Under the pieces are notes generated by a model, which was not told where the DNA came from, made no database searches, and was given only the letters and a program-made list of their open reading frames with translations. Positions 1 through 64,000 of a stretch of DNA of 64,000 nucleotides are shown in pieces (position 1 is the first letter of the stretch; each line of letters starts with the position of its first letter). The DNA is taken from positions 62,001-126,000 of the forward strand of contig CADAOZ010000006.1 in NCBI GenBank assembly GCA_902789735.1, in the 5' to 3' direction. Origin of the DNA: an uncultured Lachnospiraceae bacterium (GTDB lineage: Bacteria; Bacillota; Clostridia; Lachnospirales; Lachnospiraceae). The translations under genes were made by a program, and so were the position numbers.

Positions 1-537
1 CGTTTCCTGCACCGCTATTCCCATGTGCAGGCCGCGAAAAGCCGGCCGGTGCAGCCCGGAGACCCGGGTTATCGGAATATCTGGCATATCCACGGGGAAG
101 TGGACCAGCCCCGCCATATTATCATGGGCCATTATTTCTACGGCAAGATGGAATATGAGATCCAGACTTATCTGCCATATCTGGAGCACCGTGTGGAAAG
201 TGCCAAAAAAGCGGGCGGTATCTTCTATCCCAGAAGCTGGGTGGATTACTATCTGATCGGAGATTTGTATATAGCGGGATTCGGTCAGGACTTCTCAGAA
301 TCTGATATCTGGTATCTGTCCTGTACCAAAAAGCGGCATTTCCCGACGGCTAAGACCTACTATTATACGCCTGTCTCTCCGTCCGGCCGGAAGGACCTGC
401 GTGACGAGGAAAAAGCCATGCTGGAAGCCTACGGCATCGAGGTCCGGGAACGGCCCATTGACGAGGACAGTCCCGACAGGTATGTCCGCTATTATGAAAA
501 TGTGATTGCGGAGCTGCGAGATATTTTTAAGACCTGA
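1..537 (+). CDS. SIR2-like domain protein, C-terminal part (5' end outside window)
   Basis: The reading frame is open from base 1 and stops at 537, so only about the last 178 residues are visible. The segment IWHIHGEVDQPRHIIMG followed by YLIGDLYIAGFGQDFSESDIW matches the layout of the SIR2-like (SIR2_2) fold: a histidine-glycine segment after the catalytic region and a late Gly-x-Gly-x-D-x-x-E-x-D-x-W segment. In this family the domain binds NAD-type nucleotides and is found in housekeeping proteins and in defence proteins; the missing N-terminus prevents a choice. A GTG at base 25 is in frame but the family alignment continues upstream of it. The gene runs toward the convergent transporter at 553-1902, only 15 bases away, with no clear terminator between them. 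Confidence 0.6.
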   Translation, partial: RFLHRYSHVQAAKSRPVQPGDPGYRNIWHIHGEVDQPRHIIMGHYFYGKMEYEIQTYLPYLEHRVESAKKAGGIFYPRSWVDYYLIGDLYIAGFGQDFSESDIWYLSCTKKRHFPTAKTYYYTPVSPSGRKDLRDEEKAMLEAYGIEVRERPIDEDSPDRYVRYYENVIAELRDIFKT

Positions 538-552
538 GTGAGTTTCCCGGGA

Positions 553-1902
553 TCATCCAATCCCGCCCAATGCAGCGCCCGCAATCAGGGCGATCAGGGC
601 CGCGGCGCAGTAGATATATCTGCCCAGGGGGTAGAACCAGCCTCCGACAGGCTTATCCCTTCCCTGTGAGACACTTTCGAGGACGAACTGTTTTCCGGCG
701 ATCCAGAAGAACATGATGCCGGCCAGCAAAGCGCCCAGCGGGCATATGTAAATAGAAACAACGTCCATCCACTGGGATACGATGGCCTGGATAAAAATGG
801 CTGTCAGGCCGCCGAATACGTGGATAATGACCGCGGCGGGTTTTCGGCGGACGCCGAAGCTGTCCTGCAGGAAGGCCGTTGCCACCTCATACATGTTGAT
901 GATGGAGCTGCAGCCAGCGAAAAGGATACAGATATAGAATACGATTTCGATGATTCTGCCGCCTTTCATACCGTTCATGATCTGGATCAGATAGATGAAC
1001 ATAAGGCCGGGACCGCCTTCTGTCAGGGCTGCGCCCCCGACGGCCATGGCAGGTATGATGACAAAGGAGGCCAGCAGAGCCGCCACTGTGTCAAAGAAGG
1101 CAACGATGGCGGCGGATCTGGGGATGTCCTCCTCCTTTTTCAGGTAGGAGCCGTAGATTACGGTACCGTTACCGGCCACGGACAGGGAGAAAAAGGCCTG
1201 TCCAAAGGCAAAGATCCAGAGCCTGGGATCCTTAAATCCGGCCGGATTGATGCCCAGAATATACTTATAACCGTTGACAGCGCCATCCAGTGTCATGATG
1301 TAGAGTCCCAGACCTACAAAAAGGAAGAAAAGGACCGGCATCATGATCTTGTTGGCTTTCTCAATACCGTCCGCAACGCCGAAGATCATGATCAGACAGC
1401 TGACAGATACCGCCAGGATGACCCACAGGGTGGCCCCGTGGGCGGAGGCGGTCGCTCCGAAAGCGGCGCCAATGGTCTCTATATCCGTTCCCATGGCCAT
1501 CATGCCCCCGGAAAGAGCCAGAAAGGTGTATTTGAAGATCCATCCCATGACACAGGAGTAACCGATCGCCAGGGCCAGAGAGCCCAATACCGGGATCATA
1601 CCCACCGCCTGGCCTATGGAAGCGTTTCCCCATCTTTTTTGTGTGCAGACGCCGAAAGATTTGACGGGACCGCCGTGTCCGGCCCTGCCCAGGGCCATTT
1701 CTCCGGTCACACCGGATGAACCGATCAGGATCACGAACAGAAAATAGGGTATCAGGAATGTCATACCGCCCCAGGCTGAGACCAGGGTCGGAAAACGCCA
1801 GATATTCCCCATACCGACAGCGGATCCTACGCAGGCCATAATAAAGCCCAGGCCGCTGGTAAAAGTCTCCCGTTTTGCAGTTTTGTGATGATGGCTGCTC
1901 AT
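553..1902 (-). CDS. Sodium-dependent transporter, NSS/SNF family
   Basis: A 449-residue polytopic membrane protein. The first transmembrane segment carries the family signature GSAVGMGNIWRFP (around residues 27-39), which forms part of the Na+ and substrate site in LeuT-like carriers. About 11-12 hydrophobic helices follow, as is usual for bacterial members. The family moves amino acids or related amines with Na+ into the cell; the substrate cannot be read from the sequence. The start ATG is preceded by CGGAGGGAACCAG, a good ribosome site. A possible promoter lies in the divergent spacer. The gene stands alone, convergent with the SIR2-like gene. Confidence 0.9.
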   Translation of the reverse strand: MSSHHHKTAKRETFTSGLGFIMACVGSAVGMGNIWRFPTLVSAWGGMTFLIPYFLFVILIGSSGVTGEMALGRAGHGGPVKSFGVCTQKRWGNASIGQAVGMIPVLGSLALAIGYSCVMGWIFKYTFLALSGGMMAMGTDIETIGAAFGATASAHGATLWVILAVSVSCLIMIFGVADGIEKANKIMMPVLFFLFVGLGLYIMTLDGAVNGYKYILGINPAGFKDPRLWIFAFGQAFFSLSVAGNGTVIYGSYLKKEEDIPRSAAIVAFFDTVAALLASFVIIPAMAVGGAALTEGGPGLMFIYLIQIMNGMKGGRIIEIVFYICILFAGCSSIINMYEVATAFLQDSFGVRRKPAAVIIHVFGGLTAIFIQAIVSQWMDVVSIYICPLGALLAGIMFFWIAGKQFVLESVSQGRDKPVGGWFYPLGRYIYCAAALIALIAGAALGGIG

Positions 1903-1939
1903 TCTGGTTCCCTCCGAAATAGAAACAATACTGTTCCCT

Positions 1940-1969
1940 ACTATATCACAGATTCCGGATTTTTCTTAA
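1940..1969 (-). promoter_or_regulatory. Possible promoter of the NSS transporter
   Basis: On the minus strand TTAAGA (1964-1969) and TATAGT (1940-1945) are separated by 18 bp and lie about 40 bases ahead of the transporter start. The -35 is a weak match. The rest of the 406-base divergent spacer (1903-2308) is AT-rich near 1970-2100 and then holds the repeat array at 2150-2285. Confidence 0.4.
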
Positions 1970-2149
1970 GATTTTCGTAAAGATTAATATCAGGATTTTT
2001 TTCAGTTTTTTTCAGAATTCTTTTCAGGATCTTTTTACAGGGGATCTTCTTTTTGCTTTTTTTCAATGACAGAGACTGCTGAAAAAGGTAGACTTAGTTT
2101 AGATGTTAAGCGCCGGACACAGCTGCTCCGGCTATAAATTTAAGCGATC

Positions 2150-2285
2150 ATTCCGATGATATTTCCGGTGATGATTCCGGCAGTTATTCCGGCAATGATT
2201 CCGGCTGGATTTCCAGTGGTGATTCCGGCAGTTATTCCGGCTGGATTTCCAGTGATGATACCGGGTGGAATTCCCGACAGGAATC
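2150..2285. repeat. Degenerate 15-bp repeat array upstream of the acyltransferase gene
   Basis: About eight imperfect copies of a 15-bp word of the type GATTCCGGCAGTTAT run head to tail and end just before the ribosome site of the gene at 2309. The array keeps several frames open: in the frame of the downstream gene it reads as an Ile-Pro-rich stretch, in another frame as Ser-Gly-Asp. The downstream gene has its own AGGAGG-like site after the array, so I read it as leader DNA and not as coding. Confidence 0.75.
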
Positions 2286-2308
2286 AACTCTTTACGGAGG
2301 TTAGACAA

Positions 2309-3595
2309 ATGGCTGATGCCGCATCCAAATGGTATAAAATTGATAACGCCGCCAAGATCGTTCCTTCCACCGCGGTCGGCACCGACACCAGGGTCTTCCG
2401 TCTGACCTGTGAATTATATGAAGACATTGACGAACGTACCCTGCAGAAAGCGCTGGATCTGGCAATCCCGGAATTTCCCTATTTCGGCAGTGTCCTGCGC
2501 AAGGGTGTCTTCTGGTATTATCTGGAGGCTTCCCGGACGCCGGCTATCGTCCATATCGAGAACAAACCTCCCTGCAGTGCCATTTATCATGAAGGCCGCA
2601 GAAACCTGCTTTACCGGGTCGTTTATTATAAGAAACGGATCAATCTGGAGATGTTCCATGTCCTGACGGACGGGACCGGCGCCTTTGAGTTTCTCAAACA
2701 GATCGTGACCAACTATCTGAAAATCCGCCATGAACTGGATGATGATCTGGCGCTGCCGGAACGGGCCTCGGTCCAGGGGCGCAATGACGACGCCTTCCAG
2801 AAATTTTATGAGAAACAGAGCGGCAAGCCCAGAGAAAGCAGGTTTGCCCCGAAAAAAGCCTATCATATCAAAGGGGAGCGGGATGAGAACCTTCAGTGCC
2901 ATCTGCTGGAAGGCACAGTCTCCACATCCGCTTTTCTGAAGGCGGCCAAAGAGCACAATTCGACCATGGCGGTCTTTACGACATCTCTGTATATCGAAGC
3001 CCTGCTGCAGGAGATGTCTGTCCGGGACCGCAAGCTGCCCATTGTCCTCAGTGTCCCCGTCAACCTGCGCAACTATTTCCATTCGGATACTGCCCGGAAC
3101 TTTTTCGGCGTCATCAATGTGGCTTTTTATCCGGAGCAATATGACGGTTCCCTTGACAGCATCATCACAGTGGTCAATGATTCCTTCAAACGGCAGCTGG
3201 CAGGCGATCAGATCTCCCTGACCATGAACAATTTTGCTGCCCTGGAGCACAATTTCTTTATCAAGATCGTTCCCCTGGCCCTGAAAAATCTTGTCATTTC
3301 CATGGCCAATGCCAAAGCCCAGCGGGGCATCACCGGAACGGTCTCCAATGTCGGCAAAGTGACCATGCCGGAGCCGCTGGTCCCTTATATCCATAAATTC
3401 AGCTGCTTTATGGCGGCGCCGGACGCCCAGATCTGTATCAGTTCCTTCGGGGATGTACTTTGCTTTGGGATCGCCAGCGCTTTTTCCGAGCATGCGGTCA
3501 TGATGAATTTCTTCCGCAAAATCACGGAAATGGGCATCGATGTAGAACTGGCTACCACTGACTATAACAAAGACATTGAAGATGAGGAGGCGTAA
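2309..3595 (+). CDS. Condensation-fold acyltransferase (alcohol acetyltransferase-like)
   Basis: A 428-residue protein. The start ATG at 2309 follows ACGGAGG by 8 bases; the frame is open further upstream only through the repeat array. Around residues 113-118 the sequence FHVLTDGTGAFEFL contains HxxxDG, the catalytic motif of chloramphenicol acetyltransferase-like/condensation enzymes, including alcohol acetyltransferases and PapA-type proteins. A second conserved region (VNLRNYF...RNFFGVINV) resembles the DFGWG-side structural region of the fold. It is expected to transfer an acyl group from a CoA or carrier thioester to an alcohol or amine; the acceptor is unknown. It ends 2 bases before the DUF6320 gene, so the two are probably co-translated. 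Confidence 0.7.
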   Translation: MADAASKWYKIDNAAKIVPSTAVGTDTRVFRLTCELYEDIDERTLQKALDLAIPEFPYFGSVLRKGVFWYYLEASRTPAIVHIENKPPCSAIYHEGRRNLLYRVVYYKKRINLEMFHVLTDGTGAFEFLKQIVTNYLKIRHELDDDLALPERASVQGRNDDAFQKFYEKQSGKPRESRFAPKKAYHIKGERDENLQCHLLEGTVSTSAFLKAAKEHNSTMAVFTTSLYIEALLQEMSVRDRKLPIVLSVPVNLRNYFHSDTARNFFGVINVAFYPEQYDGSLDSIITVVNDSFKRQLAGDQISLTMNNFAALEHNFFIKIVPLALKNLVISMANAKAQRGITGTVSNVGKVTMPEPLVPYIHKFSCFMAAPDAQICISSFGDVLCFGIASAFSEHAVMMNFFRKITEMGIDVELATTDYNKDIEDEEA

Positions 3596-3597
3596 GT

Positions 3598-4257
3598 ATG
3601 CAGTACTGTCAGAAATGCAGGATCAGTATCCGCGGCAATAAGCGCTGCTGCCCTCTGTGCCAGAGTAATCTGAGCGGACAGCCGGAAGAGGAAGTCTTCC
3701 CCGATCTGGGACAAAAAAAGGTCAGTTCGGTCATGCTGACCCGGATCTGTACCTTCCTGCTGATCTGTTTTGAGATCGTCCTGCTGGCTGCCCAGCTGAT
3801 CAGCGGGTTCAAGCTGGAATTCGTGCCGGGATGGGCCTTTATCGGTCTTCTGGTCTGGGTCAATTTCATGATCTTTATGTATTATCACAATGATATCCTG
3901 AAGGCTTTGAATGTCCAGGGATATCTGATCATTATCGGTTCTGTCGCCGCGGACTGGTTCACCGGTATGCGGGGCTGGTCCCTGGCCTGGGTCATCCCGC
4001 TCACTTTCTTCTGCATGGTCATCCTTTCCATTCTGGTGGCCAAGGGCCTTGGGATGACGCTGAATGAATATCTGGTCATCATAGCGGGCGATATGCTGAT
4101 GTCCATGCTGCAGATCATTCCGGTCCTGCTGGGCTGGAACCCTTACCGGGGCCCTGCTGTCATATGCGTCGCCTTTATGCTGATTCTGACCGCCTTTATG
4201 CTGATCTTCCGCTACCGGGCCCTGCAGACGGCGCTGGAGAAGCTTTTCAATATGTAG
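3598..4257 (+). CDS. DUF6320 protein: N-terminal zinc ribbon plus membrane helices
   Basis: 219 residues. It opens with CQKC...CCPLC (residues 4-21), a four-cysteine zinc-ribbon-like knuckle, followed by a short polar linker and about six hydrophobic segments (roughly residues 47-68, 76-95, 104-120, 127-148, 160-178, 185-205). This layout matches the DUF6320 family, which commonly sits beside condensation-type acyltransferases as it does here. Function is unknown. The ATG overlaps the ribosome-site distance of the upstream stop (GAGGAGGCGTAAGT), suggesting translational coupling to 2309-3595. Confidence 0.75.
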   Translation: MQYCQKCRISIRGNKRCCPLCQSNLSGQPEEEVFPDLGQKKVSSVMLTRICTFLLICFEIVLLAAQLISGFKLEFVPGWAFIGLLVWVNFMIFMYYHNDILKALNVQGYLIIIGSVAADWFTGMRGWSLAWVIPLTFFCMVILSILVAKGLGMTLNEYLVIIAGDMLMSMLQIIPVLLGWNPYRGPAVICVAFMLILTAFMLIFRYRALQTALEKLFNM

Positions 4258-4319
4258 AAGATAATTTTGACGTTACTGTGATATGAATTCAGCATTTGTA
4301 AGACTATGGAGGTCTTTAT

Positions 4320-5519
4320 TTGAATAAGAGTAAAGAAGAGCATCTGAGGCCGGATCTGAAGGCCGCTGTCCAGCTGGGCGATTTTGTAGAACAGGCCATC
4401 GGCAAGGGAATCGAAGTCGCAGGCCTGGAGCCCCCGCTTCTGCCCGAGCCGGAAGAGGGAGCAGCCGCTGTCCTGGCCGAAAAAGTCTGGTATAAAAAGG
4501 AACTGGCCGGGGGCATGTCAGGAGACGGCTCCAGCTTCCACGTTTATGTCAAGGCAGGACAGTCCGGCAATCTGTGTATTTTCCTGTCCGGAGGGGGCAT
4601 TGCCTGGAATACCTATACAGCCGCCCGGCCTGTGACCGGCGGCAAAGTGGCGGCATGGCTCCCCAATTATTACTGGAATAATCTGCGGACTTTTACCCAG
4701 ATCATGAATATCGATACAGGAATCACCCGGACGGAGGATCCGTCTAATCCTTTCGATGACTGGAATTTCCTGGTCATCCCCTATTCCACCGGTGATATGC
4801 ATCTGGGCAGGCAGGATTTCGATTATATATCCGAAAAGGGGAATCCCGAAACGCTCCATTTCCACGGCCATACGAATTTCCGTCTGGCCATGGACACCTG
4901 CAAGTCCCTGTTCCCGGAGGCGGATAAGCTTCTGATCGCGGGCGAAAGCGCCGGCGCCTTTGCGGTTCCTGCGCTGGCTGAAGAGATCGCGGACGATTAT
5001 TATCCGGACTGCAGGGACATTACCCTTTTTTCTGACAGCGCCCAGCTGCTCAGTCCCCACTGGCGCCATACCGTGCGGGATGTCTGGAACGCTCCGGAAC
5101 ACGCCTGGAAAGACATTCACGGGCAGAACCTTACCCTGGAATGGTACAGGGCTCTGTATGAGCGCAATCCGGGCCGTTTCCGCTGTCTCTATGCCGGTTC
5201 TACCCGTGACTACCTTCTCAGCGCCTTTTACAGCGATATGAAGTACAAAGAGTATACGACGGATTACGGGCTGCAGAAGACCTATTTCAAGCAGATGCGG
5301 GTCATGCTGAAGCATTTGCAGGAACTGGATCCGGATTTCGGTATCTTTGTCTACAACTTCTTCAATCCAATCGCAGCCGGCGGCGGTACCATCCATACGG
5401 CGGTCCGTACGCCGCGCTTTACCATGAAAGCGGAGGAAGGGACCAGCATGGCCCAGTGGCTGGCGGAATGTGTCAGCGGCCATGTCCGCAGCGTCGGACT
5501 GGGGCTGATGAAGCTTTGA
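4320..5519 (+). CDS. Pectinacetylesterase-family alpha/beta hydrolase
   Basis: 399 residues, started with TTG at 4320: GGAGG (4308-4312) sits 7 bases ahead and no better ATG is nearby. An oxyanion region FLSGGGIAWN (around residues 83-92), the nucleophile elbow GESAGAFA (about residues 207-214, Ser in the middle) and a late histidine segment GGTIHTAVRTP match pectinacetylesterase/notum-type carboxylesterases. No signal peptide is evident, so it is probably cytoplasmic. It follows the acyltransferase and DUF6320 genes by 62 bases on the same strand; the pairing of an acyl transferase with an esterase suggests acyl-ester metabolism of a shared substrate, an inference only. Confidence 0.75.
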   Translation: MNKSKEEHLRPDLKAAVQLGDFVEQAIGKGIEVAGLEPPLLPEPEEGAAAVLAEKVWYKKELAGGMSGDGSSFHVYVKAGQSGNLCIFLSGGGIAWNTYTAARPVTGGKVAAWLPNYYWNNLRTFTQIMNIDTGITRTEDPSNPFDDWNFLVIPYSTGDMHLGRQDFDYISEKGNPETLHFHGHTNFRLAMDTCKSLFPEADKLLIAGESAGAFAVPALAEEIADDYYPDCRDITLFSDSAQLLSPHWRHTVRDVWNAPEHAWKDIHGQNLTLEWYRALYERNPGRFRCLYAGSTRDYLLSAFYSDMKYKEYTTDYGLQKTYFKQMRVMLKHLQELDPDFGIFVYNFFNPIAAGGGTIHTAVRTPRFTMKAEEGTSMAQWLAECVSGHVRSVGLGLMKL

Positions 5520-5670
5520 AGCTCATTTTGCGAAACGCATTTATTGAAGATCCGGAAGGTTCCGTACCCCCTGTTGCTGCATGCTGATGAAGTTTTGAAA
5601 TCATTTATAGAATCCGGAAGGCCCTTACCGCCTGCTGCTGCATGCTGATGAAGTTTTGAAGTCATTCATA
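5504..5670 (+). repeat. Tandem copies of the esterase gene 3' end, including its stop codon
   Basis: The last codons of the esterase gene plus stop (GCTGATGAAGCTTTGAAG, from 5504) recur at 5583 and 5644 as GCTGATGAAGTTTTGAA followed by (A/G)TCATT(T/C)ATAG. The segment between the copies also repeats (ATCCGGAAGG...GCTGCATGCTGATG). This is one of several genes here whose 3' end is copied downstream. Confidence 0.8.
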
Positions 5671-5682
5671 GATAATCGCAAC

Positions 5683-5730
5683 AAAACTCTGCCTGCCGTG
5701 TCCTGATTACACACGGCAGGCAGAGTTTTT
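5683..5730. terminator. Bidirectional intrinsic terminator
   Basis: A near-perfect 19-bp stem (left arm from AAAACTCTGCCTGCCGTGT, right arm ACACGGCAGGCAGAGTTTT) with a 7-9 base loop and T runs on both strands. It ends the plus-strand esterase group and the minus-strand glutaredoxin gene. The rest of the 319-base gap (5520-5838) holds only the repeats above and short AT-rich words. Confidence 0.9.
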
Positions 5731-5838
5731 ATGTCTGCTGCTTTTTTTATACTGCTTTTTTGATAGCTGCTGTTTTTTATGACTGCTTTTTATGACTGCG
5801 GAATAGCTGCGAAGATTCTGTTTTGATCGGGATTGTTC

Positions 5839-6075
5839 TTACTGGGGATTGGCCCGGAGCCATTCAACGATGTCTTTGCTTTCATAAAGGGGCTTGCCAT
5901 CAATGAACAGGCAGGGAATCTGTCTTTTACCGCCCACTTCCACCAGGCGCTGCAGTTCCGCCTCGCTCCGGTCGATATTGCAGTAGGCAACATCTGTACG
6001 GCCCTGCTTCTCAATCTCCTTTTTGACCAGACGGCAGTAAGGGCATGTATCTCCCATAAAAAGTTCCAATTTCAT
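5839..6075 (-). CDS. Glutaredoxin-family thiol-disulfide oxidoreductase
   Basis: 78 residues, the normal length of a small glutaredoxin/NrdH-like protein. The redox motif CPYC is at residues 12-15 (DTCPYCRLVKKEI), and the cis-proline segment RQIPCLFIDG and the GKPLYESKDIVEWL C-terminal helix are in place. It would reduce protein disulfides or mixed glutathione disulfides in the cytoplasm. AGGAGGAAACAGC precedes the ATG. It is monocistronic, ending at the shared terminator at 5683-5730. Confidence 0.9.
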   Translation of the reverse strand: MKLELFMGDTCPYCRLVKKEIEKQGRTDVAYCNIDRSEAELQRLVEVGGKRQIPCLFIDGKPLYESKDIVEWLRANPQ

Positions 6076-6201
6076 GCTGTTTCCTCCTTTTCCCGAACCG
6101 TTGACGTTTTCTTCTGTACGCGTCCCGGCTCCGTCAACTGTATCCTGCTGTTTCTCACTGTATTGCCTGTATTGCCTGTATTACTGTTACTATCATATAA
6201 C

Positions 6202-6254
6202 AAAAATCCGCCGCACGGAACTCCTCTTTATCCAGGAGTCTGTGTGACGGATTC
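6202..6254 (-). terminator. Intrinsic terminator of the DUF6465 gene
   Basis: On the minus strand a long interrupted hairpin (arms around AATCCG...GACTCCT and AGGAGT...CGGATT) is followed by TTTTTGTT. It lies about 70 bases beyond the stop of the gene at 6327-6590. Confidence 0.75.
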
Positions 6255-6326
6255 TCTTAAGCAGTCTCTCAGGGCTGCCTTTCTGTCAGCGTGTAATTAT
6301 ATGTAATTATGTGTAATCAGTGGTGA

Positions 6327-6590
6327 TCAAAGATCGATGTCGCCTGTGATCTCGCCGTTAACAACATAGTAAGCCTTGTTCTCTTCGGGCTTTACATAAA
6401 CATTAACAGTCTTGATTACTGTATCAGCGGGAACTGCTGCCTTGACCTGATCTACCAGAGATGCAGCGGTCATTTCCTTGCCTGCGTACTGAATGGTAAC
6501 GACAGACTTAACTGCGGGCTTTCTGGTTGTCTTACGAGTGGTTGTCTTTGCAGGTGTTGCAGTTTCAGCTGCTTTTTTCTTTGCGGGCAT
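6327..6590 (-). CDS. DUF6465 protein, small basic protein
   Basis: 87 residues. The first 28 residues are Lys/Arg/Thr/Ala-rich (MPAKKKAAETATPAKTT), like a histone-type tail; the remainder is a compact mixed domain (VVTIQYAGKEM...AYYVVNGEITGDIDL). This matches the DUF6465 family of Clostridia, whose function is not known. AGGAGGAAAACAAC precedes the ATG and a strong promoter lies 90-120 bases upstream, so it is probably well expressed. Nucleic-acid contact through the basic tail is a guess. Confidence 0.75.
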   Translation of the reverse strand: MPAKKKAAETATPAKTTTRKTTRKPAVKSVVTIQYAGKEMTAASLVDQVKAAVPADTVIKTVNVYVKPEENKAYYVVNGEITGDIDL

Positions 6591-6681
6591 GTTGTTTTCC
6601 TCCTATTTTTTTAATTAACTAAATAGTTTTTCACTTCAAAATATTTAGAAAATGTTTAGTCTTTTCTAAATCACATTTCAA

Positions 6682-6711
6682 AGAATAGTCTCTTTATTCG
6701 TAAAATGTCAA
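6682..6711 (-). promoter_or_regulatory. Promoter of the DUF6465 gene
   Basis: Minus-strand TTGACA (6706-6711) and TATTCT (6682-6687) with an 18-bp spacer. The leader of about 85 bases is AT-rich and ends in the ribosome site. Confidence 0.7.
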
Positions 6712-6835
6712 TCACTAAATGACTTTTTCAGTCTCTTCCACAAAAACAGGCAATATTCTGCCATTGATTTTGAGGAATTTGGCCAATGAAATCACGGAAT
6801 GTCTGCCTGCTGCAGACTTTTTGCGCAGACTTTGG

Positions 6836-6982
6836 TCCACGACCCCAGAGGTCCATGACCCCACATGGTCCACGACCCCAGAGGTCGTGGACCACCCCAG
6901 AGGTCGTGGACCACCCAGAGGTCGTGGACCACCGTTGGAATAACAGAAAGAAAGGTCCATGACCCCAGAGGTCGTGGACCAC
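6836..6982. repeat. CCCCAGAGGT-core repeat array, GTCCACGAC flanks
   Basis: Five copies of the core (A)CCCAGAGGT are embedded in GGTCCA(C/T)GACC and GGTCGTGGACC flanks. Neighbouring units form hairpins: GGTCCACGACC, five bases, GGTCGTGGACC is an 11-bp perfect stem. It fills most of the 438-base gap 6591-7029, between the promoter of the DUF6465 gene and the end of the gene at 7030. No gene is seen in the gap. Confidence 0.85.
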
Positions 6983-7029
6983 TCGTTCGGTCAGCCGCCC
7001 CCAGGCCGTTGGACCGGGGCCGGGACTAT

Positions 7030-8097
7030 TCAGTCGGAATAAGGATTTCTGCTTCTGAGGATAAACATGATCACAATGCTGTAGACCGTTACCGCAAATC
7101 CAAGTAAAGCGGTAAAAACTACCATGGGACCAGTCTTGGGAAGCAGGGCCTGTATGATGCGCATTATGTATTCCATTTCCGAATAACCGCCATAACCATA
7201 GCCATAACCATAACTGCCATAGCTCATAAGAGAATACAGCTCATCATACAGGGCGCTGTAGACACTTTGTAATGAGAGCGTAAGAATCAGTCCAAAGAAC
7301 TGGAAAACGCCGCCAATAATCAGCATGATAATGGAAAACAGGGATGTCCGATAGGACGTTTCTCTCCCCTGCAGGACATGGGAGATCGTTTCCGGAAGGA
7401 TCCGCAGGCCCATCCAGTAGAACCAGTTCCATACACATACGACAATACCTGTCAATAATGTGATGACGCCCAGAACAGTGATTGATCCATCATCCGCTGC
7501 ACTGCCTGCAATGAAAAAGAGTACAGCTACTCCGCCAAACCCGACGATCGCAGACAGTATGGCTCCGACCAGTTCAATGATCAGCGTTATACTGATCAGC
7601 CGGAATCCCCCATCCGTCAGATTGCGCTGATAACTCGAGTAGAAAATAAGCCATACAGCGATCACAAACATAACAAGGGGAATGGATGCAAAAAATGTGC
7701 CAATACCAAAGTTGAAGATCAGATTCAGCAGCACATAAAGGGAGAAAATAATATAAAAGACCAATGCGGGAATACTTCTGCAGAATTCCGTGATTTCTTC
7801 TATTACACCGCCCTGCCCGAATGCCGTCTTCGCCCCAAATCCGGGTTCCGGCCCTGCATGAAAGAAATTTCCGGGTCCTTCATGCATGAAATTTCCAGGT
7901 CCTTCATGCACGAAATTTCCGGGGCCTCTGTTCATGGAATTTCCGGGTCCTTCCTCCTTGGGATTTCCAGGTTCTTCCTCCATAGGATTCCCGCAGTAGA
8001 TACAGAACCGGTTATCCGCCTTGTTCTGCCGCCCGCAGCGGGAACAGTATATTACGCCGTTTTTATGATAATTCTGTTCCTGATAATAATCCGCCAT
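7030..8097 (-). CDS. Zinc-ribbon membrane protein of unknown function (I)
   Basis: 355 residues when started at the ATG at 8097, which has AGGAGG 9 bases upstream; an earlier in-frame ATG (8208) has no such site. Residues about 18-35 are a CSRCG...CIYCG zinc ribbon. Then comes a low-complexity segment with four or five units of GPGNFxHE, then about six transmembrane helices. A Tyr-Gly-rich loop (YGSYGYGYGYGGYSE) sits between the last two helices. No known catalytic motif was recognised. It lies downstream of a similar gene at 8265-9164 on the same strand. Confidence 0.7.
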   Translation of the reverse strand: MADYYQEQNYHKNGVIYCSRCGRQNKADNRFCIYCGNPMEEEPGNPKEEGPGNSMNRGPGNFVHEGPGNFMHEGPGNFFHAGPEPGFGAKTAFGQGGVIEEITEFCRSIPALVFYIIFSLYVLLNLIFNFGIGTFFASIPLVMFVIAVWLIFYSSYQRNLTDGGFRLISITLIIELVGAILSAIVGFGGVAVLFFIAGSAADDGSITVLGVITLLTGIVVCVWNWFYWMGLRILPETISHVLQGRETSYRTSLFSIIMLIIGGVFQFFGLILTLSLQSVYSALYDELYSLMSYGSYGYGYGYGGYSEMEYIMRIIQALLPKTGPMVVFTALLGFAVTVYSIVIMFILRSRNPYSD

Positions 8098-8264
8098 ACT
8101 AATACTCCTCCTTTCCATACTCTCCATACCCGGCAAAATCCCTTTTTTTACTGCCTGATCAGCAGCCGGCCGGCTGCTTTTGTTCATTGCAGTCTTCCTG
8201 CCGTTCACCGTGTAATAAGCAGTGTATTCTTCCGCCGGTATCTTTTCCTGTGCCTGCCCTTCTG

Positions 8265-9164
8265 TTATCTGTAATTATAGGCACTAAATCCTCTGGTCGT
8301 GTAATTCTGTCTTCCCATGGCTTCAAAAGCCTGCCTGTTGCCGGTGACAAAACTGATGATCGTCAGATCATAGACAGCACCAGCGACGCCCAGAAGTCCG
8401 CCGAATAATACATTCAGGATCAGAAAGACGATAACAAGGGTCTGGCTGCTTTCCATCGCCGCAACGATTCCTGTAGGATCCCGATAATACTGTTCCGCCA
8501 TTTTTTTCTTCTTCATGCTCTGGATAATATTCCAGATTCCCAGGCCAATGGTCGTAAGGCCATAGCCAAAGAACATAATCAAAGGAAGTCCGATGACGCA
8601 CTGATAAATACCAAGGATCAGCCAGATGGTCGAACTTATTTTCATTTTTGAGGCAAACTTGTCCAGAAGCGCAGACGCTGTACCCCCTTGATAAGCCTGA
8701 TAAGAATCCCTGCCGCCATAGCCCTGGTCTCCGCCGAAAGGCTGCGCATTCCGGTCGGCGCGGCTTTCATTCAGCGGCTTTCCGCAGTATTCACAAAAAG
8801 CGGCAACACTTTCATTCATCGTCCCGCAGAAGCGGCATCTTTTACCGGCGTTCTGACTGCCATCCTGCATGCCATAGTGATTCTGCGGTCCTTGTCCGGG
8901 TCTTGCCTGGCCGGAATAGCTGCCTGCAGCATCCTGATTTCTGGTATCCCGTACCTGGGTATAGAATTCGGAAGGATCCACTTCCTGAAAACCATTGCTG
9001 CCGCCCATTCCCTGCAGGTTGCCGTTTCCATCGTGCCGGCTGTTCGAACCGTTTATAGCTGCCGGATAATTGTACTGATCCGCAGCCCGAAAAGGCTGAT
9101 TGCATTTCAAACAAATATGTGCCCAATCTGTATTGGAAGCACCACAGTTACTGCAAATTTTCAT
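8265..9164 (-). CDS. Double zinc-ribbon membrane protein of unknown function (II)
   Basis: 299 residues. An N-terminal ribbon CSNCG...CLKCN (residues 4-21) is followed by a Gly/Gln/Asn-rich linker, a second ribbon CRFCG...CEYCG (about residues 109-126), and a C-terminal part with three or four hydrophobic helices joined by a basic KKKK loop. The ATG at 9164 has a GAGGTGG site. Same-strand order and shared architecture with 7030-8097 suggest a two-gene unit; the role is unknown. Confidence 0.7.
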   Translation of the reverse strand: MKICSNCGASNTDWAHICLKCNQPFRAADQYNYPAAINGSNSRHDGNGNLQGMGGSNGFQEVDPSEFYTQVRDTRNQDAAGSYSGQARPGQGPQNHYGMQDGSQNAGKRCRFCGTMNESVAAFCEYCGKPLNESRADRNAQPFGGDQGYGGRDSYQAYQGGTASALLDKFASKMKISSTIWLILGIYQCVIGLPLIMFFGYGLTTIGLGIWNIIQSMKKKKMAEQYYRDPTGIVAAMESSQTLVIVFLILNVLFGGLLGVAGAVYDLTIISFVTGNRQAFEAMGRQNYTTRGFSAYNYR

Positions 9165-9276
9165 ATGATTTCCACCTCTCTACATCCTATTACAATTTTA
9201 AAGTCTTTTTTTCCAACCATCTTATCTTGTAAATCAAGTATATCACCTGCGGATCTTTTTATTTTTTTACAAAATG

Positions 9277-9335
9277 CGTCAGCGACCCCAGAGGTGGTTA
9301 ACCACCTCTGGGGTCGCTGACGGGGTCGCTGGCGG
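9277..9335. repeat. 46-bp perfect palindrome built from the CCCCAGAGGT core
   Basis: Bases 9277-9322 are a perfect 23+23 inverted repeat centred on GGTTAACC, with arms CGTCAGCGACCCCAGAGGT and its complement. A partial third copy (GGGGTCGCTGGCGG) follows. It lies 19 bases past the carB stop. In the carB direction the next bases are GCATTTTGT, a weak T tract, so it may act as a terminator. Confidence 0.9.
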
Positions 9336-9340
9336 ATGAC

Positions 9341-12300
9341 TCAAATGGGCATGACGCCGATGGTCATTTCCTCCAGGACGTCCAGCAGGACGCGGACTGT
9401 GTCCAGGGACGTGAACATGGTGACCCGGTGTTCGCTGGCGCATTTCCGGATGGCCGCGCCATCTTCATAATGAACGCCGGACAGAATGGCCCGGGTGTTG
9501 ACCACGTAGCTGACATAGCCGGCCCGGATGGAATCCAGAATTTCCGTACTGCCCTCACTCAGTTTGCGGCGCAGTTTTACCCTGACGCCATGCTCCCTCA
9601 TATACTCGGCTGTCATTGTAGTCGCCTCTAAATTAAAACCCATGTCATAGAAGCGTCTGGCAAGGGGAAGGGCTTCCGCCTTGTCCTCATCCGCGAGAGT
9701 GAAGATCACAGTGCCGTAATTCTGGACCCGGATTCCGGAGGCTGTCAGGGCCTTATACATGGCCCGGTGCAGCTTAAAGTCATAGCCGATGGCTTCACCT
9801 GTGGATTTCATTTCGGGGGACAGGTAAGCATCCATTCCGGAAAGTTTGGAAAAAGAGAATACCGGAACTTTAACGAACCACTTCTGTCCCGGTTCGGGAC
9901 AAAGATCTGTAATGCCCTGCTCCTTTAATGAAATCCCCAGGCTTACCCTGGCCGCCATATCAGGCAGGGGCCATCCTGTCGCCTTGGATAGAAAAGGCAC
10001 CGTCCTGGATGACCGGGGATTGACTTCGATGATGTAGACTTCATCATCCCGGTCGACGATGAACTGGATGTTAAAGAGTCCCCGGATGCCGATTCCCAGG
10101 CCCAGGCGCTCTGTATATGTCCGGATGGTCCGGCGGACCTTTTCGGAAACGCTGAAAGTCGGATAGACGCTGATGGAATCTCCGGAGTGGATGCCTGTCC
10201 TCTCGACCAGCTCCATGATACCGGGGATAAATACCTGCTCGCCGTCACAGACCGCGTCCACTTCCAGTTCCTTACCGGAAATATAGCGGTCCACCAGGAC
10301 AGGCCTGTCCTCGTCGATCTCAACGGCCGTCTGCAGGTAGCGGCGCATCTCCTTCTCCCCGGATACGATCTGCATGGCTCTGCCGCCCAGGACAAAGCTG
10401 GGCCTTACCAGCACCGGATATCCGATGGATTTGGCAGCCTCTATCCCATCCTCGACGCAGGTCACGGCCATGCCCCGGGGCTCTGGAATACCAAGTTCAT
10501 GCAGGAGTTTTTCAAAAAGATCCCGGTCCTCCGCCCGGTCGATGGCTTCACAGCCGGTGCCGATCAGGTTTACGCCCCTTTGATGCAGGGGCTCTGCCAG
10601 GTTGACGGCAGTCTGGCCGCCCAGAGTGACGATCACGCCCATGGGCTTTTCCAGTTCAATGATATTCATCACGTCTTCCGGACACAGGGGCTCAAAATAC
10701 AGCTTGTCGGACGTGGTATAGTCCGTCGAGACAGTTTCGGGGTTGTTATTGATAACGATTGCTTCATATCCTTCTTCTTTAATGGTCCGGACTGCGTGCA
10801 CGGTGGAATAGTCAAATTCCACGCCCTGACCGATCCGGATGGGTCCGGCTCCCAGCACGATCACACTGGGCCGGTCCGAGATGACAGATTCGTTCTCTCC
10901 TTCATAAGTGGAATAAAAGTATGGAACATAGCTTTCAAATTCGGAAGCACATGTATCGATCATCTTGTATACCGGGAATATCCCTTCCTGTTTGCGCAGA
11001 GCGAAGACCTGCTCCTCCGGCATCTGCCAGAAGGATGCGATGGCGGCGTCTGAGAATCCCATCCGCTTGGCTTCCCGCAATATTCCCACGTCTCCCCTGT
11101 TTTCCCGCAGGATCTCCTCTTCTTCCATGATGTTTGCGATCTTATCCAGGAAGAAGCGGTCAATACAAGTCCTTTCGGCAATCTGTCCGGCTGATACCTG
11201 TCGGCGCAGCAGTTCTGCAACAGCATAGATTCTGTCGCCGGATCCCTGCAAGACTCTGTCCCAGAGCGTTTCCAAAGAAGCGCTTTCATATTTGGCGAGC
11301 CGCAGGTGCGGCGTTCCGCACTCCAGAGACCGGACCGCTTTGAGCAGGCTCTCCTCAAAGGTCCTGCCCACGCTCATGGTCTCTCCCGTCGCTTTCATCT
11401 GGGTGCCCAGGTTCTGGTCGGCATCGGTAAATTTGTCGAAGGGAAAACGGGGCATCTTGGTGACGATATAGTCCAAAGCCGGTTCGAAGCAGGCAGGCGT
11501 ATTGGCCAGCTGTATTTCATCCAGGGTCAGGCCGACGCTGATCCTTGCCGAGACCGCGGCGATCGGATAGCCGGAAGCTTTGGAGGCCAGGGCGGAGGAC
11601 CGGGAGACTCTGGGGTTGACTTCGATCAGGTAGTACTGGAAAGAGGCGGGATCCAGCGCGAACTGGACGTTGCAACCGCCTTCCACCCGCAGGGCCCGGA
11701 TCAGCTTCAGGGCGCTGTCCCGGAGCATATGGTATTCCCGGTCTGTCAGGGTCTGAGAGGGACATACGACGATGGAGTCGCCGGTATGGATGCCGACCGG
11801 ATCCAGGTTCTCCATGTTGCAGACCGTGACCGCGTTGTCCGCAGCGTCCCGGATCACTTCATATTCAATCTCTTTAAAGCCTTTGACGCTCTTTTCGACC
11901 AGTACCTCGCTGACAGGTGAAAGGTCCAGGCCCGCCTGCAGCAGCTCCTCCAGCTGGGCCGGGTTGTCCGCGAAGCCGCCGCCGGTCCCGCCCAGGGTAA
12001 AAGCAGGCCGCAGGACCACCGGATAGCCGATCTGATCTGCTGCTTTCCGGCCTTCCTCCAGGCTGTGGACCACGATGGAAGGCAGGACCGGTTCCCCCAG
12101 GCGGACGCAGAGATCCCGAAAGGATTCCCGGTCCTCTGCCATTTCTATGGAAGCGGAATCGGTTCCCAGCAGCTCGCAGCCGCACTCCGACAGGACGCCT
12201 TTTTTCTCCAGCTGCATGGCCAGGTTCAGGCCGGTCTGGCCGCCGATCCCGGGCAGGATGGCGTCCGGCCGTTCCCGCCGGATGATCCTGGCTACGTATT

Positions 12301-12514
12301 CCAGGTTCAGGGGTTCCATATAGACCCGGTCCGCCACGGATTTATCTGTCATGATGGTGGCCGGATTGGAATTACAAAGAATGACTTCATAGCCTTCCTC
12401 CTTCAGGGCCAGGCAGGCCTGGGTCCCCGCATAGTCGAATTCCGCCGCCTGCCCTATGATAATGGGGCCGGAGCCGATCACCAGTATTTTTTTCAGGTCA
12501 GTTCTTTTGGGCAT
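9341..12514 (-). CDS. carB: Carbamoyl-phosphate synthase large subunit
   Basis: 1057 residues, the family's usual length. Two homologous halves each carry an ATP-grasp domain: the N-terminal half makes carboxyphosphate and carbamate, the C-terminal half (restarting near VIVLGAGPIRIGQGVEFDYS, about residue 555) phosphorylates carbamate. A methylglyoxal-synthase-like allosteric domain closes the protein. It uses ammonia delivered from CarA to make carbamoyl phosphate for pyrimidines and arginine. The start MPKRTDLKKILVIGSGPI is the canonical N-terminus and is preceded by AAAGGAAAAAAGC. It follows carA after 181 bases containing a 23-bp triple repeat, so operon structure is likely but not tight. 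Confidence 0.97.
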   Translation of the reverse strand: MPKRTDLKKILVIGSGPIIIGQAAEFDYAGTQACLALKEEGYEVILCNSNPATIMTDKSVADRVYMEPLNLEYVARIIRRERPDAILPGIGGQTGLNLAMQLEKKGVLSECGCELLGTDSASIEMAEDRESFRDLCVRLGEPVLPSIVVHSLEEGRKAADQIGYPVVLRPAFTLGGTGGGFADNPAQLEELLQAGLDLSPVSEVLVEKSVKGFKEIEYEVIRDAADNAVTVCNMENLDPVGIHTGDSIVVCPSQTLTDREYHMLRDSALKLIRALRVEGGCNVQFALDPASFQYYLIEVNPRVSRSSALASKASGYPIAAVSARISVGLTLDEIQLANTPACFEPALDYIVTKMPRFPFDKFTDADQNLGTQMKATGETMSVGRTFEESLLKAVRSLECGTPHLRLAKYESASLETLWDRVLQGSGDRIYAVAELLRRQVSAGQIAERTCIDRFFLDKIANIMEEEEILRENRGDVGILREAKRMGFSDAAIASFWQMPEEQVFALRKQEGIFPVYKMIDTCASEFESYVPYFYSTYEGENESVISDRPSVIVLGAGPIRIGQGVEFDYSTVHAVRTIKEEGYEAIVINNNPETVSTDYTTSDKLYFEPLCPEDVMNIIELEKPMGVIVTLGGQTAVNLAEPLHQRGVNLIGTGCEAIDRAEDRDLFEKLLHELGIPEPRGMAVTCVEDGIEAAKSIGYPVLVRPSFVLGGRAMQIVSGEKEMRRYLQTAVEIDEDRPVLVDRYISGKELEVDAVCDGEQVFIPGIMELVERTGIHSGDSISVYPTFSVSEKVRRTIRTYTERLGLGIGIRGLFNIQFIVDRDDEVYIIEVNPRSSRTVPFLSKATGWPLPDMAARVSLGISLKEQGITDLCPEPGQKWFVKVPVFSFSKLSGMDAYLSPEMKSTGEAIGYDFKLHRAMYKALTASGIRVQNYGTVIFTLADEDKAEALPLARRFYDMGFNLEATTMTAEYMREHGVRVKLRRKLSEGSTEILDSIRAGYVSYVVNTRAILSGVHYEDGAAIRKCASEHRVTMFTSLDTVRVLLDVLEEMTIGVMPI

Positions 12515-12575
12515 GCTTTTTTCCTTTCGCCTTCACTCCACGGCTGATCCGGAAAGAACAATGGTACACTGCATT

Positions 12576-12644
12576 TGCTGCAGAAATATCTCATTCATTG
12601 CTGCAGGAATATCTCATTCATTGCTGCAGGAATATCTCATTCGT
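12576..12644. repeat. Three 23-bp tandem repeats between carA and carB
   Basis: Units at 12576-12598, 12599-12621 and 12622-12644 start TGCTGCAG(A/G)AATATC and are almost identical. A further duplicated word, CATC(A/G)GTTTCAGAAA, occurs at 12708 inside the carA 3' end and at 12667 downstream of the stop. Confidence 0.85.
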
Positions 12645-12695
12645 TATAGCAGCTCCTCTAAATCCGCATCGGTTTCAGAAACTCTTTGTTTGGCT

Positions 12696-13787
12696 TCAGG
12701 AACTTTCCATCAGTTTCAGAAATTCATCAAATAAGTAAGCGCTGTCATGAGGACCGGGAGAGCTTTCGGGATGATACTGAACGCTGAAGATCCGGTCCGC
12801 TTCACAGCTTACTCCTTCTACTGTCCCATCCAGCAGGTTCCTGTGGGTGACGGTCAGGCCTGTTCCCGCAAGACTGTCTTCTTCCACGGCATAGGAGTGA
12901 TTCTGGGAGGTGATCTCAATCCTGCCGGTCAGCAGATTCCTGACCGGATGGTTGCCTCCCCGGTGGCCGAACTTCAGCTTGTAGGTGGAGGCGCCGCAGG
13001 CCAGGGAAATGATCTGATGGCCCAGGCAGATGCCGAAGACGGGATATTTCCCGCGCAGGGTCCGGACCAGCTCAATGGCTTCTTTCACATCTGTCGGGTC
13101 TCCCGGCCCATTGGAAAGGAAGACGCCGTCAGGCCTGCAGGCGGCCACTTCTTCTGCTGTGGCATTCCAGGGAAAAACAGTCAGGCTGCATCCCCGACGC
13201 AGCAGAGACCTGAGGATATTTTCCTTCATGCCCAGATCAATGGCCGCGATATGATATCTGGCCCCGACGTTGTAATAGTTCTCCCGGTACTTTCGGCTGA
13301 CTCTGGATACCGCGTCGGTCGGAAGTTCTGTTTCTCTGAGGATCTTCATGGCTTCTTCCGAAGGTGTATCTGCGTCTGTAAGCAGAGCCTTTGACGTGCC
13401 TTCCTTACGGATCCGGCGGACCAGCTCCCTTGTGTCCGCCCCGGTCATGCCCGGAATCTCAAAGGCCTGCATCACACGGGAAAGGCTGTACCTGCTGCGG
13501 AAATTGGAAGGGCTGTCATTATAATCCCGGACGATCAGGCCGCCGATGGTGGGGCGGGCTGTTTCAAAATCGTCCTGATTGATGCCGTAATTGCCAATCA
13601 GGGGATAAGCCATGACAACGAACTGGTCCGTATAGGAAGGGTCTGACAGAATTTCCTGATAGCCGACAGGGGAAGTATTGAACACCAGCTCGCAGACCCT
13701 GCTGCCGGTCTCTCTGCCGAAACTTTGTCCGAAGTATTGGCTGCCGTCCGGCAGGACCAGTTTTCTTGCTTTTGCCTGATAGATCAT
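12696..13787 (-). CDS. carA: Carbamoyl-phosphate synthase small subunit (glutaminase)
   Basis: 363 residues started at the ATG at 13787 (MIYQAKARKLVLPDG), which has AGGAGC upstream; the frame is open 22 codons further but this is the family N-terminus. The C-terminal class I glutamine amidotransferase domain shows the nucleophile segment FGICLGHQ and the His-Glu segment SVQYHPESSPGPHD. It hydrolyses glutamine and channels ammonia to CarB. It lies between pyrG and carB on the minus strand. Confidence 0.97.
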   Translation of the reverse strand: MIYQAKARKLVLPDGSQYFGQSFGRETGSRVCELVFNTSPVGYQEILSDPSYTDQFVVMAYPLIGNYGINQDDFETARPTIGGLIVRDYNDSPSNFRSRYSLSRVMQAFEIPGMTGADTRELVRRIRKEGTSKALLTDADTPSEEAMKILRETELPTDAVSRVSRKYRENYYNVGARYHIAAIDLGMKENILRSLLRRGCSLTVFPWNATAEEVAACRPDGVFLSNGPGDPTDVKEAIELVRTLRGKYPVFGICLGHQIISLACGASTYKLKFGHRGGNHPVRNLLTGRIEITSQNHSYAVEEDSLAGTGLTVTHRNLLDGTVEGVSCEADRIFSVQYHPESSPGPHDSAYLFDEFLKLMESS

Positions 13788-13790
13788 GAA

Positions 13791-13830
13791 TATGCTCCTG
13801 TATGCTTCTGTATGCTTTTGTATGCCGGCT
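13791..13830 (-). repeat. 10-bp repeats overlapping the carA ribosome-binding site
   Basis: Four decamers in the leader read, on the carA strand, CAGGAGCATA, CAGAAGCATA, CAAAAGCATA and a diverged copy. Only the one nearest the ATG keeps the AGGAG core, so the working ribosome site is one member of the array. Confidence 0.65.
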
Positions 13831-13872
13831 GTTTCTGCCGGACTGAATTTCAATCATTAACAGTCATAAAAT

Positions 13873-13983
13873 ATGCAAGCCATTGCATAACAGGAACCAG
13901 TTGAAAGTTCCCGGATATACCGGCTGTTTATTTCCGGGCTTAATTCCTGGGCCTAATTCCCGAGCTTAATTCCCGGGCTTAAA
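13873..13983. repeat. Inverted repeat and 13-bp tandem repeats upstream of carA
   Basis: ATGCAA-gcca-TTGCAT at 13873-13888 is a small dyad that could be an operator, though no regulator is suggested by the sequence. From 13931 to 13983 four copies of a 13-bp word like TTCCCGGGCTTAA lie head to tail just beyond the pyrG stop. Confidence 0.6.
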
Positions 13984-14001
13984 ATACTGCAATGACACGG
14001 C

Positions 14002-15597
14002 TTATTTTTTGAGGGAATGCCGGACCAGTTCCCGGAACAGGGGATGGGCCTTATCCGGCCTGGATTTGAATTCGGGATGGAACTGGACGCCCACATGGAA
14101 ACGGCAGCCGGCGGCTTCCACTGCCTCGACCAGGGTCCCGTCCGGAGAAGTGCCGCTGACGGTCAGTCCCGCCTTCTCCAGCTGCTGCCGATATGTATTG
14201 TTGAATTCAAAACGATGTCTGTGGCGTTCGGAAATCTCCGGTGCGCTGTAAGCCCTCTCCAGAACGGTTCCCGGAAACACCTTACAGGGATAGGCACCCA
14301 GACGCATGGTCCCGCCTTTTCGCAGAATCGCCACCTGCTCTTCCATCAGATCTATGACGCAGTGTTCTCCCTGGGGATCAAACTCCCGGCTGTTCGCGTC
14401 CGCGATGCCGAGTACGTTTCTGGCATACTCAATGACGGAGACCTGCATGCCCAGACATATGCCAAGATAGGGGATATCATGCTGCCTGGCATAGCCGCAG
14501 GCCAGGATCATGCCTTCAATGCCCCGGTCTCCGAAGCCGCCCGGGACCAGAATGCCGTCGGCCGCCTGCAGCTGTTCCTCCAGGTTCTGCTCCGTCAGGT
14601 GTTCGGAATCGATCCAGAGGACTTCAACTTCTGTATCATTCTCATAACCGCCGTGATAAAGGGCTTCCCGCACGGACAGGTAGGAATCGTGCAGTCCCAC
14701 ATATTTCCCTACAATGGCAATCCTGGTATGCCGGCTGGGATGATGGATTCGCTGTACCATTTCCTCCCAGGCAGACAGGCCGGTCATTTCTCCGGACAGC
14801 CCAAGTTCCCGGCAGACCACAGTGTCCAGGCCGTGCCGGTGCAGCATCAGAGGCGCCTCATAGAGACAGTCCATGGTATTGTTTTCGATGACGCAGTCCT
14901 TTTTCACGTTGCAGAACAGGGCGATTTTATCTTTGATGCTCTGTTCCAGCGGACGGTCCACCCGGGTCACGATCAGATCCGGATGAATACCCAGGGCCTG
15001 CAGTTCCTTGACGGAATGCTGGGTAGGCTTGGATTTGTGTTCATTGGATCCGCTCAGCCAGGGTACCAGGGTCACATGGATGAAGAGGCAGTTCTCATGC
15101 CCCTGCTCCAGGGAGACCTGACGGATGGCTTCGATGAACGGCTGTCCTTCAATATCTCCGATCGTGCCGCCGATCTCTGTGATCAGGACGTCGGCGCCGG
15201 AATCCTGGGCACCCATGTATATGAAATGCTTGATCTCATCTGTTATGTGGGGAATCACCTGCACTGTCTGTCCCAGATATTCCCCTTTGCGCTCCCGGTT
15301 CAGTACATTCCAGTAGACTCTGCCGCTGGTCAGATTCGAGTAGCGGGTCAGGTTTTCATCCGTGAAACGCTCATAATGGCCCAGATCCAAGTCCGTTTCC
15401 GCCCCGTCGTCTGTGACAAAGACTTCGCCGTGCTGAAAAGGGCTCATGGTCCCGGGATCCACATTCATATAGGGGTCCAGCTTCTGGGAGGCTACGCGCA
15501 GGCCGCGCATTTTGAGCAGCCGCCCCAGAGACGCAGCTGTGATTCCTTTGCCAAGTCCGGAGACAACGCCTCCTGTTACAAAAATATACTTAGACAC
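14002..15597 (-). CDS. pyrG: CTP synthase (glutamine-hydrolysing)
   Basis: 531 residues. GTG at 15597 is chosen: GGAGGG lies 6-7 bases ahead and the product begins [17 protein letters not shown], the universal CTP synthase N-terminus. The frame stays open for another 68 codons upstream only because it runs through the leader repeat array. The N-terminal amidoligase domain (UTP/ATP sites, [19 protein letters not shown]-type region with L replacing the first residues) is followed by a class I amidotransferase domain with GICLGMQ and a C-terminal His/Glu ([10 protein letters not shown]). It aminates UTP to CTP with glutamine. It has its own promoter and an attenuator-like leader. Confidence 0.97.
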
Positions 15598-15621
15598 TTT
15601 TTTCCCTCCAATTCCCGGCAT

Positions 15622-15795
15622 GCTTGTTTGCCACCTCTGTGTTTGCCACCTCTGGGGTCGTTTGCCGGTCTCCTTGTTTGCCACCTCTGGGGTCGTTTGC
15701 CGTTCTGGGGTCGTTTGCCGTTGTTTGCCACCTCTGGTTTGCCACCTCTGGGGTCGTTTGCCGTTGTTTGCCACCTCTGGGGTCGTTTGCCGGTT
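15622..15795. repeat. ACCTCTGGGGTC-core repeat array in the pyrG leader, GTTTGCC flanks
   Basis: About five copies of GTTTGCCACCTCTGGGGTC and partial units (GTTTGCCG, GTTTGCCACCTCT) are stacked between the leader terminator and the pyrG ribosome site. They would be transcribed as part of the pyrG 5' untranslated region. The core is the same as in the arrays near 6.9, 9.3, 16.0 and 31.4-31.7 kb, but the GTTTGCC flank is private to this locus. Confidence 0.88.
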
Positions 15796-15803
15796 TCGCA
15801 CAA

Positions 15804-15860
15804 TAAAAAAGACAAAGACCCCTTTTCTGTAATGTTACAGAAAAGACGCCTTTGCCTTTT
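15804..15860 (-). promoter_or_regulatory. pyrG leader: ANTAR-type hairpin nested in an intrinsic terminator
   Basis: Starting about 8 bases after the predicted -10, the minus-strand leader forms a 7-bp hairpin, AAAAGGC/GTCTTTT, with hexaloop AAAGGC (15841-15860). The same bases are the 5' arm of a terminator of about 22 bp with one mismatch (15811-15856), followed by CTTTTTTATT. The two structures exclude each other. A at loop position 1 and G at position 4 are the bases ANTAR proteins are known to recognise. Binding by the ANTAR protein encoded at 16003-16587 would let transcription pass into pyrG. Confidence 0.7.
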
Positions 15861-15868
15861 CAACCGAT

Positions 15869-15897
15869 ATCTTACTACTACCGGTGGCAGGTGTCAA
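15869..15897 (-). promoter_or_regulatory. pyrG: pyrG promoter
   Basis: Minus-strand TTGACA (15892-15897), 17-bp spacer, TAAGAT (15869-15874). The predicted start lies a few bases before the leader hairpin. The 405-base gap 15598-16002 contains only this promoter, the leader, the repeat array and the short array at 15953. Confidence 0.85.
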
Positions 15898-15952
15898 GAA
15901 TATGATTTTAGTGCGTCAGTGCACAATCGCGTCAGAGTGCCAGTGTGTCGGT

Positions 15953-16002
15953 CAACGACCCCAGAGGTGATTGGCCGGGGTGATTGGCCAGGGGTGATTG
16001 AC
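15953..16002. repeat. Repeats directly after the ANTAR gene stop
   Basis: On the gene strand, GGCCAATCACCCC-like words occur three times right after the stop codon and merge into one copy of the CACCTCTGGGGTCGTTGACC core. Confidence 0.75.
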
Positions 16003-16587
16003 TCAGCAACGGCCGTGCAGGATATTTTCCGCCGTCTCCCGCTTGCTGAGGCACATGTCCATGGACAGTTTCTGGATGTATCTGTGGGCTTCTTCTTCAC
16101 TCATGCCGCGGGATTCAATGAGGGCCCATTTGGCTCTGTTCACCAGGCGGATCTCTTCCATCTTTTCCTCCAGGGTCATGGTCTTTTTCTGCATGCCCCG
16201 CAGTCTCTCCCGGACGCTGCACATGGAATCCAGAAGCTGCTTGAAGACGGACCGTTCCATGGGTCTTCTGGTGACCAGGACCCCGTGGACGGACATGGCG
16301 GACCGGATCTCGTCATACATGTCGCTTCTGACCAGCAGGAGAGCCACGCGCTCACTGTCTATACAGACATCCACAGCAAGCTTCCTGCCGAACTCGTCCG
16401 GCAGAGGCGCGTTGATGATGACGAGATCGTAATCTCTGTCGGCCAGGATACGCCGGGCTCTGGCCGCGGAGTCTGCCACTGTGACCGGCTCAAACCGTTC
16501 CGGAGGGAAGTAGGGCATGAGCGCGGTATTTATTTTTTTGGCTGCCGATACCAGCAGTACACTGTAGATTGGCCTTGCCCCTGTCAT
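16003..16587 (-). CDS. ANTAR-domain transcription antitermination regulator
   Basis: 194 residues from the ATG at 16587 (AGGAAACTGAC upstream). Residues 1-125 have a response-regulator-like fold, but the phosphoacceptor position is Asn59 (LVIINAPLP, where LDxxMP is usual) and the conserved Lys is Arg (TRRPM), so phosphorylation is unlikely. A helical linker is followed by an ANTAR domain at about 137-192 (EEKMEEIRLVNRAKWALIES, then GMSEEEAHRYIQKLSMDMCL). ANTAR proteins bind hexaloop hairpins in leader RNA and block intrinsic terminators. It sits 109 bases downstream of glnA on the same strand and next to pyrG, whose leader has a matching hairpin. How it senses nitrogen is unknown; contact with GlnA is one possibility. 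Confidence 0.9.
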   Translation of the reverse strand: MTGARPIYSVLLVSAAKKINTALMPYFPPERFEPVTVADSAARARRILADRDYDLVIINAPLPDEFGRKLAVDVCIDSERVALLLVRSDMYDEIRSAMSVHGVLVTRRPMERSVFKQLLDSMCSVRERLRGMQKKTMTLEEKMEEIRLVNRAKWALIESRGMSEEEAHRYIQKLSMDMCLSKRETAENILHGRC

Positions 16588-16696
16588 GTCAGTTTCCTTC
16601 CGCTGCGTCTTCCAGGCCGGCTCCAAAGCTGCGCAGCAATACGCTGCCGAGCGTCCGGTCTTAAAGGTTTTGACTGCCTTCTTTCCGACAGCCTTT

Positions 16697-17932
16697 TCAG
16701 AAGTTGTATTTGTTCAGTCCTGTTCTTTCCAGGTATGCCGTCAGAATCTCTTCCGGCAGGTACTTCCTGATAAAGCTGCTTTCAGCTGCCTTTTCGGCGG
16801 CTTCTTCCAGAGTGGCGGGAAGCCGTTCCAGATCATGCAGTGTTTTCCGGTCAGCCCGGAACAGGTTGATGTTTACGGCCGGCGGCGGTACAAGTTCCTG
16901 CCGCAGTCCTTCCAGCCCTGCATAGATCAAAAGTCCGAACGCCAGATACGGATTGGCCATGGTATCCGGAGACCTGAGCTCGCCTCTTTCATACTTGCCG
17001 AAGGCGGCGGGGACACGGATCAGGGTCGAGCGGTTCTCTCTGGACCAGGAAATATAGCCGGGCGCCATCAGGGTCCCCAGACGCCGGTAGGATTCCGGCA
17101 GAGGATTGAGGAAAAGTGTCATATCACTGATATTGGCAAGGATTCCGGCTATGACCGGTTCCAGTCCGGTCTCATTGTCTCCCGACTTTACCGAGAAGTT
17201 GATATGCATACCGTTGCCGGGCTGGTCCTGCATGGGTTTTGGGGAAAAGTCCGCCCCCGCTCCGTTGCGGTCGGCAATGGCATAGACCACGTTCCGGAAG
17301 GTCATGGCGTCATCCGCGGATTTCAGTGCCTCACAGTAACGGAAATCGATCTCATTCTGGCCGCGTCCCTCTTCATGATGGGAGCTTTCCGGATAGATTC
17401 CCATCTCTTCCAGGGTCATGCAGATTTCCCTGCGGATGTTCTCTCCGCGGTCTGCCGGTCCTACATCCATGTATCCCGCGTTGTCATAAGGGATCCGGGT
17501 GCTCTCTCCTTCCGAATCATTGCGGAAAAGGTAGAATTCCTGTTCCGTTCCAAACCGGAAAGTATAGCCCTCCCGGGCGGCGTCTTCCACGGCCCTGCGC
17601 AGGAATCCTCTGGTATCACAGGCAAAAGGAGTCCCGTCCGGCCATGTAATATCACAATACATGCGGACGACTCTGCCATGTTCCGGCCTCCAGGGGAGGA
17701 TGGCAAGGGTTCCGGGATCGGGATGCAGGAAAATATCAGATGTACTGAAATTCTCAAACCCGGCGACGGCCCAGGCGTCTATGGCAATGCCTTCGCTGAA
17801 GGCCCTGTCAAGTTCGGTGGGCATGATCGATATGTTTTTGGATTTTCCGAAAATATCGCTGAAGGCAAGCCGGATAAATTTTACATCCTCTTCTTCCACA
17901 AACTGCTTTACTTCCTGGCTGGTGTATTTCAT
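16697..17932 (-). CDS. glnA: Glutamine synthetase, type I (short form)
   Basis: 411 residues, somewhat shorter than the usual 440-470. It has the N-terminal beta-grasp region, EQEFYLF (metal ligands), an EGRGQNEIDFRY segment, the nucleotide-site NGMHINFS, and RVPAAFGKYERGELRSPD near the end, all type I features. There is no adenylylation loop tyrosine region of the enterobacterial kind. It makes glutamine from glutamate, ammonia and ATP. AGGAGGATTT precedes the ATG, and a consensus promoter lies 77-105 bases upstream. The leader of this gene does not show the hairpin-terminator of its neighbours. Probably co-transcribed with the ANTAR gene. Confidence 0.94.
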   Translation of the reverse strand: MKYTSQEVKQFVEEEDVKFIRLAFSDIFGKSKNISIMPTELDRAFSEGIAIDAWAVAGFENFSTSDIFLHPDPGTLAILPWRPEHGRVVRMYCDITWPDGTPFACDTRGFLRRAVEDAAREGYTFRFGTEQEFYLFRNDSEGESTRIPYDNAGYMDVGPADRGENIRREICMTLEEMGIYPESSHHEEGRGQNEIDFRYCEALKSADDAMTFRNVVYAIADRNGAGADFSPKPMQDQPGNGMHINFSVKSGDNETGLEPVIAGILANISDMTLFLNPLPESYRRLGTLMAPGYISWSRENRSTLIRVPAAFGKYERGELRSPDTMANPYLAFGLLIYAGLEGLRQELVPPPAVNINLFRADRKTLHDLERLPATLEEAAEKAAESSFIRKYLPEEILTAYLERTGLNKYNF

Positions 17933-18008
17933 AAATCCTCCTGCAAATAAGCGTCCGTTCTATACTGCTTGTTTTCCTGAACTCAGACGCCGACGGTCAA
18001 TTTCGATA

Positions 18009-18037
18009 ATTATGCAGTAAGTCATTGTGTATGTCAA
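18009..18037 (-). promoter_or_regulatory. glnA: glnA promoter
   Basis: Minus-strand TTGACA (18032-18037), 17-bp spacer, CATAAT (18009-18014), about 70 bases of leader before the glnA ribosome site. The leader contains GACCGTCGGCGTC but no T-tailed hairpin. Confidence 0.75.
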
Positions 18038-18126
18038 ATGTCCGGATCTGCCGGAAATCCGTCCCCAAAAACTGTTTCTGAACTGTTCCCGGAACCGGGT
18101 CTCTGGCATCGCGGCCGTGATTGCCG

Positions 18127-18243
18127 GCTGCAGCTATATTTTTCAGCTGTTCCTGCTGCCATCAGGCAAGGCTGGCATCTCAGCCGCCTTTGCCGGCTGC
18201 GGCTGCAGCTGTTTTCAGCTGTTCCTGTAGCCCATCAGGCTGG
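18127..18243 (-). repeat. Duplicated gltD 3' end, including the stop codon
   Basis: The end of gltD (CCTGATGGGCTACAGGAAC, then AGCTGA, then AAACAGCTGCAGCC) is copied about 75 bases downstream as CCTGATGGCAGCAGGAAC, AGCTGA, AAAATATAGCTGCAGCC. The copy lies in the gltD-glnA spacer, upstream of the glnA promoter. Confidence 0.8.
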
Positions 18244-19678
18244 CGTCGACCTCGGCTGCGCAGGCCCTGCCTTCCGCCAGGGCCCAGACCACCAGGCTCT
18301 GTCCCCGCCGCATATCACCGGCCGCGAATACGCCGGGTATATTGGTGGCATAGCTGCCCTCCGGCGTAGATACAACGCCCCTGCCTGTCATTTCCAGCCC
18401 CAGAGACGCGGGAATCTGTTTTTCCGCTCCGATGAAACCGGCCGCGATCAGAAGGAGGTCACAGGGCAGTTTCTGTTCTGAGCCTTTGATTTCGACCAGC
18501 TTCCCTTTCTCAAATGTGACCTGCACTGTCTCAATCGCTTTGATGCGTCCTTTCTCCGAAAAGACTTTCCGGACTGTGGTACTGAACACTCTGGGATCCC
18601 TGCCGAAGACCTGTATGGCTTCGGTATGTCCGTAATCGGTCCGCAGGGTTTTGGGCCATTCGGGCCAGGGATTGTCCGCTTTCCGCTCCGCCGGGGGCTT
18701 GGGCATCATTTCCAGGGCGGTGACCGACTTGCAGCCCATGCGGATCACAGTGCCGATGCAGTCATTGCCGGTATCTCCGCCGCCGACCACTACGACATGC
18801 TTACCCTTGGCCTGCATGGCTGCCGGAAGGTGGCTGCTGCCCAGCAGGTTTTTCGTGGCGGCGGTCAGAAAATCGACTGCGTAGAAGATGCCTTTCGTTC
18901 CCTCCATGCCTTCCGCCTGCAGGGGCCGGGGCTGTTTGGAACCGCAGCAAAGAATGACCGCGTCGTATTCTTCACGCAGATTGGAAATCTGCAGGTCTTT
19001 TCCGACATTGACGCCGGTCCGAAAAACGATGCCTTCCGCCTCCATCAGCTGCTGCCTGCGCGCGATCACGCTCTTGTCCAGCTTCATGTTGGGAATACCG
19101 TACATGAGCAGACCGCCGATCCTGTCTTCCCTTTCATAAACGGTAATGGCATGCCCCCTCTTGCGAAGGGCATCCGCCGCAGACAGGCCGGAAGGGCCGC
19201 TGCCGATCACCGCGATTTTTCTACCGCTTTCCCGGACAGGCGGCTTTCCTTCCATCCATCCCTGCCGGTATCCGGTCTCAATCAGATACAGCTCATTATC
19301 CCGAACTGTTACAGGTTCATCGTACTGACCGCAGATACATGCCTTCTCGCAGAGAGCGGGACAGACCCTTCCGGTAAATTCCGGAAAACGGTTGGTCTTC
19401 AGGAGCCTGGCCAGGGCGTGCCGGTCCTGCCCCTTGTAAATGGCGTCATTCCATTCGGGGATCAGATTGTGTAAAGGACAGCCCACCACCATGCCGCTCA
19501 GTTTCATGGCGGACTGGCAGAAGGGCACCCCGCAGTTCATGCACCTGGCCCCCTGTTGCCGCCTTATCTCCGCGGAATACGGGGTATGGAATTCCTGAAA
19601 GTTCCTGATCCTCGCGGCGGCCGGAATCTCTCTGTTTTCACATCGTTCATATTCTAAAAAACCTGTCTGTTTTCCCAT
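18215..19678 (-). CDS. gltD: Glutamate synthase, small subunit
   Basis: 487 residues, normal length. Two N-terminal cysteine clusters (CMNCGVPFC at about 46-54 and CPALCEKACICG at about 106-117) ligate 4Fe-4S centres. Two dinucleotide-binding motifs follow: VIGSGPSGLSAADAL for FAD and VVVGGGDTGNDC for NADPH. It passes electrons from NADPH to the large subunit for reduction of 2-oxoglutarate plus glutamine to two glutamates. AGGTGAAACG precedes the ATG. It follows gltB after 231 bases filled by a repeat array. Confidence 0.96.
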   Translation of the reverse strand: MGKQTGFLEYERCENREIPAAARIRNFQEFHTPYSAEIRRQQGARCMNCGVPFCQSAMKLSGMVVGCPLHNLIPEWNDAIYKGQDRHALARLLKTNRFPEFTGRVCPALCEKACICGQYDEPVTVRDNELYLIETGYRQGWMEGKPPVRESGRKIAVIGSGPSGLSAADALRKRGHAITVYEREDRIGGLLMYGIPNMKLDKSVIARRQQLMEAEGIVFRTGVNVGKDLQISNLREEYDAVILCCGSKQPRPLQAEGMEGTKGIFYAVDFLTAATKNLLGSSHLPAAMQAKGKHVVVVGGGDTGNDCIGTVIRMGCKSVTALEMMPKPPAERKADNPWPEWPKTLRTDYGHTEAIQVFGRDPRVFSTTVRKVFSEKGRIKAIETVQVTFEKGKLVEIKGSEQKLPCDLLLIAAGFIGAEKQIPASLGLEMTGRGVVSTPEGSYATNIPGVFAAGDMRRGQSLVVWALAEGRACAAEVDASLMGYRNS

Positions 19679-19749
19679 CGTTTCACCTGCTGTTTCTGTC
19701 TGCTGTACCGGTTCTATATGCCTGTATGCCTGTTCACGGAGCCTGTATC

Positions 19750-19908
19750 AGTTTGCTACCTGCCCGCGAGCTCTGAGCTGGTTGTTCCTGCCTGCCCGCG
19801 AGCTCTGAGCTGGTTGTTCTGCTGCCTGCCCGCGAGCTCTGGCTAACGAGCTCTGAGCTGGTGTGCCCCTGAGCCGGTGTGCCCTGCCCGCGAGCTCTGA
19901 GCTGCTTG
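19750..19908. repeat. GAGCTC-rich repeat array between gltB and gltD
   Basis: Four to five copies of TGCCCGCGAGCTCTGAGCTG alternate with GTTGTTC or GTGTGCCC words and start directly after the gltB stop. Each unit contains two overlapping AGCTC dyads able to form small hairpins. Confidence 0.85.
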
Positions 19909-19909
19909 T

Positions 19910-22900
19910 TCATGCCGTTGTCCCTGTCAGTTCCCGGAAGGCTTCCAGTTCCGCGTGTTCCCTGGAAATGCCCTGCTCCTCATAGCGGCCGATGGTCCGG
20001 ATCATCTTCTGGTAATCCCTGGCGATGACCTTCTTGAAGTTCCGGACTTCCCGGTCAAAATTGTCCAGGATCTCCTGTCCCCGTTCGGAACCGGTGGCCT
20101 GTACATAATCGGTCAGGATCTCTTTCAGTTCTCCAATATCGTATTTGTCCCTGAGCTGCTCCAGCTCGACCATGTCTTTGTTGATCCTGCGGTAGAGGCT
20201 GTGGTCCCTGTCCAGGACATAGGCGATGCCGCCGCTCATGCCGGCCGCAAAGTTCTTGCCCGTGCTGCCAAGAAGCACCGCTCTGCCGCCTGTCATATAT
20301 TCCAGGCCATGGTCGCCGCAGCCTTCCGCCACAGCGGTGGCGCCGGAGTTCCTGACGCAGAAACGCTCACCGGCCACGCCGCAAATATAGGCTGTGCCGG
20401 AAGTCGCCCCGTACAGGGCCACGTTGCCGACGATACAGTTTTCAGCGGCTTTGAACCTGCTGCCTTCCGGCGGGCTCACGATCAGTCTGCCTCCCGAGAG
20501 CCCCTTGCCGAAGCCATCGTTGGCGTCTCCCCTGAGCTGGATGGTCAGGCCGTGGGGAATGAAAGCCCCGAAGGACTGGCCGCCGCCGCCTTCACAATGA
20601 ATCAGGAAGCGGTCCGCGGGCAGGTCTTTGCAGGCACTGCCGTATCTGCGGACGATTTCCGAACCCAGGATGGTCCCGAAAGTCCGGTCTGTCGAGCTGA
20701 CGTCCACGTGAATGGAAGCACTGCTTTCCCCTTTCTTCACGGACTGTTCGAACCAGGGCAGGAGGAACCGTTCGTCCGCTGTCTTTTCCAGGCCGAAATC
20801 ATAGCTGCGGCCGGGGTCAAAACGATTGTCCTTTTCATGGGCAAATCCGGCTGTCAGAATCTGGTCAAAAGCGATGGTTCCCGCGTGGGGCTGTCCGAAT
20901 TTTTCCCGTTTCCGCAGGCAGTCTGTCCTGCCGATCATTTCGTCTACGGTCCGGAATCCCAGGCCGGCCATGATTTCGCGCAGCTGCATGGCCGCGAAGG
21001 TCATAAAGTTCATCAGGTGCTCGGGCTTTCCGGCAAAACGGGCGCGCAGGCGCTCATTCTGGGTGGCTATGCCGACGGGGCAGGTATCTTTGGAACATAC
21101 CCGCATCATCATGCAGCCCAGAGAGACCAGGGGAGCGGTGGCAAAACCATACTCTTCCGCTCCCAGGAGGGCCGCGATGGCCACATCCCTGCCTGTCATC
21201 AGCTTGCCGTCTGTCTCGATCCGGACCCGGGAACGCAGGCCGCTGCGGATCAGGGCCTGGTGGGTCTCGGCGACGCCCAGCTCCCAGGGAAGTCCGGCGC
21301 TGTGGACCGAGCTGTAAGGGGCCGCGCCTGTGCCGCCGTCATAACCGGAGATCAGGACCACCTGGGCGCCGGCTTTGGCAACGCCGGAGGCAATGGTACC
21401 TACGCCTGCTTCCGAAACCAGCTTGACGGATATGCGGGCCCTGCGGTTGGCGTTCTTCAGATCATAGATCAGCTGGGCCAGATCTTCGATGGAGTAGATG
21501 TCATGGTGGGGCGGCGGGGAAATCAGCTGGACGCCGGGCGTCGAGCACCTGGTGGCCGCCACCCAGGGATAGACCTTGGCCGCCGGGAGGTTTCCGCCTT
21601 CACCGGGCTTTGCCCCCTGGGCCATTTTAATCTGGATCTCTTCCGCGCTCAGCAGGTACTCCTCCGTGACACCGAAACGACCGGAAGCCACCTGCTTGAC
21701 CGCGCTGTTCCGGTCTGTCCCCAGCCGGTCGGCGGCTTCTCCGCCTTCACCCGTATTGGAACGGCCGCCCAGGCGGTTCATGGCCAGGGCAATGGTCTCA
21801 TGGGCCTCCCGGGACAGGGAGCCGTAGCTCATGGCGCCGGTCTGGAAACGGCGGACAATCTTTTCGACCGGTTCCACCTGGTCAAGATCGACCGGCTCTC
21901 CCGCGGGTACAAATTCCAGCAGGCCCCGCAGGGTGTGGGGGTGGGCGGCGTCATCGACAAGAGAGGCGTACTGACGGAATTTTTCATAATTTCCGGTCCG
22001 GACTGCCTGCTGCAGGAGGACGATGATCTCCGGACTGTAGAGGTGGTCCTCTTTGCCGGGGCCGCTGCGCAGGTTATGGAAGCCCAGGCTGTCCAGGACC
22101 GGATCCACCGGCAGGCCCATAGGATCGAAGGCCCGGTCATGCCGGTAGGCAATGCCTTCCTCCAGTTCCCGGATGCCGACCCCGCCGACTCTGCTGGCGA
22201 TACCGGCAAAGTATTTGTCGATCACTTCATCCGCCAGGCCTATGGCCTCGAAGATCCTTGCGGACTGGTAGGATTGTATGGTGGAAATGCCCATCTTGGC
22301 GGCGATCTTGACGACGCCTCCCAGCAGAGCTCTGTCATAATCGTAGATGGCTGTGTGCAGGTCTTTGTCCAGCAGGCCCAGGGAAATCAGTTCTTCGATA
22401 CATTCGTGGGCCAGATAAGGATTGACGGCCCTGACGCCGAAGCCCAGGACACAGGCTGTCTGATGGACATTCCTGACCTCCCCGCTCTCCAGGATCAGGG
22501 AGACTGCCGTCCGTTTTCTGGTATGGACAAGATGCTGCTCTACGGCGGAAACCGCCAGCAGGGCCGGAATGGGGACATGGTTCTCATCGACGCCCCTGTC
22601 GGAGAGGATGATGATATTGGTCCCTTCGGATACCGCCCGGTCGACCGACAGGTACAGGTGGTCGACGGCTTTGGAAAGGGAGGTATGTTTGTAATAGAGG
22701 AGGGATATGGTCGCTGTCCGGAAGCCTCTGTGCTTCATGGCTTTGATCTTCATCAGATCCACGCCTGTCAGGATGGGGTTGTTGACTTCCAGGACCGCGC
22801 AGTTTTCACCCTGTTCCTGAAGCAGATCGCCGTCCGAGCCAATGTAAACGGTGGTATCCGTCACGATCTTTTCCCGCAGGGAATCGATGGGCGGGTTGGT

Positions 22901-24439
22901 GACCTGGGCGAACTGCTGCTGGAAGAACCGGTCCAGCAGGGGATAGTTATCGGAAAGAGCCGCCAGGGGAACATCATGGCCCATGGATACCGTGGGCTCC
23001 GCGCCGCCGGCCGCGGCTTCCAGGATGTAAGACCTGACCTCTTCATAGCTGTAGCCGAAAACTTTGTAAAGTCTGTCCCGTTCTGCCTGGCTGTGGACCG
23101 GCACCTGGCGGTTGGGGATGGTCAGCTCCCGGAGATGAATCAGGTAGGCGTCCAGCCATTCCCCGTAAGGATTGGCGGAGGCGTAGAATTCTTTGGCTTC
23201 CTCATCGGATATGATCCGTTTTCTCTGGGTATCGACCAGGAGCATCCGGCCGGGCGTGAGTCTTGCTTTTTTTATGATCCGGGCGGGATCGATATCCAGC
23301 ACGCCGACCTCAGAGGCAAGGATCAGCCGGTGGTCGTCCGTGATGTAATATCTTGAAGGGCGCAGACCGTTCCTGTCCAGCGTGGCCCCGAACAGGTCCC
23401 CATCCGTGAACATGATGGCGGCAGGCCCGTCCCAGGGCTCCATCATGGTCGCATAATAATGGTAGAAGTCCTTCCGAGACTCGCTCATGAAGCGGTTGTT
23501 CTTCCAGGGCTCAGGGATCAGGGTCATCATGGCAAGGGGCAGTTCCATCCCGTTCATATAGAGGAATTCCAGGGTATTGTCCAGCATGGCGGAATCGGAG
23601 CCGCTGGCTGTGATGACCGGATAGATCTTGTCCCGCTCGGACGACAGGAGGGGGGAATGCATGGTCTCTTCTCTGGCCAGCATACGGTCCGCGTTGCCCC
23701 GGATGGTATTGATCTCACCGTTATGGGCAATGAAACGGTAGGGATGGGCTCTTTCCCAGCTGGGCAGGGTATTGGTGGAGAACCTGGAGTGGACCATGGC
23801 AATGGCTGTCTTGTAGGCTTTGCTCTGCAGATCTTCATAGAATCTGCGCAGCTGGCCCACCAGAAACATTCCTTTATAGACAATGGTCCGGGAGGACAGG
23901 GAACAGATATAGGTATCTTCCGAGCTCTGCTCAAATTCCCGGCGGACAACGTAGAGTCTGCGGTCAAAGTCGATTCCTCTGGGAATATCCGCAGGTCTTT
24001 GCAGGAAACACTGCCAGATGGCCGGCATGCAGTCCCTGGCCGGGGCGCCCAGAATCTCAGGATGGATGGGGACTTCACGCCAGCCGATTACGGTAATCCC
24101 TTCTTTTTCAGCGATCACTTCGAACAGCCTTCTGGCGAAGGTCCGCTTCAGGTCATTGCGGGGCAGGAAGAACATGCCGATCCCGTAGTCTCCCGCTTCT
24201 CCGATTTCCATATGCATACGGTACGCCGCAGCCGAAAAGAAAGGATGGGAAATCTGCAGCAGGATACCTACGCCGTCTCCGACTGTGCCGCTGGCGTCCT
24301 TGCCTGCCCTGTGTTCCAGTTTTTCTACGATTGAGAGCGCGTCATCCATTACGGAATACTCCGGCACGCCGTCGATTTTCACGACCGCGCCGATCCCGCA
24401 GGCATCATGTTCTCTGTCATATGAAAGCCCTTTATTCAT
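19910..24439 (-). CDS. gltB: Glutamate synthase, large subunit
   Basis: 1509 residues from the ATG at 24439, which lies about 10 bases after AAAGGATG; the frame is open another 18 codons but those bases are the leader terminator. After MNKGLSYDREHDACGIG, Cys14 becomes the N-terminal nucleophile of the class II amidotransferase domain once processed. A central domain, the FMN/3Fe-4S synthase domain (GAKPGEGGNLP, then a Cys cluster CMMMRVCSKDTCPVG) and the C-terminal beta-helix GXGXG domain (GGGGQSFGAFIPHG...) follow in the normal order. It converts glutamine and 2-oxoglutarate to glutamate. Own promoter and attenuator-like leader. Confidence 0.97.
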   Translation of the reverse strand: MNKGLSYDREHDACGIGAVVKIDGVPEYSVMDDALSIVEKLEHRAGKDASGTVGDGVGILLQISHPFFSAAAYRMHMEIGEAGDYGIGMFFLPRNDLKRTFARRLFEVIAEKEGITVIGWREVPIHPEILGAPARDCMPAIWQCFLQRPADIPRGIDFDRRLYVVRREFEQSSEDTYICSLSSRTIVYKGMFLVGQLRRFYEDLQSKAYKTAIAMVHSRFSTNTLPSWERAHPYRFIAHNGEINTIRGNADRMLAREETMHSPLLSSERDKIYPVITASGSDSAMLDNTLEFLYMNGMELPLAMMTLIPEPWKNNRFMSESRKDFYHYYATMMEPWDGPAAIMFTDGDLFGATLDRNGLRPSRYYITDDHRLILASEVGVLDIDPARIIKKARLTPGRMLLVDTQRKRIISDEEAKEFYASANPYGEWLDAYLIHLRELTIPNRQVPVHSQAERDRLYKVFGYSYEEVRSYILEAAAGGAEPTVSMGHDVPLAALSDNYPLLDRFFQQQFAQVTNPPIDSLREKIVTDTTVYIGSDGDLLQEQGENCAVLEVNNPILTGVDLMKIKAMKHRGFRTATISLLYYKHTSLSKAVDHLYLSVDRAVSEGTNIIILSDRGVDENHVPIPALLAVSAVEQHLVHTRKRTAVSLILESGEVRNVHQTACVLGFGVRAVNPYLAHECIEELISLGLLDKDLHTAIYDYDRALLGGVVKIAAKMGISTIQSYQSARIFEAIGLADEVIDKYFAGIASRVGGVGIRELEEGIAYRHDRAFDPMGLPVDPVLDSLGFHNLRSGPGKEDHLYSPEIIVLLQQAVRTGNYEKFRQYASLVDDAAHPHTLRGLLEFVPAGEPVDLDQVEPVEKIVRRFQTGAMSYGSLSREAHETIALAMNRLGGRSNTGEGGEAADRLGTDRNSAVKQVASGRFGVTEEYLLSAEEIQIKMAQGAKPGEGGNLPAAKVYPWVAATRCSTPGVQLISPPPHHDIYSIEDLAQLIYDLKNANRRARISVKLVSEAGVGTIASGVAKAGAQVVLISGYDGGTGAAPYSSVHSAGLPWELGVAETHQALIRSGLRSRVRIETDGKLMTGRDVAIAALLGAEEYGFATAPLVSLGCMMMRVCSKDTCPVGIATQNERLRARFAGKPEHLMNFMTFAAMQLREIMAGLGFRTVDEMIGRTDCLRKREKFGQPHAGTIAFDQILTAGFAHEKDNRFDPGRSYDFGLEKTADERFLLPWFEQSVKKGESSASIHVDVSSTDRTFGTILGSEIVRRYGSACKDLPADRFLIHCEGGGGQSFGAFIPHGLTIQLRGDANDGFGKGLSGGRLIVSPPEGSRFKAAENCIVGNVALYGATSGTAYICGVAGERFCVRNSGATAVAEGCGDHGLEYMTGGRAVLLGSTGKNFAAGMSGGIAYVLDRDHSLYRRINKDMVELEQLRDKYDIGELKEILTDYVQATGSERGQEILDNFDREVRNFKKVIARDYQKMIRTIGRYEEQGISREHAELEAFRELTGTTA

Positions 24440-24481
24440 TTCTTCCGCATCCTTTCGTTTGGTTTCTGAAGCTTTGAAAAT

Positions 24482-24540
24482 AAAAAAGGGCAAAGACGTC
24501 TCTAATGTCCGAAAACATCAGAGACGCCTTTGCCTCTTTA
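24482..24540 (-). promoter_or_regulatory. gltB leader: ANTAR-type hairpin nested in an intrinsic terminator
   Basis: Minus-strand stem AGAGGC/GTCTCT with hexaloop AAAGGC (24520-24537) lies within the 5' arm of a 19-bp terminator stem (24489-24534) followed by CTTTTTTATTTT. Compared with the pyrG leader, both stem arms have changed together (AAAGGC/GTCTTT to AGAGGC/GTCTCT) while the loop is identical. Confidence 0.72.
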
Positions 24541-24544
24541 ACGC

Positions 24545-24573
24545 ATCATAGTATCTCCGTGCGGGTTTGTCAA
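24545..24573 (-). promoter_or_regulatory. gltB: gltB promoter
   Basis: Minus-strand TTGACA (24568-24573), 17-bp spacer, TATGAT (24545-24550). Predicted transcription begins about 5 bases before the leader hairpin. The 447-base gap 24440-24886 holds the two divergent promoters, the two leaders and a repeat array. Confidence 0.88.
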
Positions 24574-24591
24574 GGGGCTGGCGTTATGAAC

Positions 24592-24738
24592 CAGGGAGGA
24601 CTGAACCAGGGAGGTGAACCGGGAAGTCTGACGCCCGGTTCACTTGTGAACCACTAAGTCTGACGCCCGGTCCATTTGTGAACCACTAAGTCTGACGCCC
24701 GGTCCATTTGTGAACCACTAAGTCTGACGCCCGGTTCA
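24592..24738. repeat. Four 32-bp repeats with loop AAGTCTGACG, between divergent gltB and glnN promoters
   Basis: The word AAGTCTGACGCCCGGT occurs at 24624, 24656, 24688 and 24720, an exact 32-bp period. Each unit can fold with TGAACC and GGT(T/C)CA arms around the AAGTCTGACG loop. The same element is present beyond alaS at 56463-56540. There are no unique spacers and no cas genes, so this is not a CRISPR array. Confidence 0.88.
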
Positions 24739-24748
24739 AAATTGGTGG

Positions 24749-24777
24749 TTGACAAGGGGGGAACTTTCCTGTAGAAT
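24749..24777 (+). promoter_or_regulatory. glnN promoter
   Basis: TTGACA (24749-24754), 17-bp spacer, TAGAAT (24772-24777). It diverges from the gltB promoter, with the 32-bp repeats between them. Confidence 0.88.
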
Positions 24778-24787
24778 CACGTTCCAT

Positions 24788-24835
24788 AAAGGCAAAGGCG
24801 TCTTTGAGTCATCAGGCTCAAAGGCGCCTTTTTCT
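24788..24835 (+). promoter_or_regulatory. glnN leader: ANTAR-type hairpin overlapping an intrinsic terminator
   Basis: Hairpin AAAGGC/GTCTTT with hexaloop AAAGGC (24788-24805), starting about 10 bases after the -10. The loop and 3' arm are also the 5' arm of a 15-bp terminator (24794-24831) followed by TTCTGTTTC. Third member of the set with the pyrG and gltB leaders. Confidence 0.72.
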
Positions 24836-24886
24836 GTTTCATCAAAAATAAAAGTGAAAAAACAAAAGTGAAAAGGAGACATGAAT

Positions 24887-26970
<2,084 letters not shown>

Positions 26971-26983
<13 letters not shown>

Positions 26984-27108
26984 CGAGCCTCCACTAACCG
27001 GACTCCATTGACCGGTGTCCATTGACCGGTGTCCACTAACCGGCCTCCATTGACCGGCCTCCATTGACCGGTGTCCATTGACCGGCCTCCATTGACCGGC
27101 ACCGCTGG
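26971..27108 (+). repeat. Tandem array made of the glnN 3' end and stop codon
   Basis: The last codons and stop of glnN, CGGTGTCCATTGAC, are repeated about nine times (variants CGGCCTCCATTGAC, CGGTGTCCACTAAC) to 27108. Every copy keeps the CAT-TGA or CAC-TAA pattern. Beyond it, 27110-27262 is AT-rich and holds three TATGTGCTG words ahead of asnB; no clear promoter can be chosen. Confidence 0.9.
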
Positions 27109-27262
27109 TTCATCAATACGTTAAAAAGCCGGTATTAATATTAAAAAGGCTGATACTGATATAAGAGCTTATATAAGTACTGAATATTATGTGCTGATCG
27201 TATGTGCTGGTATTATGTGCTGATATAAGACAGACAGAAAACAGAATGAAAGGTCGTGCACT

Positions 27263-28846
27263 ATGTGTTCCATTATGGTTTATTGCGGCAGCTGCGCCGA
27301 TCCGGAAAAATTCAACAAAGGATTTGACAGGACTGTTTCCAGAGGACCTGATAAAAGCAGGATCGTCAATACCGGTAACGGCCTGCTGGGTTTCCACCGC
27401 CTGGCGATCATGGGACTGACCTGCTCCGGCATGCAGCCCTTCGAAATGGACGGCAGCTATGTGGTCTGCAACGGGGAGCTCTACGGCTTCGCGGCCCAGA
27501 GAGAGCTGCTCCGGGAAAAGGGCTACACCTTTCAGAGTGACAGCGACTGTGAGATCATTCTGCCCATGTATAAAGAGTACGGGACAGACATGTTCGCCAT
27601 GCTGGACGCGGAATTTGCCTGTGTCCTGTATGACGGACAGACAGAAGAATTTATAGCGGCCCGCGATCCCATCGGGATCCGGCCGCTCTACTACGGCTAT
27701 GATGACCGTGATGTGATCGTATTCGCCAGTGAACCTAAAAACCTGGTCGGGCTGTGTGAAAGGATTATGCCCTTTCCGCCCGGACATTATTATAAGGGCG
27801 GTCAGTTTATCCCTTACGCGGACGCGGCCCATGCGGAAACTGTATGCCATGACGATCTGGAGACCGCGTGCGGACAGATCCGTGACCTGCTGGTCCGCGG
27901 GGTCCGGAAGCGCCTGGTCGCGGACGCCAAAGTCGGTTTTCTGCTTTCCGGCGGCCTGGATTCCTCACTGGTCTGTGCCATCGCGGCAAAGGAAAGCGAT
28001 ACGCCCATCCGGACTTTTGCCATCGGCATGAGTGAGGATGCCATCGATCTCAAATATGCCAGGCAGGCAGCCGATTATATGGGGGCCGACCATACAGAAG
28101 TCTATATGACGCCGGAGGAAGTCATCTCCTCCCTTGAGCGGGTCATAGAACTTCTGGGCACCTATGATATCACCACCATCCGGGCCAGCATGGGCATGTA
28201 TCTGGTCTGTAAGGCCATCCATGAGCAGACGGATATCCGGGTCCTCCTCACCGGTGAGATCTCAGATGAACTGTTCGGCTACAAATATACGGATTTTGCG
28301 CCTTCCGCAGAAGCTTTCCAGCAGGAGGCGGAAAAGCGGATCCGCGAATTGCACATGTATGATGTACTGCGGGCGGACCGCTGCATCTCCGTGAACTCCC
28401 TGGAAGCCAGAGTTCCTTTTGGCGACCTGGCCTTTGTCAGCTATGTCATGAGCCTGGATCCGGAAATGAAGGTGAACCGCTATGGCAAAGGCAAATATCT
28501 GCTCCGCCATGCCTTTGACGGACAGGAGTATCTGCCGGACAGCATCCTCTGGCGTGAGAAAGCCGCTTTTTCCGACGCCGTCGGTCATTCTATGGTGGAT
28601 TACCTGAAAGACTATGCCGAAAGCCGTTATACAGACGAGGAATTCGGGGCGCTTTGTGAAAAGTATGCTTACGCGAAGCCCTTTACGAAAGAATCGCTGC
28701 TCTACAGGGAAATCTTTGAGAAATACTATCCGGGACAGGCAGAAATGATCACCGATTTCTGGATGCCCAACAAGGATTGGGAGGGCTGCAATGTCAACGA
28801 TCCGTCGGCCCGCGTTCTGTCCAACTACGGCGCCAGCGGTCTGTGA
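27263..28846 (+). CDS. asnB: Glutamine-dependent asparagine synthetase (AsnB type)
   Basis: 527 residues. Cys2 directly after the initiator Met (MCSIMVYCG) is the N-terminal nucleophile of a class II glutaminase domain; RDPIGIRPLYYG closes that domain. The C-terminal synthetase domain has the PP-loop SGGLDSSLVCA and the ELFGYKYTD segment. It amidates aspartate using glutamine and ATP. GAAAGGT precedes the ATG. Downstream of glnN, it is the second plus-strand glutamine enzyme of the cluster. Confidence 0.93.
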   Translation: MCSIMVYCGSCADPEKFNKGFDRTVSRGPDKSRIVNTGNGLLGFHRLAIMGLTCSGMQPFEMDGSYVVCNGELYGFAAQRELLREKGYTFQSDSDCEIILPMYKEYGTDMFAMLDAEFACVLYDGQTEEFIAARDPIGIRPLYYGYDDRDVIVFASEPKNLVGLCERIMPFPPGHYYKGGQFIPYADAAHAETVCHDDLETACGQIRDLLVRGVRKRLVADAKVGFLLSGGLDSSLVCAIAAKESDTPIRTFAIGMSEDAIDLKYARQAADYMGADHTEVYMTPEEVISSLERVIELLGTYDITTIRASMGMYLVCKAIHEQTDIRVLLTGEISDELFGYKYTDFAPSAEAFQQEAEKRIRELHMYDVLRADRCISVNSLEARVPFGDLAFVSYVMSLDPEMKVNRYGKGKYLLRHAFDGQEYLPDSILWREKAAFSDAVGHSMVDYLKDYAESRYTDEEFGALCEKYAYAKPFTKESLLYREIFEKYYPGQAEMITDFWMPNKDWEGCNVNDPSARVLSNYGASGL

Positions 28847-28950
28847 TCAGTGGAGCACCGCTGCCGGTCAATGTCCGGTTTCGGAATCCATGTGCCGGAT
28901 CAAAAAAGTGTATTGCATTTATGTGAATTGCATCTATGTAGATTATTTAT

Positions 28951-30336
28951 ATGAAAAATATACGATTATCGATTGCCATAGCCCTGAGCCGGGCGGTCTC
29001 GGCGGCCTCCCGGCTCACAGGGCACGGGGGCACAAGCCTGCCCGGTAAGCTGGCTCTGCAGGTCTGTCCGGATCTTCTGGAAATGCTCTCGCAGGGCCTG
29101 GACGTCGTGCTTGTGACCGGCACGAACGGTAAGACGACGACCACCCGCATGCTGGAGCAGATGTGTGTTTCCCAGGGGCTGCGCAGCTTCTCCAATCCCT
29201 CCGGCGCCAATCTGAAGGCCGGCCTGGCCGCGGAACTCCTCCGGCACAGTTCCCTGTCCGGAACGCAGCACTTTGACTGCGCCGTACTGGAAGTAGACGA
29301 AGCCGTCCTGCATACTGTTACGGCGCAGCTGAACCCCCGGGCTGTGATCGTGACCAACATCTTCCGGGACCAGCTGGACCGGTTCGGGGAAGTGACCGGT
29401 ACCGCCTCCTGTATCCGGGATGGACTGCGGCTGGCGCCGCATGCCGTCCAATGCCTGAATGCGGACTGTATGCTGACAGTATCCACAGGAGAAGACCTGC
29501 CCGGTCCAAAACTGTTTTTCGGAATGAATGAGCCTTTATCCGGGCAGTCCCCGACGGTCAGTGATGTTCCCAGGTGCCTGCACTGCGGCGGTATCTACCG
29601 GTACCGCTATCATACGTACGCCCATCTGGGTGATTATTATTGTCCCTCCTGTGGAAGTGAACACCCCCTCCCGCAGGCAGCCGTAAGCCATATCTCCTTT
29701 CTCGGAGAGGATTCCTCCGAAGTCACTTTCTGTCTGAAAGGAAATATGGTTTCCGGCGTCATTGGCGTGCCCGGCGTACACAACATTTATAACGCCGCAG
29801 CCGCCCTTACAGGCGCCATGGCTTTGGGGCTTGATCTGCAGAGCGCTGTAAAATCCCTTTCACAGACAGGGGCCGGCTTCGGCCGCATGGAAAAGCTTTC
29901 CATCGGCAATGTGGATGTCCGCATTATCCTGGTCAAAAACCCGGTCGGGCTGAGCCGGGCCCTGGATTATCTGTGTACAAGAAAAGATACCTTCCGGGCT
30001 GTCTTCTGTCTGAACGACCGGATCAATGACGGAACAGATATCTCCTGGATCTGGGACGCGGATTTTGACCGTTTCGCGGAATGCTGCCGGGAAACAGGAA
30101 GCAGTGTGTGCGTTGCAGGGACCCGGGCAGCGGATATGGGCCTGCGGCTCAAATACGCCGGTTTCCCGGAGGACTCCATCTCCCTGTTTGAAAATATGGA
30201 TGACCTGGCCCGGTCTGTCCGGGACGCTGACTGTCCTGTCTGCGTCCTTCCCAACTATACGGCCATGCTGGAGATCCGGGAGCGTCTGGCTGCCCTTTCC
30301 GGGAAAGGCCGGTTCTGGGAGGAAGAAAAGTCATGA
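28951..30336 (+). CDS. murT: Lipid II isoglutaminyl synthase subunit MurT
   Basis: 461 residues. Mur-ligase-type fold: P-loop VTGTNGKTTTTRM (about residues 52-64), a ribbon zinc knuckle CLHCGG...CPSCG (about residues 207-234) unique to MurT, and a C-terminal DUF1727 domain ending in LPNYTAMLEIRE. With GatD it amidates the D-Glu of lipid II to D-isoglutamine, using ATP and glutamine. No convincing ribosome site precedes the ATG (GTAGATTATTTAT), unlike its neighbours, although the N-terminus fits the family. It overlaps gatD by 4 bases (ATGA). Confidence 0.94.
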   Translation: MKNIRLSIAIALSRAVSAASRLTGHGGTSLPGKLALQVCPDLLEMLSQGLDVVLVTGTNGKTTTTRMLEQMCVSQGLRSFSNPSGANLKAGLAAELLRHSSLSGTQHFDCAVLEVDEAVLHTVTAQLNPRAVIVTNIFRDQLDRFGEVTGTASCIRDGLRLAPHAVQCLNADCMLTVSTGEDLPGPKLFFGMNEPLSGQSPTVSDVPRCLHCGGIYRYRYHTYAHLGDYYCPSCGSEHPLPQAAVSHISFLGEDSSEVTFCLKGNMVSGVIGVPGVHNIYNAAAALTGAMALGLDLQSAVKSLSQTGAGFGRMEKLSIGNVDVRIILVKNPVGLSRALDYLCTRKDTFRAVFCLNDRINDGTDISWIWDADFDRFAECCRETGSSVCVAGTRAADMGLRLKYAGFPEDSISLFENMDDLARSVRDADCPVCVLPNYTAMLEIRERLAALSGKGRFWEEEKS

Positions 30337-31193
30337 ATCTGAAAATATGTCATCTGTATCCGGATGTACTGAATCTGTACGGGGACCGGGGCAATATCCT
30401 CTGCCTGCAAAAGCGTCTGGAATGGAGAGGGATCGACTGCATTATAGATGAGAAAAATATCGGTGATCCCGTGGATTTTGCCGCTTATGATTTCTTCTTC
30501 GTCGGCGGCGGACAGGACTTTGAGCAGGCCCTGCTGCTGGAAGACTGCCGGAAGAAAAAAGAAGACTGGAAAGCGGCCATAGAGGACGGGATTCCTTTCC
30601 TGTGTGTCTGCGGCGGCTATCAGCTGCTGGGGCATTCTTATGAGACCGCTGACGGCAGGCACTGCGATTATCTGGGCGCGGTTGATTTTTATACCGTCGG
30701 ATCCCATGACCGTATGATCGGCAATCTGGCTTTCCGCCTGCTGCCCGCTTCCGGCGGTTCCGTGGTCATCGGTTTTGAGAACCATGGCGGCCGGACTTTC
30801 CTGGGACCGGGCGTGGAACCGCTTGGAACTGTCCTGGCAGGATACGGGAACGGTGACGGAGCGTCTGGCGGCACCGGGCACAAGCCCGGCAGTAGAACAG
30901 TCGCGGAGACTGCGCGCAGGAACGCCGGCAAAGCGTCCCCGGCCTCCAGACACGGGACTTCCGGCAAAGCGTCCACAGCGGCGGGTACTGAAGGCATGCG
31001 ATATAAAAATGTATTCGGTACCTATTGTCACGGACCTGTCCTTCCCAAGAATCCCGCCTTTTGCGATTTCCTTCTGGAGACAGCTTTGACCAGGAAATAC
31101 GGCAGTGCAGTCCTGGAACCTTTGCCGGATACACTGGAACAAAAAGCAAGACAGGTAATGCTGCACCGTATGCATCTGGACAAGTATTGCTGA
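30333..31193 (+). CDS. gatD: Lipid II isoglutaminyl synthase glutaminase subunit GatD, with insert
   Basis: 286 residues; the family is usually about 240-250. Class I amidotransferase of the CobB/GatD type: FLCVCGGYQLLG (nucleophile Cys93) and FGTYCHGPVLPKNP (His233). It supplies ammonia to MurT. Residues about 176-221 form a Gly/Ala/Ser/Lys-rich low-complexity insert just before the YKNVFGTYCHGP segment, accounting for the extra length. The reading frame is intact through it. Translationally coupled to murT. Confidence 0.93.
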   Translation: MNLKICHLYPDVLNLYGDRGNILCLQKRLEWRGIDCIIDEKNIGDPVDFAAYDFFFVGGGQDFEQALLLEDCRKKKEDWKAAIEDGIPFLCVCGGYQLLGHSYETADGRHCDYLGAVDFYTVGSHDRMIGNLAFRLLPASGGSVVIGFENHGGRTFLGPGVEPLGTVLAGYGNGDGASGGTGHKPGSRTVAETARRNAGKASPASRHGTSGKASTAAGTEGMRYKNVFGTYCHGPVLPKNPAFCDFLLETALTRKYGSAVLEPLPDTLEQKARQVMLHRMHLDKYC

Positions 31194-31317
31194 GAAACGT
31201 CCACTATATGAAAAAGAATATCTGATCAATATGTCCCTTCCTGAGAACATGCCTTCCCCGGGCATGGACTCTCCCTATATTCTGCGTCTCCTGTTTCCCG
31301 ACAGGAATGCAGACCGA

Positions 31318-31351
31318 AACGCCCGAGCCTTCCCCGGCCCGGGCGTTTTTC
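31318..31351 (+). terminator. Intrinsic terminator after gatD
   Basis: Stem AACGCCCG/CGGGCGTT with a C-rich loop, followed by TTTTTCGG. It ends the murT-gatD unit about 125 bases past the gatD stop. Confidence 0.85.
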
Positions 31352-31369
31352 GGTCAACTACCTCCCGTC

Positions 31370-31487
31370 AGCCACCCCTGGGGTCGCTGGCACATGAATC
31401 AACCACCTCTGGGGTCACTGGCATCTGGGGTCGTCGGCACCTGTGAGTCAACCACCTCTGGGGTCGCCGGCACCTCAGAGGTCCTGA
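31370..31487. repeat. ACCTCTGGGGTC-core repeats, TCAACC/GGCAC flanks
   Basis: Four to five copies of the core: CACCCCTGGGGTCGCTGGCAC, AACCACCTCTGGGGTCACTGGCA, a half copy TCTGGGGTCGTCGGCAC and AACCACCTCTGGGGTCGCC, with CACCTCAGAGGTCCTGAAAC at the end. Part of the 587-base gap 31194-31780 between gatD and the second murT. Confidence 0.85.
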
Positions 31488-31520
31488 AACACCAGATTCT
31501 GATTTATATATTTTTTGGGA

Positions 31521-31531
31521 TGTGCTAAAAT
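31521..31531 (+). promoter_or_regulatory. Possible extended -10 promoter for the second murT
   Basis: TGTGCTAAAAT is an extended -10 (TGnTAAAAT-like) after an AT-rich stretch. No good -35 is seen. A small hairpin ACGGGCA-GA-TGCCCGT follows at 31545-31560. Confidence 0.4.
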
Positions 31532-31596
31532 ACCTTGTATGCATACGGGCAGATGCCCGTTCACTGAATATCAATATCAACCCCGGTATCAGCATC

Positions 31597-31745
31597 ACCG
31601 CCGGCACCCCACGCCAGCACCCCAGAGGTCCTGAACCGCCTAACCGATGAACCGGCACCCCAGAGGTCCTGAACCGCCATGCCGGCACCCCAGAGGTCCT
31701 GAACCGCGCAGAGGTCCTGAACCGCTGAACCGCGCTGAACCCATC
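31597..31745. repeat. CCCCAGAGGTCCTGAACCG repeat array
   Basis: Five to six units combine the shared core with a private flank: GGCACCCCAGAGGTC, then CTGAACCGCC. The units end about 20 bases before the ribosome site of the second murT, so they may be in its leader. Confidence 0.85.
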
Positions 31746-31780
31746 CGGATCATAAGCATCAGCTTAAGGAGAATATAATT

Positions 31781-33160
31781 ATGTCCAGACCTAATACAGT
31801 TCAAACGATTATTTCCGTCGCGGCCTGCAAAGCGACACGCGCCATCCTCAGAAAGACCGGCAAAGGAGGTACTGCCGTCCCCGGCAAGGTAGCTATGCGG
31901 GTTTCCAAAGAAATCCTGAAACGGACTTCGGAAGGAATGGAAATTATTGTTGTTACCGGCACCAACGGCAAGACGACTACCTGCAACATGATCGAGCATG
32001 CCCTGACAGAGACCGGTCATCCCTGCCTGCTCAATAAGTCCGGCGCCAATCTGCTGTCCGGCATCACGGCGGATCTGACCTGCAATTCCACCTGGACCGG
32101 AAAGCCCAAAACGCACTACGCGGTTCTGGAATGTGATGAAGCGGCACTGAAGCAGGTCGTTCCCCTGGTACATCCCAAGGCAGTCGTGGTCACCAATCTG
32201 TTCAGCGATCAGGTGGACCGCTATGGCGGCGTTGAAAATACCCTGAAGGAGATCCGGATTGGTGCAAGCAGAGTCCCTGAAACTACGCTGGTGCTGAACG
32301 CGGAAGAGCCTCTTTCCGCTTCCCTGGCTCTGGGCCTGCCCAATAAAGTCGTTTATTTCGGTCTGGACGCCTCTGTCGGCGTACAGGGCGACATTGACCT
32401 GACCGATGCCGGCAAGTGCCCCCGCTGCGGCGGTGAATATGTCTATGATTACAATATTTACGCGCATCTGGGCGGATTCCGCTGCACTTCCTGCGGATAT
32501 CAGCGGCAGCAGCCCGATGTGGCCGTGACTTCCATTGATAAAGTCAGCGCAGACGGAACCCAGGTCCATATGAAAGCAAAAGGCAAAGATTATGACGCCG
32601 CAATCTCACTTCCCGCTGTTTACAACGTCTATAATGCGGCCGCTGCTGTAGCAGCTGTCGGCGTTCTGGGCGTCACTGCGGATGACGCTATCAAAACCCT
32701 TTCTTCTGTGCGGTCCTCATTTGGCAGGCTGGAGACCTTTGACCTGAATGGAAACCGGCTGCAGATGATCCTGGTAAAAAATCCGGCCGGATGCAACCAG
32801 GCATTCTCTTATCTGACCGGCCTGGAGGAAGATTATACAGCGGTCCTTTATCTGAATAACAGGACCGGAGACGGACACGATATCTCCTGGATCAAAGATA
32901 CAGATTATGAAAAGCTCTGCGCAGATCCCCATTTGAAGAAGCTGTATGTGGGCGGTGAATGCGCTGCCGAGCTGCGGGAACGGCTGCTGGAGGCAGGGGC
33001 TTCCGAAGAAATCATGCAGATGACCAGTGATTATGACGAGCTTCTCTCCCTCTTAAAAGAGGAAGAACGCCCCATCTTTGCCCTGCCCAACTATACGGCC
33101 ATGATGGATATGCGCAAGGTGCTGAGCCAGGCGACCAATCAGAAGGATTTCTGGGAATAG
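31781..33160 (+). CDS. Second MurT-like Mur ligase, without adjacent gatD
   Basis: 459 residues, with the same architecture as the MurT at 28951: VTGTNGKTTTCNM P-loop, a CPRCGG...CTSCG zinc knuckle, and a C-terminal DUF1727 domain ending in LPNYTAMMDMRK. It has a good ribosome site (AAGGAGAATATAATT), its own terminator and no amidotransferase partner next to it. It could share GatD, act with another amidotransferase, or use ammonia. The two copies differ at many positions (for example RIFRDQLDRFGEV versus NLFSDQVDRYGGV), so the duplication is old. Confidence 0.88.
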   Translation: MSRPNTVQTIISVAACKATRAILRKTGKGGTAVPGKVAMRVSKEILKRTSEGMEIIVVTGTNGKTTTCNMIEHALTETGHPCLLNKSGANLLSGITADLTCNSTWTGKPKTHYAVLECDEAALKQVVPLVHPKAVVVTNLFSDQVDRYGGVENTLKEIRIGASRVPETTLVLNAEEPLSASLALGLPNKVVYFGLDASVGVQGDIDLTDAGKCPRCGGEYVYDYNIYAHLGGFRCTSCGYQRQQPDVAVTSIDKVSADGTQVHMKAKGKDYDAAISLPAVYNVYNAAAAVAAVGVLGVTADDAIKTLSSVRSSFGRLETFDLNGNRLQMILVKNPAGCNQAFSYLTGLEEDYTAVLYLNNRTGDGHDISWIKDTDYEKLCADPHLKKLYVGGECAAELRERLLEAGASEEIMQMTSDYDELLSLLKEEERPIFALPNYTAMMDMRKVLSQATNQKDFWE

Positions 33161-33276
33161 ACCATCCTTTGCCAGAACGCCGCAGATACGGTGCCGTCTG
33201 ATACATATGGAAATCTGATTCCCGGTTTCCCTGTTGTTTTATCTGATCATTATGGCGACTATTTTGGAAATATAAA

Positions 33277-33342
33277 ATCCCGGATTCCCACCGGCTGATC
33301 GGGTCTGTTCCGATCATACCGCGGGAATCCGGGATATTTTTA
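33277..33342 (+). terminator. Intrinsic terminator after the second murT
   Basis: 13-bp stem (ATCCCGGATTCCC with GGGAATCCGGGAT), a large loop holding a smaller GATCGG/CCGATC hairpin, then ATTTTTATTTG. Confidence 0.9.
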
Positions 33343-33385
33343 TTTGCTTATCAGGCATTTATCAATTGTTCATCAGGGATGCATT

Positions 33386-33439
33386 TGCAGATGTTTACTC
33401 TGTGGTAACTGTAATAACTGCAAATGTTTACTCTGTGAC
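33386..33439 (-). repeat. Duplicated 3' end of the phosphodiesterase gene, including the stop codon
   Basis: On the gene strand CACAGAGTAAACATTTGCA, which contains the TAA stop, occurs at the end of the gene and again 33 bases later as CACAGAGTAAACATCTGCA. The 33-base period equals 11 codons. Confidence 0.75.
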
Positions 33440-35998
33440 AGCGGTTATCTCCGCGGGTGCTTCCACGCTCTCATCTGCACTCTCTGCAGGAATTTCGGTA
33501 ATCTCATCTGCATGCTCTGCAGGTGCTTCTGTCTTCTCATCTGCACTCTTTGCGGGTGCTTCAGAGATTTCTCCGTCTTTCTCCTCAGCGTTATCAGCTT
33601 TCTCCAGATCCACAGTGTTTTCCGCAGTCACATCTTTTCCGGAAACTTTCTCAGAATCTGCAGTATTTTCCGCAGTCACATTTTCTCCGGCAGCGTTTTC
33701 AGGATCCACAGTGTTTTCCGCAGCCGCATCTTCCCCGGCAGCGTTTTCCGGATCCTCTGTGTTTTCCACAGCCGCATCTTCTCCGGCAGCTCCTGTTCCC
33801 TGACCGTCGGTCTCCTGTGCGGAACCATCCTCCTGCGAGTCAGATACGTCAGATACAGGTTCTTCGATAGCAGCTCCTGCGGCCGCCGCGTCATCCGACA
33901 GATCATTTTCCGGTGCCCCTGCAGAAGCGTAAGTGGAAGTGGTTCCCGGGTTTGTCTGGGATTCCAGATAGTTCTTTACATTGACATAACCATTGGTCGT
34001 TATGCTGTCAATCCCCCACTGATAGAACTTAGCGGCCTGATTGTTGCTGGTCAGCGTCCAGGCGTTGACTTTGATTCCGGACTTATGGGCTTTGTCGATC
34101 AGACCCTTGGTAATGGAGTCTGCGAAGGCGCTGATCCAGAATTCACGCCCCGATTTCTTTTTCAGTGATACAGCCAGAGAGATTGTCTTGCCTGTCATAG
34201 CCTCGGACAGGATACCGATGGCAGAGGATTTATCTGCCAGACGGTTCATTTTCTCCAGATTGGAGGTGCTGTTCTCCCATACAAGCCAGACCGTATTGGA
34301 AGACATCCCGCCGCTCCTGACGATGCTGACGATATTTTTTGCCTGCGCCTCTGAAAGGTGGGTCTTAATCTCCAGGTATTCGGTCAGCCCGTTTTCCTTA
34401 CAGGTCCTGACTGTCTCCTTCAGGGTCGGGATCTTCTGGTTTCCATAGGAACTGTTGCCGAAATTATATTTTTTCGCCTGGGCCAGGGTCATATCGCTGA
34501 TCCTGCCTCTGCCGTTGGAGGTACTGTTGATCGTCTCATTGTGCAGGATGACAGGCACATTGTCCTTTGTAAAACGGATATCCGTCTCAACAGCGTCGAA
34601 TCCCAGCTGGGCAGCCAGTTTGAAAGAAACCAGCGTGTTCTGCGGCGCATACTGAGAAGCGCCTCTGTGGGCCACTTCATAATAACCGGAGGATTTGTGG
34701 TAACGTACGGTCTTTCTGAAAGCAGCCAGATTTTTACTGTAGTTCTGGTTCGTCTGAGAAGTCACCTGAATCTGGGACGCTACTGTATTCAGTTCGGAAG
34801 AAGAAATGGCTTTACAGTTCGCTTTCCGGACCGTAACAACGGCATACATGCTTTTGGGAACAATCATGCCGGCGCTGTAAGTACACAGGGGCTTTTCAGT
34901 ATTAATGTCCCACAGGATCAGCTCATATCCCTTCCGCAGGCTGACCAGGTCCCCTTTCCTGAAGTGCATGATCGTCCTTGTGGAAGCCGCGCCATTCTCC
35001 AGTTTCCAGTCAGAAGCTTTGCTGACGGCCGCTTTTTCCGAAACGTTACTTCTGTAGACGCCTCTTACATCCAGGTATCTGCCTTCAATATAACGTCCGG
35101 CCGCCATGGTTCCCTTATAATGGCCGTCGCTGTTGGATTTATAAAAATAGTACTTTTTCTTATTGATGGTCTGCCAGCCGGTCTGCATGGCGCCTGCAGC
35201 GTTCATATGGTATTTATAGCCGTTAATGGTCTGCCAGCCGGTCCGGATCTGGCCGTTGCTGCCGGCATAATAGGTCTGACCGCTTACGGTAAAGAATTTG
35301 GTGGCCAGTGTACTTGAATAATGACCGTTTGCGGTAGTGGTCCAGAAATAATACTTCTTCCCGCCAATGGTCTGAAATCCTCTGCGGATCTGGCCGTTGC
35401 CGCCCATGTAATACCTATAGCCATTGATGGTCTGCCAGCCGGTCCGGATCTGACCGTTGCCGCCGGCATAATAGCTTTTGCCGTCGACTGTAAAGAATTT
35501 GGTGGCCATCGTATTGGAGTAATGGCCGTTTTTGGTGGCTGTCCAGAAATAGTAGTTCTTACCGCCAATGGTCTGGAAACCGGTCCGGATCTGGCCGTTG
35601 CCGCCCATGTAATATTTATAGCCATTGATGGCCTGCCAGCCGGTCGTCATGACGCCGTTTTTGTCAAAATAGTACTTTTTACCGGCAATGGAAGCAAATC
35701 CTGTTCTCCGGCCTTTTCTGGCATCCACATAGTAGGTCTTTCCACTGACTTTGACCCAGCCGGTCCTGACTTTTCCGGACGTGTAGTAGAACCACTTGCC
35801 GGATACCTTTTTCCAGCCGCTGAAAGCCGCTGCCTGAACGACGGCCGGCTGTCCGGCCGACAGAGCCGCTGCTGCCCCTGCGGAGCAGGCCAGAACTGTA
35901 CACAGAAGCAGTATCATGACTGTTCTGAACAGATTCCTGTAAGGTGGTTTTTCCGGCCTGATGTTTTCGCTGCTGCTGTCAATGATCCATGAACTCAT
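33428..35998 (-). CDS. Surface glycerophosphodiester phosphodiesterase with cell-wall-binding repeats
   Basis: 856 residues from the ATG at 35998 (GGAGAG upstream); an in-frame TTG at 36016 is the alternative. A basic N-terminus and hydrophobic segment (about residues 25-55) act as signal/anchor. Residues about 60-310 hold roughly a dozen cell-wall/choline-binding-type repeats (TGWQTINGYKYYMGGNGQI and variants). The GDPD domain (about 445-690) has HRGASQYAPQNT, ETDIRFTKDNVPVILHNE and EIKTH, the catalytic and metal residues. The C-terminal 150 residues are Ala/Glu/Asp-rich with repeated ENAAGEDAAAENT units. It likely cleaves glycerophosphodiesters or teichoic-acid-type polymers at the cell surface. 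Confidence 0.9.
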   Translation of the reverse strand: MSSWIIDSSSENIRPEKPPYRNLFRTVMILLLCTVLACSAGAAAALSAGQPAVVQAAAFSGWKKVSGKWFYYTSGKVRTGWVKVSGKTYYVDARKGRRTGFASIAGKKYYFDKNGVMTTGWQAINGYKYYMGGNGQIRTGFQTIGGKNYYFWTATKNGHYSNTMATKFFTVDGKSYYAGGNGQIRTGWQTINGYRYYMGGNGQIRRGFQTIGGKKYYFWTTTANGHYSSTLATKFFTVSGQTYYAGSNGQIRTGWQTINGYKYHMNAAGAMQTGWQTINKKKYYFYKSNSDGHYKGTMAAGRYIEGRYLDVRGVYRSNVSEKAAVSKASDWKLENGAASTRTIMHFRKGDLVSLRKGYELILWDINTEKPLCTYSAGMIVPKSMYAVVTVRKANCKAISSSELNTVASQIQVTSQTNQNYSKNLAAFRKTVRYHKSSGYYEVAHRGASQYAPQNTLVSFKLAAQLGFDAVETDIRFTKDNVPVILHNETINSTSNGRGRISDMTLAQAKKYNFGNSSYGNQKIPTLKETVRTCKENGLTEYLEIKTHLSEAQAKNIVSIVRSGGMSSNTVWLVWENSTSNLEKMNRLADKSSAIGILSEAMTGKTISLAVSLKKKSGREFWISAFADSITKGLIDKAHKSGIKVNAWTLTSNNQAAKFYQWGIDSITTNGYVNVKNYLESQTNPGTTSTYASAGAPENDLSDDAAAAGAAIEEPVSDVSDSQEDGSAQETDGQGTGAAGEDAAVENTEDPENAAGEDAAAENTVDPENAAGENVTAENTADSEKVSGKDVTAENTVDLEKADNAEEKDGEISEAPAKSADEKTEAPAEHADEITEIPAESADESVEAPAEITAVTE

Positions 35999-36103
35999 AC
36001 GATCTCTACTCTCCAATCAAACTGTCTGTTTATCCCCCTGTATCCGCCCCATACAGCCATGCGCCGATGGTCTTCCGGTCTTCTCGCAGCGGATCATCCG
36101 AAA

Positions 36104-36170
36104 TCATCCTGAAACGGATTCTGCAGATCATCCGGATGTCATCCTGAAACGGATTCTGCAGATCATCCGG
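36104..36170. repeat. Two copies of a 35-bp repeat
   Basis: TCATCCTGAAACGGATTCTG and the following 12 bases occur at 36104-36135 and 36139-36170 with no differences, between the tRNA terminator and the phosphodiesterase start. Confidence 0.85.
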
Positions 36171-36186
36171 AAGTCCTCCGGAACAT

Positions 36187-36216
36187 AAAGAAAGACCTGT
36201 GCGGTCACACAGGTCT
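36187..36216 (-). terminator. Intrinsic terminator of tRNA-Leu
   Basis: Minus-strand stem AGACCTGTG/CACAGGTCT followed by TTCTTTATG, 6 bases beyond the tRNA 3' end. Confidence 0.85.
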
Positions 36217-36221
36217 CTGGA

Positions 36222-36305
36222 TGCCGGTGGTGGGGCTCGAACCCACACGCCATTTCTGACAACAGATTTTGAGTCTGTCTCGTCTGCCAATTCCGACACA
36301 CCGGC
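36222..36305 (-). tRNA. tRNA-Leu (anticodon CAA)
   Basis: 84-nt class II tRNA. The acceptor stem pairs GCCGGTG with CACCGGC, the D-arm region is GGAATTGGCAGAC, the anticodon loop is CTCAAAA (CAA, reads UUG), a long variable arm follows, and the T arm is GTGGGTTCGAGCCCCAC. The 3' CCA is not encoded. Confidence 0.95.
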
Positions 36306-36426
36306 GCAGGAGCCGCTTACGGCAGCTCCTTATAGACTTTATCATTTAATCTGTTTCCTGTCAAACAGGCGCAGAGCACTGTGCTTTTTCTGTCTTTCCA
36401 TCAGCTTGTCAAGCGGACGATGTTGA

Positions 36427-36522
36427 CCGGTCTTCAGGATCCGGAACTGATTCCGATAGGCCGGAATATGCCGGTCTTCAGGATCCGGAACTGATTCCGA
36501 TAGGCCGGAATATACCGGTCTT
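36427..36522. repeat. Two 44-bp repeats plus a partial third upstream of tRNA-Leu
   Basis: Units at 36427-36470 and 36471-36514 begin CCGGTCTTCAGGATCCGGAA and end GGCCGGAATAT(G/A); a third starts at 36515. They fill part of the 390-base gap 36306-36695, in which no gene is seen. A 9-bp doubling (GGTTCCAACAGGTTCCGG region) lies next to the lysA stop. Confidence 0.85.
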
Positions 36523-36695
36523 CCGTCCCTGCTGTGTATTATCATGTGTAATACACGCCGCAGTTCCTACCATATCTTGTGGTCCCGACCGGCCACGTCT
36601 ATTTTAGCATGCTATCGTGATTTTTGCAGATGCTCTGTCACATAAAACGATTTATGTGTTGTAAAACAGGTTCCAACAGGTTCCGGGCCTGCCGT

Positions 36696-37985
36696 TCAGC
36701 AGCCGGCCGCGTCAAAGTCAATGTTTTCGTAGAAGGGACTGCCCTCGAAGGTTGCGAAATAATCCCTGGCCGTTTCGGCTCTGCGGATCTGATCGACGCT
36801 GCCGTCAGTCCGGAGCAGGAGCTCCGCGCTGCGCAGGCGGCCGTTGTAGTTATATCCCATGGCGAAACCGTGGGCGCCGGTATCATGGATATAGAGCAGA
36901 TCTCCTTTTTCAATCTCCGGGAGCATGCGGTCGATCGCGAACTTGTCATTGTTCTCGCAGAGGCTGCCGACTACATCATACTTATGATCGCAGGGCGCGT
37001 CTTCCTTGCCCAGGACCGTGATGTGATGGTAAGCCCCGTACATGGCCGGACGCATGAGGTTGGCCGCGCAGGCGTCTACGCCGATATATTCCTTATAGAT
37101 GTGCTTCTCATGGATGGCTCTGGTGACCAGGGCGCCGTAAGGAGCCAGCATGAAGCGGCCCATCTCCGTATAAATGGCGACATCATCCATGCCCGCGGGG
37201 ACCAGGATCTCTTCGTATTTGCGGCGGACGCCTTCTCCGATCGCGTAGATGTCATTGGGTACGCCGTCAGGGGTATAGGGGACGCCAACGCCGCCTGAAA
37301 GATTGATAAAGGAGAAGTGGATGTCCAGTTTCCGGCTGATCTCGGCCGCCAGTTCAAAGAGCTGGCCCGCCAGGATAGGATAATAATCGTTGGAAACGGT
37401 ATTGGAAGCGATAAAGGCATGGATACCGAAATGCTTCACGCCCAGTTCCTTCAGCTGTCTGTAGCCTTCAAAGAGCTGGTCCTTGGTAAAGCCGTATTTT
37501 GCATCACCGGGGTTGTCCATGATTCCGTTGCTCATGGTAAAGACACCGCCGGGATTATAGCGGCAGCACATGGTCTCGGGCAGCTTTCCGTCCAGGATCT
37601 TCGTGATAAAAGGAATGTGGGTAAGATCATCCAGATTGATGATGGCGCCCAGTTTTGCCGCGTAGGCATACTCTTCCGCCGGTGTCTCATTGGCAGAGAA
37701 CATGATATGCTCCCCGGACGCGCCGACCGCCCTGGCCAGCATCAGTTCGGTCATGGAAGAGCAGTCAAAACCGAAATCATAATCCTGAAAAAGATCCATA
37801 ATGGAGGGATTGGGCGTCGCCTTTACCGCAAAGTATTCCCTGAATCCTTTATTCCAGGCGAAGGCTTCCTTGACGGCTTTCGCGTTGGCACGGATTCCTG
37901 CCTCATCATAGATGTGCCAGGGGGTCGGATAAACGGATGCGAGTTGTTCGGCTTTTTCTTTGCTGATAAAGGGTACTTTGTTCAT
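36696..37985 (-). CDS. lysA: Diaminopimelate decarboxylase-family PLP enzyme
   Basis: 429 residues from MNKVPFISKE at 37985; the ribosome site is weak (TGGAATACT). The alanine-racemase-fold group IV decarboxylase features are visible: YFAVKATPNPSIM with the PLP lysine (about residue 54), the glycine loop SGGVGVPYTPDG, the EMGRFMLAPYGALV strand, and the active-site Cys in GSLCENNDKFA from the partner subunit. Expected reaction: meso-diaminopimelate to lysine. A related carboxy-polyamine or ornithine/arginine decarboxylase role cannot be excluded. It has its own promoter and a 130-base leader without a lysine riboswitch. Confidence 0.85.
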   Translation of the reverse strand: MNKVPFISKEKAEQLASVYPTPWHIYDEAGIRANAKAVKEAFAWNKGFREYFAVKATPNPSIMDLFQDYDFGFDCSSMTELMLARAVGASGEHIMFSANETPAEEYAYAAKLGAIINLDDLTHIPFITKILDGKLPETMCCRYNPGGVFTMSNGIMDNPGDAKYGFTKDQLFEGYRQLKELGVKHFGIHAFIASNTVSNDYYPILAGQLFELAAEISRKLDIHFSFINLSGGVGVPYTPDGVPNDIYAIGEGVRRKYEEILVPAGMDDVAIYTEMGRFMLAPYGALVTRAIHEKHIYKEYIGVDACAANLMRPAMYGAYHHITVLGKEDAPCDHKYDVVGSLCENNDKFAIDRMLPEIEKGDLLYIHDTGAHGFAMGYNYNGRLRSAELLLRTDGSVDQIRRAETARDYFATFEGSPFYENIDFDAAGC

Positions 37986-38125
37986 AGTATTCCATTTCTG
38001 TACTGCCCGGTAATGAACCGCGGCAGCCAGGCAGTACATTGACTGAAGCGGTATCTCATGTTTAAAGACTGAAACAGCCGCGCTGCTTTATGCGGCGCCG
38101 GTAATGACAAAAATACGTTGTTAAT

Positions 38126-38153
38126 AATATAAGAAAAGGCGGTATTTTGTCAA
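38126..38153 (-). promoter_or_regulatory. lysA: lysA promoter
   Basis: Minus-strand TTGACA (38148-38153), 16-bp spacer, TATATT (38126-38131). The -35 lies in the loop of the hairpin at 38136-38161. Confidence 0.75.
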
Positions 38154-38161
38154 TCCGCCTT
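38136..38161 (-). terminator. Possible terminator of ung, overlapping the lysA promoter
   Basis: Minus-strand stem AAGGCGG/CCGCCTT, loop ATTGACAAAATA, followed by TTCTTATATTATT. The T tract is interrupted, so termination may be partial. Confidence 0.55.
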
Positions 38162-38216
38162 CTCTGATTAACTTCAACACTTTAACAGATTAATTCAAAA
38201 AATCAGGCATTTATGC

Positions 38217-38897
38217 TCAGCTGTAAATATTCCTGATCTGCCAGTCGATGGGATCCACGCCGTGGTCCCGGAGGAACCGGTTGCACTGGCTGAAATGGCG
38301 GCATCCGAAGAACCCTCTGTAGGCGGACAGTGGACTGGGATGGGGGGCCCGCAGGATCAGGTGCCCCGGATTGGTCAGCATGGGCGCCTTGGACTGGGCC
38401 GGTGAACCCCAGAGCATATATACGATGGGGCGGTCCTGGGCGTTAACAGCCTGCAGGATGGCGTCCGTGAACTGTTCCCAGCCATGGTTCCTGTGGGAAT
38501 TGGCCTGATGGGCCCTGACGGTCAGGACAGTATTGAGGAGCAGGACGCCCTGCTCCGCCCAGGAAGTCAGGCAGCCGTTATCGGGGATCCTGCAGCCCAG
38601 GTCATCATGAAGTTCTTTATAGATATTGACAAGGGACGGGGGAATCTGGGTGCCCGGCTGGACTGAAAAACAAAGTCCATGCGCCTGATGTTCCCCATGA
38701 TAGGGATCCTGTCCCAGGATGACAGCCTTGACTTTGGACAGGGGGGTCAGATGCAGGGCATTGAAAATATCCTGCGCCGGCGGGTAAACCGTCCCGTTCG
38801 CGTACTCTCTGGTCGCAAATTTATAAAGTTCCCTGTAATACGGCTTTCCGAATTCAGCCTGGACCGCCGGAAGCCAGTCATTCGCGATAGCGCCCAT
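38217..38897 (-). CDS. ung: Uracil-DNA glycosylase, family 1
   Basis: 226 residues, usual length, from the ATG at 38897 with GAGGTAACAGA upstream. GQDPYHGEHQAHGLCFSV contains the catalytic Asp-water motif and HPSPLSAYRGFFGCRHF the minor-groove loop. It removes uracil from DNA in base-excision repair. Confidence 0.97.
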   Translation of the reverse strand: MGAIANDWLPAVQAEFGKPYYRELYKFATREYANGTVYPPAQDIFNALHLTPLSKVKAVILGQDPYHGEHQAHGLCFSVQPGTQIPPSLVNIYKELHDDLGCRIPDNGCLTSWAEQGVLLLNTVLTVRAHQANSHRNHGWEQFTDAILQAVNAQDRPIVYMLWGSPAQSKAPMLTNPGHLILRAPHPSPLSAYRGFFGCRHFSQCNRFLRDHGVDPIDWQIRNIYS

Positions 38898-39046
38898 TCT
38901 GTTACCTCTTTCCTGTTTTTCAGGGGGCATCCCGCTGCTCTGTTCTTTTTCGACGTGTTCTTTTTCGTCAGCGGCACGCAGACAGAATGCATCCGTCCCC
39001 TTTCTCCTATCTTCTCACGCAGCCGCTTTTATCCGCCTTTACCGGA

Positions 39047-41224
39047 TTATTCCCTGCCGCAGGCCTCCAGGGCTGCAATGAGGAACTGCCATGTCCTCTG
39101 AACAGACGGGATGTTGAGCTTCTCGTCGGGCGTATGAATTCCGGACATCTCAGGGCCGATGGAAACGGCATCCAGTCCGGGCATCTTGGCTGCCAGCAGG
39201 CCGCACTCCAGCCCGCCGTGGGTCACGCAGATCGCGGCATCTTTTCCGTAAGTATCTTTGAAGACGCCCTGCAGAAGATCACGGAAGTCAGATTCCGTAC
39301 GATACTCCCAGGCGGGATATTGTCCCACGATCCTGACGCTGCCCTCGAACTGGGCCGCAATGCAGGACAGACGGTCCATCATCATCTGTTTCTGGGAGTT
39401 GACACTGCTTCTGACCAGGAATTCGGCGGAGATTCCGTCCGCCGCCGTAGTCAGGATCCCCAGGTTCAGGGAAGTCTGGGGCATGCCCGCAAGGCCGGGC
39501 GTATACTCGATCACGCCGTTGGGAACAGCCATCAGGAAGCGGATAAACTTTCTGGTATCGTTCTTTGTAAATGCGGGACGGAGCTCTGCCGTATTCTCTT
39601 TGACCCAGTCTGCCTTGACCGTCAGGCCGGGATCGCATACCGCGTATTCATTTTTCAGGGCTTTACGGATCTCCTTGATCTGCTTTTTGACTTTCTTACG
39701 GTCAACTGCGGAAGGGAACAGGAGTGACGCCTCCGCTTCTCTGGGAATGGCGTTATCCTTATTGCCGCCCTGTACGCTGAGCAGACGGAATTCTGTCTTC
39801 CGATAGAGCGTATAAAGGATTCTGGCCATGAGCAGGTCCGCGTTCGCCCTGCCGGCCCCGATCATTTCGCCGGAATGGCCGCCCAGCAGACCGCTGACTT
39901 TAATCTTCAGGACGCGCCCGCTCTTCTCGGAACGTCTGCCGTGCACGGCAAGGATCATATCCGCGCCGCCCGCGCATCCGACTGTGAAGGCGCCTTCCGA
40001 CTCGGAATCCATGTTGAGCATCCTGCGTCCCTTCAGTTCCGATACATCCAGAGCCTCAGCACCCAGCAGGCCGACTTCCTCATCTGTTGTAAATACACAT
40101 TCCAGGGCAGGATGCGCAATCTCGCTGCTGTCCAGGACCGCCAGCATCATGGCGACCGCGATGCCGTCGTCGCCGCCCAGGGTGGTCCCATCTGCCGTCA
40201 GCCAGTCGCCTTCTACCAGGGTTTTGAGAGGATCCCTTGTCATATCGGCGTCGCATCCGGGCGCTTTTTCACAGACCATGTCCATATGGCCCTGCAGGAT
40301 CAGGGCAGGTGCCTTCTCACATCCGGGCGTTGCGGGCGCAAAGATGATTACATTGCCCTTGTCATCTTTGGTACATTTGTAATTGTGGCCGGCCGCGAAT
40401 TTGACCAGGAAGTTGCTGATCCCTTCGGTGTTGAAAGACCCATGGGGAATATCGCAGATGATCTTGAAATATCTGAATACTTCCTGCGGCTCAATATTCG
40501 TGATATCCAGGGTAATTTCCGACGCCGTTTTTACAGGTTCCGGTTCCGCCGCAGGCGCTTCTTCTGCTGCTGCAGAATCTGTTTCGTCCTTTTCCTCTGC
40601 CGCAGATTCCGCTTCAGACGCAGGCATGTCTTCCTCTTCTTCTGTCACTAAGGCTTCCTTCGCATTCTGTTCTTCTTCAACTGCTTCTTCCGCTGCAACA
40701 GTCTCAGATTCTGCTTCTGTCTCAGCTTCTTCGGCCGTCTCTGTCTCAGCTTCTTCGGCTGCCGCTGCAGCAGGAATCACATCATCGTCTGCAGCAGCTT
40801 CTGCCTCTTCAACTACTGCCTCAACAACTTCGGTCTCTTCAACCGCTGCCTCAACTGTTTCTGCCTCCTCAGTTGCTGCCTCAACAACTGTTTCTGCCTC
40901 TTCAGCAGCTGCTTCAACAACTGTTTCTGCCTCTTCAGCTGCTGCCTCAACAACTGTTTCTGCCTCTTCAGCAGCTGCTTCAACAACAGCTTCTGCTTCC
41001 TCAGCTGCAGGCGCTGCCGCAGCCGCAGGCTCTGCCGCATCTTCTGCGGCGGGCGCATTCTCTTCGGCCGCTTCCGTGGAATCAGTATCCGCCGCGGCTT
41101 CCGCTTCCTCGATTTTCTTCAGGTTCTTTTTATTGACCTCAAAGTCTTTCGTAAAGCCGGCGTCCGCTTCATTGGATACCTCCTGAATTTTCTTTCTTCC
41201 GAATAATGCTTCCCAAATGCCCAT
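39047..41224 (-). CDS. pepD: PepD-like M20 aminoacyl-histidine dipeptidase with long acidic N-terminal extension
   Basis: 725 residues; PepD is normally about 480. The start MGIWEALFGRKK at 41224 has AGGAGGCATAAAA. Residues about 13-235 are an Ala/Glu/Val-rich tract with tandem EAETVVEAAAEE units. The peptidase domain (about 245-725) is complete: LQGHMDMVCEK (metal His and Asp), GGDDGIAVAMML, TTDEEVGLLGA (catalytic Glu pair), MNMDSE-type ligand, then a dimerisation lid and a C-terminal GGLECGLLAAK and SIGPEMSGIHTPDE segment. It cleaves Xaa-His and other dipeptides with zinc. The extension resembles the acidic N-terminus of FtsY in composition only. Confidence 0.9.
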   Translation of the reverse strand: MGIWEALFGRKKIQEVSNEADAGFTKDFEVNKKNLKKIEEAEAAADTDSTEAAEENAPAAEDAAEPAAAAAPAAEEAEAVVEAAAEEAETVVEAAAEEAETVVEAAAEEAETVVEAATEEAETVEAAVEETEVVEAVVEEAEAAADDDVIPAAAAAEEAETETAEEAETEAESETVAAEEAVEEEQNAKEALVTEEEEDMPASEAESAAEEKDETDSAAAEEAPAAEPEPVKTASEITLDITNIEPQEVFRYFKIICDIPHGSFNTEGISNFLVKFAAGHNYKCTKDDKGNVIIFAPATPGCEKAPALILQGHMDMVCEKAPGCDADMTRDPLKTLVEGDWLTADGTTLGGDDGIAVAMMLAVLDSSEIAHPALECVFTTDEEVGLLGAEALDVSELKGRRMLNMDSESEGAFTVGCAGGADMILAVHGRRSEKSGRVLKIKVSGLLGGHSGEMIGAGRANADLLMARILYTLYRKTEFRLLSVQGGNKDNAIPREAEASLLFPSAVDRKKVKKQIKEIRKALKNEYAVCDPGLTVKADWVKENTAELRPAFTKNDTRKFIRFLMAVPNGVIEYTPGLAGMPQTSLNLGILTTAADGISAEFLVRSSVNSQKQMMMDRLSCIAAQFEGSVRIVGQYPAWEYRTESDFRDLLQGVFKDTYGKDAAICVTHGGLECGLLAAKMPGLDAVSIGPEMSGIHTPDEKLNIPSVQRTWQFLIAALEACGRE

Positions 41225-41314
41225 TTTTATGCCTCCTGAATGATGTTGTTCTCTGGTTTCTATATCCTGATTGTTTGTATGACCGGCTTCCTGTGTCATC
41301 GGCCTTTTATTTTC

Positions 41315-42079
41315 TCACAGTCTGACCGGAATTCCTTTGTCCCGCAGGTATTCCTTGACCTCCCGGATCTCCAGTTCCTTGTAGTGGAACAGGGAAGCCG
41401 CAAGCGCCGCGTCCGCCCCGCCTTCTGTCAGGGCTTCATAGAAATGTTCCTTTGTGCCCGCCCCGCCGGATGCGATGACAGGAATCGATACCGCGTCCGA
41501 GATCGCCCGGGTCAGCTCCAGGTCATAACCGGCTTTTGTTCCGTCTCCGTCCATACTGGTCAGGAGAATCTCACCGGCGCCCAGCTGCTGGGCCCGTACC
41601 GCCCATTCCACCGCGTCTATACCGGTATCGATCCTGCCGCCGCTGCGGAAGATGGTCCAGCCTTCACTGCCGTCCCTGCGCCTTCTGGCGTCGATCGCCA
41701 CGACTACACACTGGCTGCCGAATTTGATGGCTCCTTCCGAGATCAGCTCAGGCCGGTTGATGGCAGCAGAGTTGATGGAGATCTTATCCGCGCCTTCCCT
41801 GAGGATGGCTTTCATATCATCGGTGGTCCGGATCCCGCCGCCGACGGTAAAGGGGATAAAGACCCGTTCCGCCACCCGGCGTACCATATCCGCCACCGTA
41901 TTCCTGGCGTCACTGGTGGCCGTGATATCCAGAAAGACCAGTTCATCCGCCCCTGCTTTGGAGTAGGCCTCGCCGGTCTCTACCGGATCGCCCGCATCCC
42001 GCAGCTGTACAAAATTGATGCCCTTAACGACTCGCCCCTGATTGACATCCAGACAGGGGATGATTCTCTTGGTTAACAT
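41315..42079 (-). CDS. hisF: Imidazole glycerol phosphate synthase, cyclase subunit
   Basis: 254 residues, standard. The barrel begins [20 protein letters not shown] (catalytic Asp11) and carries the VGGGI and second catalytic Asp ([13 protein letters not shown]) phosphate-binding loops. With HisH it makes imidazole glycerol phosphate and AICAR in histidine synthesis. AAGGAGAATAGATATAC precedes the ATG; 57 bases after hisH. Confidence 0.97.
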
Positions 42080-42136
42080 GTATATCTATTCTCCTTCTCT
42101 GCGCAGGATCTGCTGTATCAACGGCCCGGCTGCCGG

Positions 42137-42742
42137 TCAGGCCTCCAGGAAATTCCGCAGGATCTGCATGCCGACCGCCTCGCTCTTTTCCGGATGGAAC
42201 TGGCAGGCGAATACGTTGTCTCTCTGGACGGACGCGTCGATCCTGGTCCCGTACCAGGTGGTGGCTGTGACTATGTCTCTGTCCGCGGCGTCCACATAAA
42301 AAGAATGGACAAAATAGACAAAGCTGCCTTCCGGAACGCCCTCGAAGAGCCTGCCCTTTACCGGATAGGTCAGGTCATTCCAGCCAATCTGGGGGACTTT
42401 CCTGCCTTCCCCGTCGGGGATGCGCAGGACTTTGCCGGGCAGGATGCCCAGTCCTTCCACGCCGGGACTTTCCTGACTGGTCTCGAACAGCAGCTGCTGG
42501 CCCAGGCAGATGCCCAGAAAGGGGATTCCTTTATCCGCCACATGGTGGATGACCTCTTCCAGATCGAACTCCCGGATCCTGGACATGGCGTCCCCGAAAG
42601 CGCCGACGCCCGGCAGGATGACCCTGTCCGCGCCGGCTATGATATCCCGGTCTCTGGTCAGGACCGCTTCCCGGCCCAGATATTTGATGGCGTTATCAAC
42701 GCTTTTGATATTGCCGGCTTCATAATCAATGATTGCGATCAT
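42137..42742 (-). CDS. hisH: Imidazole glycerol phosphate synthase, glutaminase subunit
   Basis: 201 residues from MIAIIDYEAGNIKSV at 42742, with GAGGTATGAATAT upstream. Class I amidotransferase triad: FLGICLGQQLLFE and CQFHPEKSE. It supplies ammonia to HisF. It begins only 4 bases after the histidine kinase stop, which suggests co-transcription with the two-component genes; no other his genes are in view. Confidence 0.96.
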   Translation of the reverse strand: MIAIIDYEAGNIKSVDNAIKYLGREAVLTRDRDIIAGADRVILPGVGAFGDAMSRIREFDLEEVIHHVADKGIPFLGICLGQQLLFETSQESPGVEGLGILPGKVLRIPDGEGRKVPQIGWNDLTYPVKGRLFEGVPEGSFVYFVHSFYVDAADRDIVTATTWYGTRIDASVQRDNVFACQFHPEKSEAVGMQILRNFLEA

Positions 42743-42746
42743 ATAT

Positions 42747-44390
42747 TCATACCTCGATTTCAGAAGTGTCTGGTTCATCTTTTTGCCGTTCCGCGCCGGA
42801 GGTGTCCAGCTCGAACCAGAATTTGACGCCATTATCATAGTTGATGACGCCATACTCCTGTTGGAGCAGGTTCATGATGGCACGGACAATGGACAGCCCC
42901 ACGCCGGACCCGCCATAAGCCCGGGTCCTGGCCTTGTCGACCTTGTAGAATTTTTCCCACAGATGGGGCAGGGATTCAGACGGGATCGGGCTGCCGGAAT
43001 TGAATACGGAGACTCTGACCGTATTCTCTTTTTCTTCAAAACGGATATCGATGATTTTATCGCCAGCCGCGTGATTGCAGGCGTTGGAATAATAGTTGGC
43101 AAAAACCTCCTCGACCAGGAACTCGTCGGCCCAGACCATGATCGGGCCGGTCTCCTGCATACTGACCGTGATCCCGTTCTGCTCCGCCAGCAGTTCCGCC
43201 CGGGACAGGTAATTCCTGACCAGCTCGGTAATATCGAAATGTTCCATGGTCACGGCATTGTTGCCGAATTCCAGCTGGTTCAGGGTCAGGAGCTTCTGGA
43301 CCATCCGGTTCATCTTGCCGGCTTCATCCACGATGACTTCGCAGTAATAGTCCCGGCTCTCAGGGTCGTCAGAAATGCCTTCCTGCAGGCCCTCCGCGTA
43401 GCCCTGGATCAGGGCCAGGGGCGTTTTGAGCTCATGGGTGACACTGGCCAGGAAATCCTGCCGCATGGCCTCGACCTCTTCTTTTCTGCGGATATCCCGG
43501 CGCAGTTCATTATTGGCTGCTTTCAGTTCGGAGATGGTCTCTTCCAGTGTTTCAGACAGTTCATTGATATTCTGGCCCAGGTCGGCAATCTCGGTCCGGC
43601 TGGTCCCCTCGTATTTGGCGCTGAAATCCAGCTTCTTCATACGTGTGGAGATATCTGTCAGCTCCCGGATGGGCCGGGTAACTGTACCGGCCAGGATCAT
43701 GGCCATGACCGCGCCGATGGCCGTGATGACCAGACCTACCTGCAGGAAAAAGCGGTTGGCCAGGGAGGAGCTGTTATGTATGCTTTCCAGCGGCGCCCGC
43801 ATCAGAAAATAGCTGCCGTCCTCCAGGCTGCCCCACATTTCCAGGGACTGCTGGGAGGTCCTGCGGTCCAGAATGACATTGAGCACATAGTTGTCTCTGC
43901 GTTCGATCGTTTCGAGAATGCAGAAATCATAGGTGTCCATTCCGTTCTTACGCCAGAATTCCCTTGCTTCATCTTTGCTCGATCCCGCATCGACCTGATC
44001 TGCACCTTCGGCAGCGGCTTCCAGTTCCTCTCTGGTCGGCGTCAGGCCCAGCAGGTTGTCCCACATCCTGCGCTCCATGGTCTCGGCATCGGGGCCATAG
44101 CTCTTGATTGTCATGGAGTCCTGGTTCATGATGATGATGCCGATATTATCTTTGTTGTTGATCTTGACCAGTTCCACATCAAAATCATCCGAGGTGATCT
44201 CGTCCCGGCCGACCGCCCCGACCAGGCTCTCCCGGCACTTTTTCAGGGCCGTGATTTTCTGGGTCCTGTAGAAGTCATCCAGAAAGGTCCGGTTGACCAG
44301 CATGGAGACCAGCATCATACCTGCCAGCAGGGCAACGATGATCAGGGTGAACTGGGTCCTGAGGGAGAACCTCATGGTCCTTTTTTTCAT
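42747..44390 (-). CDS. Membrane sensor histidine kinase
   Basis: 547 residues. TM1 at about residues 8-30 and TM2 at about 210-235 bracket an extracytoplasmic sensor domain; a HAMP segment (TRPIRELTDISTRMKKL) leads to the HisKA motif SVTHELKTPLALIQGYAEG (phospho-His), then N box EVFANYYSNACNHA and G boxes ending GGSGVGLSIV. Signal unknown. The start has GAGG in the end of the response-regulator gene, 3 bases upstream, a typical pair. Confidence 0.95.
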   Translation of the reverse strand: MKKRTMRFSLRTQFTLIIVALLAGMMLVSMLVNRTFLDDFYRTQKITALKKCRESLVGAVGRDEITSDDFDVELVKINNKDNIGIIIMNQDSMTIKSYGPDAETMERRMWDNLLGLTPTREELEAAAEGADQVDAGSSKDEAREFWRKNGMDTYDFCILETIERRDNYVLNVILDRRTSQQSLEMWGSLEDGSYFLMRAPLESIHNSSSLANRFFLQVGLVITAIGAVMAMILAGTVTRPIRELTDISTRMKKLDFSAKYEGTSRTEIADLGQNINELSETLEETISELKAANNELRRDIRRKEEVEAMRQDFLASVTHELKTPLALIQGYAEGLQEGISDDPESRDYYCEVIVDEAGKMNRMVQKLLTLNQLEFGNNAVTMEHFDITELVRNYLSRAELLAEQNGITVSMQETGPIMVWADEFLVEEVFANYYSNACNHAAGDKIIDIRFEEKENTVRVSVFNSGSPIPSESLPHLWEKFYKVDKARTRAYGGSGVGLSIVRAIMNLLQQEYGVINYDNGVKFWFELDTSGAERQKDEPDTSEIEV

Positions 44391-44393
44391 GCT

Positions 44394-45068
44394 TTACGCC
44401 TCAAATTTATATCCTACGCCCCAGACGGTACGGATGTTCTCCCCCTTGTCACCCAGTTTGCTCCTGAGCTTTTTGACATGGGTATCGATGGTCCTGGCGT
44501 CTCCGTAGTAGTCATAATTCCAGACATTGTTGAGGATCTTTTCCCTGGAGAGGGCGATGCCTTTGTTTTCCATAAAATAACCCAGCAGTTCGAACTCTTT
44601 GGAGGAAAGCTCGATCTCTTTGCCGTCCACATAGACCGCATGGGCGGAAAGATCCATTGTGATCCCGCCGGCTTCCAGCTTTTCTTCACTGTCGGTCCCG
44701 CCGGTCCTGCGCAGAATGGCGCCGACCCTGGCCACCAGGGTCTTGGGGCTGAAAGGCTTGGTCACATATTCATCCACGCCCAGGTCAAAACCGCGCAGCT
44801 CGTCCCTTTCATCAGACCGGGCTGTCAGCATGATAATGGGAACCCTTGAGTATTTGCGGATCTCCTCCAGGACCTGATAGCCGTCCAGACCGGGCATCAT
44901 AACGTCCAGGATGATCAGAGAAATATCCTTGTCCGCATAAAAAGCGTCCAGGGCCTTTTCTCCGTCTTCCGCTTCCACGACCAGATAACCGCTCCGTATC
45001 AGGAAATCCCGGACCAGTTTCCGCATCCTTGCTTCATCATCTACTACCAGTATTTTCTGCTCTTTCAT
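44394..45068 (-). CDS. OmpR/PhoB-family response regulator
   Basis: 224 residues. Receiver domain with acidic pair DDEAR, phospho-Asp in SLIILDVMMPGLDGY (about residue 54), Thr/Ser in MLTARSDERDE and Lys in EYVTKPFSP. The C-terminal winged helix ends with RTIDTHVKKLRSKLGDKGENIRTVWGVGYKF. GGAGTGGAAGA precedes the ATG. First gene of a likely RR-HK-hisH-hisF run. The 315-base gap to glgX holds the glgX terminator and an AT-rich possible promoter region with no clear consensus. Confidence 0.96.
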   Translation of the reverse strand: MKEQKILVVDDEARMRKLVRDFLIRSGYLVVEAEDGEKALDAFYADKDISLIILDVMMPGLDGYQVLEEIRKYSRVPIIMLTARSDERDELRGFDLGVDEYVTKPFSPKTLVARVGAILRRTGGTDSEEKLEAGGITMDLSAHAVYVDGKEIELSSKEFELLGYFMENKGIALSREKILNNVWNYDYYGDARTIDTHVKKLRSKLGDKGENIRTVWGVGYKFEA

Positions 45069-45325
45069 TCTTCCACTCCGCTGCTTCTGTCTCTTTTTGG
45101 CTGTTCTGCCTGACTGCTTCTTTCAGACTGTCTCTGCAGCCCGTTCCTTCTATATATATGACATATGGATATATGGACCGCTTCTTTCCCGTGTATTTTC
45201 TTACATATTTGTGTTCTTTATGTGATTTTATCCGCATTCTGTCTGATTCAGCGTGCTTTTTGCAGGCCGGCCGTCTCCTGCGCAGCAGGCTCCGGCAGAC
45301 CGGCCCGAATTATATTTTCTCACAT

Positions 45326-45362
45326 AAAAAGGGACAGGACAACCATATGGCGGCCCTGTCCG
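45326..45362 (-). terminator. Intrinsic terminator of the debranching-enzyme gene
   Basis: Minus-strand stem GGACAGG/CCTGTCC around a large loop, followed by CTTTTTATG, about 25 bases after the stop at 45384. Confidence 0.85.
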
Positions 45363-45383
45363 CATGTAATTTTCTGATGAGGA

Positions 45384-47579
45384 TTATTCTTCCTCCCTGT
45401 AGAGGGTAAATACCGCGACGCTCCTCTCGGCCAGCATGAACAGGGGCCTTGTCAGGAATACAGGCTTTTCATAATAGAACCTGCCGCCGCTGCCTTCTGT
45501 ATCGATACAGATGCCCCAGGAGAGGCCGGCGCGCAGGGCGGGCAGCCTGATCTCGCAGGGTTCCCAGTGAGCGTTGATGACCATATAGACGACGTCGTCG
45601 TATTCCGCGCCTTCTTCCCTGCCCGCGAACAGGATGCCCAGAACGCGGTTGTCCTTGGTGATCATGTGATCATCCGGATTGGCGCCGCAGGTCATGACAT
45701 CCGGCAGTCCGCATTCAGCCGGCTGCAGCTGGCGGCGGATGGAAGGATGCTTTTTACGGAAGGCGATGGTGCTCTTGTAGAACTCGAAGAAGTCCCGGTT
45801 TCGTTTGAGATAGTCCCAGTTGAGCCAGGAAATCTCATTGTCCTGACAGTAGCTGTTGTTGTTGCCGAACTGGGTATTGCCGAATTCATCCCCGGCCAGG
45901 ATCATGGGCGTTCCCCGGCTGCACATGAGGACGGTGATGGCGTTGCGCATTATTTTGAAGCGCAGGGCCGTAATGACCGGATCCTCGGTGGGGCCTTCCA
46001 CGCCGCAGTTCCAGCTGCGGTTGTCATCGGCGCCGTCGGCGTTGTTCCAGCCGTTGACCTCATTGTGCTTGCGGCTGTAGGAGAAGAGGTCATACAGGGT
46101 GAAACCGTCATGACAGGTGATAAAGTTTACGGAGGATTCATGTCCCTCGTAAACGCCCTGATACAGGTCTGTGGACCCTGCCAGCCGCCTGGCAGTCTCC
46201 GGCGCGTTCCAGTAATTTCCCTTAAGGAAATCCCGCAGGGCGTCCCTGTATTTGCCGTTCCACTCGGCCCAGCGGTGATAAGCCGGGAAATTGCCGACCT
46301 GGTAAAGGCCGCCGGCGTCCCAGGCCTCGGCGATCAGCTTGGTGGACCGGAGAATGGGATCGTAGGACAGACGCTCCAGCAGGGGCGGATTCTTCATGGG
46401 AACACCGTTCTGGTCACGGCCCAGGATACTGGCCAGATCAAAACGGAAACCGTCCACATGATATTCCGTGACCCAGTATTTGAGACAGTTGATGATGAAC
46501 TGCCTGACAATGGGGTTATTGCAGTTAAAAGTATTGCCGCAGCCGCTGAAGTTGTAATACTCCCCGGTGGGCATCAGCATGTAATAGATGTTATTGTCAA
46601 GGCCCTTGAAGGACAGGAAGGGTCCGTTCTCATTGCCTTCGGCCGTATGGTTGAAGACAACGTCCAGGATGACCTCGATCCCGTGCTTTTTCAGGACCTG
46701 GATGGTCTGCTTCAGTTCCGTTCCCTCTTCGTTGTATTCCAGCGAAGCCGCGTAGGCGGAATTGGGAGCAAAGAAGGAAACGGTATTGTAGCCCCAGTAC
46801 TCCAACAGCTGTTTGCCGTTGACGGAACGGGCATTGATGGTCTCATCAAATTCAAAGACCGGCATCAGCTCAACGGCTGTGATCCCCAGTTCCTTCAGAT
46901 AAGGGATCTTCTCCACGATACCGGCAAAAGTGCCCGGATACTGAACGCCGGAGGAACGATGCCTGGTGAAGCCCCTGACATGCATCTCATAGATGATGGA
47001 GTCTTCCATGGGCGTTCTGGGAAAAGCCGTATCGTCCCACTTGAAGTCATTGTGGACGACCCGGGCTTTATAGGTCGTGGCTGTTTTAGCGGCGCCCCAG
47101 GGACGCTGTCCGGCCACAGCCCTGGCATAGGGATCCAGGACCAGTTTGGTCTTATCGAACAGAAGGCCCTTTTCAAGATCATAAGGACCGTCAAAACGAT
47201 AACAGTACTCGAAATCCTCAATGATCAGACCGAATACCATGATGGAATAGACCTTGCCGATCCTGTATTCATCCGGGATCCGGATCACGGCATAGGGATT
47301 ATCCTGATGTCTTTTGAACAGACACAGTTCGCAGGAGGTCGCTCCAATGGAGGAAATTGTAAAATTTACGCCTCCCTGTACCTCCGTAGCTCCGTTGATT
47401 TCAAAATTACCCGGTCTTACCTTGAATCCCGATATTTCAGCCGTGGGTTTGTAGATCTGGCCGATCCTTCCCGGTTTCCTGAATCTTCGACGGCCTTCCG
47501 GCTCCTGTCCCGGCTCCCGTCCGGCCGCTTCCGCTTCCATCTGCTGTATGAGTTTTCCTACGACCAAATTCCGCTTCAT
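45384..47579 (-). CDS. glgX: Glycogen debranching enzyme / isoamylase-type (GlgX/TreX)
   Basis: 731 residues. N-terminal CBM48-type domain, then a GH13 barrel with VVFNHTAEGN, DGFRFDLASILGRD (nucleophile Asp), IAEAWDAGG (acid Glu) and NFITCHDGFTLYDL (transition-state Asp). It hydrolyses alpha-1,6 branches of glycogen or limit dextrin. AGGTGATAGTAT precedes the ATG. Monocistronic by its terminator. Confidence 0.93.
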   Translation of the reverse strand: MKRNLVVGKLIQQMEAEAAGREPGQEPEGRRRFRKPGRIGQIYKPTAEISGFKVRPGNFEINGATEVQGGVNFTISSIGATSCELCLFKRHQDNPYAVIRIPDEYRIGKVYSIMVFGLIIEDFEYCYRFDGPYDLEKGLLFDKTKLVLDPYARAVAGQRPWGAAKTATTYKARVVHNDFKWDDTAFPRTPMEDSIIYEMHVRGFTRHRSSGVQYPGTFAGIVEKIPYLKELGITAVELMPVFEFDETINARSVNGKQLLEYWGYNTVSFFAPNSAYAASLEYNEEGTELKQTIQVLKKHGIEVILDVVFNHTAEGNENGPFLSFKGLDNNIYYMLMPTGEYYNFSGCGNTFNCNNPIVRQFIINCLKYWVTEYHVDGFRFDLASILGRDQNGVPMKNPPLLERLSYDPILRSTKLIAEAWDAGGLYQVGNFPAYHRWAEWNGKYRDALRDFLKGNYWNAPETARRLAGSTDLYQGVYEGHESSVNFITCHDGFTLYDLFSYSRKHNEVNGWNNADGADDNRSWNCGVEGPTEDPVITALRFKIMRNAITVLMCSRGTPMILAGDEFGNTQFGNNNSYCQDNEISWLNWDYLKRNRDFFEFYKSTIAFRKKHPSIRRQLQPAECGLPDVMTCGANPDDHMITKDNRVLGILFAGREEGAEYDDVVYMVINAHWEPCEIRLPALRAGLSWGICIDTEGSGGRFYYEKPVFLTRPLFMLAERSVAVFTLYREEE

Positions 47580-47786
47580 ATACTATCACCTGACTCGCCA
47601 CACTCAATATATATAGAGAAGAGTATAACACGTATTTAATTTTAACAAAATAAAATCAAACAATAAATCCTTAAATTTAATAACTGTGTTTTTATCCATA
47701 ATTCGGTTATTTACAGTCAATATTATAGGTGTTTTTACAATCGTTCCGCCATTTTCGCTGTAATGTCCAAATCCTCTAAGCAGTTC

Positions 47787-47879
47787 CGCAAACAGTTTTT
47801 GATGCAAACCGTTTTTGATGCAAACCGTTTTGATGCAAACCGTTTTGATGCAAACCGTTTTGATGCAAACCGTTTCTGA
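47787..47879. repeat. 15-16-bp tandem repeats (GCAAACCGTTTTGAT), six copies
   Basis: Six near-identical units run head to tail between the oadA terminator and the glgX leader. The rest of the 442-base gap 47580-48021 is very AT-rich, including TATACT on the glgX strand near 47620, with no gene. Confidence 0.9.
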
Positions 47880-47883
47880 AATG

Positions 47884-47924
47884 AAAAGAGCCATGCGCGC
47901 TGTCTCCAGTACGCATGGCTCTTT
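47884..47924 (-). terminator. Intrinsic terminator of the decarboxylase operon
   Basis: Minus-strand stem AAAGAGCCATGCG/CGCATGGCTCTTT followed by TCAT; T-rich on the plus side too. It lies about 95 bases past oadA. Confidence 0.85.
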
Positions 47925-48021
47925 GTTTTCTTTTCGCATTTTGAAGCCGCCGCGAACCGGGCTGCCGGTCCGTTTTTCCACATATACGCGGCGGCATTCT
48001 CAGGAGTCTCCGGGTACTGCC

Positions 48022-49422
48022 TTATACAGGGTAAGCTCCGTTCTTGCTGTCCGCCTTGGTGACATCCACCTTGGTCTGCTGGGCGTCACGGTACTTGAAG
48101 AAGTCGACCGCTACCTGCGGGAACAGGGCATAGGACAGAACGTCCTCGTCCTGCTGCTTCCAGGGCTTGACGGCCTCTTCGTAAATGGCCAGCTGGGGGG
48201 CGATCAGGTCTGCGGGACGGCAGGTAATGGGCTGTGTATCGCCCAGGATCTGCTTGACGACATCCTTGTTGAAAGGCTTGACGGTCTTGCCGTACTTGCC
48301 GGCCAGGAAATCCTTGGTCTGGCCTGTCGCCATTTTATAGCGGCCGCCCATCAGAACGTTCATGATGGCCTGTGTGCCGACGATCTGGGACGAAGGTGTT
48401 ACCAGCGGGGGCTCACCGAAGTCCTTACGGACTCTGGGGATCTCTTCCAGAACTTCCTGGAACTTGTCCTCAGCGCCTTGCTCCTTGAGCTGGCTGATGG
48501 TGTTGGACAGCATGCCGCCGGGAACCTGGTACAGCAGGGTCTTGATGTTGACGCCGAGTACCTTGGTGGAAAGCAGGCCGTTCTCAATGCACTCCTCACG
48601 GTAAGGACGGAAGTAGTCGGCGATCTCCGCCAGCAGCTTCTGGTCATAACCGGTATCATAGGGAGTTCCCTTGAAAGTCTCTACCATAACTTCGGTAGCG
48701 GGCTGGGAAGTACCAAGAGCGAAAGGAGAGATCGCGCAGTCGATGATATCCGCGCCGGCTTCTACGGCCTTGAGGTAGGTCATGCTGGCGACACCGGAGG
48801 TGTAATGGGTATGCATCTCAAGCGGAAGGGAGGAACCGGCTTTCAGAGCCTTGACCAGCTTCTCTGCCTTGTAGGGGACCAGCAGGCCGGCCATATCCTT
48901 GATGCAGATGGAATCCGCGCCCATGCTCTCGATCTCTCTGGCGATGTTCATCCAGTACTCATCGGTATAAGCGTCACCCAGTGTATAGGAAAGGGCGATC
49001 TGGGCGTGGCCGCCTTCCTTCTTGCAGGCCTTTACGGAGGTCTCCAGGTTGCGCAGGTCGTTCAGGCAGTCAAAGATACGGATGATGTCGATGCCGTTGG
49101 CGATGGACTTCTGTACGAAGTACTCAACAACATCATCAGCATAGTGGCTGTAGCCAAGCAGGTTCTGGCCGCGCAGCAGCATCTGCAGCTTGGTATTCTT
49201 AAAGCCTTTTCTGAGGGCTCTCAGTCTCTCCCAGGGATCTTCCTTGAGGAAACGCAGGCAGGCGTCAAAAGTAGCTCCGCCCCAGCACTCGACCGCGTTG
49301 TAGCCGACCTGATCCAGCTTGTCAACGATGGGGAGCATCTTTTCTGTGGGCATTCTGGTCGCGATCAGGGACTGGTGCGCGTCACGCAGAATGGTATCCG
49401 TGATTTTTACGGGTTTAGACAT
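48022..49422 (-). CDS. oadA: Oxaloacetate decarboxylase / pyruvate carboxyltransferase alpha subunit (no biotin domain)
   Basis: 466 residues, ending before any biotinyl domain. The barrel starts TDTILRDAHQSLIATRMPTE; the metal site includes MHTHYTSG and the catalytic Lys lies in CIKDMAGLL. It moves CO2 between oxaloacetate and biotin. The biotin carrier is separate (50807-51181). Last gene of the operon; GAGGTTACT precedes the ATG. Confidence 0.93.
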   Translation of the reverse strand: MSKPVKITDTILRDAHQSLIATRMPTEKMLPIVDKLDQVGYNAVECWGGATFDACLRFLKEDPWERLRALRKGFKNTKLQMLLRGQNLLGYSHYADDVVEYFVQKSIANGIDIIRIFDCLNDLRNLETSVKACKKEGGHAQIALSYTLGDAYTDEYWMNIAREIESMGADSICIKDMAGLLVPYKAEKLVKALKAGSSLPLEMHTHYTSGVASMTYLKAVEAGADIIDCAISPFALGTSQPATEVMVETFKGTPYDTGYDQKLLAEIADYFRPYREECIENGLLSTKVLGVNIKTLLYQVPGGMLSNTISQLKEQGAEDKFQEVLEEIPRVRKDFGEPPLVTPSSQIVGTQAIMNVLMGGRYKMATGQTKDFLAGKYGKTVKPFNKDVVKQILGDTQPITCRPADLIAPQLAIYEEAVKPWKQQDEDVLSYALFPQVAVDFFKYRDAQQTKVDVTKADSKNGAYPV

Positions 49423-49615
49423 AGTAACCTCCTGATATGGACAGGTGCTTCATGATAAAGGAGCACCGTATTTCTTTCTTTGGTGGACCGCAGGGGCTCT
49501 GAAAGCCTGCCTGCGGATGCGCCGACCGCTGCAGTCCTGACAGGCTGTCTGCGGATGCGGCAGTCTGTTCCGTGCCCGGTCAGGCCGGAACCCGGAATCT
49601 GATTCCTGCAATCTG

Positions 49616-50761
49616 TCAGCCTACTCCGAAGACGGCCATGAAAGTACCGGCAACGACCGCGGTACCGATAACGCCCGCGACGTTGGGGCCCATGGCATGC
49701 ATCAGCAAGAAGTTGGTGGGATCTGCTTCCGCGCCGACCTTCTGGGATACACGGGCCGCCATGGGAACTGCGGATACGCCTGCGGAACCGATCAGCGGAT
49801 TGATGGTGCCGCCGGACAGGGCGCACATGAGCTTGCCGAAGAGGCAGCCGGCTGCGGTACCGAAGGAGAAGGCGATCAGACCCAGTGCTACGATCTTGAG
49901 GGTGTCCGCGTTCAGGAACGCTTCCGCGGAGGTGGTCGCACCTACGGAGGTACCCAGCAGGATAACGACGATGTACATCAGGGCGTTGGAAGCTGTATCC
50001 GTCAGCTGTCTGACAACGCCGGATTCACGGAAGAGGTTGCCCAGCATCAGCATACCGACCAGGGGTGCTGTGGTAGGCAGGATCATGGATACAACGATGG
50101 TAACGACGATGGGGAAAAGGATCCTCTCGAGTTTGGAGACCGGACGAAGCTGGCCCATCTTGATCTTTCTTTCCTTTTCGGTCGTCAGCAGTTTCATGAT
50201 CGGGGGCTGGATGATCGGAACCAGTGACATATAGGAATATGCCGCGACCGCGATGGGGCCCATGATGGCTGTCTGTCCCAGCTTGGAGCAAAGGAAGATG
50301 GAGGTAGGGCCGTCCGCGCCGCCGATGATGGAAATGGCCGCTGCCGCCTTGCCGTTAAAGCCAAGGGCGATGGCGCCGAAGTAGGCGGCGAAGATACCGA
50401 ACTGGGCAGCCGCGCCCAGCAGGAAGCTCTTGGGGTTGGCGATCAGGGGACCGAAGTCCGTCATGGCGCCGACGCCCATGAAGATCAGAGAAGGCAGGAT
50501 CGCCCACTCATCCAGAACATAGAAATAGTACAGCAGACCGCCGGCCTTGCCTTCGCTGAAGGGAGCGATAATATCCGGATAGATATTGACAAGCAGCATA
50601 CCGAAAGCGATCGGAACAAGCAGCAGGGGCTCGAAGTCATGGGCAATAGCCAGATACAGGAAGAAACAGGCTACTGCAATCATGAGGTAGTTGCCCCATG
50701 TCAGGTTCATGAACGCGGTCTGGTGTATTAAGTTATTTAACGTATTTGCAATATATGCCAT
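49616..50761 (-). CDS. oadB: Na+-translocating decarboxylase beta subunit
   Basis: 381 residues, about nine hydrophobic segments. The [15 protein letters not shown] motif (around residues 147-161) carries the Asp required for Na+ and proton coupling, and [13 protein letters not shown] and the second re-entrant region [13 protein letters not shown] are conserved. It decarboxylates carboxybiotin and pumps Na+ outward. TAGGAGGTCTGCGTT precedes the ATG. Confidence 0.96.
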
Positions 50762-50806
50762 AACGCAGACCTCCTAAAGTCGACCTTTTGATTCTCAGTT
50801 GCGGGT

Positions 50807-51181
50807 TCATTTGAGAGTTGCCAGGACTGTGCCGGCTTCTACAGCGTCACCTACTGAGCAGTCGATGGAAGCAACGGTTCCATCGGAAGGAGCGACCATA
50901 GGGATCTCCATCTTCATGGCTTCTACGATAATGACAGCATCACCCTTCTTGACGGCGTCGCCGACCTTTTTCTCGATCTTGAAGACCTTGCCTGCTGCGC
51001 CGGCTTCGATCTTGACGGAGCCTGCGCCGGCGGATGTCTTAGGTGCTGCAGCGGGGGCTTTGGGGGCTGCCTTGGGGGCTGCGGCGGGTCTTGCGGGAGC
51101 AGCGGGAGCCGCACCCTGGCCGTTCTCTTCTACGGTTACATCATATGCTACGCCGTTTACGGTAATGGTATAGTTTTTCAT
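50807..51181 (-). CDS. Biotin carboxyl carrier protein of the decarboxylase
   Basis: 124 residues: a short N-terminal beta segment (MKNYTITVNGVAYDVTVEE), an Ala/Pro-rich flexible linker (about residues 24-55), and a biotinyl domain with EAMKMEIP (biotinylated Lys). It carries CO2 between the carboxyltransferase subunits and OadB. AGGAGGAATATAAG precedes the ATG. Confidence 0.95.
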   Translation of the reverse strand: MKNYTITVNGVAYDVTVEENGQGAAPAAPARPAAAPKAAPKAPAAAPKTSAGAGSVKIEAGAAGKVFKIEKKVGDAVKKGDAVIIVEAMKMEIPMVAPSDGTVASIDCSVGDAVEAGTVLATLK

Positions 51182-51211
51182 CTTATATTCCTCCTGAATA
51201 TAGCTTATATA

Positions 51212-51262
51212 CAGCGGTCTGCCGCCGTGATTATGCAGGCAGCGGTCTGCCGCCGCGATTAT
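51212..51262. repeat. Two 23-bp repeats with GCGG/CCGC hairpins
   Basis: CAGCGGTCTGCCGCCG(T/C)GATTAT at 51212 and 51240, in the spacer between the oadG-like gene and the biotin carrier gene. Each can fold as GCGG-TCTG-CCGC. Confidence 0.8.
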
Positions 51263-51292
51263 CTGATCTGTGCCGCGTTCAAGAGAACGGGT

Positions 51293-52054
51293 TTATACTC
51301 TTTTTCTTCTTGATTTTCTGATCGAGCGGACCACAAAACCGTCGGTGGTCGTCTGTCCTTCGTAGGCTGCGATCGCCGCCGCGATGACTGCGACAAGGGC
51401 CATGTCATCACTGAGATCTTCCTCTTCCTCCGCGGGCAGATGATAGGACGTCTCCTCGTCTGCCTCTTTCTGGATGGAACGGCTGACTGCCGCAGCTGCC
51501 GCGGCCCTGTTTCTCCTTCTCTCCTCAAACCAGGGAATCAGATTGAACAGGGAGATCACGCCGATCAGGATGATCAGGACGGCGAATGTGATGCCCATGC
51601 CGAGCAGGGTATTCAGACCGGCCTGCTGCATCAGTTCCGCGAAACTGTATTTGACGTTGACGGCGATGTTGGTAAAGGCAGACATTTTTTTGTCCACGTC
51701 CATGACCGCTTCCGCGTCGTGCACTGTACCGTCGATATTGACGTAGATGGAGTAACCGTCGTCTGTAGCTTCGACATGGTCTCCGGTGATACCTTCAACG
51801 GTTCCGATATCTTCCAGGGCGGATTCCCAGCTGTCGATACCGGCTACCATGACTTCATCATCGATCGTGATCTCTTTGCCGCTTTCCACCGCACTCTGGA
51901 TCGACTGCATCGTATAGACACCGGCGTCAAGCAGCTTCTGCTCCATCTCTTCTGTTACTTCAGACTCTGCTGCATCTTCCCCGGCGGCGGAGCCACAGGC
52001 GGTAAAACTGAAGACGCAGAGAATCATCATCAGAGAGAGTAACCATTTTTTCAT
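51293..52054 (-). CDS. OadG-family subunit with lipoprotein-like N-terminus
   Basis: 253 residues. Signal MKKWLLSLMMILCVFSFTACG has a lipobox-type FTAC. An extracytoplasmic domain (about 25-140) is followed by one membrane helix (TLLGMGITFAVLIILIGVISL, about 152-172) and a cytoplasmic tail rich in Arg then Glu. OadG/MmdD subunits have the single helix plus a tail that joins the complex; here an extra exported domain precedes it. AGGAGACACAG lies upstream. Confidence 0.8.
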   Translation of the reverse strand: MKKWLLSLMMILCVFSFTACGSAAGEDAAESEVTEEMEQKLLDAGVYTMQSIQSAVESGKEITIDDEVMVAGIDSWESALEDIGTVEGITGDHVEATDDGYSIYVNIDGTVHDAEAVMDVDKKMSAFTNIAVNVKYSFAELMQQAGLNTLLGMGITFAVLIILIGVISLFNLIPWFEERRRNRAAAAAAVSRSIQKEADEETSYHLPAEEEEDLSDDMALVAVIAAAIAAYEGQTTTDGFVVRSIRKSRRKRV

Positions 52055-52072
52055 AAACTGTGTCTCCTTTAA

Positions 52073-53494
52073 TTATTTGGTTCCGTGTTTTTTAGAAGGG
52101 CGATCCTCTCTCTTGGTATACAGGATTTCGAGGGCGCCGATCAGGTATTTGCGCAGCTCGGCGGGATCGACGATCTGGTCGATGTAGCCTCTGGCGGCCG
52201 CGCTGTCAATGCTGTTCTGCAGAGCGTCATATTCCGCAGCCACTTTGCTGATTTCGGCTGCGTCCGTGCTGTCGCAGATGATTCTGGCTGCCATCTTCGC
52301 ATCCATAACGCCGATTTTGGCATCCGGGAAGGCAAAGGTCAGATCCGCGCCAAGTCCCTTGGAGTTCATAACAGTATAGGCGGAGCCGACCGCGCTGCCG
52401 GTGATCACATTGACTTTGGCAGTTGTGGCGGAAGCGAATGCATGAGCCAGCTTGCCGGCCGCATCGGCGATCTTCTTCTCTTCACCTTCTGTAGCTGCAA
52501 AACCGGTGACGTTGGTCAGTGTGATGATCGGAATATTGAAAGCATCGCAGAACTTGACGAAGTCAGCTGCCTTATAGGCGCCGCCGGTCGTCAGAACTGT
52601 GTCGAATTTCTCGCTCTCAGCTGCTTCCGCGTCATAGATGACGCTTCTGTTTGCGACTACGCCTGCTGTGATGCCGTTGAGGCTGATCAGAGCGGTGACC
52701 ATTTCCTTTGCGTAATCTTCTTTGGTCTGGATCACGACGCCGTTATCAGCAATCATGGACAGGACCAGAGCGGGATCGGCCTTGCCGGCATCCACACCGG
52801 GCGTGGAGCGGTTCAGATCGTCCATACATTCTTTGGCCGCATCATCTTCATTATTGGAAGGGAGGAGTTCTACGAGCGTACGGATCCTGGCCAGAATCTC
52901 TTCTTCAGGTCCGATTCCGTCGACCATGCCTGCTGCTGCTTTGACGGCAGCGGCCGCTGTATCATTCTTGTCCTCATAGTTGCCCGCAATCGCGTTGGGG
53001 GAATTCACGAACAGCTTGGCGTCCTCTGCCATAAAGGCAAAATCACCAATAGCCGGAAGAAGTGAAAGTCCGCCGCCGCAGTTACCGAAAACTGCGGTAA
53101 TCTGGGGAACCACGCCTGACGCCTTGGCCTGGGCCGCGTATACTGTCGCGAACGCGTTCAGGGCATCGGCCGCTTCCTGCAGACGGAATCCGGTAGAATC
53201 GATCAGGCCGATGACAGGGGCGCCGGTCTTGATCGCCAGGTCATAAATACCTGCGATCTTGCGGGCATGCATCTCGCCGACGGAACCACCCAGTACTGCA
53301 GCATTCTGGCTGTATACATAGACGAGGTTTCCGTCAATGATTCCATAACCGGTGATCACACCGTCAGAGGGAGTCTGGTCCGGTTTCAGATTAAAATCAG
53401 TTGCGCGGGCTGTTACCTTAGCGCCGATTTCAACGAAACTGTTGTCATCGAGCAGGGATAGAATCCTCTGCATCGCTTTTGAAGAACTGCTCAT
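52073..53494 (-). CDS. Acyl-CoA carboxyltransferase (MmdA/PccB-like) subunit
   Basis: 473 residues from the ATG at 53494 (GGAGGTCTTGAT upstream). Crotonase-like carboxyltransferase fold: the glycine-rich oxyanion segments FGNCGGGLSL and TGSAVGSAYTVM mark the N- and C-terminal subdomains. Homologues act on methylmalonyl-CoA, propionyl-CoA or glutaconyl-CoA; this one is on the short side and the substrate is uncertain. First gene of a five-gene operon with the OadG-like, biotin carrier, OadB and OadA proteins. Confidence 0.85.
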   Translation of the reverse strand: MSSSSKAMQRILSLLDDNSFVEIGAKVTARATDFNLKPDQTPSDGVITGYGIIDGNLVYVYSQNAAVLGGSVGEMHARKIAGIYDLAIKTGAPVIGLIDSTGFRLQEAADALNAFATVYAAQAKASGVVPQITAVFGNCGGGLSLLPAIGDFAFMAEDAKLFVNSPNAIAGNYEDKNDTAAAAVKAAAGMVDGIGPEEEILARIRTLVELLPSNNEDDAAKECMDDLNRSTPGVDAGKADPALVLSMIADNGVVIQTKEDYAKEMVTALISLNGITAGVVANRSVIYDAEAAESEKFDTVLTTGGAYKAADFVKFCDAFNIPIITLTNVTGFAATEGEEKKIADAAGKLAHAFASATTAKVNVITGSAVGSAYTVMNSKGLGADLTFAFPDAKIGVMDAKMAARIICDSTDAAEISKVAAEYDALQNSIDSAAARGYIDQIVDPAELRKYLIGALEILYTKREDRPSKKHGTK

Positions 53495-53650
53495 ATCAAG
53501 ACCTCCATAAATGAACTTATAATTTTGCAGAGGATTGCTGACAGATTTACATAAAAGAACCTCTGTCCTGAATCCACCGGATAAAACAGGAATCCAAATT
53601 CCAGCCTTATCTGGTAAATCCACAAAAACAGAGACCTTTAAGTACGTATC

Positions 53651-53664
53651 TGAAAACGTTTCCA
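53651..53664. promoter_or_regulatory. Candidate cre (CcpA) site in the decarboxylase operon leader
   Basis: TGAAAACGTTTCCA fits the catabolite-responsive element TGWNANCGNTNWCA with one mismatch. It lies about 50 bases downstream of the likely -10, a position where CcpA would act as a roadblock. Confidence 0.55.
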
Positions 53665-53712
53665 AATTGTTCCTCTGCTGAAACTGCTAAAAAACAGCAA
53701 ATTTCCGATTAA

Positions 53713-53718
53713 AGTATA
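53713..53718 (-). promoter_or_regulatory. Likely -10 of the decarboxylase operon promoter
   Basis: Minus-strand TATACT preceded by GA, with a T tract and a poor -35 (TATGGT) 17 bp upstream. The operon leader would be about 210 bases. The 502-base gap 53495-53996 otherwise contains only the cre-like site and the scpB terminator. Confidence 0.45.
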
Positions 53719-53942
53719 TCATGAGTTGAAAAAAAACCATACCTAAAAACTGTTAAGATTTTTTTCACGAAACGTCCCATCTTTTGTTTATTTAGACTAT
53801 TCTTCTGCAGATATACATCTTTGTTTTTCACCGGATTGTGAATTTCCGGGATAAACAGGCTGGATTTTTTGTAAAAAGCTACCAGAGTCAGAGGATAAAA
53901 TGCCGTTATTCGAAGGGCAGACCGGAAGTCACCCGGACGCAT

Positions 53943-53976
53943 AAAAAAACCCTGCCGGGATGATCCCGACAGGGCT
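53943..53976 (-). terminator. Intrinsic terminator after scpB
   Basis: Minus-strand stem CCCTGTCGGGA/TCCCGGCAGGG followed by TTTTTTTATG, 20 bases after the scpB stop. Confidence 0.92.
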
Positions 53977-53996
53977 TTACAGGTTTCCGCGAACGG

Positions 53997-54566
53997 TCAG
54001 ATATCCAGCCTGGTCCCGGCTTCTTCTTCCGCTTCCTGGCGGAATTCCTCCATCTTGACTGCGTCGGTTTCAGGAAGCTCATCCAGGCTTTCGATCCCGA
54101 ATGTCCGGAGGAACTGTTCCGTCGTCCCGAAAAGCAGAGGCCGGCCGGGCGCCTCCTTTCTGCCTACCTCTTCTACGAGATCATAGGCTACCAGCTTGTT
54201 GATCGCGTGATCACTGTTGACACCGCGGACATGCTCCACGTCCATTCGGGTCGCAGGCTGTTTATAGGCGATGATGGACAGGGTCTCCAGAAGGGCATTG
54301 GTCAGGACCTGTTTTTTGGGCACCTTGGCAATTTTGATCAGGTATTTGTACTGGTCTGCTCTTGTTGACAGCTGTACCGCGTCATCATAGCGATGGATCT
54401 GCAGGCCGCTTCCGTTCTCCCGGTATCTCTGGTTAAGTGATTCCACTGCCTTCCAGGCCCGGTCTTCTTCAATCTCCAGCGCTTCCGCGATCTGGCTGAT
54501 CTCCACCGAATTGCCCATTGCAAATAAAATCGCCTCAATGGCTGCTGTGATGTCTCTTTCTTCCAT
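53997..54566 (-). CDS. scpB: Segregation and condensation protein B
   Basis: 189 residues, usual length. Two winged-helix domains typical of ScpB: ITAAIEAILFAMGNSVEISQIAEAL at the start, VLTNALLETLSIIAYKQP in the second, followed by RGVNSDHAINKLVAYDLVEEVGRKEAPGRP. It works with ScpA and SMC in chromosome condensation. The ATG has no good ribosome site; its bases sit at the end of a 15-bp repeat array inside the scpA frame, so translation probably depends on coupling to scpA. The first 229 bases overlap the open scpA frame. Confidence 0.95.
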   Translation of the reverse strand: MEERDITAAIEAILFAMGNSVEISQIAEALEIEEDRAWKAVESLNQRYRENGSGLQIHRYDDAVQLSTRADQYKYLIKIAKVPKKQVLTNALLETLSIIAYKQPATRMDVEHVRGVNSDHAINKLVAYDLVEEVGRKEAPGRPLLFGTTEQFLRTFGIESLDELPETDAVKMEEFRQEAEEEAGTRLDI

Positions 54567-56026
54567 AGTTCTTTATCTGAAAGTTCTTTATCTGAAAGTT
54601 CTTTATCTGAAAGTTCTTTATCTGAATCGAGTGAATCTTCCGATTCTGCTTCTTTGCTTTCTACGGACTCCGTATCTTTGATTTCCGCAGGTTCTGCTGC
54701 TTCGATCTCTTCCGGCTCCGCTGCTTCGATTTCCGCAGGCCCCGATGCTTCGATCTCTTCCGGCTCTGCTGCTTCGATCTCCGCAGGCTCTGCTGCTTCG
54801 ATTTCTTCAGGTCCCGCCAGATTCAGTTCATCAAAGTCCGCCGGTTCCGGCTCTTCCGGTACTGCATTATGGTCATTTTCTTCTGAACAGGCTGGTTCTG
54901 TCAAGAGTCTGTCAATAGGATCCTGCCGAACCATTCGCTGATCCGAAACAGAAGCATCTGATTCCACCTCTTTATTGACTGACTCAGTCGATAACCGGAT
55001 GTATACTTTATGCGCCAGCCCGGCCGCGGAAGACATCGTCGCGTAAGAATCATATTCTTCAGGAATTTCTGTCACTTCCGAAGAATCCTCTTCAATTATA
55101 GATGTCTTAGTTTTCTCTTCTCCTTCAGATATCTCAGATTCCTCTTCTATTATAGGCGCCTCTGGTTCCTCTTCTGCTTCAGGTGTCTCAGATTCCTTTT
55201 CTCCTTCTTTTTCTGTATCAGCATCCCCAGCCTTCTGGGGCCGCAGGCCCTGTTGGCGTAGAATCTCCTCCGGTGTGATCATACCGGGCCGGATCAGGAT
55301 CTCACCGAAGTTATCATCCTGGATCAGGTGGATCTCGCCGCTTTTGGCCATATCGAGGACGACCAGGAAGGTCACGATGATCTCTTCTTTGCCGGGCTGT
55401 TCCTCCAGAAGGGCCCGGAAGCTCAGGTTGTCGGCTTTCGCGATTCTTTCACGGATATAGCGTTCACGGCCGACGACATCATATTCTTCCCGTTCAATCT
55501 TGCCGAATCCGCTGCGGACGGTATCCACGCGGTTCCTCTGCCGGCGCAGGACCTCCTGGAAGGTCTTTTCCAGGCTTTCAATGGTCGCTTTGCCGATCAG
55601 CTTCTCATAATCGATCGGAGGCTCATAGGTCTTAACTTCCTCCGGCAGCTGCTGCTCACGGTAAAGATTACGGGAGGCTTCCACGCTCCTGTCACGCAGT
55701 TCATCCGCCTGGTAACGGACCATTTTGTATTCCAGCAGGCGTTTGACCAGTTCCTCGCGGGGATCTGTCTCTTCCTCTTCCTCGTCCGGTTTTTCTTCTT
55801 TGGGAAGCAGCATCCCGCTCTTCAGCTCCAGAAGGGTCGCTGCCATGACCAGGAACTCACTGGCAATCTCCATCTTCTGTTCCCGCATCTGCTGGATATA
55901 TTCCAGATACTGGTCTGTGATCAGGGAAACAGGGATATCATATATATCAATTTTGTGTTTATCGATCAGGTGTAAAAGCAGGTCCAGAGGTCCTTCAAAG
56001 GCCTGCAGCTTGACTGGGATGCCCAT
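54338..56026 (-). CDS. scpA: Segregation and condensation protein A with long acidic tail overlapping scpB
   Basis: 562 codons as read; ScpA is usually about 250. Residues 1-255 are a complete ScpA (EGPLDLLLHLIDKHKIDIYDIP, EFLVMAATLLELKSGMLLP, and the C-terminal winged helix VTFLVVLDMAKSGEIHLIQ). Residues about 262-490 are Glu/Ala/Pro/Ser-rich with repeats (EIEAAEPEEIEA, then four DKELS units). The frame then runs out of phase through the first 229 bases of scpB, giving a basic 75-residue end that looks non-natural. Either the tail is real and the overlap tolerated, or a small insertion/deletion in the repeats removed an earlier stop. Confidence 0.9.
   Translation of the reverse strand: MGIPVKLQAFEGPLDLLLHLIDKHKIDIYDIPVSLITDQYLEYIQQMREQKMEIASEFLVMAATLLELKSGMLLPKEEKPDEEEEETDPREELVKRLLEYKMVRYQADELRDRSVEASRNLYREQQLPEEVKTYEPPIDYEKLIGKATIESLEKTFQEVLRRQRNRVDTVRSGFGKIEREEYDVVGRERYIRERIAKADNLSFRALLEEQPGKEEIIVTFLVVLDMAKSGEIHLIQDDNFGEILIRPGMITPEEILRQQGLRPQKAGDADTEKEGEKESETPEAEEEPEAPIIEEESEISEGEEKTKTSIIEEDSSEVTEIPEEYDSYATMSSAAGLAHKVYIRLSTESVNKEVESDASVSDQRMVRQDPIDRLLTEPACSEENDHNAVPEEPEPADFDELNLAGPEEIEAAEPAEIEAAEPEEIEASGPAEIEAAEPEEIEAAEPAEIKDTESVESKEAESEDSLDSDKELSDKELSDKELSDKELWKKETSQQPLRRFYLQWAIRWRSARSRKRWRLKKTGPGRQWNHLTRDTGRTEAACRSIAMMTRYSCQQEQTSTNT
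54567..54626 (-). repeat. Four perfect 15-bp repeats at the scpA/scpB junction
   Basis: AGTTCTTTATCTGAA occurs four times in a row, starting directly next to the scpB start codon. In the scpA frame each unit encodes DKELS. Confidence 0.95.
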
Positions 56027-56104
56027 GTACTTCCCCGTCCTTTCAATTTCATACGACGCTCTCTGTCCGGCGTAAGCGCGTCTGAACTCAGTCGGAACTC
56101 ATAT

Positions 56105-56139
56105 GAAAAAATCCCCTGGTGGCATGCATCAGGGGATTT
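56105..56139 (-). terminator. Intrinsic terminator of rpsU
   Basis: Minus-strand stem AAATCCCCTG/CAGGGGATTT followed by TTTTCATAT, 13 bases after the rpsU stop. Confidence 0.9.
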
Positions 56140-56151
56140 AACCAGTTCGTA

Positions 56152-56328
56152 TTAGTTATACTTCCGCTTTCTGGCGGCTTCGGACTTTTTCTTGCGCTTT
56201 ACGCTAGGCTTCTCGTAATGTTCTCTTTTACGAATTTCCTGCTGGATGCCTGCCTTTGCGCAGCTTCTTTTGAAGCGGCGAAGAGCGCTGTCCAAAGTTT
56301 CATTCTCTTTTAAGATTACGCTAGACAC
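56152..56328 (-). CDS. rpsU: Ribosomal protein S21 (bS21)
   Basis: 58 residues, read from GTG at 56328 to TAA at 56152. The product [20 protein letters not shown], then [20 protein letters not shown], then [18 protein letters not shown] is a complete bS21. GGGAGGG lies 10 bases ahead of the GTG. It has its own promoter and terminator. Confidence 0.97.
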
Positions 56329-56408
56329 TTTTTCTACCCTCCCTTCAGTCCCTTCAGATTATGACTGATCGGGTTTTTTTATTATGTTTTTTTCAAACAC
56401 ACTTGTAA

Positions 56409-56436
56409 AGTATACCACAATCTGCCTTTAAGTCAA
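56409..56436 (-). promoter_or_regulatory. rpsU: rpsU promoter
   Basis: Minus-strand TTGACT (56431-56436), 16-bp spacer, TATACT (56409-56414), about 75 bases ahead of the start. Confidence 0.85.
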
Positions 56437-56462
56437 CAGTTTCTTTATGGTATTTTCAGGCG

Positions 56463-56540
56463 GTGAACCAGAAAGTCTGACGCCTGGTTCAGTTAGTGAA
56501 CCGGCAAGTCTGACGCCTGGTTCATCTGACGCCCGGTTCA
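56463..56540. repeat. AAGTCTGACG stem-loop repeats directly after alaS
   Basis: Three units (two full, one short) begin at the base after the alaS stop. The full units have arms TGAACCAG/CTGGTTCA or TGAACCGG with loop AAGTCTGACG. Same element as at 24592-24738. Confidence 0.88.
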
Positions 56541-59177
56541 TCAGGCTGTCTGGCTGTTCAGTACCTCTTCCGCCTTCTTCAGTGCGTTCTCAATACCTGC
56601 GGGGTTCTTGCCGCCGGCCTGGGCCATGGCGGGACGTCCGCCGCCGCCGCCGCCGACTTCTTTGGCAATGGCTTTGATCAGGTTGCCTGCGTGGGCACCC
56701 TTCTTGATGACATCGTCGGTCGCCATGGTCATCAGGCTGACCTTGCCGTCCTTTTCGGAGATGAGCAGGATCACGCCGCTGCCCAGTTTCTCCTTGAGCT
56801 GGTCGCCCAGGTTCCTGAGCTCGTTCATGTCGATGTCTTTGACTGCAGTCGCCAGGAACTTGATGCCGTTGATCGTTTTGACCTTGTTCATGACATCGCC
56901 CAGGGCGCCCTGTGCTTCTTTGTTCCTGAGAGCTTCGTTCTCGCTCTTGAGGGCCTTCAGCTCTTCCTGCAGTTTTTTGATATGGTCTGCCAGGGAAGCG
57001 GGGTTGGTCTTGAGCAGGGCCGCCGCGCTGTTGAGCTCCTCCTCCAGGTTGTCATAGTAGGCCTTTACATTAGTGCCTGTGATGGCCTCGATACGTCTGA
57101 CGCCGGCAGCGATGCCGTTCTCGGAGATGATCTTGAACTGGCCGATCTGGCTGGTATTGCCTACGTGGGTACCGCCGCAGAGCTCTACGGAATCCGCCAT
57201 TTTGACCACGCGGACTTCTTCGCCGTATTTCTCGCCGAACAGAGCCATGGCGCCGGACTTTCTGGCTTCTTCAATGCTCATGACCTGGGTCTCCACCGGA
57301 TAAGCGCCGGAGATCCGTTCATTGACTTCATTCTCGACAGCCCTGATCTCTTCGCTGGTCATGGCCTGGAAGTGGCTGAAGTCGAATCTGGTCCTGTCAG
57401 CATCCTGATAGGAACCCTTCTGCTCGACATGGGTGCCCAGAACGTCTCTGAGGGCCTTCTGCAGCAGGTGGGTCGAGCTGTGGTTGCGGCAGGTCTTCAT
57501 ACGGTTGGCTTCGTCGACCTTGAGGGTGACGGTATCGCCGACCCTGAACATGCCCTTTGTTACAGTGCCGATATGGGCGATCTTGGAGCCGGCCACATGC
57601 TCGGTCTCTTTAACAGTGAATTCGCCCTCGTCGGAAATGATCACGCCGATATCTCCGACCTGGCCGCCCTTGGTGCCGTAGAAAGGTGTGTTATCAGTAA
57701 TAATCGCGCCTTCCTGACCGTCTGTCAGGGCATCGCGGATCTCGCCGTCCGCAGCCATGTAGGTAATCTTCGCCTGCTCTTCCAGCCTGTCATAACCGTC
57801 GAAGCAGGAGTTGACGGAAGCGTCCATATCATCATATACGGTAGCGTCAGCGCCGCTCATGCTGGTCTTCTTCCAGGAGCCCTGAGACTTTTTACGCTGC
57901 TCCTTCTGGGCCGCGTAGAAGCCGTCCAGATCGACTTCGAATCCCTTCTCCTCCAGCATTTCCTGGGTGGACTCGATGGGGAAGCCGTAGGTATCGTACA
58001 GGCGGAAAGCATTGGCACCGTCCAGGACGGTCTTACCCTCAGCCTTCATCTGCTCTTCCAGGTCAGCCAGGATGGAAAGGCCCTGGTCGATGGTCCTGGC
58101 GAATTTCTCTTCCTCACCGGCGAGGTTCTTCAGGATGAATTCGCGCTTGGTCTCCAGTTCGGGATAGCCGCCCTTGGAGCCTTCGATGACAGCTTCGGCC
58201 AGTTTGGTCATGAAGTTGCCTTTGATGCCCAGTTTTCTGCCGTGGCGGATGGCCCGGCGGATAATTCTGCGCAGGACATAGCCCCTGCCTTCATTGGTGG
58301 GCATAATGCCGTCGGAAATCATGAAGGTAGCGGAACGGATATGGTCGGTCACGATACGCATGGAAACGTCGGTATCGTAATCTTCGCCGTATTCCTTGCC
58401 TGCCATCTGGCCGATCTCGTCGCGCAGGGCGCGGATGGTATCTACGTCAAAAATGGAATCAACGTCCTGTACCGCAACCGCCAGACGCTCCAGGCCCATA
58501 CCGGTATCGATATTCTTCTGGACCAGCTCCGTGTAGTTGCCGTGGCCGTCGTTATTGAACTGGGAGAATACGACGTTCCATACTTCCATGTATCTGTCGC
58601 AGTCGCAGCCTACTGTACAGCCGGGCTTGCCGCAGCCATATTTCTCGCCGCGGTCAAAATAGATCTCGGTACAGGGACCGCAGGGGCCTGAACCGTGCTC
58701 CCAGAAGTTGTCTTCCTTGCCGAATTTAAAGATGCGGTCTTTGGGGATCATCATCTTTTTGTTCCAGATTTCATAGGCCTCGTCATCGCCTTCATATACA
58801 GAAGGATACAGACGCTCGGGATCCAGGCCGACGACCTCGGTCAGGAACTCCCACGCCCACGGAATGGACTCATTCTTGAAATAATCGCCGAAAGAGAAGT
58901 TGCCAAGCATTTCAAAGAAGGTGCCGTGCCGCGCGGTCTTGCCGACGTTCTCCAGGTCGCCTGTACGGATGCACTTCTGGCATGTGGTCACGCGCTTCCG
59001 GGGCGGAACTTCCTGGCCTGTGAAATAGGGCTTGAGGGGGGCCATACCGGAGTTGATGATCAGAAGGCTCTTGTCGTTATGAGGGACCAGTGAAAAACTG
59101 TTCATACGGAGATGTCCCTTGCTCTCAAAGAAGGAAAGGAACATTTCGCGGAGTTCATTTACGCCATATTTTTTCAT
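56541..59177 (-). CDS. alaS: Alanyl-tRNA synthetase
   Basis: 878 residues, standard. Class II core (NELREMFLSFFESKGHLRM, CQKCIRTGDLENVG, FEMLGNFSFGDYFK), the editing domain with HSSTHLLQKAL and CGGTHVGNT (zinc HxxxH and CxxxH ligands), and the C-Ala domain ending GGGGGGRPAMAQAGG. A ribosome site ATGGAGATAGTAGAAT precedes the ATG. No T-box leader was found upstream. Confidence 0.97.
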   Translation of the reverse strand: MKKYGVNELREMFLSFFESKGHLRMNSFSLVPHNDKSLLIINSGMAPLKPYFTGQEVPPRKRVTTCQKCIRTGDLENVGKTARHGTFFEMLGNFSFGDYFKNESIPWAWEFLTEVVGLDPERLYPSVYEGDDEAYEIWNKKMMIPKDRIFKFGKEDNFWEHGSGPCGPCTEIYFDRGEKYGCGKPGCTVGCDCDRYMEVWNVVFSQFNNDGHGNYTELVQKNIDTGMGLERLAVAVQDVDSIFDVDTIRALRDEIGQMAGKEYGEDYDTDVSMRIVTDHIRSATFMISDGIMPTNEGRGYVLRRIIRRAIRHGRKLGIKGNFMTKLAEAVIEGSKGGYPELETKREFILKNLAGEEEKFARTIDQGLSILADLEEQMKAEGKTVLDGANAFRLYDTYGFPIESTQEMLEEKGFEVDLDGFYAAQKEQRKKSQGSWKKTSMSGADATVYDDMDASVNSCFDGYDRLEEQAKITYMAADGEIRDALTDGQEGAIITDNTPFYGTKGGQVGDIGVIISDEGEFTVKETEHVAGSKIAHIGTVTKGMFRVGDTVTLKVDEANRMKTCRNHSSTHLLQKALRDVLGTHVEQKGSYQDADRTRFDFSHFQAMTSEEIRAVENEVNERISGAYPVETQVMSIEEARKSGAMALFGEKYGEEVRVVKMADSVELCGGTHVGNTSQIGQFKIISENGIAAGVRRIEAITGTNVKAYYDNLEEELNSAAALLKTNPASLADHIKKLQEELKALKSENEALRNKEAQGALGDVMNKVKTINGIKFLATAVKDIDMNELRNLGDQLKEKLGSGVILLISEKDGKVSLMTMATDDVIKKGAHAGNLIKAIAKEVGGGGGGRPAMAQAGGKNPAGIENALKKAEEVLNSQTA

Positions 59178-59196
59178 ATTCTACTATCTCCATGCC

Positions 59197-59229
59197 GGGA
59201 TCCGGGGCTTTCAGGGCGCTCCGGATCCC
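59197..59229. other. Inverted repeat just upstream of the alaS ribosome site
   Basis: GGGATCCGG/CCGGATCCC with a 15-base middle. A T run follows on the plus strand (59233-59245) but no plus gene ends here. On the alaS strand the hairpin is next to the ribosome site and could affect translation. Confidence 0.6.
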
Positions 59230-59370
59230 GCTGTTTTTCTTTTTTAATCCGTAACTGATTTCTTTTACGGACCCTCGGCTGTCTTACAGCAGACGCCGGA
59301 TATCATGAACCAACACAGAGCGCCAGGACTTTTAAGCCGGAGCTCTATAAGTCAGAACTTTGTGTCAGAA

Positions 59371-60759
59371 TCAGAAATCGAACTTATCCGCGAACCATGC
59401 ATCCAGCTGGTCGATCGGAACACGGACCTGTTCCATGCTGTCACGGAAACGGATGGTGACGGCCTTGTCTTCCTCGGACTCAAAGTCATAGGTCACGCAG
59501 AAAGGAGTACCGATCTCGTCTTCTCTTCTGTAGCGCTTGCCGATGTTTCCTCTGTCGTCATAATCGACATTGTATTTCTTAGCCAGCTTCGCGTAGATCT
59601 CCTTTGCGGGCTCTGCCAGCTTCTTGGAAAGAGGCAGTACCGCGATCTTGACGGGTGCCAGCGCGGGATGGAAGTGCATGACGTTTCTTACATCGCCGCC
59701 TTCAAGGGTCTCTTCGTCATAAGCCGCGCACAGGAAGGCCAGGACGACACGGTCGGCGCCCAGGGAAGGCTCGATGACGTAAGGGATGTATCTTTCTTTC
59801 TTCTGATCGTCAAAGTAGGTCATGTCCTCGCCGGACTCATTCTGGTGCTGGGTCAGATCGTAATCGGTACGGTCCGCGATGCCCCAGAGCTCGCCCCAGC
59901 CGAAGGGGAAGAGGAACTCGATATCCGTGGTCGCTCTGGAATAGAAGGAAAGCTCTTCCTTGTCGTGGTCACGCAGACGCATCTCTTCCGGCTTCATGCC
60001 CAGGGAAATCAGCCAGTTCTTGCAGAAATCCTTCCAGTAAGCGAACCATTCAAGGTCTGTGTCGGGCTCGCAGAAGAATTCCATTTCCATCTGTTCAAAT
60101 TCTCTGGTACGGAAGGTAAAGTTGCCGGGGGTGATCTCGTTACGGAAGGACTTACCGATCTGGCAGATACCGAAAGGCAGTTTCTTACGGGAGGTCCTCT
60201 GTACGTTCTTGAAGTTTACAAAGATACCCTGGGCGGTCTCGGGACGCAGATATACAGTGGCGCTGGAATCCTCGGTAACGCCCTGGAAGGTCTTGAACAT
60301 CAGGTTGAACTGACGGATGTCGGTCCAGTGGAACTTGCCGCAGGAAGGGCAGGGAACGCTGAACTTGTTGATGAAGCCCATCATCTCGTCCGCGGTCCAG
60401 CCGTCAACGGAGCCGTCCAGTGTCATTTCATGCGCACCGGCGTAATCCTCGATCAGCTTGTCGGCACGGAAACGCTCGCCGCAGGCCTTGCAGTCCATCA
60501 GAGGATCGGAAAAGCTGGCCAGATGTCCGCTGGCAACCCATGTGCGGGGATTCATCAGGATGGCGCAGTCTACGCCGACGTTCTCAGGACTTTCCTGAAC
60601 GAACTTCTGCCACCATGCTTTTTTTACGTTGTTCTTGAGCTCTACGCCAAGCCAGCCGTAATCCCATGTGTTGGCAAGTCCGCCGTAAATCTGGGAACCG
60701 GGATGAATAAAGCCTCTGCTGTTACACAGCGCAACAATCTTGTCCATTGTCTTTTCCAT
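59371..60759 (-). CDS. glyQS: Glycyl-tRNA synthetase (single-chain alpha2 type)
   Basis: 462 residues, standard for the eukaryote-like bacterial GlyRS. N-terminal [20 protein letters not shown], zinc-like CKACG...CPSCG, class II motif 2 [21 protein letters not shown], and motif 3 [27 protein letters not shown] precedes the ATG. 193 bases upstream of alaS on the same strand. Confidence 0.97.
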
Positions 60760-60805
60760 ATATACTGCTCCTTTATATAAATGTTATGTATGAACTGTCT
60801 GTGAT

Positions 60806-61723
60806 CTACTTTCCGGTCTTTCCTGTATCGAGCAGGATATAGACCGGATCGTCTTCGTCAATCTCCTCTCCTGTCACGCAGGAATGGGGATCTGTTACTG
60901 TAACAGGACCGGAAACATATACGATCGGATCCTCTGTTTCCACGTGCAGGGATTCTGTCAGCATGATAAAGCGCATGGCGGACAGATCCATGGAAGACGT
61001 TCCTGCTGCCACGGCGCCTGTTCCGGCTCCTCCGGCATTCTCCGTGCTCCCGGCTCCGGCCGCTCCGGCACCCGCCTCTTTGTCCGGTTCCGCAGGTACG
61101 GCAGCCGTTTTGCCGGTATCCGCCGCTCCTTCCGGTTCCGCAGGGGCAGCCGCAGTCCTGCCGGCGTCTCCCGTTTCTTCCGCTTTTTCCGTTTCTTCCG
61201 CTTTTTCCGTTTCTTCCGCTTTTTCCGCTGCAGCAGTTATTCCGGCCTCTGCCGTTTCTTCCGCGGCGGCCGCAGTGGACGCTGCTGCCGTTTCCGCCCG
61301 GGCCGCCTTTTCTATGGCGGTATCGGCAGAGATCCATTCGACGCCGTCCATCTGTCCCTTTTCCATAGCTTCCCGGGCGGGACAGTACACGACCGGCTGC
61401 TCATTGAAAGCGGTACAGTGGTCCGCGTTCTGATAGGTCAGGATCAGAGTGGCCGTCTCTCCCTCTACATGGTAGTAGTCAATGGAGATGGCGTCCGGAT
61501 TCTTTTCATTATATTGATTGACCGAATCCAGGATCACTGTTTCCAGCTGGTCCAGATCATAATACTCTCTGTCCATGGACTCGGCACTGATCATGGTCAG
61601 GCGCAGATCCGAGCGGAATCTGGCCGTATTGACCTGTGGATATGTCTTTATGATGCCGCAGGCCGTCAGCAGGAAGGCTCCTGTCAGGGCCGCAGCCAAA
61701 GCAGTGCTTCGTCTCTTGCGCAT
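60806..61723 (-). CDS. Lipoprotein of unknown function with Ala/Glu-rich middle
   Basis: 305 residues from the ATG at 61723 (GAGGTGCCGGCGA upstream). A basic N-terminus and LTGAFLLTACG lipobox (Cys about residue 23) mark a lipoprotein. Residues about 24-120 form a folded domain; about 125-250 are Ala/Glu/Gly/Thr repeats (EKAEETEKAEET); the last 55 residues are conserved-looking again (FIMLTESLHVETEDPIVYVSG). No family recognised. Confidence 0.7.
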   Translation of the reverse strand: MRKRRSTALAAALTGAFLLTACGIIKTYPQVNTARFRSDLRLTMISAESMDREYYDLDQLETVILDSVNQYNEKNPDAISIDYYHVEGETATLILTYQNADHCTAFNEQPVVYCPAREAMEKGQMDGVEWISADTAIEKAARAETAAASTAAAAEETAEAGITAAAEKAEETEKAEETEKAEETGDAGRTAAAPAEPEGAADTGKTAAVPAEPDKEAGAGAAGAGSTENAGGAGTGAVAAGTSSMDLSAMRFIMLTESLHVETEDPIVYVSGPVTVTDPHSCVTGEEIDEDDPVYILLDTGKTGK

Positions 61724-61823
61724 TCGCCGGCACCTCAGATTACAGTTTTGTAGCATCAGCCTATAATTATATACGAACAAAAACGGATTTTCAACATAAT
61801 CAGCATTATGTACAGGCCCGCCG

Positions 61824-62489
61824 TCAGGCCAGTGGGCTGCGCAGGAGCTCCAGCATCTCCAGGCTGGAGAAGGTATGTCCGGTCATCCGCTGCATCAGGG
61901 CATGGCCGGCCTGCTCCAGCTGGACCAGGACTTCATCGCTGACCCGGAAGGTGTAGAGTCTGGCAGGCGGGTTCTCTACGATAAAGCGCATGGCAAAGAG
62001 ACTGGCCTCCAGGAATCCGTCTTCCGGCCCGGGCGGGAAATATTCTCCCTCCAGAGCCACTGTCTTGATCTCAAACACGCTCCTGACCAGGCGGTTGGGA
62101 ATGTTCTCTGCCTGCAGGGCCCGCAGGGACTGGTATAACAGGAGCAGCAGCTGGGATTCATCGTTATTTTCCCGGGTCACATAGTCCATGACCTCCAGAA
62201 AGTAGGATCCGTAACAGACCGCTTCTATATCCTGTCTGACTTCCGTGAAGCGGGCGGTGATCCGGGCCTCCTGGACCGCGTAGGCGCTGCGGCCTGTCCG
62301 CAGGCTGAATGTACCGAAGCAGAAGCTGTCCACCGAAGCCAGCGGACTGTTCAGCCTCCTGGCCCCGTTGGCAAAGCAGGAGATTCGTCCCAGTTCCCGG
62401 GTCAGCAGGACGATCCGCCTGTCAAATTCCCCGGCGGGCCGGCTGGACAGGACCAGTCCGGTCACGGTCAGCGGGTCAGACCGGCTCAT
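61824..62489 (-). CDS. recO: DNA repair protein RecO
   Basis: 221 residues, slightly short for the family. OB-fold N-terminus VTGLVLSSRPAGEFDRRIVLLTRELGRISCFANGARR and the helical domain with YGSYFLEVMDYVTREN. The C-terminal zinc cysteines of many RecO proteins are absent. It helps RecFOR load RecA at gaps. GGAGGAGGTCCCTT precedes the ATG; downstream of era. Confidence 0.92.
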   Translation of the reverse strand: MSRSDPLTVTGLVLSSRPAGEFDRRIVLLTRELGRISCFANGARRLNSPLASVDSFCFGTFSLRTGRSAYAVQEARITARFTEVRQDIEAVCYGSYFLEVMDYVTRENNDESQLLLLLYQSLRALQAENIPNRLVRSVFEIKTVALEGEYFPPGPEDGFLEASLFAMRFIVENPPARLYTFRVSDEVLVQLEQAGHALMQRMTGHTFSSLEMLELLRSPLA

Positions 62490-62551
62490 AAGGGACCTCC
62501 TCCGGATTCACCATACTCATTTTAAACATCAGATCCTCCCCTTCCAGCCGG

Positions 62552-63472
62552 TCACTTATATTTTCTGGGATCGTAGCCGAAGTTCTTCATCTGCAGCTCG
62601 TTGTCCTTCCAGTCCCTGCGGACTTTGACGAACAGTTTCAGGTTGACCCTGCTCTGCAGCATATTTTCGATATCTGTCCTGGCCGCGGTGCCGATCTTAC
62701 GCAGCATGGCGCCGCCTTTGCCGATGATGATGCCCTTGTGGGAATCCTTCTCACAGATGATGGAAGCTTCAATGTCACAGATCCGTTCCTTACTGCGGCT
62801 TTTCCTGTATTTCATGCTTTCGATGGTGACCGCGATCCCGTGAGGGACCTCTTCCTGCAGCAGGCGCAGGGCCTTCTCACGGACAATCTCACAGGCGATT
62901 TCCCTTTCCGTCTCCGTAGTCACCATATCCTCATCATAGAAAGGCTGACCTTCCGGCAACAGATTGAAGATATTCTGCATCAGGTCTTCCACGCCGTCGC
63001 CGGTTCTGGCGCTGACAGGAATGACCGCTGCATACTCTATGTCCTCTGTATAGACGGAAATGACCGGCAGGATCTGCTCCTTTTTGACCGTATCTGTTTT
63101 GTTGACGACCAGGATGACCGGCGTTTTGGTTGCTTTGACCAGTTCCAGGATGGACAGGTCCTCTTCTGTGGGTTTGGCTTTGGGCTCGACCAGCCACAGG
63201 ACGACATCGACCTCCCGCAGGGTGCTCTCGGCCGCTTTGACCATGTATTCCCCAAGTCTGGTCTTAGACTGGTGGATACCGGGCGTGTCCAGGAAGACGA
63301 TCTGGCCGCGGTCGTCTGTATAAATGGTACGGATCTGGGTCCTTGTCGTCTGGGGCTTATAGGATGTGATGGCAATTTTCTGGCCGATCATACGGTTCAT
63401 CAGAGTGGATTTGCCTACATTGGGCCTGCCGATAATGGTGGCAAAGCCGGCTTTCTTTACATTTTCTCCCAT
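62552..63472 (-). CDS. era: GTPase Era
   Basis: 306 residues. G1 GRPNVGKST, G2 region PQTTRTQIRTI, G3 FLDTPGIHQ, G4 VVNKTD, G5 VSARTG, then a KH domain ending with the GKGGAMLRKIG loop. It binds 16S rRNA 3' ends in 30S maturation. AGAAGGAATC precedes the ATG at a somewhat long spacing. era-recO order is common in Clostridia. Confidence 0.97.
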   Translation of the reverse strand: MGENVKKAGFATIIGRPNVGKSTLMNRMIGQKIAITSYKPQTTRTQIRTIYTDDRGQIVFLDTPGIHQSKTRLGEYMVKAAESTLREVDVVLWLVEPKAKPTEEDLSILELVKATKTPVILVVNKTDTVKKEQILPVISVYTEDIEYAAVIPVSARTGDGVEDLMQNIFNLLPEGQPFYDEDMVTTETEREIACEIVREKALRLLQEEVPHGIAVTIESMKYRKSRSKERICDIEASIICEKDSHKGIIIGKGGAMLRKIGTAARTDIENMLQSRVNLKLFVKVRRDWKDNELQMKNFGYDPRKYK

Positions 63473-63508
63473 AAATCTGTTTTGATTCCTTCTGATTTGT
63501 ATCTGCTG

Positions 63509-63580
63509 TTTATCTGTTCTTTTTTATCTGTTTCTTTTTATCTGTTCTTTTTTTATCTGTTCTTTTTTAACTGTTCTTTT
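63509..63580. repeat. TATCTGTTCTTTTT tandem repeats upstream of era
   Basis: Five copies of a 14-17-base word (TATCTGTTTCTTTTT and variants) in the era leader; on the era strand they are A-rich with GAACAGATA words. Confidence 0.8.
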
Positions 63581-63587
63581 TGCTGTC

Positions 63588-63627
63588 CCGCATGGCCGTC
63601 CGGGATACCGGCCCGGCGGCCATGCGG
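63588..63627. other. Inverted repeat after the peptidase gene
   Basis: CCGCATGGCC/GGCCATGCGG with a GC-rich 20-base middle that folds further. It follows the stop of the peptidase gene by about 17 bases, but the next bases on that strand (GACAGCAAAAAG) are A-rich, so it is not a standard terminator. Confidence 0.6.
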
Positions 63628-63643
63628 AATACCGGCTCTGTTC

Positions 63644-64000
63644 TCAGAACAGGGCCTTTGTGGTCATGAACATATCCTCATGTTCACGGATCTTTTTGTC
63701 ACTGCCGACAGCACAGAAGCAGTCAGCTGCCAGGATGGCGTCCAGATAAGGCGCCAGGGCCCGGATGGATTCCGTGTCGGCGTCCAGGACCTGCATGCGC
63801 TCGGTCAGCATCTTGTCTTCAGTGAGACCGGTCAGGTAGGCGGTCAGCGAATAACGTCCGTAAGCGGAAGGCGTCATGGGCTGGTCCATGGCGCTGACAG
63901 CGCCGATGACATATTTGGTCATGGTGCGCTCATCGGCGTCAAAGCTTCTGACAAAGTCACCCAGTCCTTCAAAGACTTCTACCGTCTGTTTCAGATGGGG
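63644..64000 (-). CDS. M16C (presequence-protease-like) peptidase, C-terminal fragment
   Basis: The frame is open to the window edge, giving the last 118 residues; the start lies outside. The segment YVIGAVSAMDQPMTPSAYGR, then LTAYLTGLTEDKMLTERMQV and a DILAADCF-like stretch with GSDKKIREHEDMF matches the C-terminus of insulinase-family M16C peptidases, which degrade peptides in a closed chamber. The catalytic zinc motif would be in the missing N-terminus. Confidence 0.75.
   Translation of the reverse strand, partial: PHLKQTVEVFEGLGDFVRSFDADERTMTKYVIGAVSAMDQPMTPSAYGRYSLTAYLTGLTEDKMLTERMQVLDADTESIRALAPYLDAILAADCFCAVGSDKKIREHEDMFMTTKALF

Follow-up and report, generated by a model that had tools for sequence, protein, structure and literature searches.

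The window analysed here is a stretch of 64,000 nt from an uncultured Lachnospiraceae bacterium. On its minus strand, pyrG, the gene for CTP synthase, occupies positions 14002 to 15597; it was identified with TIGR00337 (786 bits) and Pfam, both scored on a longer open reading frame, and its GTG start at 15597 was chosen by inspection. On the same strand lies the gene of an ANTAR protein with a pseudo-receiver (16003 to 16626), whose ANTAR domain scores 63 bits with PF03861, over the curated cut-off of 27.3. It is the one ANTAR match that a profile search returns from the whole genome, and it sits between glnA and pyrG. Upstream of the ANTAR gene follows a type I glutamine synthetase gene (16697 to 17932, minus strand; Pfam and NCBIfam). 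Its product reaches 325 bits versus a TIGR00653 cut-off of 429 and could be either an enzyme that has diverged or a sensor.

The sequence-only reading of this DNA had placed a TTGACA-17-TAAGAT promoter before pyrG, followed within about 8 bases by a 7-bp hairpin with loop AAAGGC inside the 5′ arm of a T-tailed terminator of about 22 bp. Each of these elements is recovered on the minus strand. The promoter (15897 to 15869) has TTGACA at 15897-15892, a spacer of 17 nt and TAAGAT at 15874-15869, as seen in the sequence, in a scan and with a covariance model (55 bits). The hairpin (15861 to 15840; fold and scan) begins 7 nt past TAAGAT and reads GAAAAGGC[AAAGGC]GUCUUUUC, with the loop at 15853-15848, A at loop position 1 and G at position 4; its stem has 8 bp, or 7 bp if the first G is left out. 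Given the usual distance between the −10 box and the start site, the hairpin is predicted to begin at about +2. Folded alone it reaches −4.8 kcal/mol, and since 9 of 200 shuffles fold equally well, the hairpin is weak by itself. The overlapping terminator (15861 to 15805, with six U at 15810-15805), folded as a 61-nt sequence, reaches −32.4 kcal/mol (z −10.9), a stability attained by none of 200 shuffles, and is 22 to 25 bp long, according to how much of the U tract is included. It pairs the hexaloop and the 3′ arm of the hairpin with downstream bases. In the terminator, the partners of the loop letters are the U run itself or the bases immediately preceding it; therefore, hairpin and terminator are mutually exclusive.

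The start codon of pyrG lies about 210 nt past the U run. The segment in between (15622 to 15809) is full of degenerate copies of GGCAAACGACCCCAGAGGTGGCAAAC. With a tolerance of up to 2 mismatches, their 18-mer core, GGCAAACGACCCCAGAGG, matches the genome 33 times and a reversed control not once. In a near-identical genome (G034), related but rearranged repeats are found between the pyrG terminator and the start codon.

Two further units of this kind, with promoter, hexaloop and terminator, lie in the window, one ahead of gltB and the other ahead of glnN. gltB, encoding the large subunit of glutamate synthase (19910 to 24439, minus strand; NF008730, 1563 bits; ATG start by inspection), has a promoter at 24573 to 24545 (TTGACA, 17-nt spacer, TATGAT) and a leader at 24537 to 24482, in which a hexaloop hairpin (24537-24520, loop AAAGGC) is embedded in a terminator. 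On the plus strand, glnN, encoding a type III glutamine synthetase (24881 to 26983; PF12437, 264 bits), has a promoter at 24749 to 24777 (TTGACA, 17-nt spacer, TAGAAT) and a leader at 24787 to 24835 with its hexaloop hairpin (24787-24806, loop AAAGGC) likewise in a terminator. Both promoters were found in the sequence, in the scan and with the covariance model, and both leaders by folding and scan. The 16-mer AAAAGGCAAAGGCGTC has four matches in the window with up to 3 mismatches versus 0.61 expected: besides pyrG and glnN, it hits gltB twice, in the hairpin and in the terminator arm complementary to that hairpin. A 61-nt block occurs three times at 32-nt spacing (24614 to 24738) in the region that separates the gltB promoter from the divergent glnN promoter.

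We then built a covariance model, R2, of promoter plus hairpin from 13 sequences, including the pyrG, gltB and glnN units of the window; one sequence was left out as misaligned (L046), and two for want of a promoter (L034 and a second L031 copy). A search of the whole genome with R2 returns pyrG, gltB and glnN at E-values of 6e-7 or better. A fourth match (E 0.018) lies ahead of a gene for an ammonium transporter with a fused PII domain; matches beyond it (E 1 and above) were taken as noise. In a separate scan, hexaloop hairpins lying in the 5′ arms of terminators were sorted by their loop letters at positions 1 and 4. The window has four loops of the A1/G4 class, three of which (pyrG, gltB and glnN) lie no more than 14 nt from a promoter; the remaining 15 classes together account for seven loops, none with a promoter.

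The scan was extended to 80 Clostridia loci (1.19 Mb) around relatives of the ANTAR protein, the best 80 of at least 591 confirmed relatives. These loci hold 164 A1/G4 terminator hexaloops, 94 of them with a promoter ending at most 14 nt away, as against 398 hexaloops with 16 promoters for the 15 other classes together; the promoter threshold differs slightly from that of the window and the 30-locus scan, and the 94 matches are unpruned, a few of them (in L214, L219 and L232, for example) being doubtful. At 30 type III glutamine synthetase loci (L031 to L060, own genome included; 52 of 61 genomes had a match), the corresponding counts are 16 A1/G4 loops, 11 with a promoter, and 16 loops of other classes, none with a promoter. 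Taken by these sequence criteria, the predicted unit is widespread.

Among the 80 loci, 62 carry core-type elements (136 in total), and none was found in the fetched sequence of the other 18. Ninety elements, in 55 loci, are promoter-proximal; their −35 box is exactly TTGACA in 79 and their spacer 17 nt in 78. The hairpin begins at predicted positions +1 to +8 in 85 of the 90, and a median of 52.5 nt separates the first base of the hairpin from the end of the terminator stretch. The sequence-only reading had also held that no room exists for a first hairpin between the start site of pyrG and the hairpin described here. The promoter position being kept in relatives speaks for this claim, which holds if the predicted promoter is right.

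By nearest gene, the 94 promoter-proximal A1/G4 matches fall to glnN (35), the first gene of a split glutamate synthase (33), gltB (6), gdhA (6), glnA (5), pyrG (3), purA (1) and asnB (1), and 4 have none. Target names derive from tblastn against genes with checked domains, except for the first gene of the split synthase, which has no Pfam match at 1e-10 and owes its name to its sequence and to the gltB matches that follow downstream of it. Other first genes at matches in relatives encode an ammonium transporter-PII fusion, GMP synthase, NAD synthase and a symporter of the sodium:alanine type. The unit stands directly before pyrG in L110 (a near-identical genome), L125, L206 and L244, and about 0.8 kb before it in L211, with another open reading frame in between. 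Six matches in relatives (L144, L148, L149, L151, L157 and L158) were judged by eye to be chance, and at L143 (gdhA) the loop is present and the scan found no terminator. In G023 (L034, 2120-2200, minus strand), gltD-like sequence and glnN flank a unit that has no clear promoter, an arrangement like that of an operon-internal attenuator. Hence, on the evidence of these comparisons, the pyrG leader is one part of a predicted regulon and of a class-wide architecture.

The hairpin itself was examined at sites chosen blind to the stem, as a promoter followed, after 9 to 20 nt, by CAANGRYG; the 80 loci gave 95 such sites with 74 distinct cores. The closing C-G pair belongs to the selection string. 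Counted outward, pairs 2 to 6 are formed in 74, 74, 72, 69 and 62 of the 74 cores, versus means of 73.9, 57.2, 53.7, 36.9 and 51.4 when the 3′ letters are shuffled; pair 2 is uninformative on covariation because of its shuffle mean of 73.9. Pairs 7 and 8 (43 and 25 of 74) are not above the best shuffle. Stem letters differ between sites and pairing is kept, whereas the pairing frequency of 95 controls with different loops is 0.34 to 0.44. Moreover, 91 of the 95 sites run into an overlapping terminator, as compared with 22 of 99 and 31 of 156 controls. The covariation score of the 13 seeds is 0.677 versus 0.307 when shuffled, most seeds themselves having come from a pairing scan.

R2 was also searched at E≤0.001 in 61 genomes, those of relatives and the own genome included. 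Matches occur in 22 genomes, all among the 44 with an ANTAR gene (one at exactly 0.001), and in none of the 17 without. With the ten seed genomes left out, the counts are 12 of 34 versus 0 of 17 (Fisher 0.004, kinship ignored); in a class-wide sample of 148 genomes at the same threshold, they are 31 of 73 versus 3 of 75 (Fisher 9e-9, kinship again ignored). A match at this threshold is absent from 22 of the 44 ANTAR-bearing relatives and 42 of the 73 in the class sample, and the ANTAR proteins of such genomes may be of other kinds. The match in G180, which lacks an ANTAR gene, was judged false by its loop. G103 and G099 (L278, L279 and L280) carry convincing elements, and a search for an ANTAR protein in them detected none; an incomplete assembly or another regulator could explain these exceptions.

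The predicted structure of the ANTAR protein (a 191-residue piece; mean pLDDT 93.6, pTM 0.75) comprises a receiver fold, a long helix and an ANTAR bundle, and its best match among solved structures is EutV bound to RNA (6ww6; TM 0.76 for the predicted model). In the motif DLVIINAPLP, Asn takes the phospho-acceptor position, aligned to the Asp of Rv1626, and by inspection Asp occurs at this column in none of the 14 aligned rows (alignment A7). The receiver domain is thus short of the acceptor Asp expected in a response regulator that phosphorylation activates. Residues of EutV named by Walshe et al. 2022 (PMC8934654) were placed on the alignment by fitting the EutV numbering. All 14 rows share the counterparts of K149, E160 and M172; Tyr164, which in EutV stacks on G4 of the loop (PMC8934654), is replaced by His throughout, and Arg142 is not conserved. 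As modelled, the protein resembles AmiR of P. aeruginosa in its receiver fold without phospho-acceptor, coiled coil and ANTAR domain; it differs in that the sequence match is weak and the neighbour here is a glutamine synthetase gene. Proteins of this kind in clostridia, with a pseudo-receiver and an ANTAR domain, carry the name NitR, for which nothing useful was found in the open literature; the protein here is NitR-like. Most likely this ANTAR protein binds the single hexaloop. Since the phospho-acceptor Asp is replaced, the signal would reach it through a partner of the pseudo-receiver; it is probably nitrogen or glutamine status, and the partner is perhaps the adjacent glutamine synthetase, which fits the target genes.

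We conclude, with a probability of roughly 80%, that these leaders act as promoter-proximal antitermination switches in which an ANTAR protein recognizes one hexaloop; protein binding, the direction of control, the start sites and the signal are what we infer from sequence. RNA polymerase would start at the hairpin or a few bases before it, and the single hexaloop would be made by the first 20 nt or so of the transcript. If no active ANTAR protein is present, the lower part of the terminator would be formed by the hexaloop together with the 3′ arm of the hairpin, and transcription would then stop about 55 nt in. Active ANTAR protein, encoded beside pyrG, would bind the emerging A1/G4 hexaloop and block the terminator, and pyrG, gltB, glnN and probably the ammonium transporter would then be transcribed. 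For pyrG this reading is strengthened because the unit recurs elsewhere before pyrG and other glutamine and ammonia genes, because its matches co-occur with ANTAR genes, because the stem is kept at stem-blind sites, and because a first hexaloop is not enriched within 25 nt upstream. The claim that CTP synthase would be controlled by antitermination through one hexaloop thus gains support from the comparison with relatives. Counted against it are the short time for ANTAR binding that the median of 52.5 nt leaves, the elements of G103 and G099, the change of Tyr164 to His with the loss of Arg142, the fact that EutV needs both hexaloops in vivo, the lack of an R2 match in about half of the ANTAR-bearing genomes, the 18 of 80 loci in whose fetched sequence no core-type element was found, and the 9 of 46 elements away from a promoter that have a further A1/G4 hexaloop 38 to 52 nt upstream.

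Published work describes the ANTAR target as two hairpins, both essential, and searches have used that dual model (Ramesh et al. 2012, PMC3369931). Both hexaloops are needed by EutV in vivo (PMC3369931, PMC8934654), and dual stem-loops were again required in PMC8164766. In vitro, EutV nevertheless binds P1 alone or P2 alone (Walshe et al. 2022, PMC8934654); in the same paper, P1 is proposed as a recruitment hairpin, the minimal binding motif is redefined as one hexaloop, bioinformatic work is called for, and single sites are suggested where the transcribing polymerase imposes no time limit. The leaders described here share with these single sites the one hexaloop as minimal motif, and differ in that the site lies in a terminator within about 55 nt of the predicted start. 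With the dual-hexaloop eut, nas and ami leaders they share an A1/G4 hexaloop overlapping a terminator, an ANTAR gene in the genome and nitrogen genes; they differ in having one hexaloop, no P1 close upstream, a hairpin formed by what are predicted to be the first transcribed bases, and a loop confined to AANGRY and closed by a C-G pair. The theme of nitrogen and glutamine genes is not new, since dual motifs before glutamate and glutamine synthases and ammonium transporters are already listed in PMC3369931. We found no earlier report of a one-hexaloop antitermination leader in a search that covered mostly the open literature.

Of the features by which Ramesh et al. 2012 recognized targets, the A1/G4 six-base loop on a stem of at least 3 bp, the overlap with the terminator 5′ arm and the ANTAR gene in the same genome (G103 and G099 excepted) are all found here; a second A1/G4 hexaloop a short linker upstream is not (up to 25 nt). 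A first A1/G4 hexaloop occurs within 25 nt upstream of 3 of the 90 promoter-proximal and none of the 46 other elements, no more commonly than the other loop classes (0 to 3 and 0 to 2, respectively). This test recognized the classical dual site in one of nine fetched eut regions (L261), so its sensitivity is known only roughly. Could two hexaloops still be needed, with the second one supplied by a divergent nascent RNA bridged by the dimer, by a tandem unit, or by upstream transcripts? The arrangement of the elements offers some room for this. Divergent promoter-proximal elements form 23 pairs at 102 to 251 nt from loop to loop, gltB and glnN in the window are 263 nt apart, and two divergent nascent RNAs so near could meet one ANTAR dimer. 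Tandem units form 17 pairs at 65 to 152 nt. Furthermore, 9 of the 46 elements without a close promoter have another A1/G4 hexaloop 38 to 52 nt upstream, as compared with 0 to 4 for eight other loop classes; these hexaloops mostly belong to the previous unit of a tandem, and a helping role for them is possible in such elements. Against this explanation, 44 of the 90 promoter-proximal elements lie outside any such divergent pair, the pyrG element of the window has no partner element near, A1/G4 loops show no excess within 25 nt upstream, and antitermination was lost when 20 nt were added to the EutV linker (PMC8934654). A second A1/G4 hexaloop inside the terminator is found in 11 of the 136 elements, within the range of other classes (5 to 22). 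On balance, a persisting need for two hexaloops appears improbable.

Divergent glnN and split glutamate synthase genes are a frequent arrangement (L170 to L249), their hexaloop leaders lying 102 to 251 nt apart. The glnN leaders of G034 (L031, 1269-1480) and G019 (L033, 2100-2325, minus strand) have two tandem hexaloop terminators, and that of the window has one.

It is less probable still that the hairpin-terminator units are real and answer to another RNA-binding protein or a ligand, or that the hairpin mainly protects the 5′ end of the mRNA. The units of G103 and G099, present where no ANTAR protein was detected, would suit such an explanation, and conservation of the loop could stem in part from its role as base of the terminator stem. 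However, the A1/G4 loop rule is the ANTAR rule, the stem varies in its letters with pairing kept, and R2 matches are strongly associated with ANTAR genes. Nor does a known RNA family fit: Rfam at its gathering threshold finds one tRNA in the window and nothing for the leaders, and a relaxed search of five loci gave implausible animal families only, far under their cut-offs.

Bacillus-type attenuation of pyrG is CTP-responsive and relies on reiterative transcription at a GGGC start; the pyrG leader here resembles it in the terminator close to the start site, but a CTP-sensing attenuator specific to pyrG is very improbable given that the predicted transcript start has no GGGC and that the unit is common to gltB, glnN and other non-pyrimidine genes.

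A widespread natural regulon with one hexaloop at the predicted start would conflict with the two-hexaloop rule derived from EutV, and searches with dual-hairpin models are expected to miss targets of this kind. We somewhat favour the broader view that, in Clostridia, a single hexaloop at +1 would be the standard and sufficient signal for ANTAR antitermination of nitrogen and glutamine genes, promoter nearness replacing the recruitment hairpin, and that the two-hexaloop rule would be a special case of EutV, NasR and AmiR leaders. The leaders would offer a minimal system of about 60 nt for testing how an ANTAR dimer beats a terminator. If the switch operates as proposed, many Clostridia would coordinate glutamine synthesis (glnN, glnA, gltB and ammonium transport) with enzymes that spend glutamine, such as CTP synthase, GMP synthase and asparagine synthase.
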